Part shown: positions 1 to 56,366 of the stretch, in pieces
How positions within the stretch are numbered: position 1 is the stretch's first letter
Layout of the letters: each line of letters opens with the position of its first letter
Assembly: GCA_024330945.1 (NCBI GenBank)
Contig: JANDJJ010000003.1
Span: forward strand, 1 to 56,366
DNA: 56,366 nucleotides
DNA from: Nitrospira sp.
GTDB taxonomy: Bacteria; Nitrospirota; Nitrospiria; Nitrospirales; Nitrospiraceae
Reading direction: 5' to 3'
The notes under the pieces: generated by a model
Database searches by the model: none
What the model was told of the DNA's origin: nothing
The model's input: only the letters and a program-made list of their open reading frames with translations
Translations under genes and position numbers: made by a program

Positions 1-1
1 G

Positions 2-931
2 TGGACGGTTTGTTCGCCCGACGACTTTGATCAGCTCGACGCATGGGCTACCGAGGACGTGACGCTGGTGCACGTCCGCGAACGGTGGCGTGGCGACTTC
101 TTTCTGTTGGCCGGCGCCTACCAGACCGTCTATCGCAAGTATCAGGATATCGGCACCTACTGTTCCATCAGCCATCCGTGGCGGGTGCGTGAGCCGTTGC
201 GCCTGCACGCGCGACGCGGCATGTTGTGGTTGGGGTTCCGCCATGCCCATTCCTTCGTTCGGATTCGGCTGCATACGCACGAGGTTATCCCGCCGGGGGA
301 AACGCGGGGCGACGCCGAGCGGGCTCGATGGTTGGATGAGCGGCGCGCGGCGTTTTTGGAGGCCATCACGGCGCTGGAACTGCCCGTGGAAACGGCGGTT
401 GACCGCGAGAAAGTCGTTCTGCGTCCGCACGACGCGTCCGTTCCGTTTTTTTGTTCCTGGCCCGATGCCTTCGGCCCTTGTCAGTTCGAATACAATACCG
501 CCGACGCCTACGAATTTCTGGTTCCGGCGAGCAAGCTGGCGGAGACGTTCGCGCCGGAGCCCGCCGATGTGCGGGTCTATCTCACCGGTTTTTCGGAAGC
601 TGCGCTCACGGAATTCCAGACCATCGAGGGCGGCGCCCGCTGCGCGTATCGGTGCTCGGTCCATTGCCCGCTGGACGAACTGCCCGACGTATTGCGCGCG
701 ATCGAACCGGACGGCCGCCTGTATGCCACGCTCTGCGAATTTCAAACTCAGGATGTCGCTCCGGACGGTGATGACGCGTCGGCGATCATCGGGGTCGTCG
801 GCGCCGACGGCGGGTTTCGGATCGAAGCGCGATTGAACCGCGCTCCACTCAAGGAAGACGCTATGACTGACTGGCTGGAGCGGTTGATCGGCCATCCGAT
901 GGCCTATGCGCCGCTTCCGCCCTTCGTGTAA
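2..931 (+). CDS. hypothetical protein, 5' end outside window
   Basis: Frame of the 59..931 ORF stays open to the window edge (WTVCSPDDFDQLDAWATEDVTLVHV...), so the true start is probably upstream; no family recognised. Confidence 0.6.
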   Translation, partial: WTVCSPDDFDQLDAWATEDVTLVHVRERWRGDFFLLAGAYQTVYRKYQDIGTYCSISHPWRVREPLRLHARRGMLWLGFRHAHSFVRIRLHTHEVIPPGETRGDAERARWLDERRAAFLEAITALELPVETAVDREKVVLRPHDASVPFFCSWPDAFGPCQFEYNTADAYEFLVPASKLAETFAPEPADVRVYLTGFSEAALTEFQTIEGGARCAYRCSVHCPLDELPDVLRAIEPDGRLYATLCEFQTQDVAPDGDDASAIIGVVGADGGFRIEARLNRAPLKEDAMTDWLERLIGHPMAYAPLPPFV

Positions 932-1120
932 ACGGTCGCTGAAGCTCACCCCCGTTCTCAGGTTCATATCACGCTCTCCTCCGACGAGGAAGACCGACAC
1001 CCCTCGGAGCCTTGCTCGTTGGAAGCTTGCCGGGCGGCTTGCCGACGCGACCGCTCGATGCCGTTTTCGGAGAACCGTTTTCCCATTGAATAACTGATCC
1101 CGATTTCGCACAGTGGGCGC

Positions 1121-2230
1121 ATGAATCCCTCGGCGAAGATGCAGGCCCTTCTCTCTAAGCCGTTCATGCCGGCGGTGTGTGTTCTGTCCGGTGTGCTCTA
1201 TGATTCCCTGACGCTCACGCGGATCGATCGACTGCAAGATAACCTCGTGCTGCTTCTCTATCTCACGCTGCTGGGGACGCTGATCGTGCTGATCGGCCGG
1301 TTGGGCGTTGAGCCGGCTCCGGAGGGGGCGTCCTTGGCCGCGTTTTCTCCGACGATGCGGTGGCTTCTGAAGAGCCGGCCGTACTATCCGATGGCGAGCC
1401 AGTTTTTGTTGGGAGGGCTCTTCAGCGCCTATGCGATCTTCTACTCGCGCAGCGCGACGCTGACGAGCACCGCCGTCTTTTTCGCCCTGCTGGTCGCGCT
1501 CCTCGTCGGAAACGAATTTCTGCGGGACCGGCTCTCGAACCTTCGTCTGCTCGTGACCTTGTACGCCGTGGTCTGCTTCGCGTTTTTTACGTTCTTCCTG
1601 CCCGTCGTGACGGGCTCCATGAATACGGGCGTCTTTCTCCTCGGCGCCGCGCTGAGCGCCGCCGTCACGTTCCGGGTCGTGCAATTGATTTATCGCGACG
1701 ATTCGGATCGACCCGGGCGGGAAGCCGTCGGCGTCATGGCGCCGGCTTGTGCCGTGATCGGGTTGCTGGTGGGCTTTTATTTCTTCAATTGGATTCCCCC
1801 CGTGCCGCTCTCGCTGAAGTTCGGGGGGATCTATCATGACGTGAAGAAAGTCGATGGCCGCTTCGAACTCGCGTTCGAGGGGCGTTGGTATCAATTCTGG
1901 AAACGATCCGACACCACCTTTCCCGCCGGCGAGCCGGTCTATTGCTTCACCGCCGTGTTCGCGCCGGTGGATCTCACAACCACGATCTATCACCATTGGT
2001 TCTACCGGGCGCGCTCCGACAAGCCGTTCATTCATGCCGATAAGATCCCGATCGTGGTCTCGGGAGGCCGCGAAGGCGGCTATCGGGCCTATACGTTCAA
2101 GCGGCGGCTCGATCCCGGAGACTGGCGCGTGGACGTGGAGACGGAAGACGGACGAATCATCGGTCGTATTCCTGTGACAGTGGTCGCATCGGCCGATGAG
2201 CAGCCTACCATTCGGACCGTTTTGTACTGA
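1121..2230 (+). CDS. DUF2914-domain membrane protein
   Basis: 369 aa; several N-terminal TM segments and a soluble C-terminal domain (PVYCFTAVFAP...IYHHWFYRA...GDWRVDVETEDGRIIGR) typical of DUF2914. Confidence 0.8.
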   Translation: MNPSAKMQALLSKPFMPAVCVLSGVLYDSLTLTRIDRLQDNLVLLLYLTLLGTLIVLIGRLGVEPAPEGASLAAFSPTMRWLLKSRPYYPMASQFLLGGLFSAYAIFYSRSATLTSTAVFFALLVALLVGNEFLRDRLSNLRLLVTLYAVVCFAFFTFFLPVVTGSMNTGVFLLGAALSAAVTFRVVQLIYRDDSDRPGREAVGVMAPACAVIGLLVGFYFFNWIPPVPLSLKFGGIYHDVKKVDGRFELAFEGRWYQFWKRSDTTFPAGEPVYCFTAVFAPVDLTTTIYHHWFYRARSDKPFIHADKIPIVVSGGREGGYRAYTFKRRLDPGDWRVDVETEDGRIIGRIPVTVVASADEQPTIRTVLY

Positions 2231-2372
2231 TCACACGCGACTGAGCAAACGCATGGGTGCCGCCGCGCGACTTCTTGGGCCATGAGCGTCCGGAATTCGA
2301 CTCGCGCGACCGATCGCCGAGGCGAGAGAGGGAGTTGCGGGAGCTTTGAAGAAGCGCCTATGATCCTGCGTC

Positions 2373-2735
2373 ATGACGCCGCGCCGGCTTGCTCCCTGTC
2401 CCCCCAGCCCCAACTGTGTGTCCACGCAGGCGCGTGACGATCGCCATGCGATCGCCCCCTTTCGGTATCAAAAACCCAGGGCCGAGGCGAAAGAAGCGCT
2501 GAAAGAAATCATCCGCTCCTTGCCGCGCGCTCGCCTCGCGGAAGAAGACGAGGCCTATCTGCGCTACGAATTCACCAGCCTGATCTTTCGGTTCGTCGAC
2601 GATGTGGAGTTTCTTTTCGACGACGACGCCAAGACCGTTCATTTTCGGTCCGCCTCGCGCACGGGGTACGGCGATTTCGGCGTGAATCGCCGCCGGATGG
2701 AAGAAATTCGCCGCTTGACGTCCGGGAAGCTCTAG
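2373..2735 (+). CDS. DUF1499 domain-containing protein
   Basis: PSPNCVSTQA...YLRYEFTSLIFRFVDDVEFLFDD...FRSASRTGYGDFGVNRRRMEEIR matches the DUF1499 pattern. Confidence 0.85.
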   Translation: MTPRRLAPCPPSPNCVSTQARDDRHAIAPFRYQKPRAEAKEALKEIIRSLPRARLAEEDEAYLRYEFTSLIFRFVDDVEFLFDDDAKTVHFRSASRTGYGDFGVNRRRMEEIRRLTSGKL

Positions 2736-2780
2736 ACCGGTTCTCTTGCATGCCGGGCCGGTACAAGCAAGAGACGGGTC
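2735..2780 (+). terminator. hairpin after DUF1499 gene
   Basis: Inverted repeat TCTCTTGC (2742-2749) / GCAAGAGA (2767-2774) with outer GACC/GGTC pairing; no T-tract. Confidence 0.4.
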
Positions 2781-2818
2781 GGCAATGATCGGCTGCCGCC
2801 GCTGTTCGCGCGTCGCTC

Positions 2819-2998
2819 TCAGGGCTTGGGCGTCACGAGTTTGGGAGACAGGTTGATCGTGTGCTGAAAGATGCACTTCGGGCAGGTATAGTGAACGAAC
2901 CGCTTGCCCCCGACCAGACGTTTTTTCATCGGCACTCCGCACCAGGTGCATCGTCGGTCTGGGAGATCAGTCTCGGCGGGCGTTTCCGGCGTTTCCAT
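2819..2998 (-). CDS. small zinc-ribbon-like protein
   Basis: METPETPAETDLPDRRCTWCGVPMKKRLVGGKRFVHYTCPKCIFQHTINLSPKLVTPKP; CxxC...CxxC pair; internal ATG preferred over the long ORF start. Confidence 0.55.
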   Translation of the reverse strand: METPETPAETDLPDRRCTWCGVPMKKRLVGGKRFVHYTCPKCIFQHTINLSPKLVTPKP

Positions 2999-3171
2999 GG
3001 TCGCATTGTCTCCAAGGGCCGTGAATCTTGTCAACTGCGCCAGGCGGAGGAGAAAAAGCAAAATAATTCTTTGCTTCTCTCCTGGGCTTTTGCCGATTCG
3101 TGGTATAGTTGCCCACGGTGAGTGAACGTCTGAGTCAGGCGGCATGGACTTTTTAGAAAGGTGTACCTGTT

Positions 3172-3624
3172 ATGCGCATCCCGTCAAGTTCCGAATCTGC
3201 GGTTGCATCGTCCGATGTTTCCTCTGGTGTTCCCAACGCCTCATCTGTTTCCATCCAAGACATGGTGGGAGAAGGCAAAGCTTGGGGGCTTTGTACGGCC
3301 GTCGATCTTCAGGACTGTCGACCCGACTTGATCCGTGACGCCGAGTATATCAAACGCTACGTCGTAGAGTTATGCGATCTTATCGGCATGAAACGTCACG
3401 GCGACTGCCAGGTCGTTGATTTCGGCGAGGGGCGGGTCGCCGGGTACTCCATGGTCCAGCTTATTTCCACGTCGTTGATCAGCGGCCATTTCGCCAACGA
3501 TACCAACAACGCCTATCTCGACATTTTCAGTTGCAAAGGATACGATCCCGCGGTCGTCGAGTCCTTCTCCAAACAATTCTTCGGCGCCCGTCGCAGTTCG
3601 GCGACGGCGACGTTGCGGTACTGA
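3172..3624 (+). CDS. S-adenosylmethionine decarboxylase (SpeD/SpeH)-family pyruvoyl enzyme
   Basis: GKAWGLCTAVDLQDC...HGDCQVVDFGEG...STSLISGHF...NAYLDIFSCKGYDP: SpeD fold with putative Ser/His/Cys catalytic positions. Confidence 0.75.
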   Translation: MRIPSSSESAVASSDVSSGVPNASSVSIQDMVGEGKAWGLCTAVDLQDCRPDLIRDAEYIKRYVVELCDLIGMKRHGDCQVVDFGEGRVAGYSMVQLISTSLISGHFANDTNNAYLDIFSCKGYDPAVVESFSKQFFGARRSSATATLRY

Positions 3625-3731
3625 GCCGTACTGCGAGTTGGCGCTGCGCTCACGCGGTGTACGAGGAATGCGCGGTCGCATCCTGCCCGTCGCTTCGCCG
3701 ATTTCACCCGGGCCACACACCGGAGGATCTT

Positions 3732-4058
3732 ATGACGGCCAAAGAAATCATCGACTCTCTTCCCTCGAAGCTTGACAAGGAGGCGGCGGAGGAACTCGAA
3801 GCCGTCTATCAATTCGATCTGACGGGGGCGCAGGGGGGGCGGTATCAGTTGCTCGTGCGCAATGGAACCTGCGAAGTGAAAGAGGGAAGTCACCCGGCTC
3901 CGCACGTCACGCTGTCGATGGACGCGGACGATTGCGTCAAATTGCTCAAGGGGCAGCTCAGCGGGATGGCCATCGCCATGTCGGGGAGGCTTCAGATCGA
4001 CGGGGACATCGGACTGGCCATGCAGTTGAAGTCGTTGTTTCCGGAGATCGGGCGGTAG
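3732..4058 (+). CDS. SCP2 sterol-binding domain protein
   Basis: GGRYQLLVRNGTCEVKEGSHPAPHVTLSMDADDCVKLLKGQLSGMAIAMSGRLQIDGDIGLAMQL is typical SCP2. Confidence 0.85.
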   Translation: MTAKEIIDSLPSKLDKEAAEELEAVYQFDLTGAQGGRYQLLVRNGTCEVKEGSHPAPHVTLSMDADDCVKLLKGQLSGMAIAMSGRLQIDGDIGLAMQLKSLFPEIGR

Positions 4059-4101
4059 ATCGGGCAATAGACCGCCTGTCCGGCGAACCGCTCCGACGGT
4101 G

Positions 4102-7100
4102 TTAAACGGGCGTCGAGGGGAACGCCTCGTCGTCCTCCGCCTTTCTGGGGAATCGTTCTTCCAAGATCACATACATCGTCGGGATGAGAAACAGCGTCAG
4201 AAGCGTGGAGACGCTCAATCCTCCCACGACCGCCCGGGCCAGCGGCGCGTTTGTTTCTCCTCCGGTTCCAAAGCCGATCGCCATGGGGAGCAGGCCGAAT
4301 ACCGTCGCCAGCGAGGTCATGAGGATCGGCCTCAGCCTCGTCCGAGCGGCCGCGGTCACCGCCTCCCGCAACGGTCGGCCTCTTCGCCGCAGCACGTTCG
4401 TGTAATCGACCAGCAGTACGCCATTGGAGACCACGATGCCGAGCATCATGATGACGCCCATCATGGAGGTCGTGGAAAGCGTGGTGTCCGTCAGGAACAA
4501 TATCAGGATGACGCCGGGAAAGCCCATCGGCACCGAGAACATGATGATGAACGGATCGACGAGCGACTTAAACTGCGCGGCCATGACCATATAGACGAGC
4601 ACGAGGGCCAAGACGCTTGCGAAGAGGAGGCCTCGAAAGGTCTCCCGTTGTTGCTCGATCTGACCGGCCAGTTTGACGCTGAACCCGGCCGGCAGGTGGA
4701 GCGAAGCAAACGCCGATTCCAGATCGGCGGCGATGTCTCCCAATGGTCTCGTCGTCGGATTCGCTGTGATGTGGACCACGCGCTGGAATGATTTGCGGTC
4801 GATCTTGATGGGGCCGGCGTTTAATCGAAGAGACGCCACGTTTTTCAACAGGACGGGCGGCCCTGATTTCGTGGACACGAGGATGTTCTCCAGATCGGTC
4901 AGATCGTTTCGATGTTCCTCGGCCAACCAGACGCTGATGAAGTATTCGTTTCCGTTGTGCGGGTCCGTATAGATGATGGGATCGGTTTGCCCGTTGCCGT
5001 TCAGGGAAAACAGCACGGTGTTGGCTACGTCGGCCTCGGTGACGCCGAGGAGCGCCGCCTTTTCACGATCGACGATCACGTTGACCTCCGGATAATTTTC
5101 CTCCCGGCTGGACTCGATGTCGGCCAGGCCCGGCGTCCGTTCCATGATCTCCTTGACGAGGCCGATCACGGTTCTTGCCTGCTCGACGTCGTATCCGTAG
5201 ATCTCGACGTCCACGGCTTTCTGCGAACCGAAACTGGTCACCCGTTTGACGAGGCCGCCGGGATCAAAGTACATGGCGACACCAGGAAACAGAGTGGCGA
5301 CCTTCGGGCGCACGTCGTTCATGATCTCTACTTGATTTCTGGTCCGTTTGTCCGGCGAGGACAAATAGACTTGGATCCATGATGTGTGGGGGCCGCTGTT
5401 GGGGTTGAAGAGAGATGCCCGTCCTTGTGTAAGGACACCTGTGCTGGACACGATCGTCTCCAACTCATGAGCAGGGATGTTTTCGCGGAGGACGTGCTCG
5501 ACTTCCTCGACTTGCAGCGCCGTTTGTTCGACGCGCTGGCCGACGGGGGCTCGCAGCATGATGCGGAACTGGCTTTCATCCGACACCGGCAGAAATTCGG
5601 TCCCGATTCTCGGCAGCAGCGCAAGGGAGCCGGCGAAGATGCCCAATACGGTGGAGATGAAGAGCCGGCGGTGCCGCAAGACCCATTGCAACGATGCCTC
5701 GTAGCCTTCGTCGATGGCCGCGTAGCGGTCGCGGCTCCATTGCATGATCCGCGCAACCCACGTCGGCATATCGCGAAGCGCCTCTCCGTCGGGTTTGAGA
5801 AATTTGTAGCAGAGCACCGGCGTGACGGTGCGGGAAATGAAAAACGACGTGAACAGGGCGATCGCGATGGTAAGGGTGAGCGGAATCAGCAGAAGGCGGG
5901 TGATGCCCACGATGAAAAACACGGGTAGGAATACCACGACGGTTGTGGCGGTCGAGGCGAAGATCGGCATCGCCACTTCCCGGGCGGCGTCCAAGATGGC
6001 GTCCCGGCGCCGAGGCGCGGTGTTGAGGTGGCGCTGAATGTTTTCGAGTTCGACGATGGAGTCATCGACGAGGCGGCCGACTCCCAGCGCAAGGCCGCCC
6101 ATCGTAAAGACGTTGAGCGTCTGCCCGCTCAAATCGAGCACGACGAGAGTGACCAGAATGGAAAGCGGGATGGAAACGGAAATGATCACTGTGCTGGTCA
6201 GGTTGCGAAGGAAAATCAAAATGACGGCCGCGGCCAACAGCGAACCGTGCAGCGCCTGCTCGATCAGATTGCGAATGGCTTGTCGGATATAAACGGATTG
6301 ATCGAAGGAGATGCCGAGTTTCACGCCTGGTGGGATGCCGATCAATCTCGGCATCGCTTCTCGCAGCGAGTCGACCACTTGGACGGTGTTGGCCTGCGGT
6401 TGCTTGTTGACACGGAGGAAGACGGACCTGGCGCCGTCCGTTCGGACGATATTGGTTTGAATGTCGGCTGAGTCCGTCACCGTGCCCACGTCGCGGATAC
6501 GGACCGGGTTCCCGCGCTCGTCGACTTTCACGATCACGTCTTGAATCGGCTCGACGGCCTTGAACTGCGAATTCGTGAATACGTTGTAGTCCAGATTGCC
6601 GGCTTTGATGTTGCCGGACGGCAGAATGACGTTGGCCGTCTTGACGGCGGCGACCACGTCGAGGATCGAAAGCCCGCGCGCGCCCAAGAGGGCCGGGTCG
6701 AGGTTGACGTTGATCTGACGGATTTTCCCTCCTTCCACCGTAGCCGCGGCGACGCCGGAGATCTGCTCGATCTGCGGGGCGACGGTGTTATAGGCCAGAT
6801 CGTAGAGCGCGCGTTCGTCCAGGTCCTCGCCGGAAATCGTGACGAGCGAGACCGGGATGTTCGACACGTCGAACTTGACGATGAACGGCTGCAGAATGCC
6901 GGGCGGAAGACTGCTCAGAATCTGCGTGACGCGTTGCATGACTTCCATTTGCCCGACGTTGATGTCGGCGCCCCAGTTGAACCAGATTTGCACGGCGCCG
7001 AGCCCTTGCTTGGAGAAAGACTCGACGTGTTCGACGTTCGATGCCGAGCTCACGGCCTTTTCAATGGGATAGACGACGCTCTGCTCGATGTCGAGCGGGG

Positions 7101-7263
7101 GAGCGCCCTTGTAGACGACGCCGACGAACGCCACCGGCACTTGAATTTGTGGAAACAGATCGATCGGCAGCCGCTCAAGGGAGATGAGGCCGAGCACGAC
7201 CATGGCGCATGACAGCATCAAGATGCCGATGCGGTTGCGCAACGCGAACAGGGTCAGCCACAT
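4102..7263 (-). CDS. RND efflux transporter permease (AcrB/HAE1-type)
   Basis: 1053 aa; LPIDLFPQIQVP, GGLALGVGRLVDDSIVELENI, GIVVSNGVLLVDY motifs. Confidence 0.95.
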   Translation of the reverse strand: MWLTLFALRNRIGILMLSCAMVVLGLISLERLPIDLFPQIQVPVAFVGVVYKGAPPLDIEQSVVYPIEKAVSSASNVEHVESFSKQGLGAVQIWFNWGADINVGQMEVMQRVTQILSSLPPGILQPFIVKFDVSNIPVSLVTISGEDLDERALYDLAYNTVAPQIEQISGVAAATVEGGKIRQINVNLDPALLGARGLSILDVVAAVKTANVILPSGNIKAGNLDYNVFTNSQFKAVEPIQDVIVKVDERGNPVRIRDVGTVTDSADIQTNIVRTDGARSVFLRVNKQPQANTVQVVDSLREAMPRLIGIPPGVKLGISFDQSVYIRQAIRNLIEQALHGSLLAAAVILIFLRNLTSTVIISVSIPLSILVTLVVLDLSGQTLNVFTMGGLALGVGRLVDDSIVELENIQRHLNTAPRRRDAILDAAREVAMPIFASTATTVVVFLPVFFIVGITRLLLIPLTLTIAIALFTSFFISRTVTPVLCYKFLKPDGEALRDMPTWVARIMQWSRDRYAAIDEGYEASLQWVLRHRRLFISTVLGIFAGSLALLPRIGTEFLPVSDESQFRIMLRAPVGQRVEQTALQVEEVEHVLRENIPAHELETIVSSTGVLTQGRASLFNPNSGPHTSWIQVYLSSPDKRTRNQVEIMNDVRPKVATLFPGVAMYFDPGGLVKRVTSFGSQKAVDVEIYGYDVEQARTVIGLVKEIMERTPGLADIESSREENYPEVNVIVDREKAALLGVTEADVANTVLFSLNGNGQTDPIIYTDPHNGNEYFISVWLAEEHRNDLTDLENILVSTKSGPPVLLKNVASLRLNAGPIKIDRKSFQRVVHITANPTTRPLGDIAADLESAFASLHLPAGFSVKLAGQIEQQRETFRGLLFASVLALVLVYMVMAAQFKSLVDPFIIMFSVPMGFPGVILILFLTDTTLSTTSMMGVIMMLGIVVSNGVLLVDYTNVLRRRGRPLREAVTAAARTRLRPILMTSLATVFGLLPMAIGFGTGGETNAPLARAVVGGLSVSTLLTLFLIPTMYVILEERFPRKAEDDEAFPSTPV

Positions 7264-7315
7264 GGCGGGATTCTACGGCGCGGAAACTCGGCCGCCGCTC
7301 CTTCGGGATGCTCGA

Positions 7316-8512
7316 TCACTGTTCACCTTTGACCGGATTCAACGGTTGCGTCTGCACGGCGGCGCCGTCACGCACGAGGTCCTTGCCGGACACGATGACT
7401 TCCTCATCACCCACCAGACCGTCGGTGATTTCGACCCAGTTTCCGTTGCGGGCGCCGATCTCGACGGCTGTGCGCCTGGCCAGGCCGTCGCGCACGATGA
7501 AGACGTATTGCGCCTCTTCCACTCTGCTCACCGCGTCGATGGGAAGTTGGACGGCCATCCGATGAGTGCCGACGTGGACCTTGACCCGTGCGAACATACC
7601 GCCTTTCAGCCGGCGATCGGCATTGACTACGTCGATTTCCACCGGCATGGCGCGGGTGGCTCGATTGAGGGTCTGGGCGACGCGCGCCACCGTTCCTTCG
7701 AACGCCTCTTCCGGATAGGCTTCGGTCCGCAGCTCGGCCTTTTGCCCGACCCTGATCAGCGGCACTTCTTTTTCGACCACGTCGATCAGGACCCGCACCG
7801 TGTCGATGTCATGAAGACTCAAGATGCCGCGAGATAGGGTCGAGGTGCTGGCGGTGGTGCCGGTCACATAGGCGCCCTCGTCGAGGTTGCGCTCGGCGAT
7901 ATAGCCGGCGAAGGGGGCTCTGATGTACGAGTACGCCAAGTTGGTCTCCGCTTGGGCCAGGGCGACTTCCATTTGCTTGACCTGGGCTTGGAGGGACTCC
8001 AGCGCCGCCGCTGCGGCGTCAACGTTCACTTGTGCGGTATCGAGGTCCTGTTGCGAGACGAATTGGTCCTGGATCAGGGCTTTCATGCGATCGAGCGTGA
8101 GCGTCGCGTTGCGCAGCACCGCGCGCTGCTGTGCGACTTTGGCGTTTGCAGCGGCAAGATTGGCTTTGGCTTGATCGACGGCATGCCGATAATCGGTGTG
8201 GTCGATTTCGATCAGCAATTGGTGGCGTTTCACGAAATCGCCTTTATCCACGTGCAGTTTGGCGATGTATCCGTCCACGCGCGAAAAGACGTTGACGACC
8301 TGGTTGGGCAGGACGTCGGCCGTGTAGGAAAGGTAGACGTCGAGATCTGCTTTGATCGGGACCATCGTGCCCACCACAGGGCGGGAAGCCTTCCGCTGAG
8401 CGGGGTCGGCGCCGGTCCCCAGACGAAAGACGACCAAGCCGACTACGGCAATGAAGAGGATGGCGCCGAGCGCAATGATCGGATGTCGGAGGAGGCGGCT
8501 CATGAACGTCAT
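7316..8512 (-). CDS. RND efflux periplasmic adaptor (membrane fusion protein)
   Basis: GYIAKLHVDKGDFVKRHQLLIEID...coiled coil...RAPFAGYIAERNLDEGAYV; directly upstream of the permease on the same strand. Confidence 0.93.
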   Translation of the reverse strand: MTFMSRLLRHPIIALGAILFIAVVGLVVFRLGTGADPAQRKASRPVVGTMVPIKADLDVYLSYTADVLPNQVVNVFSRVDGYIAKLHVDKGDFVKRHQLLIEIDHTDYRHAVDQAKANLAAANAKVAQQRAVLRNATLTLDRMKALIQDQFVSQQDLDTAQVNVDAAAAALESLQAQVKQMEVALAQAETNLAYSYIRAPFAGYIAERNLDEGAYVTGTTASTSTLSRGILSLHDIDTVRVLIDVVEKEVPLIRVGQKAELRTEAYPEEAFEGTVARVAQTLNRATRAMPVEIDVVNADRRLKGGMFARVKVHVGTHRMAVQLPIDAVSRVEEAQYVFIVRDGLARRTAVEIGARNGNWVEITDGLVGDEEVIVSGKDLVRDGAAVQTQPLNPVKGEQ

Positions 8513-8738
8513 CGGCCCATATCAAAGGGAAAAGAGAGGAGCCCGATGCGGGGAGCGACCCCATCCCCGCGCCCGGCTTCCGGCGGTGTCGGACAAAGGG
8601 AACTTGCAATGGGCGAAGGCGCTGATGACGAACATGGGTGAGTAGATAACTGCTGCCAGCATACCCTAGCACGCTCCCTTTGCGGGGAACAAGCGCCGGG
8701 AAGACGACGGAACGACGAGGGTGCGGAGGTGGGAACGA

Positions 8739-9146
8739 TCAGGCGATTCTGAAGCGGCTCCAGTGATCGTCCATCGCCTCTTTGCCGATATTCCGCAGGA
8801 CAAAGGAGAGGATCCGTTTTCGCTGTTCTCGGCTCAGGTGCAGGAAGCGGACGGAAAAATGGACGCCGGAGACCCAGACGACGTGAGCGGAGTAAATCCG
8901 AAGCGGAGGGTACCCGTCCGGGAGGGCGAGAGAGAGGGTCAAAAGGGTTCCGCGGGTGACCGGCCGGGCGCTGACGATTTTGAGCCCGGTGACGGAGATG
9001 TCTTTGGTCAGACCTTCGCCCTGATGGGGTTGGGAGGGAATCTCCCCCGTAAAAGAAACGGGGCATGTATAGGCGACCCGTTCCGCGTGGCGGCTGTCTT
9101 CACGCGCCCGCGTTCTGATCGTTTGTCCGTTCCGTGTTCGTTCCAT
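8739..9146 (-). CDS. PilZ domain-containing protein
   Basis: RxxxR-type N-terminus (RHAERVAYTCPVSF) followed by TKDISVTGLKIVSARPVTRGTLLTLSLAL. Confidence 0.85.
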   Translation of the reverse strand: MERTRNGQTIRTRAREDSRHAERVAYTCPVSFTGEIPSQPHQGEGLTKDISVTGLKIVSARPVTRGTLLTLSLALPDGYPPLRIYSAHVVWVSGVHFSVRFLHLSREQRKRILSFVLRNIGKEAMDDHWSRFRIA

Positions 9147-9272
9147 AAACGGGGGGTGATACGAGGCTGTTGTAGCACACCGCGCCCGTTTCGCTAAGAA
9201 AAATGAGATTTGACGGAGACAGAGCAGGTGGCGCGGGAAAAAGAAGGAGATTCGCAGGGGGAACGGGACGAT

Positions 9273-10958
9273 CTATCGGATTTTGGCCCAGGCTTTCTGA
9301 TACTCCTCGAACGAATCGACTTCCGTCCATCCCTTGAAAATCGGGACGGCGTCGACCCGATGGCCGCGATCGATCAGTTCTTGAATCATGTCGGTGAACG
9401 AGGCCGTGGTCAGATCGGCGGCTTCGTGGAAGCCGATGGATCGGGCGGACTCTTGCGCCGACCGGTAACAGTCGCGAAGCGCTTGCGTCCCTTTTTCGGA
9501 AAACATGGCCATGCCGATGAATTCTCCGTGCGCCTCCTCCGAGGGCACGTGCCGACCGATCTTGACGACGCGATGCTCCCCTTCCGACATGATGAACCGA
9601 GAAAGATAGCTCTTGCCCGGCGGTTCGGCGAGGGAGACGAGGTCCGGATTCGGATGAGCGGCCTGAGTGTGGCGCTGATGCTGGTCGAACCAGGCCAAGT
9701 CCACCACGATGGAAATATCGGCGGGACTCTTCAGCAACTTCTCGAGAATGGCCGTGTCGAAGATGATGTCGCCGTAGAGGACGATGATCCGCCCCCTCAG
9801 CTCGTTTTCGGCGCAGAACAGAGAGAACAATTCGCCCGTCGTTTCGTACCGGTCGTTGTCGTAATAGCGGATATTGGGCAACGCGATGGCTTCTTTTTTG
9901 TATCCGCGCACGAGCGCGATGTCTTTGATGTTGCATTCGTTGAGCGCCGCCACCTGGCGGTCGAGAATCGTCTTGCCTTTGATGTCCAGCAAACACTTCG
10001 GCTTGTCTTCGATCAGCGGCAGCAACTGTTTTTCGAACCCCGCGGCGGCGATGATGGCGGTGATTTTTTCGCCGCCCACGGGCAGGAATTCCCGTTCATC
10101 CCGTTCCATTTGCGGGACTCCGACGATATCGTACACTTCCTGAAGCGGGACGATGATGTCGTTGGCGGCTCCGGGGCGGGTGTCTTGTTTGATGAGACGG
10201 AGCGCGTCCTGCATCGCGCGGATGGCGGCCCGCACCGGTTGGTTGGCGTAGATAATGATTTTGGCGCCCGCCTCCTCCATCTCCGCCGCGGTGGTCTGAT
10301 CGAAGATCGTGGGCACGACGACCAGGGGCACGCGGCCGGACCAGGCCCGATAGACGGCTCGCAGTTCGTCGAACTTTTTGGATTTCGAGTGAATGAGCAC
10401 CGCGTCGGCCCCCGCCTCGGCGTAGGCTTCCGCCCGCTTCAACGCCTCCGCCTGTCCCCACCCCGCGATCAACGCTTCCGTTCTCGCGATGATCACGAAG
10501 TCGGGAAATATCTGTGCCGCTTTCGCCGCCCTGATCTTGCTGCAATGCTCCTCGATGGGAATCAGCTCCCGGCGGACGCCCGCGTAGAAACTGCATCGTT
10601 TAGGGTAGACGTTGTCCTCGATGCAGATACCGGCGACGCCGGCCCGCTCGCGGTCGTTGACGGTGCGCATAACGTTCAGCGCGTTTCCATATCCAGTGTC
10701 GCAATCGGCGATGACGGGGATACTGACCGCCTCGACGATGTTGCGCTCAACGGCGAGCTGCTCGCTGGAATCGATGAAGCTGGCGTCCGGAATGCACTTC
10801 AGCGAGGCCGACACGGCGAACCCGCCGACCCAAACGCCGTCGAAGCCCGCGCGTTCAATGAGGCGGGCGCTCAGCGCGTCGTGAGCGCCGACGATTTTCA
10901 GGGCGCCGGGTCGTTTAAGGGCGGCTCGGAGCTTGGCGGCGTTGGTCATGGGCGCCAT
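9273..10958 (-). CDS. phosphoenolpyruvate mutase-like / nucleotidyltransferase fusion
   Basis: N-terminal ICL/PEP-mutase barrel (AKLRAALKRPGALKIVGAHDALSARLIERAGFDGVWVGGF...IEDNVYPKRCSF) plus C-terminal NTP-transferase (PLIEDKPKCLLDIKGKTILDRQ...YGDIIFD). Confidence 0.88.
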   Translation of the reverse strand: MAPMTNAAKLRAALKRPGALKIVGAHDALSARLIERAGFDGVWVGGFAVSASLKCIPDASFIDSSEQLAVERNIVEAVSIPVIADCDTGYGNALNVMRTVNDRERAGVAGICIEDNVYPKRCSFYAGVRRELIPIEEHCSKIRAAKAAQIFPDFVIIARTEALIAGWGQAEALKRAEAYAEAGADAVLIHSKSKKFDELRAVYRAWSGRVPLVVVPTIFDQTTAAEMEEAGAKIIIYANQPVRAAIRAMQDALRLIKQDTRPGAANDIIVPLQEVYDIVGVPQMERDEREFLPVGGEKITAIIAAAGFEKQLLPLIEDKPKCLLDIKGKTILDRQVAALNECNIKDIALVRGYKKEAIALPNIRYYDNDRYETTGELFSLFCAENELRGRIIVLYGDIIFDTAILEKLLKSPADISIVVDLAWFDQHQRHTQAAHPNPDLVSLAEPPGKSYLSRFIMSEGEHRVVKIGRHVPSEEAHGEFIGMAMFSEKGTQALRDCYRSAQESARSIGFHEAADLTTASFTDMIQELIDRGHRVDAVPIFKGWTEVDSFEEYQKAWAKIR

Positions 10959-11199
10959 GATGCGAAAGCGGCAGGCGGGATGTCAATGAAAAGTTTGTGA
11001 GAACGGTGCCTCTCCTGCGTACGACGACTGGAAGCGAGGCGGGAAAAAGGCGGCGCTCTTAACTAGAGGAGCGAAAAATCGGGATCGGGGGGTAATGGAC
11101 CAGTCTGGCTCGACGAAGCCGTTCATCAAAAGGGGGTACATCCAAAGGGGGGCACATCGCGTCGGCAGTTCGATCGCGACGCCTCCGGCACGCGAGGTG

Positions 11200-11739
11200 T
11201 CACTCCGCCGAGTCAGTCAGGTCATCGTTGAATCGCGGCGCAAGGGATCGGCTGTCGATAAAAATGAAGCCGCGCTCCGTGCTGGCTTGGTAGGTGAGCG
11301 TGATTTCCGTGTCCGATCCTCGCCACGTGTATTGTTGATTGAGTCCGCGCGTCATCTGTCCGGGGATCCGTTGGAGAGGACCGTGCCGGGTTTCTAGGAA
11401 ATCCAGCACTTGCTTGTGGACCGACGCTCCCTGGTAGCGAATGGTCACCCGGGCGAATTGGTCGTCGAACGCCACGTACAGGATGCTCGTCATCTCGACG
11501 CCGGCGAACGTCGCCTCCCGATTTTTTGGCCGGTATTCCGTGATGTGGGCTCCGGATCGCAGCACTTCCAAGTCGTCCCGCGCCGCGAGCGGACTTCCCC
11601 ACGGAATGTCGTGAAAGCCCTTGGGGTCGTTCAGCATCGGAACGGCCCACGATACGTTCGCGGGGAGGACCAGACACAGGAAAAGCGATAAAAGTCCGAC
11701 ACCCCGTGATGGCGGGGCGGCGTCATTCATGGCGTTCAA
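11200..11739 (-). CDS. hypothetical secreted protein
   Basis: 179 aa with signal peptide-like N-terminus (GLLSLFLCLVLPANVSWA); no family recognised. Confidence 0.6.
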   Translation of the reverse strand: MNAMNDAAPPSRGVGLLSLFLCLVLPANVSWAVPMLNDPKGFHDIPWGSPLAARDDLEVLRSGAHITEYRPKNREATFAGVEMTSILYVAFDDQFARVTIRYQGASVHKQVLDFLETRHGPLQRIPGQMTRGLNQQYTWRGSDTEITLTYQASTERGFIFIDSRSLAPRFNDDLTDSAE

Positions 11740-11857
11740 AACAAGGCCTGTAATAAAAATAACAAAAACAAAAAGAACGGCCCGCGCAGCGCGACGAAAC
11801 GCTATCTACCATGGAAGAACGTCTCGCGCAACCGATCTCTTTTCGGTGTCGCGTTTC

Positions 11858-11886
11858 TTGAGAATGAAGAGGCGCTGGCCTATAAT
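11858..11886 (+). promoter_or_regulatory. near-consensus sigma70 promoter for the phosphonate operon
   Basis: TTGAGA (11858-11863), 17 bp spacer, TATAAT (11881-11886). Confidence 0.65.
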
Positions 11887-11951
11887 GCGCCACTTCTCCG
11901 GATGCTTCGGCCGGCGGCTTCCCGACGGGAAGCGGAAACAAGGTGTCAGAC

Positions 11952-12449
11952 ATGATCGACGGCGACGAGTTTGTTCAGTCTCTCCAGGCGATGGGAGTGA
12001 ATTTTTTTACCGGGGTGCCCGATTCGATCCTGGGTGGCATCATCGCCGAGCTCATGAATCGCGGGTTGTACATTCCCGCGGTACGGGAGGACGAAGCGGT
12101 GGGTATGGCGGCCGGCGCCTACATGGCGGGCAAGATGCCGGCGGTGTTGATGCAGAATTCCGGGTTGGGAACGTCGCTCAATACGTTGATTTCACTCAAC
12201 ATGATTTATCGCCAGCCTTGCATTCTGATCGTGTCGTGGAGGGGCTATGGAGGAAAAGACGCGCCGGAGCATCTGATCATGGGCCAGGTCCTGCCGCAGT
12301 TTCTGGATACGATGACCATTCCGCATCGGACCTTGTCGGAAAAAACGGCGAAGGAAGACTTTGCCTGGGTGGCGGACATCTATCACAATAGACGGATTCC
12401 GGTGGCGCTCCTCATTACGAAGGGGGTCGTCAGGGGGCTTCATCCGTGA
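11952..12449 (+). CDS. phosphonopyruvate decarboxylase, alpha (TPP PYR-domain) subunit
   Basis: VNFFTGVPDSILGGII...AVREDEAVGMAAGAYMAGKMPAVLMQNSGLGTSLNTLISL is typical of Ppd/ComD. Confidence 0.85.
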   Translation: MIDGDEFVQSLQAMGVNFFTGVPDSILGGIIAELMNRGLYIPAVREDEAVGMAAGAYMAGKMPAVLMQNSGLGTSLNTLISLNMIYRQPCILIVSWRGYGGKDAPEHLIMGQVLPQFLDTMTIPHRTLSEKTAKEDFAWVADIYHNRRIPVALLITKGVVRGLHP

Positions 12450-12567
12450 GCAACCTTGCCGTCAGCAGTCTTGGAGGGGAAAACGTTGTTCGTTGAAATC
12501 GCAAGCCACCGCGGCCTTACTCCCGCCGCCCGGCGTGAGAGAGGTTGCCTATGACGAAGGGATCGGA

Positions 12568-13146
12568 ATGAAGCCGGAAGAAGGCACCTTGATCAGCCGT
12601 GCGCAGGCGATCGGGGCGTTGCTGGAACTGTTGACCGATCAGCCGGTCATCGTGTGCAACGGGTTTCCGTCGCGCGAGACGCAGAAAATCGCCGACCGCC
12701 CGACGCATTTTTACATGATCGGCTCGATGGGCAACGCCCCGGCCATCGCGCTGGGCGTTGCGTTGGCCAAGCCGGACAAGCAGGTCGTGACGTTCGACGG
12801 CGACGGCAACGTCCTCATGGGCATGGGGACCTTGGCGACGGTCGGAGCGCTGAAACCGAAAAATTTCATCCACGTGGTCTTTGACAACGAAGTGTACGGC
12901 ACGACCGGCAATCAACCGACGATCTCCAACGTCGTGCCGTTGGAGAAAGTGGCGAAAGCCGCCGGCTACGTCAACGCCGTGCGGGTGCTCGATCGCGAGG
13001 ATCTGGTCTATGAATTTCGGGAGTTGCTCAAAAAAGACGGCCCCAGCATGTTGCTGATCAAGGTCAACGAATTTCAGGAGGAGGCGGAGCGGATCGCGCT
13101 CGACCCTCCTGATCTGACGAAGCGGTTCATGAAAGCCATCGAATGA
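12568..13146 (+). CDS. phosphonopyruvate decarboxylase, beta (TPP PP-domain) subunit
   Basis: FYMIGSMGNAPAIALGVALAKPDKQVVTFDGDGNVLMGMGTLATVG...NEVYGTTGNQPT: TPP-binding GDG...N motif of Ppd/ComE. Confidence 0.88.
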   Translation: MKPEEGTLISRAQAIGALLELLTDQPVIVCNGFPSRETQKIADRPTHFYMIGSMGNAPAIALGVALAKPDKQVVTFDGDGNVLMGMGTLATVGALKPKNFIHVVFDNEVYGTTGNQPTISNVVPLEKVAKAAGYVNAVRVLDREDLVYEFRELLKKDGPSMLLIKVNEFQEEAERIALDPPDLTKRFMKAIE

Positions 13147-13227
13147 GTAAAAGGGAAGGTGCGAGAGACCGTACCGCCGAACGCGGGCGAGCGGTCGAGT
13201 CCTTCCCGCCGTAGGCTGCGAGGCGAG

Positions 13228-14310
13228 ATGATCCTTCTCAATCCCGGACCGGTGAACGTCAGTGAGCGCGTGCGGCAGGCGTTGCTGCGCCCCGATATCT
13301 GTCACCGCGAGTCGGAATTCACGGAATTGTTGCACCGCATTCAAGCCAAGCTGCTCGCGGCGTTCGTGCCGGGGGCGGAGTCGGACTACGTGGCGGTGGT
13401 CGTCACCGGGTCCGGGACGGCCGCCGTCGAAGCCGCGTTGATGTCGTCGTTGCCTCACGGCCGCCGCATCCTCATCATCAACAACGGCGTCTATGGGGAC
13501 CGTATGTCCCAGATCGTCGGACTTCATCGCTTGGGCGTGAGCGAGTTGAAGCATGACTGGACGGAGCGGCCGGATCCCGACAAATTGCTGCTGGCGCTGC
13601 GACAGCATCAGGAGGTCCATGCGGTCGCCATGGTCCATCACGAAACCACGACCGGCCTGATCAATCCGGTGCAGGAGATCGCCGAGATCGTCGATGGGCA
13701 GAACCGCGTCTTCGTGCTCGATGCCGTGAGCGCCTTGGCCGGAGAACCTCTCGATATCGCCAAGTCGCACATTTACATGGTGGTGGGCACGGCGGGGAAG
13801 TGCATTCAGGGATTCCCCGGCGTCTCGTTCGTGCTCGTGCGCAAGGGATTCGTCGAGCGGATGAGGTCGTATCCCAAGCGATCGTGGTATCTGCACCTGA
13901 CACACTATATCGACGACGAAGGGCGGGGCACGATTCCGTTCACGCCGGCGGTCCAGGTGTACTATGCCTTCGATGAAGCCTTGAGCGAGCTGTTGGAAGA
14001 GGGGGTGGCCAATCGGATTCGACGCTACAAGAAAATGGCGGCGGTCGTTCGCGAACGCATGGCCAAGCTGGGCGTCAAAGCGGTGCTCCCTCACGACCGT
14101 CAATCGAACACAATCACGGCGTATTATTTGCCCGAAGGCTTGTCCTATCGAACGCTGCACGATCGACTCAAGGCCGAAGGCTACGTCATCTACGCCGGTC
14201 AGGGCAATTTGGAAAACAGGATTTTCCGCGTGGCCAACATGGGGGCGCTGACCGAAGCGCAGGTGACGGGATTTCTCGACGCCTTCGAGCGCGTGTGCGG
14301 AACCGTATGA
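13228..14310 (+). CDS. 2-aminoethylphosphonate aminotransferase (class V PLP aminotransferase)
   Basis: MILLNPGPVNVSERVRQALLRPDICHRESEF...TGSGTAAVEAALMS...HHETTTGLINP...DAVSALAGEPLDI...GTAGKCIQGFPGVSFV. Confidence 0.85.
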   Translation: MILLNPGPVNVSERVRQALLRPDICHRESEFTELLHRIQAKLLAAFVPGAESDYVAVVVTGSGTAAVEAALMSSLPHGRRILIINNGVYGDRMSQIVGLHRLGVSELKHDWTERPDPDKLLLALRQHQEVHAVAMVHHETTTGLINPVQEIAEIVDGQNRVFVLDAVSALAGEPLDIAKSHIYMVVGTAGKCIQGFPGVSFVLVRKGFVERMRSYPKRSWYLHLTHYIDDEGRGTIPFTPAVQVYYAFDEALSELLEEGVANRIRRYKKMAAVVRERMAKLGVKAVLPHDRQSNTITAYYLPEGLSYRTLHDRLKAEGYVIYAGQGNLENRIFRVANMGALTEAQVTGFLDAFERVCGTV

Positions 14311-15026
14311 AAGCGGTCATCCTCGCGGCCGGCGTCGGGAAGCGGCTGTGGCCGGTCACTCAGCATCGTCCCAAGTGCCTGATCGAAATCGGGGGGCGGC
14401 CGCTGCTCCATCGTTATCTGGAGACGTTGGTGTGGCTCGGCATCAAACGGGCCGCCATCGTGGTGGGATACAAGCAGGAGATGATCCGTCAGGCAGTGGA
14501 GCAGGATGTCTCGGGGGTCGCGGTAAATTTTCTGGTCAATGAGGAATTCCATCGGGGCAGCATTTCTTCGCTCTGGATCGCCCGCGCGGCGCTTGACGAC
14601 GACGTAATCGTGATGGATGCCGACGTGCTCTTTCACCGCGATATTCTGAGGCGCCTCGTGGAGTCGCCCCACAAAAACGCCCTGCTGATGGACGAAACCG
14701 TCGTGCAGACGGGCGAAGAATGTATGGTGGCCGTGGCGGGCGGGCGTGTGATCGCTCTGTCGAAGCGGATGCCGGAGCGGTATGACTTTGCGGGGGAGGG
14801 CGTGGGATTTCTGCGGGTGCGGCACGCCGATACCCCTCATTTAATCGACTCGCTGCGGATGTTCGTCGATCAAGGGGCGTGGAACATGGAATATGAGGAC
14901 GCGTTGCTCCCTTTTTTTCAAACGGTCTCGGTTGGCTATGAACGGATTGGCGGATTGCCGTGGACGGAGATCGATTTCCCTGACGATGTGAGAAAAGCCG
15001 AATTGGACGTATTGCCGAAATTGTGA
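14307..15026 (+). CDS. nucleotidyltransferase (PntC/LicC-like)
   Basis: MKAVILAAGVGKRLWPVTQHRPKCLIEIGGRPLLHR canonical NTase signature; VMDADVLFH metal-binding Asp region. Confidence 0.85.
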   Translation: MKAVILAAGVGKRLWPVTQHRPKCLIEIGGRPLLHRYLETLVWLGIKRAAIVVGYKQEMIRQAVEQDVSGVAVNFLVNEEFHRGSISSLWIARAALDDDVIVMDADVLFHRDILRRLVESPHKNALLMDETVVQTGEECMVAVAGGRVIALSKRMPERYDFAGEGVGFLRVRHADTPHLIDSLRMFVDQGAWNMEYEDALLPFFQTVSVGYERIGGLPWTEIDFPDDVRKAELDVLPKL

Positions 15027-15042
15027 GAGAGTCAACGAAGTC

Positions 15043-15087
15043 CATGCTGAGAGCAGGCATGCTGAGAGCAGGCATGCCGAGGGCAGG
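15043..15087. repeat. three tandem copies of a 15-bp repeat
   Basis: CATGCTGAGAGCAGG, CATGCTGAGAGCAGG, CATGCCGAGGGCAGG between two phosphonate-cluster genes. Confidence 0.9.
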
Positions 15088-15108
15088 ATTGAGTCGCACG
15101 GCGTTGAA

Positions 15109-16545
15109 ATGAACGAGAGCCTTGTACGGAAGCGGGTTGGGATCCAAGGATTGACGACGGCGATTCTGTTACCGTCGGTCGACTTGTTCGGTGATTCGAT
15201 CGGACGGCGGAGGGAAGGAGTCGGGCCGCTGACGAACGTGGTGGGAATCGGCCTGTTTCAGCGCGCGGTCCTTACGTTGCAGCGGGGGGGGATCCGCCAA
15301 TTGATCGTGTTGACCGGTCCCGAGGAAGAACGGCTCAAACAATCCTTGTCGAGTGGGCCGCGGGTGACGATCCCTGTACGGTGGATGCCGGTCCGGGAAT
15401 TTCCGCTTGACGATCCGAGGACGTGGGAGTTTTTGGGGGCTGAGGTGGGCGATTGCGCTCTTGTCTTGAGTGCAAACGCGGTCTTTTCGCGAGGTTTGAT
15501 CGAGCATCTCAGGAAAGAGGCGCGAGACGGCGAGGCGATGGTCGTGGCGCAAGCGACGTCGCGATCGTCCACGGTGGCGGCCAAGGGAAGGGTCCGGCTA
15601 AAAACCTGCGCCGAGCGATTGACGTCGTTTGCTCCCGCACATTTTGATAATGCGGCCCCCCCGGCAGCCGAAATGGCGGTCTTGCCGGCCGGTCTAATGA
15701 GCGCCGCGCGGGATGCCGGCACGGAGAACGGTCGGCTGCCGATCCGCCGTTGGCTGGAACGGGCGGCGGTCGAGGGGCGCGTGCGTGTCGTAGAGACGGC
15801 CGAGACCCGCGGCATATGGTATCAGGAGGTCAGAACCCCCGATGATCTGCCGATCGCGGAAAAGAAGCTGTTCCGTTCCCTGAGAAGTGATACGGAGGGG
15901 TTCGTCGATCGGTATTTCAACCGCAAGGTTTCCCGTTGGTTCACGCGCCTGTTTCTCGCCGCGGGACTGTCCCCCAATGCCATTACGGTCGTGGCCTCTC
16001 TGATCGGCTTTACGGCCGCGGCGGGATTTTCCATGGGAACCTATGGGGCGGGAGTCGCCGCGGCGCTGGTGTTCCAGTTGGCGGCTGTCATTGATTGCTG
16101 CGACGGCGAAGTGGCGCGACTGACGTTTGCCGAATCGTCGTTCGGCGCCTGGCTGGACCTCTTTATGGACAATCTTGTGCACATGGCCATTTTTGCAGGC
16201 ATCGCGATTGGCCTCTATACGGCACAGATGGGACAGCCGTGGGCGTGGGGCATGTTGGCGCTCGGCGCAACGGCCGTGCTGGGGAACGGGTTGTCGTTTT
16301 TACTGGTGGAGCGAGCGCAGAAAATCAAGGCTGCGAACCTGTGGAAGACGCCGTCGGATGCGGCATGGGCGGATTTCATGCTCAAAAACGTCGCCAGTCG
16401 GGATTTTTCGGTGACGCTCGTGCTGTTTGCGCTGTTCGCCAAGTTGGAATGGTTTCTTGGGTTTGCGGCGATCGGTTCCTTCCTCTTCGCCGGTGTCATG
16501 GTGTGGGTCGTTCGCCCGTCGGCCGTGACCTCGACCGACGTCTGA
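15109..16545 (+). CDS. NTase-like domain fused to CDP-alcohol phosphatidyltransferase
   Basis: C-terminal DCCDGEVARLTFAESSFGAWLDLFMD fits Dx2DGx2ARx8Gx3Dx3D exactly; N-terminal about 260 aa resembles a degenerate nucleotidyltransferase (NVVGIGLFQRAVLTLQRGGIRQLIVLTG). Confidence 0.85.
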   Translation: MNESLVRKRVGIQGLTTAILLPSVDLFGDSIGRRREGVGPLTNVVGIGLFQRAVLTLQRGGIRQLIVLTGPEEERLKQSLSSGPRVTIPVRWMPVREFPLDDPRTWEFLGAEVGDCALVLSANAVFSRGLIEHLRKEARDGEAMVVAQATSRSSTVAAKGRVRLKTCAERLTSFAPAHFDNAAPPAAEMAVLPAGLMSAARDAGTENGRLPIRRWLERAAVEGRVRVVETAETRGIWYQEVRTPDDLPIAEKKLFRSLRSDTEGFVDRYFNRKVSRWFTRLFLAAGLSPNAITVVASLIGFTAAAGFSMGTYGAGVAAALVFQLAAVIDCCDGEVARLTFAESSFGAWLDLFMDNLVHMAIFAGIAIGLYTAQMGQPWAWGMLALGATAVLGNGLSFLLVERAQKIKAANLWKTPSDAAWADFMLKNVASRDFSVTLVLFALFAKLEWFLGFAAIGSFLFAGVMVWVVRPSAVTSTDV

Positions 16546-16558
16546 GGGTGAGCCGCGC

Positions 16559-17569
16559 GTGCTTCGCTACTTCTTACTGGCGCTCGGTCTTACCGTCCTC
16601 GGTTTTCTCATTTGGCACATCGGTCCCTTGAATATTTACGAGGCGGTTACCAAGCTCGGTCCCTCTGCCCTCGCGGTCATCCTCCTTCCCTCTTTCATTA
16701 TGTACACGGTCGAGGCCTACGGATGGAGAGTCGTGCTGGGGCCGGCCGGGCAAGCGGTGCCGTTTTGGCGGCTGTTGGCGATCAGAACGGCCGGAGAAGT
16801 CGTGAACATGACGACGCCGACGGCCTATTTGGGCGGCGAGCCGATCAAGGCCTATCTCCTCAACAAATACAACGTGCCGGTGGCGGAGGGAGCCGCTTCC
16901 GTGGTGATCGCCAAGACGACCATGACGATCGCCGAGGTCTGCTACATTTTAACGGGCATCGCGCTTGGGTTCCTGCTGCTGGGCGCGGGAGATTCGGCCG
17001 GCTATACGGTGACGGCGGCGTTGCTGAGTGTTGGCGTGCTGATCTGTTCGATCGCCGGGTTCGTTTTCGTGCAGCGCCGCGGCCTCTTTGCGTCGATTTT
17101 GGGGGTCGCCAGAGCGTTGCGAGTGCGAAACGCGTTTCTGGAGTCGCAGGAAGAACACCTGCGCTCGATCGACCGGACCATTCTGCATTTCTACCGCCAT
17201 CACCAACGGGTGTTCTATGTCTCGATCGGCGTGTATTTTTTCGGTTGGATGGCTGAATCGTTGGAAGTTCTGGTCATTCTGCACTATTTGGGCGGTCCGA
17301 CTGCCATCTTGTCGGCGTTTTCCATCGGCGCGCTCGCCGTCTTCATCAAAGGTGGGTCTTTTTTTATCCCCGGAAGCTTGGGCGCCCAGGACGGAGGAAA
17401 CGTGCTGTTGCTGAAGGCGTTCGGCTACAGTGAGGTGACCGGCTTGACCTTCGCGCTGTTGCGGCGATTCCGCGAGTTGGTTTGGATCGGCATCGGCCTG
17501 CTCTGCCTGGCGGTCATGGGAAAGAAAAAAGTCTACGGAGAAGAAGGGAACGTGGGGTTCCCCGGATAA
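16559..17569 (+). CDS. lysylphosphatidylglycerol synthase TM-domain / flippase-like membrane protein
   Basis: 336 aa polytopic; VEAYGWRVVLGP...RTAGEVVNMTTPTAYLGGEPIKAYLL...GSFFIPGSLGAQDGGNVLLL typical of the LPG_synthase_TM/UPF0104 family. Confidence 0.85.
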   Translation: MLRYFLLALGLTVLGFLIWHIGPLNIYEAVTKLGPSALAVILLPSFIMYTVEAYGWRVVLGPAGQAVPFWRLLAIRTAGEVVNMTTPTAYLGGEPIKAYLLNKYNVPVAEGAASVVIAKTTMTIAEVCYILTGIALGFLLLGAGDSAGYTVTAALLSVGVLICSIAGFVFVQRRGLFASILGVARALRVRNAFLESQEEHLRSIDRTILHFYRHHQRVFYVSIGVYFFGWMAESLEVLVILHYLGGPTAILSAFSIGALAVFIKGGSFFIPGSLGAQDGGNVLLLKAFGYSEVTGLTFALLRRFRELVWIGIGLLCLAVMGKKKVYGEEGNVGFPG

Positions 17570-17776
17570 ACGTCCCTTGCGGCCGCGTCGACGTTCCTCT
17601 TGACTTTCAGAGCCAGGAAATTATCTGAGAGCCGTTGCTGATACTTGACCAGGTGGAGCGCGGAGCGCCCGACACCGGCGGAGTAGCGGCGGCATTGCAG
17701 TGTCTCCCCGTTTGGGCCGACTTCCCTCGTTTCCACCGATCAACCATGAAGGTTTTTGGAGAAAGGAGGAATCAAG

Positions 17777-18220
17777 ATGAACGGCTATCTTCCAAGCGTG
17801 ATTTCTTCTGTGCGAACCGATGAATTCGACCGACAGATCGATCAACTCTTCAACGAAGCGATGCGTGCGTTCGGCGCGTCCGACGGTCACGGTTTATGGG
17901 CTCCCGATTGCAACGTATGGGAGGACGACAACGGGTTTTCCATCCAGATGGCGTTGCCGGGGTGGGAGCCCAAAGACATTACGTTGGAAATGAACAACCA
18001 GGTTCTCACCATCAAAGGCGAGCGGAACGCGCAGCAGTCGGAGGGGCGGACGTATCACCTGCGCGAGATCGCGGAGGGGCGGTTCGCGCGGTTCTTCAAG
18101 CTGCCGGGTTTTGTCGATCAGGACAAGGCCTCCGCCACGTACAAACACGGTCTGTTGACCGTGACCTTCCCCAAAAAGGAAGAGGCGAAGCCTCGGCAGA
18201 TTCTGATCCAAGGTTCGTAA
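17777..18220 (+). CDS. Hsp20/alpha-crystallin small heat shock protein
   Basis: WAPDCNVWEDDNGFSIQMALPGWEPKDITLEMNNQVLTIKGER...GLLTVTFPKKEEAKPRQI; SD AGAAAGGAGG upstream. Confidence 0.95.
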   Translation: MNGYLPSVISSVRTDEFDRQIDQLFNEAMRAFGASDGHGLWAPDCNVWEDDNGFSIQMALPGWEPKDITLEMNNQVLTIKGERNAQQSEGRTYHLREIAEGRFARFFKLPGFVDQDKASATYKHGLLTVTFPKKEEAKPRQILIQGS

Positions 18221-18245
18221 CGGCCCGATTGCTGACATGAATGTA

Positions 18246-18281
18246 CGGGCCTCGCCGCGCGTTTCGCGCGGCGAGGTCCCG
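18246..18281 (+). terminator. strong GC hairpin after hsp20
   Basis: CCTCGCCGCGCG-TTT-CGCGCGGCGAGG, 12-bp perfect stem; no U-tract. Confidence 0.55.
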
Positions 18282-18592
18282 TGTGAACTGCGTTCGCCGG
18301 AAAAAAGAGTTTTGAAGGTAACCGGACGCGGTCAGGCACCAAAGAAAAGAAAACGGAGGGCACGGATGAGAGACGACGCATTGTGGCGGCGATGGCGAAA
18401 AGAGAACGGCGACAAAGAAGCGGAACAATCAGGACAGACCGGCGGGCGACGAGGCTCCGGCCCGTGGAGCAGAGTCGGCAGTCTGCGGGGGAAAGGGAGC
18501 GAACGCCACCGGCCTTCCACCGCGGAGTGTGCGGTAAAAAACGATTCGTCTTCATTAGTCGCTCGGCTTGTTTTAGGTCGGTAAATCGACTT

Positions 18593-18613
18593 CTCCTTTT
18601 GAGAAAGGAGGTG
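18593..18613 (+). promoter_or_regulatory. SD-sequestering hairpin
   Basis: CTCCTTT (18593-18599) pairs with AAAGGAG (18604-18610), covering the SD AAGGAGGTGA upstream of ATG 18624. Confidence 0.5.
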
Positions 18614-18623
18614 ACCAGACAGG

Positions 18624-18809
18624 ATGGATTGGAGCTCGGTTATTGATGCCGGACTGGTGGTCACGGGAGCGATCGCGGCGCTCGCGATGGGACTCTCGAC
18701 CTTGTCCGTCGATCCCGGCGCCCCGTCCCTCTCCGAGTCGCCGGCGCGGGTCCAATCGCATCAGCAAGTGCATCAAATGGACCTCGAGTCGCTTCCCAAC
18801 GCTGCATGA
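18624..18809 (+). CDS. small putative membrane protein (61 aa)
   Basis: One TM-like segment (VIDAGLVVTGAIAALAMGLSTL); full-length SD AAAGGAGGTGA about 10 nt upstream; followed by a hairpin. Confidence 0.5.
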   Translation: MDWSSVIDAGLVVTGAIAALAMGLSTLSVDPGAPSLSESPARVQSHQQVHQMDLESLPNAA

Positions 18810-18836
18810 ATCTCACGTGTCACCAGTCAGTCGATG

Positions 18837-18871
18837 CGCGGGGAGAGGATCGATCTCTCCCCGCGTCGTCT
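18837..18871 (+). terminator. intrinsic terminator-like hairpin
   Basis: CGCGGGGAGAG (18837-18847) / CTCTCCCCGCG (18855-18865) followed by TCGTCTTT. Confidence 0.6.
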
Positions 18872-18923
18872 TTCCCGCACCGGCCGGCGTCTGACCCGTT
18901 CGACTTATGATAGGATGCCGCGC

Positions 18924-20939
18924 ATGAACGCGGCGATGAATCTCCTCTGGGTCGTACTTGCGACCGTCGGCGCGGTGGCCTTGGCCTTTGTGACGGGAGT
19001 CGTCCGTCCGGATGAAAAGGTCAACGGCCTCTGGCTGGTCGTGGCCGCGGCCTGCATCTATGTTCTGGCCTATCGTTTTTATGGTCGTTGGCTGGCAAGC
19101 CGGGTCGTGGAGTTGAACGATCGGCACGTGACGCCGGCGGTGCGGCTGAACGACGGCGTCAATTTCCATCCCACCAACAAGGCGTTGCTCTTCGGTCATC
19201 ACTTTGCGGCGATTGCGGGGGCAGGGCCGTTACTCGGTCCCGTGTTGGCGGCGCAATTCGGATTTCTGCCGGGGTTTCTGTGGCTCGTCATCGGCGCGGT
19301 GGTGGCTGGCGCAGTGCAGGACTTCATCATCCTGGTCGCGTCGATGCGGCGCAACGGGCGATCGCTGCCGGAAATCGCCCACGACGAGCTCGGCTCGGTC
19401 ACTGGGACGGCGACGGCTGTGGCGGTGCTGTTTATCGTGGTGGTGGCGTTGGCCGGACTGGGGTTTGCCGTAGTGAACGCGCTCTACCACAATGCCTGGG
19501 GTACCTTCACGATCGCGATGACGATTCCCATCGGCCTCATGATGGGGTTCTATCTCCAGAAGTTCCGTCCCGGAGCGGTGGGGGAAGTCTCCGTGCTCGG
19601 CGTGCTGTTGCTGATCGCGGCGGTGTTGTTCGGTCGGGTCGTCGCCCAGTCCTCCTATGCCTGGCTGTTTGAGTTCGACAGACCGACGCTGGTGTGGTTG
19701 TTGGCCGGTTACGGTTTTCTGGCGTCGGTGTTGCCCGGCTGGATGTTGCTGGTTCCGCGCGGGTACCTCTCGACGTTCATGAAATTGGGCGTGGTCGTGC
19801 TGCTCGGTCTGGGGGTCATCCTCATGGCTCCGACCATCGAGATGCCGCGCGTGACTCGGTTTGCGGCGGGCGGCGGGCCGATTATTCCCGGGACGCTCTT
19901 TCCCTTTCTGTTTATCACGATCGCCTGCGGGGCGATTTCGGGGTTTCATTCGTTGGTGTCGTCGGGCACGACGCCCAAGATGATCGAGCGAGAATCGCAG
20001 GCGGTGGTGGGCTACGCCGCCATGCTCTTGGAAAGTTTCGTCGGCGTGATGGCGTTGATCGCGGCGTCGGTGTTGATCCCCGGAGACTATCTGGCGATCA
20101 ACACGACGTTGAGCGACGAAGCCTTGGCCGCCCTGGGCTTCGCCCCCGCTCGGATCGCCGAGCTGTCGCAGTTGGTTGAAGTGGACGTGGCCGGCCGGCC
20201 GGGCGGCGCGGTGTCGTTGGCCGTCGGCATGGCGTCGATCTTCACCGCTTTGCCGGGGATGGCCGGGTTGATGGCCTATTGGTATCAATTCGCCCTGGTC
20301 TTCGAGGCCTTGTTCATCCTGACGACGATCGACACGGGAACCCGCGTGGCTCGCTATTTGATCCAGGAAATGACCGGGCGCGTCTACGCGCCGTGTCGCC
20401 GGATGAATTGGTGGCCCGGCGTGGTGATCAGCAGCGGGGTGGTGGTGGGGGCATGGGCCTACCTGATCGGGACGGGCAGTATCTCGACCATTTGGCCGAT
20501 GTTCGGCGCGGCCAATCAATTGCTGGGCATGTTGGCCCTCTGTATCGGCACGACGGTGCTGATCAAGATGTGGAAGTCGTCGTATCTGTGGGTGACGGCG
20601 CTGCCCATGCTTTTTGTGGGGGCGATTACGTTGAGCGGGTCCTATGAGATGTTTTGGCTGTTCCTTGGGAAGGCGTCGGCCGCCGGGACGGGGCAGGCGT
20701 TTGCATTGTACCTGGATGCCGCGCTGGTGGGGGTGGTGGCGTTGTTGGGAGCGATCGTCTTGATCGATGGTCTGAAACAATGGTACGGCTATGTAATCTT
20801 GAAAAAGCCGTTCGTGTCGAGCGAGGTGATCATCATGGCAGGTGGAGGGTCAGCGGGGCGGACGAGGACGGCCGCGAGCGGGGACGATCATGATTCGACA
20901 GGGAGATTCAGGATGCCGCATGGATCAGGCTGTTGCTGA
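18924..20939 (+). CDS. cstA: carbon starvation protein CstA family transporter
   Basis: YRFYGRWLASRV...HPTNKALLFGHHFAAIAGAGPLLGPVLAAQFG...GAISGFHSLVSSGTTPKMI; start placed after the hairpin. Confidence 0.93.
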   Translation: MNAAMNLLWVVLATVGAVALAFVTGVVRPDEKVNGLWLVVAAACIYVLAYRFYGRWLASRVVELNDRHVTPAVRLNDGVNFHPTNKALLFGHHFAAIAGAGPLLGPVLAAQFGFLPGFLWLVIGAVVAGAVQDFIILVASMRRNGRSLPEIAHDELGSVTGTATAVAVLFIVVVALAGLGFAVVNALYHNAWGTFTIAMTIPIGLMMGFYLQKFRPGAVGEVSVLGVLLLIAAVLFGRVVAQSSYAWLFEFDRPTLVWLLAGYGFLASVLPGWMLLVPRGYLSTFMKLGVVVLLGLGVILMAPTIEMPRVTRFAAGGGPIIPGTLFPFLFITIACGAISGFHSLVSSGTTPKMIERESQAVVGYAAMLLESFVGVMALIAASVLIPGDYLAINTTLSDEALAALGFAPARIAELSQLVEVDVAGRPGGAVSLAVGMASIFTALPGMAGLMAYWYQFALVFEALFILTTIDTGTRVARYLIQEMTGRVYAPCRRMNWWPGVVISSGVVVGAWAYLIGTGSISTIWPMFGAANQLLGMLALCIGTTVLIKMWKSSYLWVTALPMLFVGAITLSGSYEMFWLFLGKASAAGTGQAFALYLDAALVGVVALLGAIVLIDGLKQWYGYVILKKPFVSSEVIIMAGGGSAGRTRTAASGDDHDSTGRFRMPHGSGCC

Positions 20940-21077
20940 GCGGGCTTACCCGTTCTTCCGTCCGGGAGAGCGTCGCGCTCGTTCCGTCGATGTCCGTCCG
21001 CCTCTCGCGGTGTTCCTCGAAGAAACGAGTGTCAAGGGAGCCGCCTTGCCCGGATAAACGGAAGAGAGGAGGAGATC

Positions 21078-21575
21078 GTGGCGGAACAGTATTCATTCGA
21101 CGTGGTGTCGGAAGTGAATATGCAGGAGCTGAAGAATGCGCTGGATCAGGCGAACAAGGAGATCAAGCAACGGTTCGACTTCAAGGACACAAAGACGGAG
21201 ATCACCTTGAAGGAAAAAGAAAAGGAACTGGTCGTGGTGTCGGACGACGACTACAAACTGAAAGCGGTGCAGGATGTCATCAAGACCAAGTGCGTGAAGC
21301 GCGGCGTGTCGCTCAAAGCCTTCGACTATGGGACCGTGGAGCCGGCGCTGGGCGGGACGGTCCGGCAAACCGCGAAAATTCAAAGCGGACTGGCGACGGA
21401 AAAGGCGAAGGAGGTCGTCAAGGCGATCAAGGATTCAAAGTTGAAGGTGCAGGCGCAGATTCAAGGTGACCAGGTGCGGGTGTTGGGAAAGAGCAAGGAC
21501 GAGTTGCAGGCGACCATCGCGTTTCTCAAGGGCAAAGATTTCGGCATCGATTTGCAGTTCACGAATTATCGTTAA
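21078..21575 (+). CDS. yajQ: YajQ family nucleotide (cyclic di-GMP)-binding protein
   Basis: YSFDVVSEVNMQELKNALDQANKEIKQRFDFKDTKTEI...FLKGKDFGIDLQFTNYR. Confidence 0.95.
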   Translation: MAEQYSFDVVSEVNMQELKNALDQANKEIKQRFDFKDTKTEITLKEKEKELVVVSDDDYKLKAVQDVIKTKCVKRGVSLKAFDYGTVEPALGGTVRQTAKIQSGLATEKAKEVVKAIKDSKLKVQAQIQGDQVRVLGKSKDELQATIAFLKGKDFGIDLQFTNYR

Positions 21576-21632
21576 AGTCCAGAGGCGGAAACGGCCCGTC
21601 TCTGCGAGAGGACGTATCGTTCTTTGTCTTCC

Positions 21633-22664
21633 ATGAAGAGAGTCGGTGGTGTGGTCGGCGTCCTGCTCTTGGCGTGCGCGGCCCTGAGCGGGGGGTGCAA
21701 TCGCAGCGACGCGATCGTCGTGATTCAGCCGCATCCCGCCAATCCCGACATTCTGTACGTGGCGACCAACGATTACATTTACAAGACGCGGGACGGAGGC
21801 CAGACGTGGGTCAATCTGTCCCAAGGGATGAGTCATTCGCGCGTCATCGCTCTGGCGATCGATCCGGTCTATCCGGCGACGGTGTACGCGGGAACAAAGG
21901 GAGACGCGGTGTACAAAAGTCACGATGGAGGCCAGCGGTGGATCTCCATGCGGAGGGGGTTGGATGACGCGACGATTACCTCGGTTGTCAATCAGTTGCT
22001 CTTTGATCCAGCCGACAGCCGACACCTCTTTGCGGCGACGACCATGGGCGTGTTTGAAACGAAGAATGGCGGAGAACATTGGGTCAAAAAAATGGAGGGT
22101 ATGAAGGAGGTGCTGATGGTGACGGCGCTGGGAATGGATCCGACGCGCCGAACCGTGCTGTACGCCGGCACGAGCGGCGGCGTGTACAAGTCCGTCGATC
22201 AAGCCGGCCATTGGGAGCCGGTGAATAACGGTCTGGTGCCGCCGAATTTGCTCAAGACCTCCCGCGCTTTGAACGTCACCTCCGTCCAGGTCGATCCCTA
22301 CGAGCCGGACACCGTCTATGCCGCGACCTTGACCGGGCTCTACAAAACGACGGACGGGGCCAAATCGTGGAAGCGGATCGGCGAATCGCTGGCCGATCAG
22401 ATGATCGTGGCGATGGTCGTGGACCGGGCGCGGAGGGGCGCGGTGTATCTCGCCGGGCGGGATGGGATTCACCGGAGTGAGGACGGGGGGGACACGTGGA
22501 AGACGATCAATCGGGGGTTGGCCACGATGAATGTCCGATCGTTGGTTCAGAGCGAGACGGCCCCTCGGCTCTTCTACGCCGGCACGAACGGGAGCGGGTT
22601 ATATCGAAGTCGCGACGCCGGAGATACCTGGGAAGCCATGCCGTCGGTAACGGATCGGCGCTGA
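21633..22664 (+). CDS. YCF48/BNR-repeat beta-propeller lipoprotein
   Basis: Lipobox LSGGC; repeated YAGTxGxGVYKSxDGGxxW motifs. Confidence 0.8.
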   Translation: MKRVGGVVGVLLLACAALSGGCNRSDAIVVIQPHPANPDILYVATNDYIYKTRDGGQTWVNLSQGMSHSRVIALAIDPVYPATVYAGTKGDAVYKSHDGGQRWISMRRGLDDATITSVVNQLLFDPADSRHLFAATTMGVFETKNGGEHWVKKMEGMKEVLMVTALGMDPTRRTVLYAGTSGGVYKSVDQAGHWEPVNNGLVPPNLLKTSRALNVTSVQVDPYEPDTVYAATLTGLYKTTDGAKSWKRIGESLADQMIVAMVVDRARRGAVYLAGRDGIHRSEDGGDTWKTINRGLATMNVRSLVQSETAPRLFYAGTNGSGLYRSRDAGDTWEAMPSVTDRR

Positions 22665-22676
22665 GCCGAACGGACG

Positions 22677-23756
22677 CTAGCGGCGGCGGTTCAGATCGGA
22701 GTCCCCGATGGAAGGACCGACGCCGCGCAACGGGATGGTCGATGCTCCGCCCCGGTTTTGTGTCTTGTCGATTTCAAAGCCGGTGCTGTTGGGAAGAGTA
22801 GTCTCTTCCGTTTCCATGCCGGGTCGGTGGGGAAGGAGGCTGTCATGCACGGCCTCGCCGCGCCTCGGGCGAAGGGATTCGTTGACGTTGCTGTACGGGG
22901 AGACGGCCGCGCCGATATCGGCGCCGAAGTGAGAGTTGAGCATCGTCTCTTCGATGTCGCCGCCGATTCTGGTCGGCAAGGTCGTATCCTGGATATCCAT
23001 TCCGGTAGGGGCCGAAGACGGCGGTTGTTTGGCCCGGAAGTCCCTTCGAACGGCTTCTTCTTCCTCTTGGAGGAGCAGCCTGGTCCGTCCGGCCGTTTCG
23101 TAATCCTGCTCCTCCAGGTTTTGCCGCAAGTCGCCGAGCCTTTCCAGACGTTGCCGAAGGCTTATCAAGTCCTCACGCGCGCGTGCGACCGTGCCGACGA
23201 TTTCGCTCAACGTGAATTGCCGCGCGACCGTCCCCAGCTTTGGCGCCTCTCCCGCTCCGCCGCCGAGCCCATCGCTGCCGGATCCGACCCCGAAACCGGC
23301 GGCGTTAAAAATGCCGTTGTGCTGGACCGCGTGGAGGATATGGTTCGCTTCGTCGATCAAAAGAAAGATCTCTCTGGGCGCCTCGTCGTCGGTCACACAA
23401 CAGGCAAGGAAATGTCGATAGCGATCCGAAAACCGTGCGGCCGCACTCTGTAGATCGACGATCTTAATGGGGACCCTATCCGGGAGGTCGTACCCCAACC
23501 GCTTCGCCTCCTCTTGAAACGATTCATCTTCCCGTCCGTCATACAGCGGGTGACACCCGCCTTTGGGTTTCGCCGAAATCTGCTGGTCTCGAGTCTTGTC
23601 GGGGCACCAATAGATGGGTGCCGGGGGATTGAGCGGATTGTCCGGATTGAAGTTCTTGGCCTCAGGTCGGCCTGAGCCAGAAAATGCGGCAAGGGACAGG
23701 GCGAAAGAAGAAAAAATAACAAAGGAGCGCTTGCTGAGTTGGTGAGGGAGCAACAT
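22677..23756 (-). CDS. hypothetical secreted protein with coiled coil and C-terminal repeats
   Basis: 359 aa, signal peptide-like N-terminus; coiled-coil LRQRLERLGDLRQNLEEQDYETAGRTRLLLQEEEEAV; 13-aa repeats at C-terminus. Confidence 0.6.
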   Translation of the reverse strand: MLLPHQLSKRSFVIFSSFALSLAAFSGSGRPEAKNFNPDNPLNPPAPIYWCPDKTRDQQISAKPKGGCHPLYDGREDESFQEEAKRLGYDLPDRVPIKIVDLQSAAARFSDRYRHFLACCVTDDEAPREIFLLIDEANHILHAVQHNGIFNAAGFGVGSGSDGLGGGAGEAPKLGTVARQFTLSEIVGTVARAREDLISLRQRLERLGDLRQNLEEQDYETAGRTRLLLQEEEEAVRRDFRAKQPPSSAPTGMDIQDTTLPTRIGGDIEETMLNSHFGADIGAAVSPYSNVNESLRPRRGEAVHDSLLPHRPGMETEETTLPNSTGFEIDKTQNRGGASTIPLRGVGPSIGDSDLNRRR

Positions 23757-23930
23757 GCGAACATTCTCCGGCTCAATCCCTTGGAAGTCAACGAAACGTC
23801 AGGAACCAGCAAAATGATTTGGTGTGGAGGAGGAAATAATGAAGGCGGAAAAGAAGACGCCGCCGTGATCAACCGGTATCGTCACCGTTGAGAGTACAAA
23901 ACCAGTTGAGAATTCAGGCGATGTCAGAGG

Positions 23931-23985
23931 TTTCAGACACTGAAATTTTCATTGACAATGACAATGTGGGGAGTATACTCCCCAC
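23931..23985 (+). promoter_or_regulatory. dcw-cluster promoter with two palindromes
   Basis: TTGACA (23952-23957), N16, TATACT (23974-23979); TTTCAG-ACA-CTGAAA (23931-23945) and GTGGGGAGTATACTCCCCAC (23966-23985). Confidence 0.7.
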
Positions 23986-24031
23986 CTGTGTGGGTGGAAG
24001 TGGAGCAATTTGGTTGAAACGTGGAGATCGA

Positions 24032-24940
24032 TTGGTACACATTCCAGTTCTGAGAACTGAAGTGACAGGATGGTTACTTTCTCAAAGTCCACGAGTCATT
24101 CTTGATTGTACGGTGGGATATGGTGGGCATGCTGAAATGCTTCTGAGAAGTTCGGATGCAACCATGAAATTGATCGGTCTGGACCGTGACGGTGAGGCGA
24201 TTGCCTATTCAAAGGAGCGGTTGGCGGAATTTGGAGATCGGGTGACGTTAAAACAGACAGATTATCGGGACCTCAAATGTTGCCTGATGGACATGGGAAT
24301 GTCGCAAGTAGGGGGGGTGTTGTTTGACTTGGGAGCGTCGTCTCCTCAATTTGACGATCCCCGGCGCGGGTTCAGCTTCCGGGAAGACGGACCGCTCGAC
24401 ATGCGCATGGATCGGACAACGGAGATGACGGCGGCGACGTTGGTTAATCGGGAACCGGAGCATGCGCTGGCGGACATCATCTACCGGTACGGGGAGGAGC
24501 GGTACGCAAGGCGGATCGCCCGTGCGATCGTCCGGGCGAGAGAGCAAAGCCCGATTGAGACGACGGGCGAGCTGGCGTCGATCATCGCCCGGGCGGTTCC
24601 CGCCTCTTATCGCCACGGACGGATTCATTGCGCGACGAGAACGTTTCAGGCCTTGAGGATCGCCACCAACCGTGAACTCGAAAGCCTGGAACCGGCGCTC
24701 GACGACGCGGCGGACCTGTTGGCGCCTGGTGGAAGACTGTGCGTCATTTCCTTTCATTCGCTCGAAGATCGCATTGTGAAGCGGGTGTTTCGCGCGCTGG
24801 CGCAAGGACCGGGCGCGCGGCTGTCGGTGCTCACCAAGAAACCCATCGTTCCCGCGGAAGAGGAATGTCGGGAAAATCCACGGGCGCGCAGCGCCAAGCT
24901 GCGAGTCGCCGAACGCGTGGTGGAAAGGACGCCGCGATGA
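24032..24940 (+). CDS. rsmH: 16S rRNA m4C1402 methyltransferase RsmH (MraW)
   Basis: VHIPVLRTEV...DCTVGYGGHAEMLL...FDLGASSPQFDDPRRGFSFREDGPLDMRMD...ISFHSLEDRIVKR; TTG start 24032 with GGAG upstream preferred (ORF track opens at 23888). Confidence 0.9.
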   Translation: MVHIPVLRTEVTGWLLSQSPRVILDCTVGYGGHAEMLLRSSDATMKLIGLDRDGEAIAYSKERLAEFGDRVTLKQTDYRDLKCCLMDMGMSQVGGVLFDLGASSPQFDDPRRGFSFREDGPLDMRMDRTTEMTAATLVNREPEHALADIIYRYGEERYARRIARAIVRAREQSPIETTGELASIIARAVPASYRHGRIHCATRTFQALRIATNRELESLEPALDDAADLLAPGGRLCVISFHSLEDRIVKRVFRALAQGPGARLSVLTKKPIVPAEEECRENPRARSAKLRVAERVVERTPR

Positions 24941-25269
24941 GGATTCTGGCCTGCCTTGGCGGCTTGTGCTTGGTGCTGGCGTTTGTGTGGGAGCGGGGCG
25001 ATATCGTGCGGGTCGGATACCAGATCCAACGGCTCAAGGCCGAGAAGACGCGTCTTGAGCGAGAGCGCGATCATCTTCGCGTGCAACTGTCCGCGCTCAG
25101 CGCGCCAGATCGCATTGCCAAAGTGGCGACCGAACGGCTGGGTATGACGTTGCCGCAAGATGGGCAGATCATCATGGTGAACTCCAGGCCGGCGAGCCCC
25201 TCCGTTCCACGGCCTGTTCCGACCGAAATCCGCGTGGCGCGAAACGATGTGGGTGAAGGGAGGAGATAG
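24937..25269 (+). CDS. ftsL: cell division protein FtsL
   Basis: Small bitopic coiled-coil protein between rsmH and ftsI; ATGA overlap with rsmH. Confidence 0.85.
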   Translation: MRILACLGGLCLVLAFVWERGDIVRVGYQIQRLKAEKTRLERERDHLRVQLSALSAPDRIAKVATERLGMTLPQDGQIIMVNSRPASPSVPRPVPTEIRVARNDVGEGRR

Positions 25270-26993
25270 TGGCAGCTCCCCTTTCCCGCGGTCGTCGATT
25301 CTTTACGATCTTATTGCTTTTAAGCGGGTTCGGAGTAGTACTGTCTAGACTGGTCACGTTGCAGGTTTTGCAAGCCGCCGAGCTGACGGCCAAGGCGGAC
25401 CGGCAACATCAAACGACCGTCTCGGTGGAGGGAGTGCGAGGCGCGATCGTCGATCGTCACGGAAAAGTGCTGGCAATGAATCTAGAAGTGCCGTCGGTTT
25501 ATGGTGTTCCGACCGTTCTCGACAGCCCTGCCCAAACGGCTCGGGAGCTGGCTCCTCTTTTACACGTGCGAAGGGAAGAGCTGGAGCGAAAGCTCAGCCA
25601 GCAGCGAGGATTTGTGTGGCTGGCGCGAAAAGTGGACCCAGACCGGCGGCATCTGGTCGAGCGCATCTCTTCCATGGAGGGCGTCGGTGTCAAGATGGAA
25701 GGCCGGCGGTTCTACCCGAAGGGGCCGCTGTTGTCCCACGTGCTGGGTTTTGCAGGGATGGACGGAGAGGGGCTGGAAGGCATTGAACGTCGATATGAGA
25801 AGGAATTGCGTGGGGAAAAACGAGTGATCGTGCTTCAGAAAGACGCTCGAGGCCGCGCCGTCTTTCCGAAAGGCTTGTCGGAGGAGCCGGCTCCCGCGCC
25901 TGGCCACCAACTGGTGTTGACCATCGACGAGGTGATTCAATACATCGCGGAGAAGGAACTGGAGGAGGCCGTCTCCCGCTCGCGTGCCAAGTCGGGAACG
26001 GTGATCGTTGTGGAGCCCGGCAGCGGGGCTCTGTTGGCCTTGGCCGTCAGCCCGCGATTTAATCCCAACGCGATCGCCGGGCTGGAGCCGGATCGGTGGC
26101 GTAACCGGGCCGTGGCGGATGCCTATGAGCCGGGCTCGACGATGAAAGCGATATTGGCCGCGGCGGCGATCGAAGAAGGAGTGATGACGCCGGCCACATT
26201 GGTCTATGGCGAACAGGGCCGCCTGGCCGTCTCCAACACCGTGATTCATGATCACGAGAAACTTGGCTGGATGTCGTTTGCGCAAGTGGTGCAGAAGTCG
26301 AGCAACGTCGGCGCGGCCAAGGTCGGCATGGCGCTGGGCGAAGAACGGCTGTACCGGTATCTCCGGGCCTTTGGATTCGGAGAGCGGACGGAGATCGATC
26401 TTCCCGGAGAAACGGCGGGATTGCTGAAAAATCCCAAGGAGTGGGGAAAGAGGACGGCGGCGTCCGTTTCGATGGGGCAGGAAATCGGCGTGACGCCGAT
26501 TCAAATGGTCTCGGCGGTGGCGGCCATCGCGAACGGCGGGATATTGATGAAACCCTACGTGGTTTCGGAAATTCGAGATGCTCACGGGCGGGTCATCAAG
26601 CAGGTGCTCCCTTCCATGAAACGCCGCGTCATTTCTCCGGAAACCGCGCGAACCGTCACCTCGATCCTCGAAGGAGTGGTGACCGACGGCACGGGCGGCA
26701 AAGCCGCGATCGATGGATTTCGCGTGGCCGGAAAAACCGGAACGGCCCAGAAAATCGATCCGCGCACGCGGACCTATTCGACCGCGAAGTTCGTCAGTTC
26801 CTTCGCGGGATACGTGCCGGCGGAGAATCCCAAATTGGCCATGATCGTGGTGATCGACGAGCCGAGCGGCGAGGCCTGGGGAGGCACCGTGGCCGCGCCG
26901 GTGTTTCGTCGCATAGGCGAACAGGTGTTGAAGTATTGGGGAATCTCATCGAATGAACCGGTCCGGCTTGCGATGGCAACCGCAAGGCGGTGA
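25269..26993 (+). CDS. ftsI: peptidoglycan transpeptidase FtsI/PBP2-3
   Basis: RGAIVDRHGKVLAMN...YEPGSTMKAI (SxxK)...SSN...KTGTAQK. Confidence 0.95.
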   Translation: MAAPLSRGRRFFTILLLLSGFGVVLSRLVTLQVLQAAELTAKADRQHQTTVSVEGVRGAIVDRHGKVLAMNLEVPSVYGVPTVLDSPAQTARELAPLLHVRREELERKLSQQRGFVWLARKVDPDRRHLVERISSMEGVGVKMEGRRFYPKGPLLSHVLGFAGMDGEGLEGIERRYEKELRGEKRVIVLQKDARGRAVFPKGLSEEPAPAPGHQLVLTIDEVIQYIAEKELEEAVSRSRAKSGTVIVVEPGSGALLALAVSPRFNPNAIAGLEPDRWRNRAVADAYEPGSTMKAILAAAAIEEGVMTPATLVYGEQGRLAVSNTVIHDHEKLGWMSFAQVVQKSSNVGAAKVGMALGEERLYRYLRAFGFGERTEIDLPGETAGLLKNPKEWGKRTAASVSMGQEIGVTPIQMVSAVAAIANGGILMKPYVVSEIRDAHGRVIKQVLPSMKRRVISPETARTVTSILEGVVTDGTGGKAAIDGFRVAGKTGTAQKIDPRTRTYSTAKFVSSFAGYVPAENPKLAMIVVIDEPSGEAWGGTVAAPVFRRIGEQVLKYWGISSNEPVRLAMATARR

Positions 26994-27022
26994 AGTTTAT
27001 TTCAGGGCTCGATGGAACGGCG

Positions 27023-28525
27023 ATGACCTTTGCGGAACTTCTTCGGGCGGTTGAAGGACGGGTCGCGATCATCGACCGACAAGGAAATCATGCCGTGCCT
27101 GTCGGCGCCGTCACGGACGATTCTCGATCCGTTCGGCCCGGGAGTGTGTTCGTGGCCGTGAAGGGTGAGCGAACGGACGGTCACGAACACGTTTCCGCGG
27201 CGGCGAAGGCCGGCGCGGTTGCATTGGTGTTGGAGCGACCGCCCCGGGATTTTGCGGTTCCCTTCGCGCTGGTGGCGGATTCAAAAAAGTCGCTCGGGTT
27301 TCTCGCCGGCCGATTCTACGGCGAACCGTCGTCCGCAATGCGCATGATCGGCGTGACCGGCACCAATGGGAAGACCACCACGACCTATCTGTGCCAGGCC
27401 ATGCTGGAAACGATGGGGCTCCGGGTCGGTTTGATCGGCACCGTGGCCTACCGGATCGGGGAGCGGACGGTTCCGGCTTCGCACACCACGCCCGGTGCGC
27501 TGGAGCTGCAACAGTTGCTGGCCAAGATGGTTGCGGATCGTTGCGCGGCGGTCGTGATGGAAGTGTCTTCTCACGCGCTTGCCCAGGACCGTACCGCCGG
27601 CTGCGAATATGACGTCGCCGTGTTTTCGAACCTGACGCAGGACCATCTCGATTTTCACAAGACGATGGAAGCGTATTTCCAGGCGAAATTGCGGCTGTTT
27701 ACCGGCCTGACGGGAACGAGCAAATCCAACAAGCGGGCCATTGTGAACGTCGATGACCCGGCCGGAGCACGGATCGCACGGCTCTGTCCCGCGCCGGTCT
27801 GGACCTACGGGCTCAGAGAAAAGGCCGATGTGCGGGCGGACAATGTTCGGCTGTCGGTCGAGGGCGCCGCCTTCACGGCCGTGACGCCGGCCGGATCGTT
27901 TCCGGTCGAGAGTCACCTTGTCGGAGAACACAACGTCTATAACCTGCTTGCCTCGATCGGGGTTGCGTTGCATGAAGGCGCCACGCCCGATCAGATACGG
28001 GAGGCGGCGGCGCGCGTGACCAATGTGCCGGGACGATTCGAGCGAGTGATGGCGGGACAGCCGTTTACGGTGGTCGTCGATTATGCCCACACGGAGGACG
28101 CCTTGATCCGGCTGTTGACCGCCGCGCAGGCCGTCAAGACCGGTCGCATCATCACGGTCTTTGGATGCGGAGGAGATCGTGATCGAGGGAAAAGGCCCAA
28201 GATGGGGAGAGCGGCCGTGCGACACAGCGACATCGTGATGTTGACCTCGGATAATCCAAGAACCGAAGATCCTCTGTCGATTCTCGGCGAAGTCGAGGCC
28301 GGCGTTATCGAGGCGTTAAAAGAACGCCCCGATGTTCAGTATCAAAAGGTGGCCGATCGACGAACGGCGATCGAGACGGCCGTCGGCCTGGCCCGTCCCG
28401 GTGATATGGTGGTGATCGCCGGCAAAGGGCATGAAGACTACCAGATCATCGGGACGCAAAAGTTTCATTTCGACGATCGCGAGGTGGCGCGCGAGGCCAT
28501 TGAGCGGATCACACGTTGTGCGTGA
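27023..28525 (+). CDS. murE: UDP-MurNAc-L-Ala-D-Glu:meso-DAP ligase
   Basis: GVTGTNGKTTTTYL; DNPR motif (TSDNPRTEDPLSI) of DAP-type MurE. Confidence 0.96.
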   Translation: MTFAELLRAVEGRVAIIDRQGNHAVPVGAVTDDSRSVRPGSVFVAVKGERTDGHEHVSAAAKAGAVALVLERPPRDFAVPFALVADSKKSLGFLAGRFYGEPSSAMRMIGVTGTNGKTTTTYLCQAMLETMGLRVGLIGTVAYRIGERTVPASHTTPGALELQQLLAKMVADRCAAVVMEVSSHALAQDRTAGCEYDVAVFSNLTQDHLDFHKTMEAYFQAKLRLFTGLTGTSKSNKRAIVNVDDPAGARIARLCPAPVWTYGLREKADVRADNVRLSVEGAAFTAVTPAGSFPVESHLVGEHNVYNLLASIGVALHEGATPDQIREAAARVTNVPGRFERVMAGQPFTVVVDYAHTEDALIRLLTAAQAVKTGRIITVFGCGGDRDRGKRPKMGRAAVRHSDIVMLTSDNPRTEDPLSILGEVEAGVIEALKERPDVQYQKVADRRTAIETAVGLARPGDMVVIAGKGHEDYQIIGTQKFHFDDREVAREAIERITRCA

Positions 28526-28560
28526 AAGAGAAATCCCCGTCGGAGGGACGCGCGATTCCC

Positions 28561-30009
28561 ATGCCTCTCTTTACCGTTGAAGAACTGAGGGAAGTGATCA
28601 GCACCAAGGTCTTGGCGGGCGAGCGACCCGGTTGGCTCAAGCGGCCCGTTCGGCGGGTTCATTTGGACAGCCGATCCATTCGACCAGGCGATCTGTTCGT
28701 GGCGATCAGGGGCGATCGGTTCGACGGTCATGATTTCGTCGGGGAGGCGGTCTCCCGCGGAGCGATGGGCGCCATCGTCCACGATGCTTTTGACGGCGCT
28801 TCGTTGATGAAGACGATGGGGCGGAATGGACGAACGCCTCTCATCCTGGGCGTTCGCGACCCCTTGTTCGCCTATCAACAGCTCGCGGCCCATCATCGCG
28901 GCCGGTTCGACATTCCGGTGGTGGCGGTGACGGGAAGCAACGGCAAAACCACGACCAAGGAAATGGTGGCCGCCGTGGTGGCGAGGCGATGGAGGGTGCT
29001 GAAAACCGAAGGCAACCTGAACAATCGGATCGGTGTTCCCCAGATGTTGTTCCGTCTGGACGGCCGATACGAGGCGGCTGTGATCGAGATGGGAGTCGAT
29101 CGCGTTGGCCAGACGACGAGGCTTTGCGAGATCGCCAGGCCGACCATCGGCATCGTGACCAACGTCGGCCCCGATCATTTGGAATTCTTTGGGAACATGG
29201 AGGGATCGGCTCAGGCGAAGGCCGAGCTGCTCGATCTGCTCGCGGAAAACGGCGCGGCCGTCTTGAATGCCGACGACCCCTATTTCGAGTATCTGGCGTC
29301 GAGGACCCGGTGCCGCGTCGTGTCGTTCGGCTTGTCTTCGAAAGCCGACGTGCGGGCGACGGACATCAAGCCCGACCGGCGCAACGGGACAGTTTTCAAT
29401 CTGACGCTGCCCGGAAAAATTCGGCATACGACAGTGCGGTTGCACGTCCAAGGGGAACACAACGTCATGAACGCCCTGGCCGCCGCGGCGGTCGGCTGCG
29501 AGCTGGGTCTTTCCGGAGGCCTGATCGCCAAAGGGCTCTCCCGTTTCAGACCGGCGGCCATGCGGTCGCAAATCGTCGTGAGCCGCGGCGTCACGATCAT
29601 CAACGATTGTTACAACGCCAACCCGGCGTCGATGAAGGCGGCGGTGCGACTGTTGGCGCAACGGGGGAGCGGCCGGACGACGATCGCCGTCCTCGGCGAC
29701 ATGCTGGAGCTGGGGGCCGACGCCGCCTCAATGCACGAGGAGATCGGAGCGTTTGTGGCGGAGCAGGGAATTCACCGGCTGGTGGCGTGCGGGGCGTTGG
29801 GAAGGCACGTCGCGGCCGGAGCGGAGCGCGGCGGTTTGGATCGATCGAGGATCGTCCTTGTTTCCGACGCGGTTCGGGCGGGGGAAGCCGTCAAGGCCGT
29901 CGCGAAATTGGGCGACGTGGTGCTGGTCAAGGGGTCGCGCGGGATGAAATTGGAGCGGGCGATCGAGGTGTTGCAAGGAGCCGGAGGCGAGACCCGAAAA
30001 GCTTCTTGA
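28561..30009 (+). CDS. murF: UDP-MurNAc-tripeptide:D-Ala-D-Ala ligase
   Basis: VAVTGSNGKTTTKEMVAAVV...NDCYNANPASMKAAV...AVLGDMLELG. Confidence 0.96.
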   Translation: MPLFTVEELREVISTKVLAGERPGWLKRPVRRVHLDSRSIRPGDLFVAIRGDRFDGHDFVGEAVSRGAMGAIVHDAFDGASLMKTMGRNGRTPLILGVRDPLFAYQQLAAHHRGRFDIPVVAVTGSNGKTTTKEMVAAVVARRWRVLKTEGNLNNRIGVPQMLFRLDGRYEAAVIEMGVDRVGQTTRLCEIARPTIGIVTNVGPDHLEFFGNMEGSAQAKAELLDLLAENGAAVLNADDPYFEYLASRTRCRVVSFGLSSKADVRATDIKPDRRNGTVFNLTLPGKIRHTTVRLHVQGEHNVMNALAAAAVGCELGLSGGLIAKGLSRFRPAAMRSQIVVSRGVTIINDCYNANPASMKAAVRLLAQRGSGRTTIAVLGDMLELGADAASMHEEIGAFVAEQGIHRLVACGALGRHVAAGAERGGLDRSRIVLVSDAVRAGEAVKAVAKLGDVVLVKGSRGMKLERAIEVLQGAGGETRKAS

Positions 30010-30070
30010 CCAGGAAGGTATGTGAGAGAGGCCGGTCGATCGCTCCGCATCACGAGGTCCGAGACGGATC

Positions 30071-31147
30071 ATGCTCTATAACTGGCTCTATCCGCTCCAT
30101 ACGGAATTTTCGTTTCTGAACGTGTTTCGGTATCAGAGCTTCCGGATCATTTACGCCGCCGTCACGGCGTTTCTGATCGCGTTTGTTCTGGCTCCTTCCA
30201 TGATTCGCAAGCTGCAGGAGATCAAGTTGGGGCAACAGGTGCGGGAGGACGGGCCGAAGCGGCATCTGGCCAAGAGCGGCACGCCGACGATGGGAGGAAT
30301 TCTGATCATCTTCGCCGTCATGCTGTCGACGTTGCTGTGGGCCGACATCTCCCGACCCGTCATCTGGCTGGTCCTCGGGGCCACCTTCGGTTTCTTCGTC
30401 ATCGGGTTTGCGGATGACTACCTCAAATTCGTCAAGGCCCGTTCAAAGGGGCTGTCGGCGTCGCAAAAGTTTGCGGCCCAAGTCTGTATCGCCCTGGGCA
30501 TCGCGCTCACGCTGTACCTGTTGCCCAACTACAGCACCAAGCTCAGTGTGCCGTTTTTTAAGAATTTTATGCCGGATTTGGGGTGGTTCTACATCGTCTT
30601 CGCGGTGCTCGTCATCGTGGGCAGCTCCAATGCCGTCAACCTGACCGATGGGTTGGACGGGCTGGCGGTCGGCCCCATCATGATCGCGGCCTTGGCCTAC
30701 ACCGTGGTCGCCTATGTGACTGGACACCGGTTGATGTCGGAGTATCTGTTGATCCCTCATATTGAGGGAGCGGGGGAATTGGCCGTCTTCACGGCGTCGA
30801 TTCTGGGAGCTAGCTTGGGATTTCTTTGGTACAACACTTACCCGGCGTCCGTGTTCATGGGAGACGTGGGATCGCTGCCCCTCGGCGCCGCGTTGGGGAC
30901 GGTGGCGGTCATCACCAAGCACGAGTTGTTGCTGCTCTTGGTCGGCGGGGTCTTCGTGATCGAAGCGGTGTCGGTCATTTTTCAAGTGCTCTCCTACAAG
31001 TCCAGGGGGAAGCGCATTTTTCTCATGGCTCCGATTCATCATCATTTTGAAATGAAGGGATGGGAAGAACCCAAGGTGGTGGTGCGTCTGTGGATCATCG
31101 CCATTCTTTTGGCGCTGCTGAGCCTGAGCACGTTGAAGCTGCGGTAA
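30071..31147 (+). CDS. mraY: phospho-MurNAc-pentapeptide transferase
   Basis: [10 protein letters not shown]...DDYLK...[10 protein letters not shown]...[12 protein letters not shown]. Confidence 0.97.
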
Positions 31148-31151
31148 CGAG

Positions 31152-32570
31152 ATGAACATGGTCGCGCCGGAGAGACTGAACGTCAGAGGAGTCAAGGTCA
31201 CGGTCGTGGGGCTGGCTCGAAGCGGGGTGGCCGCCGCCCGATTGCTGGAAGAGGCCGGCGCTCTGGTGACGGCGGCGGATCGAAAGGATCGGGCCGAATT
31301 GCGGCAGAGCCTTGAACGGCTTGATCGGTCCACGGTTACCGTTGTGTCGGGACCGGGCTATGAGTCGGCGATCGATGCCGCCGAGCTGGTGGTCATCAGT
31401 CCGGGTGTGCCGTACCGCGCGGAGGCGTTGGAACGGGCTCGCCGACGGGGAGTCAAGGTGTTGAGCGAGCTCGAACTGGCCTCCCGGTTTCTGTCCGCTC
31501 CGATTTTGGCCGTCACCGGGACCAACGGCAAGAGCACCACCGTGACGTTGATCGGCAAGATGTTGGAGGCAAGCGGCAAGGGCGTGTTCGTTGGAGGAAA
31601 TTTGGGCGTTCCGCTCAGCGAAGCGGCGAGCCGGGCGTTCCGTGCCGATCGAGCCGATGCAGGATCCGGTCCGTTCGATGCGTTGGTCGTGGAAGTGTCC
31701 AGCTTCCAGTTGGAAACCGTGGAGCGGTTTCATCCGCGAATCGCCGCGATCTTGAACGTGACCGTCGATCATCAGGACCGATACGACTCGCTGGATGAAT
31801 ATATCGCGGCCAAGGCCAGAATTTTTGAGAATCAAACGTCCGACGACGACGCTCTCTTTAACCTTGACGATCCATTGGTTGCGCCGCTCAGGCGGAAGGC
31901 GAAGGCCCGCGTCTTGGGGTTCACGAAACAAGCGGCGTTGCCGTCCGACGTTGAAGGAGGCGCCTATCTGGACGGTGAGCGCGTGACGGCGGTGATCGAC
32001 GGCCGGGTTCAGGAAGTCTGTCACCGCGGGGAGATCACGATCATCGGGCCGCACAACGTGGAGAACGCGATGGCCGCGTCCGTGTTTGCATTGTTGTGCG
32101 GGTGCCCCGTCGAGGCGGTTCGACGGGTTCTGCGGGAATTCCCCGGTCTTGAACACGCGCTGGAAGTCGTTCGCGACCGGCGGGGGGTCCGATTCATCAA
32201 TGACTCGAAGGGCACCAACGTGGATGCCACGCTCAAGGCGCTGGAAAGCATTGATCGGCCGATCTGGCTCATCGCCGGCGGGCGGGACAAGGGGGGCGAC
32301 TTCTCCCGACTGGCCCCCATCGTCCGTCAGCGAGTGAAGCGGCTGGTGTTGATCGGAGAGGCCGCACCGCTCATCGCCGACGCCATGCGCGGCTATGAAT
32401 CGATCGAGCGGGCCGGCACGCTCGGCGAAGCGGTGGAGATCGCCGCCTCCGGCGCGACGGCCGGCGACGTGGTGTTGTTGTCGCCGGCTTGTGCGAGCTT
32501 CGACATGTTTGCCGATTATCAGGACAGGGGGCGCCAATTCAAATCGCTGGTGCGCGCTTTGCCCGAATAG
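31152..32570 (+). CDS. murD: UDP-MurNAc-L-Ala:D-Glu ligase
   Basis: [18 protein letters not shown]...[15 protein letters not shown]...[19 protein letters not shown]. Confidence 0.97.
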
Positions 32571-32604
32571 CCGCGATGGGTCGCAAGAAAGTTGATGCCG
32601 AATA

Positions 32605-33804
32605 ATGTCGCACAAAACCTCGGGGGCGCTGCCGTTGCCCTGGACTTCTTCCGGATCGCGTTCGGCCAAGCGGGTGGCGATGGATCATCCCTTGCTGATC
32701 ATCACGATCGTTCTGACCCTTGTCGGGCTGGTGATGGTCTTCAGCGCAAGCACTGTCGTGGCTGGGAGTCGGTTTCACGACGCGGGATATTTTCTCAAAC
32801 GGCAGATCGCCTGGCTGGTGATCGGTCTGCTGCTGATGCACGTGGCGTCTCGCCTCGACTATGTCTGGTGGAAGAGGCTGGCCGTTCCTCTGCTCGGTCT
32901 GACGGCGGCTCTCTTGGCGATAGTCTTGATCCCGTCGATCGGCGTCGCTGCCAAGGGAGCCAGGCGATGGTTGCAGGCGGGGCCCATCATGGTCCAGCCG
33001 GCGGAAATGGCCAAGTTGACGCTGGTGATCTACCTTGCCGCCTATTTGGCCAGGAAAGAAGACCGGATTACCGGGTTCTTCGCGGGCCTCGTTCCGGCGT
33101 TGGTCGTGTTCGGCGTGCTGGGGGGCTTGGTGCTGTTGGAGCGGGACTTGGGCACGGTGGTGGTGATGGGCCTGACGGTCATGGGGCTTTTTTTCTTGGC
33201 GGGAGCAAAACTGTCGCATCTCCTATTGTTGGGGGTGGGGGGAGTTGCGGCCGTTGCGGCGCTGGTGCTTCAGTCGGGCTTCCGCCTTCAACGAGTGCTG
33301 GTCTTCCTGGCGCCTTGGAAGGATCCGACGAAGACGGGGTTTCAGATCACGCAGTCCTTTTTGGCCTTCGGGCACGGAGGGCTGTTCGGCGTGGGGTTGG
33401 GAGAAGGGAAACAGAAACTGTTTTTCCTGCCGGAGGCCCATACGGATTTCGTGCTGGCATTGGTGGGCGAGGAGCTGGGATTGATCGGCACAGGGCTCAT
33501 CATCACGCTCTTCGCCCTGTTCGTCGTCCGTGGGTTTCAGATCTCGGTTCGGGCCAGGATGCCGTTCGGCCGGTACCTGGGGATGGGCATTACACTGCTC
33601 ATCGGCGTTCAGGTCTTGATCAACGCCTGCGTGGTGACGGGGTTGTTGCCGACCAAGGGGCTGACCCTTCCGTTCGTCAGTTACGGGGGGTCTTCGTTGG
33701 TGACCTGTATGACGGGGGTCGGAATTCTGCTGAACATCTCGCGGGATCGCCGGGCCGGACGAGAGGATACGGGACGGAGAGGAGGGGGCTCGACACGTCG
33801 ATGA
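32605..33804 (+). CDS. ftsW: peptidoglycan glycosyltransferase FtsW
   Basis: SEDS family: VMVFSAS...RWLQAGPIMVQPAEMAKL...GLLPTKGLTLPFVSYGGSSL. Confidence 0.95.
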   Translation: MSHKTSGALPLPWTSSGSRSAKRVAMDHPLLIITIVLTLVGLVMVFSASTVVAGSRFHDAGYFLKRQIAWLVIGLLLMHVASRLDYVWWKRLAVPLLGLTAALLAIVLIPSIGVAAKGARRWLQAGPIMVQPAEMAKLTLVIYLAAYLARKEDRITGFFAGLVPALVVFGVLGGLVLLERDLGTVVVMGLTVMGLFFLAGAKLSHLLLLGVGGVAAVAALVLQSGFRLQRVLVFLAPWKDPTKTGFQITQSFLAFGHGGLFGVGLGEGKQKLFFLPEAHTDFVLALVGEELGLIGTGLIITLFALFVVRGFQISVRARMPFGRYLGMGITLLIGVQVLINACVVTGLLPTKGLTLPFVSYGGSSLVTCMTGVGILLNISRDRRAGREDTGRRGGGSTRR

Positions 33805-34913
33805 CTGTCGTGATCGCCGCGGGCGGGACCGGAGGCCATTTGTATCCGGCCGTGGCGCTGGCCCGTGAATTTCTCCGCCGCGATGCGACGAACAAGATCC
33901 TGTTCGTCGGAACGAAACGCGGCATTGAAGCCAAGGTGTTGGCTCATGAAGGGTACGAGTTGGCGCTCATTACAGCGAAACCGGTGATGGGGAAAGGACC
34001 GTTCGAAGTTTTGAAGGGATTGTTGTCCCTTCCGATCGGTTTGTGGCAAGCCTACGCTATTTTGAAACGGCGCGGGGCTGATCTCGTGATCGGAGTCGGA
34101 GGCTACACCAGTCCGGCCGTGCTGGCTGCCGCTCTCTTGCAGGGGATCCCGCGCGTCATCGTGGAGCCGAACGCCTATCCCGGCATGGCGAACAAGGTCG
34201 TTGCTCCGTTCGCGCAGCGGATTTTTCTGGCGTTCGAATCGGCGGCCCAAGGGTTCGACCGTGAAAAGATTCGTGTGACCGGCACGCCGATTCGACGGGA
34301 ATTGGTGTTCCAAGACGATCGGTCTTCCGACGCCCCCGTCCCCCATTCGCCGTGTCGTCTTTTGATTTTCGGCGGAAGTCAGGGGGCCAGGGCGATCAAC
34401 AACGCGGTTCTGGAAGGAGTGTCGTCTTTGATCAAGCGGGTTCCCGACGTGGCCATCACGCATCAGACGGGAGAGACGGATTATCAACGGGTAAGGGACG
34501 GCTATGACCGGCTCGGCGTGCGCGCGGAGGTGGTTCCGTTTCTGTACGACATGCCGAAGGTCTTACGGAACGCCGATCTCGTGGTAGCCAGGGCCGGCGC
34601 CATGACGATTGCGGAGCTGACGGCCTGCGGGAAACCGGCGATTCTCATCCCGCTTCCGACGGCCATTTATGACCATCAGATGAAAAACGCGCGGGCGATG
34701 GAAGCCGCTGGGGGAGCGATCGTCGTTCCGCAGGCGGAGTTGACAGGGGCTCGATTAAGCGACTCGATCGTTGACGTTCTGTCCGACTCGGAGCGGCTTC
34801 GGGCCATGAGCGCCAAGAGCCGGGCCATGAGGCGGATCGACGCCGGCGAGAAAATCGTGCGCGAATGTTACGCGCTGGTGGGGGAGGCAGACGATGGCGA
34901 TGGGGCTGTTTGA
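33801..34913 (+). CDS. murG: UDP-GlcNAc:lipid I GlcNAc transferase
   Basis: VIAAGGTGGHLYPAVALA...GGSQGARAINNAV...VARAGAMTIAEL; ATGA overlap with ftsW. Confidence 0.96.
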   Translation: MTVVIAAGGTGGHLYPAVALAREFLRRDATNKILFVGTKRGIEAKVLAHEGYELALITAKPVMGKGPFEVLKGLLSLPIGLWQAYAILKRRGADLVIGVGGYTSPAVLAAALLQGIPRVIVEPNAYPGMANKVVAPFAQRIFLAFESAAQGFDREKIRVTGTPIRRELVFQDDRSSDAPVPHSPCRLLIFGGSQGARAINNAVLEGVSSLIKRVPDVAITHQTGETDYQRVRDGYDRLGVRAEVVPFLYDMPKVLRNADLVVARAGAMTIAELTACGKPAILIPLPTAIYDHQMKNARAMEAAGGAIVVPQAELTGARLSDSIVDVLSDSERLRAMSAKSRAMRRIDAGEKIVRECYALVGEADDGDGAV

Positions 34914-34986
34914 ACGGCGAAGGTCTGATGCCGTGGTCCGGGAATCCGCGCCGTACGGTGGGGATCGATTACAAGGGGTGAGGCGC

Positions 34987-36399
34987 ATGGCAAGGTTTCG
35001 AAAGACCCAGCACATTCATCTTGTCGGGATCGGCGGCGCCGGAATGAGCGGCATCGCCGAGGTTCTCCTGACCATGGGATACACGGTGACCGGTTCGGAT
35101 TTGCAGGCGTCCGAGACGACGAAACGGTTGGAAGAACTCGGCGGGAAGATCTTTATCGGGCATCACGAGTCGAACGTGGGAGCTGCTCAGGTTGTGGTGG
35201 TGTCTTCTGCGGTGACATCGACGAATCCAGAAGTCCAGTTGGCGAAGAGCAGGCAAATTCCGGTCATTCCGCGGGCCGAAATGCTCGCGGAGCTGATGCG
35301 CCTGAAGTTCGGCATCGCGATCGCGGGAGCCCATGGGAAGACGACGACGACCTCGATGGTGGCGAACGTGCTGGCCCAGGGGGGACTTGATCCGACGATG
35401 GTGATCGGCGGCAAGGTCAATGCGTTGGGCAGTCACGCCAGACTCGGCCGAAGCGATCTGTTGGTGGCCGAGGCGGACGAAAGCGACGGATCGTTTCTCC
35501 GCCTGTCGCCGACCATCGTTGCGGTCACCAATCTCGATCGCGAACATCTTGATCACTACGGGTCGATGGAGCGTCTCGCTGACAGTTTCGTGGAATTCAT
35601 CAACAAGGTGCCGTTCTACGGATCCGCCGTCTTGTGCGCCGACGACGAGCACCTCCGATCGCTGTTGCCTCGCGTCACCAAACGCCACTACCTCTACGGT
35701 CTTGGGGAGCACGGAAGCGTCGTGCCGGATTTTACGGCGACGGACGTCTCGCTCAAACAATGGGGGGCGGAATTCCGAGCCTATTTTCGGGGAACCAACC
35801 TCGGCCCCTTCAGGTTGGCTGTGCCGGGCGTCCACAATGTCTCGAACGCGCTGGCGGCGATCGCCATCGGGATCGAATTGGAGGTTCCCGTCGATCTCAT
35901 CCGCAAAGGGCTCGCGGCGTTCAGCGGCGTTGAACGGCGGTTTCACCTCCGCGGCGAGGTCGGCGGCGTCACGGTCGTCGATGATTATGGACATCATCCT
36001 ACGGAAATTCGAGCGACGTTGGCGGCGGCGAAACAAGGGTGGGATCGGCGAGTGGTTGTCCTCTTTCAGCCTCACCGGTATTCCCGCACGCGCGACTGTT
36101 TTGAAGAGTTTCTCCATGCGTTTGATCAGGCCGATCTCTTGTTTATGACGGAGATCTATGCGGCCGGCGAGCAACCGCTACCGGGGATGTCGGGCCGGAA
36201 TTTGGCCGAAGCCGTTGCGGCAGCCGGTCATCCGTCGGTGGCTTTTGTGGAGAGAAAAGACCTCTTGCCGGAGCAAGTCATGCCGCACCTCCGGCAAGGC
36301 GACATGGTTCTGACGCTCGGCGCGGGCGACATTTGGAAAGCGGGGACGGAGATTCTTGCACGGTTGGCCGTGACGCCGTCCCCGAGGTGCGGCGCATGA
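34987..36399 (+). CDS. murC: UDP-MurNAc:L-Ala ligase
   Basis: HIHLVGIGGAGMSGIAEVLL...GAHGKTTTTSMVA...DDYGHHPTEI. Confidence 0.97.
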   Translation: MARFRKTQHIHLVGIGGAGMSGIAEVLLTMGYTVTGSDLQASETTKRLEELGGKIFIGHHESNVGAAQVVVVSSAVTSTNPEVQLAKSRQIPVIPRAEMLAELMRLKFGIAIAGAHGKTTTTSMVANVLAQGGLDPTMVIGGKVNALGSHARLGRSDLLVAEADESDGSFLRLSPTIVAVTNLDREHLDHYGSMERLADSFVEFINKVPFYGSAVLCADDEHLRSLLPRVTKRHYLYGLGEHGSVVPDFTATDVSLKQWGAEFRAYFRGTNLGPFRLAVPGVHNVSNALAAIAIGIELEVPVDLIRKGLAAFSGVERRFHLRGEVGGVTVVDDYGHHPTEIRATLAAAKQGWDRRVVVLFQPHRYSRTRDCFEEFLHAFDQADLLFMTEIYAAGEQPLPGMSGRNLAEAVAAAGHPSVAFVERKDLLPEQVMPHLRQGDMVLTLGAGDIWKAGTEILARLAVTPSPRCGA

Positions 36400-37361
36400 T
36401 TTCGTTGCACTTTGGCGGCGGTCGCGATGCGGAGCAAGCGATGAAGCGACGGTGTCGGTACTTTCGGGCGGCTGGTTTGCAGGCGGCGACCGCCGGTCTG
36501 AAAGGAGACGTTCGATTCGATGTGCCGTTGAGCGGATACACCTCGTTTCGGATCGGTGGTCCGGCCGACGCCTTGGTCGAACCGGCCGACCTGGAGGATC
36601 TCGTTCGCGTCGTCAGGCAGAGTTATGAGCGGAACGTGCCTGTTTTCGTATTGGGCGGAACCAATCTCCTTGTTCGCGACAAAGGAATTCGTGGGGTGGT
36701 GGTCAGGCTTGCACGGCTGCGAACGATCAAGGAAGAGCCGGGATCGGTGCTGTACGCCGAGGCCGGAGTGGGCATGCCGACCCTCATCGGCTACGCCATT
36801 CGCCGGTCGCTTAAGGGATTGGAATGGGCGGCCGGCATTCCCGGGACCGTGGGAGGGTGCGTGGTCATGAATGCCGGCACCAAGCTCGGAGAAATGAAAG
36901 ATGTGGTCAAGGCGGTCCGAATCGTAACGCCGACGGGGGCGGTAAAGGAATGTGAAAGGCGGGAGATCGTCTTCGGCTATCGGCGGGCCAAACTCCCGGC
37001 CGGGGTCGTGGCGGGAGTGTGGCTTCAACTGGCGCCCGGCGTCCGATCGGAACTTGAACGGACGGTCAAGGACTATCTGCGCTATCGCCGGGAGACTCAG
37101 CCGTTGACCCTGCCGAGCGCGGGGTGCGTCTTCAAGAACCCACCCGACGACTCGGCCGGCCGAGTCGTCGAGGCGGCGGGGCTCAAGGGGATTCACGTCG
37201 GAGACGCCCAAGTCTCCACCAAACACGCCAACTTTATCGTCAACCGTGGAAACGCGAGCGCCAAGGACGTGCTGGCGCTGATTCGAAAAGTTCGGGGGAA
37301 AGTCTGGCGAAAGACCGGCGTGAGGCTGGAATTGGAACTGAAGTTGGTAGGGCAAGCCTAG
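36396..37361 (+). CDS. murB: UDP-N-acetylenolpyruvoylglucosamine reductase
   Basis: YTSFRIGGPADALVEP...LGGGTNLL-like LGGTNLLVRDKG...AGIPGTVGGCVVMNAG; ATGA overlap with murC. Confidence 0.95.
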   Translation: MISLHFGGGRDAEQAMKRRCRYFRAAGLQAATAGLKGDVRFDVPLSGYTSFRIGGPADALVEPADLEDLVRVVRQSYERNVPVFVLGGTNLLVRDKGIRGVVVRLARLRTIKEEPGSVLYAEAGVGMPTLIGYAIRRSLKGLEWAAGIPGTVGGCVVMNAGTKLGEMKDVVKAVRIVTPTGAVKECERREIVFGYRRAKLPAGVVAGVWLQLAPGVRSELERTVKDYLRYRRETQPLTLPSAGCVFKNPPDDSAGRVVEAAGLKGIHVGDAQVSTKHANFIVNRGNASAKDVLALIRKVRGKVWRKTGVRLELELKLVGQA

Positions 37362-37445
37362 CGGTGGGCGGAGAAGGACCACGGGCGAGTCGAGGGCCGA
37401 GATCAAGGAGTCTCTCCATGAGAGGGCCGATCCGGTGAGCGGGCG

Positions 37446-38444
37446 ATGAGGCCAACGGGGCGATTGACGGATGCGCGAATCGGGGTGTTGATGGGCGGGT
37501 GGTCCTCCGAGCGGGACATTTCGCTCAAGACCGGACAGGCCGTTCATCAGTCGTTGCTTCGTCTGGGATACGACGCCGTGTCCATCGACGTGGGCGATCG
37601 GCTGCTTCGCGATTTGAAAGAGCGGAAGATCGGCGTCGCGTTTCTGGCGTTGCATGGACGGGGAGGCGAGGACGGCACGATTCAAGGATTTCTGGAGACG
37701 ATCGGGATCCCCTACACGGGTTCGGGAGTGCGGGCCAGCGCCGTGGGGATGAACAAGGTCGTGACCAAAACGTTGCTGGCCGCGCACGGCGTTCCGGTTC
37801 CGCCCGGAGCGGTCGTCAGACGAGGCGAAGGTCCGCCGTTGTCGAAAATTCTGAAGAGCGCGAAATTGAGGTTGCCCGTCGTCGTCAAGCCGGCCTCGCA
37901 AGGCTCCACGATCGGAGTGACCATCGTGCGTAGGCCCGCCGATTGGAAGAACGCCCTTGCGGCGGCGCACCGCTATGACGATGAGGCCGTGGTCGAAGCA
38001 TTCATTGCCGGACGTGAAATCACGGTGTCGGTGCTTGGCGGATCGGGCGGGAAACCCGAGGCTCTTCCGGTCGTCGAAATCGTGGCGCCCGACGGGTTTT
38101 ACGATTTTACGGCGAAGTATCAGAAAGGGAAAACGGCGTATCGGTGCCCGGCTCCCTTGCCGGCGAGGGTGTTGAGACATGTGACTGATCTGGGGCGACG
38201 GGCGTTCGCCATCGTGGGCTGCGAGGGAGCGGCGCGCGTTGATTTTCGAGTGACGCCGCGGGGTCGTCCGTACGTCTTGGAAATCAATACCGTTCCCGGC
38301 ATGACGGAAACGAGTCTGTTGCCGATGGCGGCGGCGAAGGCCGGGATCGATTACGACCGATTGGTCGAGCGCATTTTGCAATCGGCGCTCGATCGAGCTG
38401 CTCTGCCGATGCAGGCAAAGAGAAGGGCGGTGGGGGAGGCATGA
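37446..38444 (+). CDS. ddl: D-alanine--D-alanine ligase
   Basis: VLMGGWSSERDISLKTG...LHGRGGEDGTIQGFLE...EINTVPGMTETSLLPMAA. Confidence 0.96.
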   Translation: MRPTGRLTDARIGVLMGGWSSERDISLKTGQAVHQSLLRLGYDAVSIDVGDRLLRDLKERKIGVAFLALHGRGGEDGTIQGFLETIGIPYTGSGVRASAVGMNKVVTKTLLAAHGVPVPPGAVVRRGEGPPLSKILKSAKLRLPVVVKPASQGSTIGVTIVRRPADWKNALAAAHRYDDEAVVEAFIAGREITVSVLGGSGGKPEALPVVEIVAPDGFYDFTAKYQKGKTAYRCPAPLPARVLRHVTDLGRRAFAIVGCEGAARVDFRVTPRGRPYVLEINTVPGMTETSLLPMAAAKAGIDYDRLVERILQSALDRAALPMQAKRRAVGEA

Positions 38445-39325
38445 AGCTGTTTCGGAAACGCCGGCGATCCGTTCAGCAACAGCCGAGAAAAAACCAGTGG
38501 AAATGCCCGCGTGCGGCGGATTTCGCCAATCGGGACGTGGAGGCCGGGCGGTCCGGGATGACGGCTAAACTGGCCGTGTTGACACGCGTGTTGACACGAT
38601 GGGTCGGCGTGCTCGTGGGCGTCGCGCTGATCGGGTGGACGATCGCGGCGGGCGTCCGGCACGCCGGACCGTTCTTCGATCGATTGCTCGAAATCAAAGA
38701 GGTGACGGTGGAGGGGCTGCGTCGGATCGATCGCCAGGAGATCATCGATCTTGTCAAGCTCGAGCCTCGGACCCCGCTCCACCGCGTTTCAACGGCCGAT
38801 ATCAAGGGCCGGGTGGAGTCCCATCCCTGGATCAAGCGCGCGACGGTGGAGCGCGTTCCCCTGAACGAACTGCGCATCGCCGTGGTGGAACGGGTTCCGG
38901 GAGCGGTGGTTTCGACGGGGAAGGAAACCGTTCTGGTCGATGAAGAAGGCCATGTGCTGGCTCCCCGTTCGCTGGACGAGGAGGAACTGTTGCCGTTTCT
39001 GTCGGGAGTCGATCGCAAGGGGTTGCTGCGGGGCGATGAGGACGCACGGCGGGCGATTCTATCCGGAATCGAGCTGGCAAAAATCGTGAGGGCGACTTAC
39101 GAGGGGCCGGTGCGGGTGAACGTAGCGGATCCGGCCAATCTCATCGTGTCGGTCGGAAGCACGCGGTTTCATTTCGATGAGGAAGGCATCGGGGATCAAT
39201 GGAATCGATTTCGGCAAGTCAAGCAGGCGGTGCGGGAATTGGACATGGTCGATGGGAACGGTGACGGCGTCAACGAGGTGGATCTCCGGTACGAGAACCG
39301 AGTGATCGTGCGGGAAAGGGGGTGA
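38441..39325 (+). CDS. ftsQ: cell division protein FtsQ
   Basis: Bitopic; POTRA-like FFDRLLEIKEVTVEGLRRIDRQEIIDL...HPWIKRATVERV; between ddl and ftsA. Confidence 0.92.
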   Translation: MKLFRKRRRSVQQQPRKNQWKCPRAADFANRDVEAGRSGMTAKLAVLTRVLTRWVGVLVGVALIGWTIAAGVRHAGPFFDRLLEIKEVTVEGLRRIDRQEIIDLVKLEPRTPLHRVSTADIKGRVESHPWIKRATVERVPLNELRIAVVERVPGAVVSTGKETVLVDEEGHVLAPRSLDEEELLPFLSGVDRKGLLRGDEDARRAILSGIELAKIVRATYEGPVRVNVADPANLIVSVGSTRFHFDEEGIGDQWNRFRQVKQAVRELDMVDGNGDGVNEVDLRYENRVIVRERG

Positions 39326-39330
39326 TCGCG

Positions 39331-40563
39331 ATGCCGAAGCGGGATCAAATCCTCGTCGGACTCGATATCGGGACGACCAAAATCTGTGCGATCGTGGCGG
39401 AGGTGACCGAGACCGGTGCATTGAACGTGATCGGGGTGGGATCGAGCCCGTCGCGCGGGCTGCGGAAAGGAGTCGTCGTCGATATTGAGAGCACGGTCGA
39501 ATCGATCAAGAAAGCGGTGGAGGAGGCGGAATTGATGGCGGCGGTGCAGATCAATTCCGTGTACACCGGGATCGCGGGGAGCCACATTTCGGCTGAGAAT
39601 TGCAAGGGCGTCGTCGTCTTGAAGCGCGCGGAAGTGACGAGGGAAGACATCAACCGGGCGATCGAGAGCGCACGCACGCTGGCCGTCATTCCACACGACC
39701 GCCGGATCCTCCACGTGCTTCCGCGCGAGTTCATGGTGGACGGGCAGGAGGGCGTTCGCGAGCCGCTGGGGTTGTCGGGCCACCGGCTCGAGGTCAACGT
39801 GCACGTGATCACGGGTGCCGTGACGTCCGCGCAGAACATCATCAAAAGTGTCAATCGAGCCGGACTCGACGTGGTGGACATCATTCTTCAGCCGCTGGCG
39901 TCCAGCGAAGCGGTGTTGAGCCAGGAAGAACGGGAATTGGGCGTCGCCATGGTCGATCTCGGCGGCGGGACGACGGATCTGGCCATTTTCCTCGACGGCA
40001 GCATCCGGCATTCCGCTGTGTTGCCCATCGGCGGGCAGAATCTGACCAAGGATTTGGCGATTGGTCTGATGACTTCGCAAACCGAAGCGGAAAAGATCAA
40101 GATGCAGTACGGGATGGCCAGGACGGAGTTGGTTCCGGGAAGCCAAGCGGTCGAGGTGCCGTCGGTCGGCGATCGCCCGCCTCGGATTTTCTCGCGGCGG
40201 GACATCGCCGAAATCATCGAGCCGCGGGTCGAAGAAATGTTTGATCTGGTGCGAAGAGAAATCGCGCGCGCTGGCTACGAGGGGATGCTGGGAGCCGGCG
40301 TCGTCTTGACCGGCGGTACGTCTCTCTTGGACGGCATGCCGGACGCGGCGGAAAAAGTGCTCAATTTGCCGGCCCGCCGCGGCGGACCCTCCGGCGTGGG
40401 GGGGCTTCGGGACATCGTCAGTCACCCCGGCTACGCGACGGGGGTCGGGTTGTTGCTGCATGCCAGGCGGCATGCCGACGAGTCGGAGTCGGTGGGGCTG
40501 CGCAACGGAGGAGCATGGTCCAAAATGGTCGGGTGGACGAAGCGGATGTTGGAGGTGTTTTAA
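39331..40563 (+). CDS. ftsA: cell division protein FtsA
   Basis: LVGLDIGTTKICAIVAEV...VDLGGGTTDLAIF...GVVLTGGTSLLDGM. Confidence 0.97.
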   Translation: MPKRDQILVGLDIGTTKICAIVAEVTETGALNVIGVGSSPSRGLRKGVVVDIESTVESIKKAVEEAELMAAVQINSVYTGIAGSHISAENCKGVVVLKRAEVTREDINRAIESARTLAVIPHDRRILHVLPREFMVDGQEGVREPLGLSGHRLEVNVHVITGAVTSAQNIIKSVNRAGLDVVDIILQPLASSEAVLSQEERELGVAMVDLGGGTTDLAIFLDGSIRHSAVLPIGGQNLTKDLAIGLMTSQTEAEKIKMQYGMARTELVPGSQAVEVPSVGDRPPRIFSRRDIAEIIEPRVEEMFDLVRREIARAGYEGMLGAGVVLTGGTSLLDGMPDAAEKVLNLPARRGGPSGVGGLRDIVSHPGYATGVGLLLHARRHADESESVGLRNGGAWSKMVGWTKRMLEVF

Positions 40564-40620
40564 CTTAAACCTTCGCGCGCGCGAAACCGCGGCGCGTGTG
40601 GGGAAAGGTGAGGAGGTGGC

Positions 40621-41823
40621 GTGATGTTTTCCTTACAAGAAAGTGTGCTCTCGCCGGTTCGTATCAAGGTGATCGGAATCGGCGGGGCCGGATGCAACGC
40701 GGTCAATACCATGATCACGGCCGGCTTGTCCCGTGTCGATTTCATCGCGGGCAATACGGATCTTCAGGCGCTCGACCGCTCGCTGGCGCCGTTCAAAATC
40801 CAACTGGGGCCGGAGCGGACCAGAGGGTTGGGCGCGGGGGCGAAACCGGAAATCGGCAAAGAGGCGGCGCTGGAGAGCCGGGAACAGATTCGTGAGTGTC
40901 TTGAAGGGGCGGATATGGTGTTCGTGACGGCGGGCATGGGCGGGGGAACCGGGACGGGAGCAGCGCCGATCGTCGCGAGCATCGCCCGAGAATTGGGGAT
41001 TCTCACGGTAGGCGTGGTGACGAAGCCGTTTCACTATGAAGGACAACGGCGTCAGAAACACGCGGAGGAAGGTATCCGTGATCTGCGACGGCACGTCGAT
41101 ACCTTGCTGGTGATTCCGAATCAGCGGCTGCTGGGCATCGTCGATAAATCAACCCCGCTGCTCGATGCCTTCAAGGTGGCCGACGATGTGTTGCGGCAGG
41201 CCATTCAAGGCATCGCCGACGTGATTACGACGACGGGGCTCGTCAATGTGGATTTCGCCGACGTGCGGACCGTGATGTCGCATACCGGGCGGGCGGTGAT
41301 GGGAATGGGGGTTTCGCGCGGACCGAATCGGGCGATCGAAGCGGCGCAAAAGGCCATTTGCAGTCCGTTGCTCGAGGAGGGCAGCGTGGAAGGCGCACGC
41401 GGGGTTCTGTTGAACATTACGGGGGGGCCCAGCATGTCGCTGCATGAGATCGAGGAAGCGGCGTCCATCATTCAGCAGACGGCCGATCCGGAAGCCAACA
41501 TCATCGTGGGGCAGGTCATCAATCCCGAGATGGGCGAAGAGTTGATCGTGACCGTCATCGCCACCGGGTTTGAACCGGAAGCCGATGTGCCGCAACCGGC
41601 GAACAGCGCCGAGCGGAAACCGATTCGTCCGTCCCCGAAACCGCCCGCGCCGGTTTTGACCGGAGTCGGAGCGGCCGCGCCGGTTGATCGAGCGACGGCC
41701 AATCTCGACCGGCCGACGTTTTTGAGGCGGATGCACGATGCCCGAGAATCCATCGATCGAGTGACCCTGGGAACAGAGGACGAATGGGACGTGCCGACCT
41801 TTCTTCGGAAACAGGTCGATTGA
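40621..41823 (+). CDS. ftsZ: cell division protein FtsZ
   Basis: [12 protein letters not shown]...[20 protein letters not shown]...[18 protein letters not shown] upstream. Confidence 0.98.
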
Positions 41824-41864
41824 GCGGCGATGCGCTGACGACATTTCGTCGTCGGGAGTGAGAC

Positions 41865-42695
41865 GTGAGCGACACCGGCATCATTACGGTTCCGGCCTTT
41901 TCGCCGGCTCGGAGCGGGGTACGGCACTTTTTCGGAACTCGCCGATCTTCGGTGGGGCGCCATTTGGAAGTCGGCGTTCCCGTCCTTGTGTCGCAATCCG
42001 CGGGGGGGATCGGTTCTGCTTGGCTCTTGTCCGTCAAACAAGTCCATGGAACCGATGCGTTGGTGGTGGATCGGTCTGTGACGGCGGATGACCGGTTCCC
42101 GGCCGGATGGGACGCGTTGATCACGGATCAACCCGACATCATGGTGGCGGTACGGACGGCGGATTGCGTGCCGATATTGATGCACGACACCCGCCGGAAC
42201 GTCGTGGCGGCTGTGCATGCAGGATGGCGCGGCGCGGTCGCCGGCATCGTGGAGAAAACGGTGGGTGTCATGACGGCGCGTTTCGGAACCTCGCCGGAAC
42301 ATCTACGGATCGGCATCGGACCGTCCGCGGGAGGCTGTTGTTACGAGGTTGACGAGCCGGTGTTGGAAGGAGTCTATCGAGCCTGCTCCCGGCCCGAACA
42401 GGTTGTGTGTTTCCGTCAAGGGAGAAAAAAGGGGTATCTGGATCTCAAGTTGCTCGTCAGACGCCAGGCGCTGGCCGTCGGCGTGCGGTCGGACGCCATC
42501 TTTTCCGTCAACGTCTGTACGATCTGTCACGAGGATCTGTTTTTCTCCTATCGGCGCGACGGGAAGGTCGTCGGAACCATGGTGAGCGCCATCGGTCTCG
42601 TTCCACGGCAAGGAAGAAAACGAGCATCTGCCAATCGTCATGCGCTTCCGTTACAATATGCGAGGCGCGCGGCGACGAACGGCCGCCGGTTTTGA
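41865..42695 (+). CDS. pgeF: YfiH/LACC1 family (peptidoglycan editing factor, purine nucleosidase-like) protein
   Basis: FFGTRRSSVG...VKQVHGTDALVVD...RTADCVPILMHDTRRNVVAAVHAGWRGAVAGI...CTICHEDLFFSYRRDG. Confidence 0.93.
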   Translation: MSDTGIITVPAFSPARSGVRHFFGTRRSSVGRHLEVGVPVLVSQSAGGIGSAWLLSVKQVHGTDALVVDRSVTADDRFPAGWDALITDQPDIMVAVRTADCVPILMHDTRRNVVAAVHAGWRGAVAGIVEKTVGVMTARFGTSPEHLRIGIGPSAGGCCYEVDEPVLEGVYRACSRPEQVVCFRQGRKKGYLDLKLLVRRQALAVGVRSDAIFSVNVCTICHEDLFFSYRRDGKVVGTMVSAIGLVPRQGRKRASANRHALPLQYARRAATNGRRF

Positions 42696-42711
42696 AGGTG
42701 CGTTTTCTACG

Positions 42712-43422
42712 ATGGAGTCTTCCGGTTCCGAGACGATCGCTCAGCGGGTCCATTCGGTCTTGTCGGCGATTCGGACGGCGGCGGAGCGGGCGGGACGGTC
42801 TCCTGGCGACGTCAAGCTCGTGGCCGCCACCAAGACGGTGACGGTCGATCGCATTCGCGAGGGAATCGAGGCGGGATTGTCGATTTTGGGAGAAAACAGA
42901 GTGCAGGAGGCGGTCCCCAAAATTGCGGAGCTTGCCGGAGAACCGGTTCGGTGGCACTTTATCGGACAGCTTCAGCGGCGGAAAGTTCGATCGATCATCG
43001 GATTATTCGATTTGATTCACTCCGTCGATAGTCTGGAACTGGCGCAAGAAATCGATCGGCGCGCCGAGGAGTCCGGTCGCGTGCAGGACGTGCTCTTGGA
43101 AGTCAACGTCGGCGGGGAATCGTCCAAGGCCGGTTTCCATCCCGACGATATTGAACCGGCGATTCCGGCCATTGCGCGGTTGTCGCACGTTCGGATCAAG
43201 GGGTTGATGACCATTCCCCCTCCGACTCAGGAAGCGGAAGCGGCCAGGGGCTATTTTCGAACGCTCCGTGCGTTGGGGGAGGCCGTCGCGGCCCAAAAGA
43301 TTCCCGGCGTCTCGATGGAGGAGCTGTCTATGGGGATGTCGAACGATTACCGCGTCGCCATCGAGGAAGGCGCGACGCTCGTTCGAATCGGTTCCGCCAT
43401 TTTTGGAGCCCGTCATGTCTAG
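42712..43422 (+). CDS. yggS: YggS family pyridoxal phosphate homeostasis protein
   Basis: LVAATKTVTVDRIREGIEAGLSILGENRVQEA...WHFIGQLQRRKVRSI...LSMGMSNDYRVAIEEGATLVRIGSAIFG. Confidence 0.95.
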   Translation: MESSGSETIAQRVHSVLSAIRTAAERAGRSPGDVKLVAATKTVTVDRIREGIEAGLSILGENRVQEAVPKIAELAGEPVRWHFIGQLQRRKVRSIIGLFDLIHSVDSLELAQEIDRRAEESGRVQDVLLEVNVGGESSKAGFHPDDIEPAIPAIARLSHVRIKGLMTIPPPTQEAEAARGYFRTLRALGEAVAAQKIPGVSMEELSMGMSNDYRVAIEEGATLVRIGSAIFGARHV

Positions 43423-44233
43423 CCTGATGAGTGAACGTAACGTGGCGTTCGTCGGCGGAGGGCGGATGGCCGAGGCGTTGATCGGCGGACTGGTGTCCGC
43501 CGGCCTGTGCGGGCCGGATCGTATTCGAGCCTCCGATCCCGACGCGGATCGGCGCGAGCGCCTCAAACGGCAATTCGGCATTCAGGTTCACGAATCCAAT
43601 CGGGAGCCGGTGGCGTGGGGCGATCTGGTCGTGTTGGCGGTCAAACCCCACGTGGCGGGGAACGTCCTGCGGGACCTCGCCGGCGCGCTCGCCGATTCGC
43701 TGGTGGTTTCCGTAGTGGCCGGCCTGTCCATCGGCCGGATTGTGGACTTCTGCGGGCCGCGAACCCGCGTGATTCGAGCCATGCCGAACACGCCGGCATT
43801 GGTGAGAGAAGGGATGACGGCGTTGGCGTTCGGGCCGGGTGTCCAGGAGCGGGACGCGGACCTCGCGAGACGGCTGTTCGAGGCGGTCGGGAAGGTCGTC
43901 TCGGTTGAAGAACGATTGATGGACGCCGTCACCGGTCTGAGCGGCAGCGGGCCCGGCTACGTGTTTCTTGTCATCGAAGCGTTGACGGATGGAGGCGTGA
44001 AGATGGGGTTGCCCCGGGACGTGGCCGACCTGCTGGCTGCGCAAACCGTGCTGGGTGCGGCCCGTATGGCCTTGGAGACGAAAGAACATCCCGCGTCTTT
44101 GAAGGACCGAGTCACGTCGCCGGGAGGCACCACGATCGTCGGGCTGCATTGCCTGGAACGGGCCGGGGTGCGGGCGGCGTTGGCCGATGCCGTCGAAGCC
44201 GCCGCGAAGCGGTCGCAGGAGCTGGGAGGCTGA
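43415..44233 (+). CDS. proC: pyrroline-5-carboxylate reductase
   Basis: NVAFVGGGRMAEALIGGLV...AVKPHV...RAMPNTPALVREGMTAL...VTGLSGSGPGYVFLVIEAL. Confidence 0.95.
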   Translation: MSSLMSERNVAFVGGGRMAEALIGGLVSAGLCGPDRIRASDPDADRRERLKRQFGIQVHESNREPVAWGDLVVLAVKPHVAGNVLRDLAGALADSLVVSVVAGLSIGRIVDFCGPRTRVIRAMPNTPALVREGMTALAFGPGVQERDADLARRLFEAVGKVVSVEERLMDAVTGLSGSGPGYVFLVIEALTDGGVKMGLPRDVADLLAAQTVLGAARMALETKEHPASLKDRVTSPGGTTIVGLHCLERAGVRAALADAVEAAAKRSQELGG

Positions 44234-44535
44234 TGTTCGTCGTGGGAAACGTGCTGTTGGGAATCGCCACGGTGCTCGATTACGCCCTGTGGCTGTACAT
44301 GTGGATCATCATCGCGCGGGCGCTGATCTCCTGGGTGAATCCCGATCCGTGGAATCCGATCGTTCAGTTCCTCGATCGGGCGACGGAGCCGGTGCTGTCG
44401 CCGATTCGCCGTCGGATCGGCTGGAGAATGGGGGTGGGCGTGGATCTCTCTCCCTTAGTCGCCATTCTGGCTATTACGTTTTTGCAATATGCGGTGGTGC
44501 AGTCGCTGAAGGATTTGGCGTTACGAATGAATTGA
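44233..44535 (+). CDS. YggT family membrane protein
   Basis: YALWLYMWIIIARALISWVNPDPWNPIVQFLDRATEPVLSPIRRRI. Confidence 0.92.
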   Translation: MFVVGNVLLGIATVLDYALWLYMWIIIARALISWVNPDPWNPIVQFLDRATEPVLSPIRRRIGWRMGVGVDLSPLVAILAITFLQYAVVQSLKDLALRMN

Positions 44536-44552
44536 TTCAACAGGGGGATGCC

Positions 44553-45065
44553 ATGAACATCACACCGCTCGATATTCAGCAAATGGCCTTTCGCGTGAAG
44601 TTCCGGGGATACGATCAGGAAGAGGTCAATCGGTTTCTGGAGGAGGTGGCGCGCACCGTCGAATCGTTGAATCGGGACAACGCGGGGTTGCGCGACCGGC
44701 TTGCGTTGCTGGAGCAGCAGGTGGCGGAATTGAAACGAGCGGAAGCGACGTTGTCGAACACGTTGATGTCGGCGCAGTCGCTGGCCGACGACGTCAAGAG
44801 AAACGCTCAGCGCGACGCCGAATTGATCGTGAAAGAGGCGGAGCTGAAGGCCGAGGAGCTGTTCCGGCAGGCGCGCGTCGAATTGGCCGATACGCAGCGG
44901 GAGCTGTCCCTCTTACAGAAGCAGCGGCTGTTGATGGTGGAACGGATGCGCGCCACGCTCCACACCTTTGAACGGATGCTGGATGTTGAGGCGAGCGACG
45001 CCTATCACGATCATGAGATGGTCTCCGACATCAAGCTGCAGGGCGACTCAAGCTCCTCCCGCTGA
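44553..45065 (+). CDS. divIVA: DivIVA domain-containing protein
   Basis: MNITPLDIQQMAFRVKFRGYDQEEVNRFLEEVARTVESL plus coiled coil. Confidence 0.94.
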   Translation: MNITPLDIQQMAFRVKFRGYDQEEVNRFLEEVARTVESLNRDNAGLRDRLALLEQQVAELKRAEATLSNTLMSAQSLADDVKRNAQRDAELIVKEAELKAEELFRQARVELADTQRELSLLQKQRLLMVERMRATLHTFERMLDVEASDAYHDHEMVSDIKLQGDSSSSR

Positions 45066-45125
45066 ACGGGCGGGCGGTTCCTTCACCTCCTCAGCGACTG
45101 TTGAACGATCCGATGGACGCCGATC

Positions 45126-46262
45126 ATGTCGGTTCCTGCATCCCTCTGTGCAGCGTTGGAACAGGCCGTCGCGGACGGCGTGTTCCCCGGCGCGGCCCTT
45201 GCCGTTCGCCGCGGCCTGACGGACACCTGGCTGATAACGGCCGGGCGGCTGTCCTCCCAGCCTCCGGGCGACGCCGTGACCACTTCGACGATCTATGACC
45301 TGGCTTCTCTGACCAAACCATTGGCGACCGTTACCGCCATCGCGTTGCTGGTGCAAGAGGGGCGATGCCGGCTCGACGATCCCATCGAATCGTTGTTGCC
45401 GGAATTGGCGGGCGCGGCGGTCGGATCGGCGACGCTTCGGCACTTGCTGACTCACAGTTCGGGCCTTCCTGGCTGGAGAAGATTCTATGAACGGTTGAGT
45501 CCACAGGCGGTCCTTCCTGCATCGGAGCAGGAACGATCACAAGCCGAGGCGCAGGTGCTCCATTTGATCGGCCGGGAACCTCTTCTCTATGAAAGAGGCA
45601 GCCGGAGTCTCTATAGCGATCTGGGCTTCATGCTGCTGGGGATGGCGGTCGAGCGAGGGGGATCGATGCGGCTGGATGAGTACGTGCGGCAGCGTATCGC
45701 GGAACCGACGGGGGCCAGGCCCTGGCACTATCTGCCGACCGACGAAGAAGGAAAGAGGCTCTTGGCATCACTGATCGAGCGAACGGCTCCAACCGAATGG
45801 GATGATTGGAGACAGCGTTTGCTCGTCGGTGAGGTGCATGATGAAAACGCCGCGGCGCTCGGCGGCGTCGCGGGCCATGCCGGTCTGTTTGGAACGGCGG
45901 AGGCCGTACTCGCCGTTTCGGGAGCCTGGCTGGCCGCTTATCATGGCAGACCGTCGCTCCTTAACCGGGATGTCGTGCGCGAATTCGTTCGACCACCGAA
46001 CGAGGGAGCTGTCTCGACTTGGGCTTTGGGATGGGAGACGCCGTCGGCTCCTTCCTCCTCTGGGCATCATTTCTCACAACGATCGTTCGGACATCTGGGA
46101 TACACGGGGACTTCGATCTGGATCGATCCCGTCAGCGAACTGGAAGTGGTGTTGTTGTCGAATCGAGTGCATCCGACGCGGAGAAACGAGAAGATTAGGG
46201 CGTTTCGCCCCGTGATACACGATCTTGTGTATCAGGAGCGCGTGCGTGGCGTCTCAGGCTGA
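45126..46262 (+). CDS. serine hydrolase, class C beta-lactamase/PBP fold
   Basis: YDLASLTKPLATV (SxxK), LLTHSSGLPGW, YSDLGFMLLG, GHLGYTGTSIWID. Confidence 0.92.
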   Translation: MSVPASLCAALEQAVADGVFPGAALAVRRGLTDTWLITAGRLSSQPPGDAVTTSTIYDLASLTKPLATVTAIALLVQEGRCRLDDPIESLLPELAGAAVGSATLRHLLTHSSGLPGWRRFYERLSPQAVLPASEQERSQAEAQVLHLIGREPLLYERGSRSLYSDLGFMLLGMAVERGGSMRLDEYVRQRIAEPTGARPWHYLPTDEEGKRLLASLIERTAPTEWDDWRQRLLVGEVHDENAAALGGVAGHAGLFGTAEAVLAVSGAWLAAYHGRPSLLNRDVVREFVRPPNEGAVSTWALGWETPSAPSSSGHHFSQRSFGHLGYTGTSIWIDPVSELEVVLLSNRVHPTRRNEKIRAFRPVIHDLVYQERVRGVSG

Positions 46263-46570
46263 TCGGCGTACTCGATCCACGTTTCCTTCTCGGCCAGGTA
46301 GCGCGTTCCTCTGAAGTTGACCCTGGTCCGCATTTGCGTAAAGCCGAACCCCTGGAGTTTTTGAACCACTTCCTTGACCGCCGCCGCGATGGTGGAATGA
46401 GAGCCGCTTTCGACGGTGAGGGCTTCGTAGGTGACTTTGGCTGTATAGCCTGATGAAGAACGATGGACGAGGACGGCGCGATTAAAATAGCGATCGCTGG
46501 GATCGACCCCCTCGATCTGATGTTTTTCGACAAGTCCTTCTTTTCTAAACAGCAACGGCAACGTGCTCAT
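46232..46570 (-). CDS. conserved hypothetical protein
   Basis: 112 aa; supported by its own promoter; no family recognised. Confidence 0.65.
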   Translation of the reverse strand: MSTLPLLFRKEGLVEKHQIEGVDPSDRYFNRAVLVHRSSSGYTAKVTYEALTVESGSHSTIAAAVKEVVQKLQGFGFTQMRTRVNFRGTRYLAEKETWIEYADQPETPRTRS

Positions 46571-46622
46571 ACTGCCTCCTCAAAACTCACTGCGTCCGCC
46601 GTATTAACGACGAGTTAATTTT

Positions 46623-46651
46623 ATTATAGGAACGTGGTCCGCCGACTGCAA
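46623..46651 (-). promoter_or_regulatory. sigma70 promoter for the 46570 gene
   Basis: On minus strand TTGCAG (46651-46646), N17, TATAAT (46628-46623). Confidence 0.55.
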
Positions 46652-46656
46652 CTTCA

Positions 46657-46685
46657 TTGACAAGCCGGGTGGTGGTTACTAAGAT
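46657..46685 (+). promoter_or_regulatory. sigma70-like promoter for pgsA-like gene
   Basis: TTGACA (46657-46662), N17, TAAGAT (46680-46685), about 20 nt upstream of ATG 46704. Confidence 0.45.
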
Positions 46686-46703
46686 GACGCCCGATCATTT
46701 TCC

Positions 46704-47246
46704 ATGAACATTCCCAACAGTCTGACGATTCTCCGCATTCTGCTGATCCCCGTTTACATCGGCTGCATGACATACGGCGAATACGGACTTGCTCTCTTGG
46801 CGCTCCTGCTGGCCGGCCTCACGGACGCCATCGACGGTCTGATCGCCCGCAAGTGGAATCAGCAAACCCGGCTGGGAATGTTCCTGGATCCCCTCGCGGA
46901 CAAACTGCTCTTGACGTCGGGCTTTCTCTCTCTCGCCTGGTTGCATCTCGTTCCATCGTGGTTAGTGATTCTGGTCGTGAGTCGCGACGTGATTCTTCTC
47001 CTCGGTACGGCCGTGGCCCATCTGACGGCGACCCAGCTCGACGTCACGCCGACGATATGGGGGAAGGGAACGACGGCGTTGCAATTGAGCTATCTTTTCC
47101 TGGCCGTTCTTCTGACGTGGCTTGATCTGGATCGTTCAACGCTTACCCCGCTCATGGCGGTCATGGTCGCATTTACTCTGATTTCGGGCTTTCAATACCT
47201 GCAACGGGGATATCGAAACAGCAACCTGCCCGGCTTGCCCCGATAA
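46704..47246 (+). CDS. pgsA: CDP-diacylglycerol--glycerol-3-phosphate 3-phosphatidyltransferase
   Basis: MNIPNSLTILRILLIPVYI...LTDAIDGLIARKWNQQTRLGMFLDPLADK. Confidence 0.92.
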   Translation: MNIPNSLTILRILLIPVYIGCMTYGEYGLALLALLLAGLTDAIDGLIARKWNQQTRLGMFLDPLADKLLLTSGFLSLAWLHLVPSWLVILVVSRDVILLLGTAVAHLTATQLDVTPTIWGKGTTALQLSYLFLAVLLTWLDLDRSTLTPLMAVMVAFTLISGFQYLQRGYRNSNLPGLPR

Positions 47247-47286
47247 GATAAGCGATCATGTTTCCCGACGGGCGATCTCTCTTCGG

Positions 47287-47332
47287 AAAATAATGTAATT
47301 ATTTTGACAGGTTTTCAGCCTCTCAGTAGACT
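47287..47332 (+). promoter_or_regulatory. sigma70 promoter with overlapping palindrome upstream of pilC
   Basis: AAAATAAT-GTA-ATTATTTT (47287-47305) overlapping TTGACA (47304-47309), N17, TAGACT (47327-47332). Confidence 0.6.
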
Positions 47333-47401
47333 GTCCACAGCCGAATCGTTTCCGCGTGCGTGGCGCGAGTTTCTTGTAAAACAAGAAGGACGAGCAAGAC
47401 C

Positions 47402-48616
47402 ATGGCCACTTTTGCATATGTCGGACGAACCAAATCCGGAGCGGTCAGAAAGGGAGAACTCGTCGCAAAGACGCGTGATGAAGCGGTTGAAATTTTACGC
47501 AAACAGAGCGTCGTTGTCACAAGTCTTCAAGAGAAGGCGAGCCGGGCGGGGGGCTCTTTCGGTTTTGGAAGGGGAGTCAGCGAGAAGGACTTGGTCGTCT
47601 TCACACGCCAGTTCGGTACGATGATCAACGCCGGGCTTCCCTTGGTTCAGTGCCTGGACATTCTGGCGACCCAGTCGGAGAACGCCGTGCTCAAGAAGGC
47701 GGTCGCCGAGATCAAAGTCGATGTCGAATCCGGTTCGACTTTCTCGGACGCGCTCCGCAAACACCCGAAGATTTTCGACGATTTGTATGTGAACATGGTG
47801 CATGCCGGCGAGGTCGGCGGTTTGTTGGACACGATCATGAGCCGCTTGTCCAAACACATTGAAAAGGCTATGAAGTTGAAGGGGCAAATCAAGAGCGCGA
47901 TGGTTTATCCGTCGGCGATCATCGGTATCGCCGTCATCGTCATCACCGTCCTCATGATTTGGGTGATCCCCGTTTTTGAGAAAATGTTCAAGGAAATGTC
48001 CGGCGGGACCATGGCGCTGCCAGGGCCGACGCAGCTCGTGATCGACATGAGCAATTTCGTACAGGCCAGTTGGTACATGATCGTGGCCGCGATCATCGGC
48101 GTCGTCGTCGCGGTGAAAAAATACTATGCGACCGCTCAAGGACGGTTGGCGATCGATAAGTCGTTGCTGAAATTGCCGATCTTCGGCGGCCTCATTCTCA
48201 AGGCGTCCGTGGCCAAGTTCACGCGGACTCTGGGGACGTTGCTGTCCAGTGGGGTGCCCTTGCTAGAGGCGCTCACGATTTGTGCGAAGACGGCGGGGAA
48301 CAAGGTCGTCGAAGGCTCGCTTTTGGAGGCAAAAGTCAGCATCAGCGGCGGAAAGACGATCGCCGATCCGCTTGCCAAGAGCGGAACGTTTCCCAAAATG
48401 GTGACGCACATGATCGCGGTCGGCGAATCGACGGGGGCATTGGATAACATGCTGGGGAAAATCGCCGACTTTTACGAAGACGAAGTGGACGAAGCCGTGG
48501 CCAACCTGACGGCGCTGTTGGAGCCGATGATGATGGTGTTTCTGGGGGTCACGGTGGGATTCATCGTGGTCGCCATGTATTTGCCCATCTTTACGATGGC
48601 GTCCGCCATCGGATAG
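47402..48616 (+). CDS. pilC: type IV pilus inner membrane protein PilC / type II secretion F family
   Basis: FAYVGRTKSGAVRKGELVA...VFTRQFGTMINAGLPLVQCLDILA...FTRTLGTLLSSGVPLLEAL...LLEPMMMVFLGVTVGFIVVAMYLPIFTM. Confidence 0.95.
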   Translation: MATFAYVGRTKSGAVRKGELVAKTRDEAVEILRKQSVVVTSLQEKASRAGGSFGFGRGVSEKDLVVFTRQFGTMINAGLPLVQCLDILATQSENAVLKKAVAEIKVDVESGSTFSDALRKHPKIFDDLYVNMVHAGEVGGLLDTIMSRLSKHIEKAMKLKGQIKSAMVYPSAIIGIAVIVITVLMIWVIPVFEKMFKEMSGGTMALPGPTQLVIDMSNFVQASWYMIVAAIIGVVVAVKKYYATAQGRLAIDKSLLKLPIFGGLILKASVAKFTRTLGTLLSSGVPLLEALTICAKTAGNKVVEGSLLEAKVSISGGKTIADPLAKSGTFPKMVTHMIAVGESTGALDNMLGKIADFYEDEVDEAVANLTALLEPMMMVFLGVTVGFIVVAMYLPIFTMASAIG

Positions 48617-48667
48617 GGAAGTGAGCCGAAAAAATGGGCCGGGCGCAAGGACGGGCTGCTCGACTCG

Positions 48668-48847
48668 ATGCTCTACGAAGGGACGTTGTCCATCCTTGTC
48701 AAGACTCGTGAAAGTTTCGGCAGGCTGGTCTCCGGCCCGATGCCCTCTCTGCTTCCCAAGAAGCTCCTGCGCACGTGGTTTTATGAAGAACACGGGGCGT
48801 CCGACGAGGAAGGCCGGGCAGGCTCTCGCGGGCCGGTCGCGCCATGA
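48668..48847 (+). CDS. small putative ORF between pilC and pilS (59 aa)
   Basis: MLYEGTLSILVKTRESFGRLVSGPMPSLLPKKLLRTWFYEEHGASDEEGRAGSRGPVAP; stop overlaps the pilS ATG (ATGA). Confidence 0.35.
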   Translation: MLYEGTLSILVKTRESFGRLVSGPMPSLLPKKLLRTWFYEEHGASDEEGRAGSRGPVAP

Positions 48848-50538
48848 GAGACATCAGGACAAGAATTTACTGGCTGATGGGGCTGCGCCTGGTGTTGGTG
48901 ACCCTCCTGTTGGGACTCTCTCTGACCTTTCATGTCACGAGGGGAGAGCAGGCTCAGACTTTTTACGCGCTGATCGTCTTTACCTACGGGGCGACCATCG
49001 TCTACGTGGTCGTGATGCGAAAGCTCGCGAGCCCCGAAGCGATGGCCAGGCTGGCGTGGGCCCAAATCGCCGTCGATTTGCTGCTGGAAACGATCTTGAT
49101 CGCAAGAACGGGAGGTGTCGAAAGTCCCTTTGCGGTGCTGTACGTCGTCAGTGTGGCAGTGGCCAGCCTCGTTCCGCGGCGGCACGCCGGGCTGTTCGCC
49201 GCGAGCCTCTGCATCATCCTCTTCGGCATATTGACGAACGTTCAGCTCTATGGACTTACCGAATCCTGGGGCTGGTTGCCGCAGGCTCGTCTGAGCGCGG
49301 CCGAGTCTCTCCAGACCTTCGGCGTTCATGGGCTCGCGTTTCTGGTCGTCGGGTTCTTGAGCGGTGTGTTGGCGGACCAACTTCAGCAGGCCGATCGGTC
49401 GCTGCACGAGAAAGAGCGGGGACTGAGCCGGTTGCGGGCGTTCCACGAGTCCATCGTCCAAAGCATCAGCAGCGGCGTGTTCACGACCGATGAATGCGGT
49501 CGCATTACGTCGTTCAATCCCGCGGCGCAAGAGGCGACCGGCTACACGTTTGATCAAGTGTATGGGAAACTCTGGACCGACGTGTTCAATTGGCATCCTC
49601 CGCAAGAGCAGGATCATGATTCCCCCCTGCTCGACGCCCATCAACGATTGGAAGTGGAATGTAAGCGGGCGGACGGCAACCGGCTGGTCCTGGGGATGAC
49701 GCTCGCGCCGCTCCATGAACAAGGGGAACAAACGGGCATGGTCGGCGTCTTCAAGGATCTGACGCAAATTCGCGATCTGGAGGATGAAATGAAGCGGAAA
49801 GAGTGGCTGGCCACCCTCGGCGAGATGTCGGCGGGTATGGCGCATGAAATCAGGAATCCCCTCGGCGCACTCGCCGGCGCCATGCAAATGCTACGAAACG
49901 ACGCTCCTGCCGATGCAACCGGCCGGCGTTTGATGGACATCGCCATTCGCGAGGCCACGAGACTGGATGCCATCATCACGGAATTTCTCCAATATGCGAG
50001 ACCGCCGGCGCTGAATTTGAAAGAGGCGGATTTGAACAAAGTCCTTGCCGAGACGGTTGCCCTGGTCCAACATGAGGCGCGCGGGAGAACGAACGTCAGC
50101 ATCGAGACCTCCTTCAGCGACGAAGCCCTGACGGCGCAAATCGATCAAGATCAAATGAAACAGGTGTTCTGGAACCTCGCCGTCAACGCGTTTGACGCCA
50201 TGCCGCATGGCGGACGACTCGCGATCGCCACCAGGCGCCGGAAAGTGGACGTCGGCGGTCGAAAGGCGGACGTCGTGGAAATCTTGTTTCAAGATTCCGG
50301 AGGAGGGATTCCGAAAAAGAACCTGGACAAGATCTTTTTGCCGTTCTTTACGACCAAAAGCCATGGGTCTGGATTGGGGTTGGCGGCTGTGCATCGCATC
50401 GTCGATTTGCACGGGGGATGGATCAAGGTGGAAAGCCGAGAAAACGAGGGAACTCGTTTTGTCGTCTGTTTGCCGCATCCGGCCGGCGCCGGGGTGCGAT
50501 TATGGCATGAAGGGCGAGAGCCGTGGAAAAGATCCTAG
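48844..50538 (+). CDS. pilS: PilS/NtrB-type sensor histidine kinase with PAS domain
   Basis: 6 TM-like N-terminus, PAS (VQSISSGVFTTDECGRITSFNPAAQEATGY), HisKA (GEMSAGMAHEIRNPLGALAGAMQML), HATPase (GSGLGLAAVHRIVDLHGG). Confidence 0.93.
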   Translation: MRDIRTRIYWLMGLRLVLVTLLLGLSLTFHVTRGEQAQTFYALIVFTYGATIVYVVVMRKLASPEAMARLAWAQIAVDLLLETILIARTGGVESPFAVLYVVSVAVASLVPRRHAGLFAASLCIILFGILTNVQLYGLTESWGWLPQARLSAAESLQTFGVHGLAFLVVGFLSGVLADQLQQADRSLHEKERGLSRLRAFHESIVQSISSGVFTTDECGRITSFNPAAQEATGYTFDQVYGKLWTDVFNWHPPQEQDHDSPLLDAHQRLEVECKRADGNRLVLGMTLAPLHEQGEQTGMVGVFKDLTQIRDLEDEMKRKEWLATLGEMSAGMAHEIRNPLGALAGAMQMLRNDAPADATGRRLMDIAIREATRLDAIITEFLQYARPPALNLKEADLNKVLAETVALVQHEARGRTNVSIETSFSDEALTAQIDQDQMKQVFWNLAVNAFDAMPHGGRLAIATRRRKVDVGGRKADVVEILFQDSGGGIPKKNLDKIFLPFFTTKSHGSGLGLAAVHRIVDLHGGWIKVESRENEGTRFVVCLPHPAGAGVRLWHEGREPWKRS

Positions 50539-51908
50539 TCGTCGACGACGAAGAAAGCTTGCGGGACGTGCTGAGCATCATGCTCAAACGGACCGGCTAC
50601 ACCGTCACCAGCGTGGCCGACGGCGAACAAGCCTTGGAGATCTTGAACAAGGAAATTTTCGATCTGGTGATTACCGATCTGCGGATGCCCAAAATCGACG
50701 GCATGGAGGTATTAAAAGCCGCCAAGTCCGCCGCCCCGGAGACGGTCGTGTTGGTGATCACGGCGTTTGCGTCCGCCGAATCGGCGGTCGAGGCCATGAA
50801 GCAAGGCGCGTACGATTATCTGACCAAGCCGTTCCAGATCGACGAAGTGCAACTGATCATCCGCAATGCGTTGGAGAAGCGGCGGTTGACGACCGAGAAC
50901 ATGTTGCTCAAACGCGAGATTGCGAGCCGGGCTTCCTTTTCACAACTGGTGGGGCAAAGCGAGGCGATGCAGAAAGTCTTCGACGTCGTTCGCAAGGTGG
51001 CCGATTCAAGGAGCAACGTCTTAATCTGCGGCGAGAGCGGAACCGGGAAAGAGCTGGTTGCACGGGCGATTCACTATAACAGCGCCAGGAGCGCGATGCC
51101 GTTCGTGGCCGTCAACTGCGGCGCCGTGCCGGAGACGTTGTTGGAGAGCGAATTGTTCGGTCACATGAAAGGTTCGTTCACCGGCGCCATCTCGAACAAG
51201 GTCGGTTTGTTCGAAGTGGCCAACGGCGGGACGATTTTTCTCGATGAGATCGGGGATACGCCTCCGTCGATTCAAGTGAAACTGCTGCGGGTCATTCAAG
51301 AGCGTGAGTTCAGGCGAGTGGGGGGGCATCAGGACGTCAAAGTCGACGTCCGGATCGTCGCCGCGACAAACAAGGATCTTGAAAAGGCGGTCGCCGACGG
51401 TTCGTTTCGACAGGATCTCTATTATCGACTGGACGTCATTCCGATCCGGCTCCCGCCGCTGCGGATGCGGACCGGCGACATTCCGTTGTTGGTGAACCAT
51501 TTTCTTGAACGGTTCTCCAAGGAAAGCGGAAAGTCGGTTCCAACGTTGAGCCCGGATGCCCTGCGCGTGCTGTTGGAACACGAATGGAGGGGCAACGTCC
51601 GCGAGCTGGAGAATCTGATCGAGCGGGTGGTCGCCTTTTCGAAGGGGGAGACGGTGACCGATGCGGAGGTGCGGGGGTGGCTCCATCGGCCCGTTGCACC
51701 GGCACCGCAACAGCTTGTTCCTCTTGAATTGACGGATGAGGGGGTTGATCTCGAAGGGCTCGTTAACCGCATCGAGAGAGAGTTGCTGCTGAAAGCGCTC
51801 GAGCGATCGAAATGGGTCAAGAAAAAAGCGGCTCGACTCCTTCGCCTCAACACCAGATCATTCCGCTATCGACTGGAGAAGTATGCTATAAAAGGAGGCC
51901 GTGACTAA
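50523..51908 (+). CDS. pilR: sigma-54 dependent response regulator PilR/NtrC type
   Basis: Receiver (ILVVDDEESLRDVL), GESGTGKELVARAIH, ELFGHMKGSFTGA (GAFTGA-like), C-terminal Fis HTH (AARLLRLNTRSFRYRLEKY). Confidence 0.95.
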   Translation: MEKILVVDDEESLRDVLSIMLKRTGYTVTSVADGEQALEILNKEIFDLVITDLRMPKIDGMEVLKAAKSAAPETVVLVITAFASAESAVEAMKQGAYDYLTKPFQIDEVQLIIRNALEKRRLTTENMLLKREIASRASFSQLVGQSEAMQKVFDVVRKVADSRSNVLICGESGTGKELVARAIHYNSARSAMPFVAVNCGAVPETLLESELFGHMKGSFTGAISNKVGLFEVANGGTIFLDEIGDTPPSIQVKLLRVIQEREFRRVGGHQDVKVDVRIVAATNKDLEKAVADGSFRQDLYYRLDVIPIRLPPLRMRTGDIPLLVNHFLERFSKESGKSVPTLSPDALRVLLEHEWRGNVRELENLIERVVAFSKGETVTDAEVRGWLHRPVAPAPQQLVPLELTDEGVDLEGLVNRIERELLLKALERSKWVKKKAARLLRLNTRSFRYRLEKYAIKGGRD

Positions 51909-52830
51909 GCCTCTTCCCGCATCAACTCCGGCCCCTTCTTACGCGGTGACCGTTTCGGCTCCAGCCAAAGTGAACCTGATCCTTCGCGTACTCGACCGCC
52001 GCGCCGACGGATTTCACAACCTCTGGTCGTTGATGCAGACCGTCGGGTTGGAGGACGAAATTTCTCTTCGGCTCGATGAAAATCACGACGAGATCCGATT
52101 GCGCTGCGACGATCCTTCTTTGGCCGCCGATCAAACCAATCTGGTCTACCGGGCTGCTGACGCGGTGTTGCTCCACTGCCGCCGGAGAGTCGGAGTCGAG
52201 ATCATGCTGACCAAGCGAATTCCGATGGGAGCGGGGTTGGGGGGAGGGAGCAGCGACGCGGCCGCCACGATCGTCGGCTTGAGTCGATTGCTCGATTTAC
52301 GATGGTCGGCGGCCGACATGGCCCAGGTCGGCCGAACGTTGGGAAGCGACGTGCCGTTCTTTTTTTTCGCTCCCACCGCCGTCGTGACGGGGAGAGGGGA
52401 AGAGGTGCGCTCCGTTCACCTCCCAGGGGAGCGAGGAATCGTGCTGGTCTATCCCGGGTTCTCGATTGAAACCAAACGGGCTTATCAAACACTGGCTTCC
52501 CGCCGCACCCACGTGCGGCCGCTCTCCGCCGCCCATGCGGCACTCGGGCGGGAACGGCGACTTTCATGGGCGCAGATCCTTGAGAGCGCCGAGAACGACT
52601 TCGAAGAGCCGATGTTTGAAGCCTATCCTGCTCTCCGAGTCATCAAACACACGCTCCTGAAACTGGGCGCCGAAGCCGCTCTGCTGTCCGGCAGCGGCGC
52701 CACGGTCTTCGGCGTGTTTCATGATGAACGCAAGGCCAGGAAAGCCGCGAGCGACTACCCGGCTCAAGCTCGGGACAAGGTCTTTGCCGCCCCCACGGGG
52801 CGCGGTCCGGTACGCTGCCTTCTACTATAA
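51901..52830 (+). CDS. ispE: 4-diphosphocytidyl-2-C-methyl-D-erythritol kinase
   Basis: APAKVNLILRVLDRRADGFHNLWSLMQTV...KRIPMGAGLGGGSSDAAATI...LSGSGATVFGVF. Confidence 0.95.
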   Translation: MTKPLPASTPAPSYAVTVSAPAKVNLILRVLDRRADGFHNLWSLMQTVGLEDEISLRLDENHDEIRLRCDDPSLAADQTNLVYRAADAVLLHCRRRVGVEIMLTKRIPMGAGLGGGSSDAAATIVGLSRLLDLRWSAADMAQVGRTLGSDVPFFFFAPTAVVTGRGEEVRSVHLPGERGIVLVYPGFSIETKRAYQTLASRRTHVRPLSAAHAALGRERRLSWAQILESAENDFEEPMFEAYPALRVIKHTLLKLGAEAALLSGSGATVFGVFHDERKARKAASDYPAQARDKVFAAPTGRGPVRCLLL

Positions 52831-52849
52831 GTGTCCGGCGCGGAGTCAG

Positions 52850-52935
52850 TTGACAGCCGCCGGAGATTTTCGATAGAGTCGGCAGGCCTTTTCTTTTCCC
52901 CACGCCACAGCGTGGAGAGACCGGGGAAATCCCGG
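52850..52935 (+). promoter_or_regulatory. prs promoter and leader hairpins
   Basis: TTGACA (52850-52855), N18, TAGAGT (52874-52879); hairpins CCACGC-CACA-GCGTGG (52900-52915) and CCGGG-GAAAT-CCCGG (52921-52935). Confidence 0.35.
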
Positions 52936-53016
52936 CGTTCGCCGCGTAACGACGAAAAAGAGTCACGAAGTCCAGCTCCGAAGAAGATCTCCGATCGGAC
53001 GATTCCGGAACACCCC

Positions 53017-53958
53017 ATGAACAGAGAGTTGAAAATTTTCTCCGGCAACGCCAACCTCGCGCTCGCCCAGGAAATTTGCGCGTATCTGGGGCAGAAGCTT
53101 GGAGAGGCGACGGTCTCCTCGTTCAGCGACGGAGAGATTCGGGTGAAAATCGAGGAAAACGTGCGAGGCGCGGACGTGTTCGTCGTGCAGTCCTGCTGTC
53201 ATCCGGTCAACGATTCGCTGATGGAGCTGTTGATCATCATCGACGCGCTCAAACGATCGTCGGCGAATCGTATCACCGCCGTCATTCCGTATTTCGGTTA
53301 CGCCCGCCAAGATCGTAAAGACCAGCCCCGCGTGCCGATCACCGCCAAACTGGTCGCCGATTTGATCACCACGGCGGGTGCGGATCGTGTGCTGACCATG
53401 GATCTGCACGCCGGACAGATTCAAGGTTTCTTCAACGTGCCGGTCGATCATCTTTACGCCATGCCGGTGTTGTTGGAGTACATCCAAAAGCGAAAGATCG
53501 ACGATCTGGTGTTGGTCTCTCCCGACGCCGGCGGTGTGGAGCGGGCAAGGGCTTTCGCCAAGCGGGTGCAGGCGACGCTCGCGATCATCGACAAACGGAG
53601 AGAAGGGCCGAATCAAGCCCAGGTGATGAACATCATCGGCGACGTGAAGGGCAAAAGCGTCCTTTTGCTCGATGACATGATCGACACGGCCGGAACGATC
53701 GTGCAAGGGGCGCAGGCTTGCGCCGACCAAGGCGCGCGCGAAGTCTGGACGGCTTGCACGCACGCCGTGTTGTCCGGGCCCGCCTTGGAACGATTGCGGG
53801 ATTCTTGTATCACTCAGGTCGTGACGACCAACACCATTCCGTTGCAGGGGAAAGAACGGGTGTGCCCCAAGCTTCATCAATTGTCGGTCGCGCCTCTCTT
53901 GGGAGAAGCCATCCGACGCATCCATGAGGACGAATCGGTCAGTTCACTCTTTGCGTAG
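53017..53958 (+). CDS. prs: ribose-phosphate pyrophosphokinase
   Basis: [21 protein letters not shown]...[11 protein letters not shown]...[12 protein letters not shown]. Confidence 0.97.
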
Positions 53959-54006
53959 GCCCGGTGAGCGGGGTTTCTGGCCTCGGAAAGGGAGTAAAGG
54001 AGTATC

Positions 54007-54774
54007 ATGAAGTTCGAGCTGGTAGCCACAGTGAGAGAGCGGGCGGGAAAAGGCGTGGCCAGGGCCATGCGTCGAGCAGGCAAAATTCCGGCGGTGTTGT
54101 ACGGGCAAGGCGAGTGCATGTTGTTGTCCGTGAGTCCGACGCCGTTGATGAAAATTTTGAAGTCTCATGCCGGCAGTTCGGCGTTGATCGCGTTGACCAT
54201 CGAAGGGGCGAAGTCCAATCCCAACCGGACGGCGCTGCTGCGCGATTATCAGCTTGATCCGGTGAGCGGAGCTGTGTTGCACGCCGACCTTTTTGAGGTG
54301 TCGATGAGCAAGCCGATTCGGGTCAAAATCCCGATTCAAGTCGTCGGCGGCACCCCCGTCGGCGTCAAAGAAGGGGGCGTGTTGCATCACAATCTGCGTG
54401 AATTGCACATCGAATGTCTGCCGTCGGCCTTGCCGGATCACATTGAGATTGATGCGTCGGGGTTGGCCATCGGAAGCGGCGTTCACGTCAAAGAGCTCAC
54501 GGTGGGCGAGGGTATTCGACTGTTGGACGATGCCGATCAAATGGTGGTGAGCGTGGCGGCGCCCCTCTCCGACGCCAAGCTTGAAGCTCTTCTGACCAGC
54601 GGCACCGCGGCGGGAGCGGAGCCCGAGGTCATCGCGAAGGGCAAAGAGGCAGGGGGTGAAGGCGCCGGTGCCGAGGCGGCCAAGGCCGGAGCGGCGGCCG
54701 GCGAAGGAAAGGCCGCTGAAAAGAAGGAAGCGGCGCCCAAGGCGGAAAAGAAAGAGGCTGAAAAGAAGAAATAA
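54007..54774 (+). CDS. rplY: 50S ribosomal protein L25/general stress protein Ctc
   Basis: VRERAGKGVARAMRRAGKIPAVLYG...DLFEVSMSKPIRVKIPI; long Ala/Glu/Lys C-terminal tail. Confidence 0.95.
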   Translation: MKFELVATVRERAGKGVARAMRRAGKIPAVLYGQGECMLLSVSPTPLMKILKSHAGSSALIALTIEGAKSNPNRTALLRDYQLDPVSGAVLHADLFEVSMSKPIRVKIPIQVVGGTPVGVKEGGVLHHNLRELHIECLPSALPDHIEIDASGLAIGSGVHVKELTVGEGIRLLDDADQMVVSVAAPLSDAKLEALLTSGTAAGAEPEVIAKGKEAGGEGAGAEAAKAGAAAGEGKAAEKKEAAPKAEKKEAEKKK

Positions 54775-54776
54775 CG

Positions 54777-55361
54777 TTGCGCCTTCTTGTCGGATTGGGC
54801 AATCCCGGACCAGCCTACGTTCGGACCCGTCACAACGTCGGGATGTGGGTGATCGAGCGGGCCGCCGCTCGATGGACGATCTCTCTCCAACCACGTCGGA
54901 CCGCTCGAATCGGAACCGGACGGCTCGGATCGGAGCCGGTCACGTTGGCCGGCTTGCTCGATTGGATGAATATCACGGGCCCTCCCATCAAAAGCCTCCT
55001 GCGAGAGCTGAATCTGACGCCCGACGATCTCATTCTCATCCACGACGATCTCGACCTGGAGCCCGGGCGACTCCGCGTCAAATCCGACGGGGGGCACGGC
55101 GGGCACAACGGCGTGCGATCCGTGATCGAAGCGTTGGGCACATCTCGGTTCGTGCGGGTCAAAATCGGGATCGGCCGTCCGGCGCCCGGTCAAAACCCCG
55201 CTGACTATGTGTTGGAGCCGGTTACGGCGGATGAGATGCGCCTGTTCGATCCCTGTCTTGAGCGGGCGGTGGATGCCTTGGAGTGGGTGATCCAGCAGGG
55301 GGTGACGGCGGCGATGAACCGGTTCAACGTGCGAGACAGAAAAGAAGGCGGCGAGTCGTGA
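54777..55361 (+). CDS. pth: peptidyl-tRNA hydrolase
   Basis: LLVGLGNPGPAYVRTRHNVGMWV...LILIHDDLDLEPGRLRVKSDGGHGGHNGVRSVIEALG; TTG start. Confidence 0.95.
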   Translation: MRLLVGLGNPGPAYVRTRHNVGMWVIERAAARWTISLQPRRTARIGTGRLGSEPVTLAGLLDWMNITGPPIKSLLRELNLTPDDLILIHDDLDLEPGRLRVKSDGGHGGHNGVRSVIEALGTSRFVRVKIGIGRPAPGQNPADYVLEPVTADEMRLFDPCLERAVDALEWVIQQGVTAAMNRFNVRDRKEGGES

Positions 55362-55426
55362 AAGATTCCTGCTGTTGAGTGTTCAAGCTTGACGAAGGAA
55401 ACTTCCGAACCGTCGAATTTCACATC

Positions 55427-56366
55427 ATGGGACTTTGTTGCGGCATGATCGGGCTCCCGAACGTCGGCAAAACGACGGTCTTCAATGCCCTGACCGGCGG
55501 CGGGGCCTTGGCGGCCAATTACCCGTTCGCGACCGTCGATCCCAACATCGGTATTGCCCTGGTTCCTGATCCACGATTGAGCGTCCTCACTGCCATCTTC
55601 AAGTCAAAAAAAACCACCTACAGCATGCTTGAAGTGCGGGACATCGCCGGATTGGTCGAAGGGGCCAGCAAGGGCGAAGGGCTGGGCAATCAGTTTTTGG
55701 GCCATATCCGCGAGGTGGACGCGCTGTTGCACGTCGTGCGTTGTTTTCAGGGAACCGACGTGGTGCACGTGAGCGGAACCGTCGACCCCCTTCGCGACAT
55801 CGGGGTCATCGAAACCGAATTGATGCTGGCCGATCTGGAGACGCTCGAACGTCGCAAACAAAAAACGGAAAAGAAGGTCCGGGCAGGTGACAAGAAGGCC
55901 GCCTTCGAGGTCGAGTTTCTTGGACGGTTGATGAATCAACTTGATAACGGGCAGTGGCTCGGCAACCGGACTTACACGCCTGACGAGCGGCTGATTCTCA
56001 ATGAGTGTCAATTGCTCGCCGCCAAGCCGGTCCTGTTCGTGGCCAATGTCTCGGAAGACACGCGAGCCGGTGACGCGATGGTGCAGGCCGTGCGCGAGTT
56101 CGCCGCGAAGCGCGGCGCCGGGGTCGTGGTCCTTTGCGGCCAGCTTGAGGCGGAGGTGGCCTCGTTGCCGGACGCCGAACGGGAGGCCTTTCTTAAGGAA
56201 CTGGGGTTGGCCGAATCAGGTCTTGTCCGGCTCACGCGCGAAGCGTACGGACTGCTCAACCTCGTCACCTTTTTCACCGCCGGAGAAACCGAATCGCGGG
56301 CCTGGCCCATTCCGCGTGGCACCAAGGCCCCGCAAGCGGCGGGGAAAATTCACTCGGATATGGAGC
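55427..56366 (+). CDS. ychF: redox-regulated ATPase YchF, 3' end outside window
   Basis: MGLCCGMIGLPNVGKTTVFNALTGGGALAANYPFATVDPNIGIALVPDPRLSVL...LEVRDIAGLVEGASKGEGLGNQFLGHIREVDALLHVVRCF. Confidence 0.95.
   Translation, partial: MGLCCGMIGLPNVGKTTVFNALTGGGALAANYPFATVDPNIGIALVPDPRLSVLTAIFKSKKTTYSMLEVRDIAGLVEGASKGEGLGNQFLGHIREVDALLHVVRCFQGTDVVHVSGTVDPLRDIGVIETELMLADLETLERRKQKTEKKVRAGDKKAAFEVEFLGRLMNQLDNGQWLGNRTYTPDERLILNECQLLAAKPVLFVANVSEDTRAGDAMVQAVREFAAKRGAGVVVLCGQLEAEVASLPDAEREAFLKELGLAESGLVRLTREAYGLLNLVTFFTAGETESRAWPIPRGTKAPQAAGKIHSDME

Follow-up and report, generated by a model that had tools for sequence, protein, structure and literature searches.

PEP mutase (PepM) makes carbon-phosphorus bonds, and PepM is used as the marker gene for phosphonate synthesis. 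Nitrospira are major nitrite oxidisers. Canonical PepM/Ppm (EC 5.4.2.9) is represented by the structures from Mytilus (1pym) and Streptomyces (5unc) and carries the loop motif EDKx5NS. In the Mytilus site, Asp85 ligates the metal, Asp58, Asp87 and Glu114 act through water, and Arg159 and His190, possibly with Asn122 and Ser123, lie at the phosphonyl group (PMC7916636). Phosphonopyruvate hydrolase (PPH; Variovorax Pal2, 2dua) belongs to the same superfamily and has the same pocket. An Asn-to-Thr exchange at position 122 is usually given as the cause of the PPH outcome, although the review itself doubts this (PMC7916636). In addition, canonical PepM fused to a C-terminal MobA-like nucleotidyltransferase (NTase) of the PF12804 family and linked to phosphonopyruvate decarboxylase (Ppd), 2-aminoethylphosphonate transaminase (AEPT) and a second NTase has been described (Rice et al. 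2019, PMC6697681). That survey required a perfect EDKx5NS match and excluded 26,231 sequences without it, 22 of which were fused to other domains (PMC6697681). In the same way, a 2025 actinomycete screen defined PepM by a perfect EDKx5NS match (PMC12723261). No relevant description of an EDNx5CS PepM, of motif exceptions or of phosphonate biosynthesis in Nitrospira was found in the literature searched, whose coverage was partial.

The stretch of Nitrospira DNA analysed here (the window, 56,366 nucleotides) encodes a fusion with the same C-terminal MobA-like NTase and the same linkage to Ppd, AEPT and a second NTase. The features concerned are the following.

9273 to 10958, minus strand: PepM-NTase fusion open reading frame of 561 aa (translation and family searches)
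10101 to 10958, minus strand: PEP mutase/ICL-superfamily domain, residues 1-286 (PF13714; best NCBIfam match TIGR02320 PEP_mutase)
10590 to 10619, minus strand: active-site loop EDNVYPKRCS, residues 114-123, N116 and C122 replacing K116 and N122 (translation; alignment to PDB PepM, PPH and lyases)
9276 to 10064, minus strand: fused MobA-like NTP transferase domain, residues 299-561 (PF12804)
11200 to 11739, minus strand: small secreted or lipoprotein-like protein, function not assigned by family, in conserved synteny between pepM and ppd
11943 to 12449, plus strand: Ppd alpha subunit, PpdA (TIGR03297 130 bits, TIGR03845 114 bits; PF02776)
12568 to 13146, plus strand: Ppd beta subunit, PpdB (TIGR03297 171 bits, TIGR03846 185 bits)
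13228 to 14310, plus strand: AEPT (TIGR03301 PhnW-AepZ 348 bits, cut-off 361)
14307 to 15026, plus strand: second, stand-alone NTase, PntC-like (NTase2; PF00483/PF12804)
15109 to 16545, plus strand: CDP-alcohol phosphatidyltransferase with an NTase-like N-terminal region (PF01066; NF041135)
16559 to 17569, plus strand: flippase-like membrane protein (PF03706 LPG_synthase_TM; HpnL-like)

The translation of the fusion holds IEDNVYPKRCSFYAG (loop context GVAGICIEDNVYPKRCSFYAGVRRE), and a degenerate 29-base DNA pattern matches the window at 10591-10619. The first-pass annotation had read the loop as EDNVYPKRCS, with the mutase Lys exchanged for Asn, the Asn for Cys and the Ser kept. The loop is encoded by precisely bases 10590-10619 of the minus strand, and alignment with PDB PepM, PPH and lyases gives N116, C122 and S123, so that both the EDKx5NS motif and Asn122 are absent from the window protein. 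The register is secure because the residue numbers of the fusion protein coincide with those of Mytilus PepM (D58, D85, D87, E114, K120, R159, H190), which settles the doubt that the motif register might be wrong. Position 122 is Cys in the Nitrospira protein and in lyases, Asn in PepM and Thr in PPH. The NTase fusion and the Ppd and AEPT neighbours, also pointed out beforehand, were recovered as a PF12804 domain, adjoining Ppd alpha and beta subunits and an AEP transaminase. In the fused NTase the GxGxR region is degenerate, and PKCLLDI and YGD are retained.

The N-terminal domain very probably works as a PEP mutase that converts PEP to phosphonopyruvate, one of a second type that branches deeply, may be ancestral and has EDNx5CS, not EDKx5NS, as its loop. 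This prediction is based on the motif, its register, the mutase-type pocket outside the loop, the tree position, the gene linkage and the interchange with canonical PepM. Against a mutase stand the identity of Cys122 with the catalytic Cys of lyases, a score below the TIGR02320 cut-off and a position outside the canonical clade. Surveys based on EDKx5NS would count the EDNx5CS lineage, present in Nitrospira and several phyla, as lyase or miss it entirely. The lineage also offers a natural test of the role of the loop, since a mutase pocket is combined with the lyases' catalytic Cys at 122.

Mutase-type residues in the window protein are W43, D58, D85, D87, E114, K120, S123, R159, E161, H190, S191 and N239, which include the Mg2+ and substrate residues of canonical PepM (D58, D85, D87, E114, R159, H190, S123, K120, W43). 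At the sites of W43, E161, H190 and N239, the lyases read carry F/Y, D, E and L/V, respectively. Unlike canonical PepM, the window protein displays EDNx5CS, F47, R130, Y276 and Thr160, and Nitrospirales EDNx5CS members contain a Lys-Cys insert before Pro57-Asp58. Positions specific to the EDNx5CS group are F47, N116, C122, R130, Y276 and V279; compared with canonical PepM, only T99, C122 and T160 are common to this group and the lyases. The idea that the inserted Lys replaces Lys116 was rejected as a general explanation because five loci read outside Nitrospirota (L113, L114, L115, L236, L237) have no Lys at this place and L235 has Gln.

An AlphaFold2 model of the PepM domain (pLDDT 92.4) has the fold of canonical PepM (TM 0.93-0.94), with its Mg-site and phosphonyl-site residues. 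Its best PDB structural match is PepM 5unc (TM 0.94), also the best PDB sequence match (E=2.6e-79); other structural matches are Mytilus PepM and PPH at TM 0.84-0.93 and lyases at 0.85-0.89. With TIGR02320 (PEP_mutase) the domain scores 266 bits, under the equivalog cut-off of 319.55, and other EDNx5CS members 258-298 bits. This cut-off is a weak discriminator and was dropped, since two proteins with the canonical motif (L116 and L133) also fall below it, at 309 bits. CPEP phosphonomutase (TIGR02319) is far from reached, at 144 bits against a cut-off of 420.

Lyase activity, or another C-C reaction like those of methylisocitrate and isocitrate lyases, with Cys122 as general acid, would fit the lyase-like KRC of the loop and the sharing of Cys122 and Thr160 with lyases. 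2-Methylisocitrate lyase PrpB, petal death protein and dimethylmalate lyase have KRC in the loop and Thr160. Unlike the window protein, these enzymes read EDQ..CGH, with Glu190, Asp161 and no Trp43, and form a separate clade (100/100). KRCGH-type loops had been attributed to lyase relatives, and K[KR]CGH was indeed present in every stand-alone lyase homologue read in these genomes. In the window protein, by contrast, Cys122 is followed by Ser-Phe (KRCSF) where lyases have Gly-His, Asp161 is replaced by Glu and Glu190 by His, and none of the lyase markers Gly123, His124, Asp161 and Glu190 was found in the alignment. Given also a TIGR02317 (PrpB) score of 197 bits against a cut-off of 354 and an operon context of phosphonate synthesis, a lyase is extremely unlikely.

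The main trees were built with the loop columns removed and with lyases as outgroup. The split between lyases and mutases put all EDNx5CS sequences with the mutases (100/100), and canonical PepM and PPH formed a clade excluding them (100/99). PPH was monophyletic and nested in the canonical EDKx5NS clade, away from the EDNx5CS group (100/99); the window protein lies neither in the EDKx5NS (plus PPH) clade nor in the PPH clade. When lyases were omitted, EDNx5CS sequences were cleanly split from all others (100/99), and a tree with the loop columns kept agreed with the loop-removed trees. The first-pass annotation had called the loop intermediate between subfamilies and proposed a phylogeny, with firm placement inside the lyase or hydrolase clades as the outcome against a mutase. 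No such placement occurred, and the intermediate character was borne out by branching between the lyases and the clade of canonical PepM and PPH, even with the loop columns removed.

If the protein were a phosphonopyruvate hydrolase, or a mutase that leaks to hydrolysis, Cys122 would allow the metaphosphate/enolate intermediate to be caught by water or a proton, as is thought for Thr118 of PPH. Asn122, to which the PPH outcome is attributed, is indeed replaced (PMC7916636), and PPH, also non-Asn at position 122, shares F47 and, in two of three cases, Thr160. TIGR02321 (PPH) is moreover the second-best family, but its 250 bits are far under the cut-off of 374.4, and N116/C122 stand where PPH has EDKx5TS (Thr118). 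PPH is also catabolic, has no NTase fusion and nests in the canonical clade, far from the EDNx5CS group, and in genomes that lack another PepM, Ppd, AEPT and the NTases would have no substrate if the enzyme were purely a hydrolase. This alternative is thus very unlikely.

With lyases included, the mutase side is rooted among the EDNx5CS sequences. The lyase outgroup branch is long, and the choice between sister lineage and grade is not pressed. The EDNx5CS sequences are either a sister lineage or an ancestral (basal) grade of mutases, because their monophyly was not rejected with 17 members (AU p = 0.248) and was rejected with 23 (0.021). The EDNx5CS type may be a step between lyases and mutases. 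It is conceivable, at somewhat less than even chance, that it is the ancestral PEP mutase grade, in which carbon-phosphorus chemistry would have come from a lyase-like ancestor with a catalytic Cys, and from within which EDKx5NS and later the Thr of PPH would have arisen. On present sequences, EDNx5CS PepM is a separate, deep and conserved branch that differs from canonical PepM by motif and by clade, and the most fitting description is a deep-branching new PEP mutase variant.

EDNx5CS was found in 52 distinct sequences. A DNA-pattern search showed that the motif is encoded in 42/396 Nitrospirota genomes and in 2/396 genomes in each of two further phyla. The reversed pattern gave no match in the same genome sets, and these counts together with the 52 distinct sequences indicate that the motif is not due to chance. 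It is conserved in Nitrospirota and sporadic in Acidobacteriota, Myxococcota, Nitrospinota and Proteobacteria MAGs. Carriers include Nitrospira MAGs, a Nitrospinota MAG (L111), an Acidobacteria MAG (L114), a Proteobacteria MAG (L113) and a Deltaproteobacteria MAG placed in Myxococcota by the taxonomy tool (L115). Within the order, EDNV[YF]PKRCSFYAG orthologues occur in 22 of 60 genomes, the window's own counted, and in four family groups; those of the 21/59 other genomes searched are 59-98% identical to the window fusion. Among all homologues read, the states at 116 / 122-123 were K/NS in 82, N/CS in 52 and Q/CG in 22 (lyases), with K/TS in three (PPH) and T/NS in one, and N/NS or K/CS hybrids were never found.

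Purifying selection acts strongly on both domains (dN/dS 0.02-0.16, with dS saturated in most pairs; 0.044 in the unsaturated pair L029-L030). This selection and the perfect pairing of positions 116 and 122 rule out an independent degeneration of single PepMs. A PepM domain that has lost mutase activity while the fused NTase was kept, phosphonopyruvate coming from elsewhere or not being made, would explain the two departures from the reference signature. It is nevertheless highly improbable, as constraint is equally strong on the PepM and NTase domains, the loop sequence is the same across families and no other mutase candidate was found in these genomes. That these genomes hide a canonical PepM as well was ruled out, the loops read in stand-alone homologues all being K[KR]CGH.

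The two PepM types replace each other across the order. The EDNx5CS fusion was found in 22 of the 60 genomes, a canonical-type fusion in 33 and neither in 5; none has both, against 12.1 expected under independence (P ~6e-12, relatedness ignored). The canonical loop reads EDKx5NS in 32 of 33, the exception (G029) being a fragmentary gene. Meanwhile PpdB and the CDP-alcohol transferase each have matches in 56/60 genomes irrespective of PepM type, and Ppd, AEPT, NTase2 and the transferase are orthologous with either type (between members of the genus, PpdB identity is 82-96%). At L051 the canonical gene stands alone, inserted among housekeeping genes. On a concatenated PpdA-PpdB-AEPT-NTase2-CDP-alcohol transferase tree, at least six changes of PepM type are needed by a parsimony count that includes transfers, and all six are forced by branches with SH-aLRT of at least 95. 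In genome G007, canonical PepM lies on another contig (L058), and an EDNx5CS pseudogene with a frameshift, an in-frame stop, a large internal deletion and an eroded loop occupies the syntenic place (L091:3934-4447). This is, as read from the two loci, a natural replacement of EDNx5CS by canonical PepM. Such a recurrent swap of two mutases before an unchanged pathway would be hard to explain unless both make phosphonopyruvate.

Gene linkage points the same way as far as the broad PEP mutase family is concerned, with both co-occurrence and linkage with Ppd and AEPT. In the five loci read outside Nitrospirota, EDNx5CS PepM-NTase is directly followed by PpdA and PpdB on the same strand, and in L114, L115 and L237 AEPT and then a second NTase come after PpdB; canonical L116 has the same gene order. 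The layout in the genus is divergent: one strand carries PepM-NTase and the small secreted protein, and the opposite strand PpdA, PpdB, AEPT, NTase2, the CDP-alcohol transferase and the flippase-like protein. For Nitrospirota families f2-f4, where the EDNx5CS gene does not adjoin Ppd, linkage is by co-occurrence only.

The downstream enzymes could also be sulfonate enzymes (sulfopyruvate decarboxylase, taurine-like product), the PepM homologue making a non-phosphonate precursor, and PpdB does score slightly higher as sulfopyruvate decarboxylase beta (185) than as Ppd (171). The transaminase is however of PhnW/AepZ type, and the same orthologues occur with canonical EDKx5NS PepM, the PpdB of the shared cluster being the sole match, within the only detected Ppd pair, in 23 canonical-type genomes. 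This reading is barely credible. A catabolic cluster was ruled out as well: PhnJ is absent from the genome by profile search and phosphonatase has only sub-threshold matches. The conservation of the pathway with either type, their mutual exclusion and the pairing with Ppd in other phyla thus strongly favour, on genomic grounds, the earlier suggestion of a motif-divergent PepM missed by motif-based screens over that of different chemistry.

We infer PEP mutase catalysis, a Cys122 in the phosphonyl-facing role of Asn122 and the end product as follows. PEP would bind Mg2+ in the usual pocket and the loop would close with K120, S123 and F124, Cys122 sitting at the Asn122 position and facing the phosphonyl group. 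A metaphosphate-like transfer from O to C would then yield phosphonopyruvate. Cys122 is probably not a general acid in EDNx5CS enzymes, as the His124 and Glu190 of lyases are missing; some leak to hydrolysis is possible. The split decarboxylase PpdA/PpdB would receive phosphonopyruvate and pull the unfavourable equilibrium, AEPT would make 2-aminoethylphosphonate (AEP), and one or both NTases would activate it to CMP-AEP. Finally, the CDP-alcohol transferase and the flippase-like protein may place AEP on a lipid or surface polymer, a transferase placing activated AEP on an acceptor having been proposed for Pnt pathways (PMC6697681).

The genes at 11943-17569 make up a near-complete AEP to CMP-AEP to acceptor cluster, conserved in almost all Nitrospirales genomes sampled. 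It resembles a pathway for a phosphonolipid or a surface phosphonate that is characteristic of the order. Two different NTases are present (14307-15026, stand-alone; 9276-10064, fused), the fused one being without the GxGxR signature, and the N-terminal NTase region of the CDP-alcohol transferase is degenerate. The signal-peptide protein at 11200-11739 had no family match in Pfam and NCBIfam profile searches and occurs as tandem duplicates in relatives (L025, L026, L027, L242). Another locus (L098, G012:C1:1222000-1232000) contains, about 20 kb from the intact cluster, a decayed second AEPT-NTase2-CDP-alcohol transferase-flippase cluster with stops and frameshifts. A 113-residue EDNx5CS-type pepM fragment (L238, G063:C168), 62% identical over residues 3-111, adjoins the gene for the small secreted protein; it comes from the Nitrospinota MAG in which an intact copy is present as well (L111). 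A further departure from EDKx5NS was observed on the Mesorhizobium plasmid MesoLj131c2 (L186), where a gene annotated aepX, with the loop EDTAFPKMNS, adjoins an aminotransferase and a phosphocholine cytidylyltransferase-family gene.
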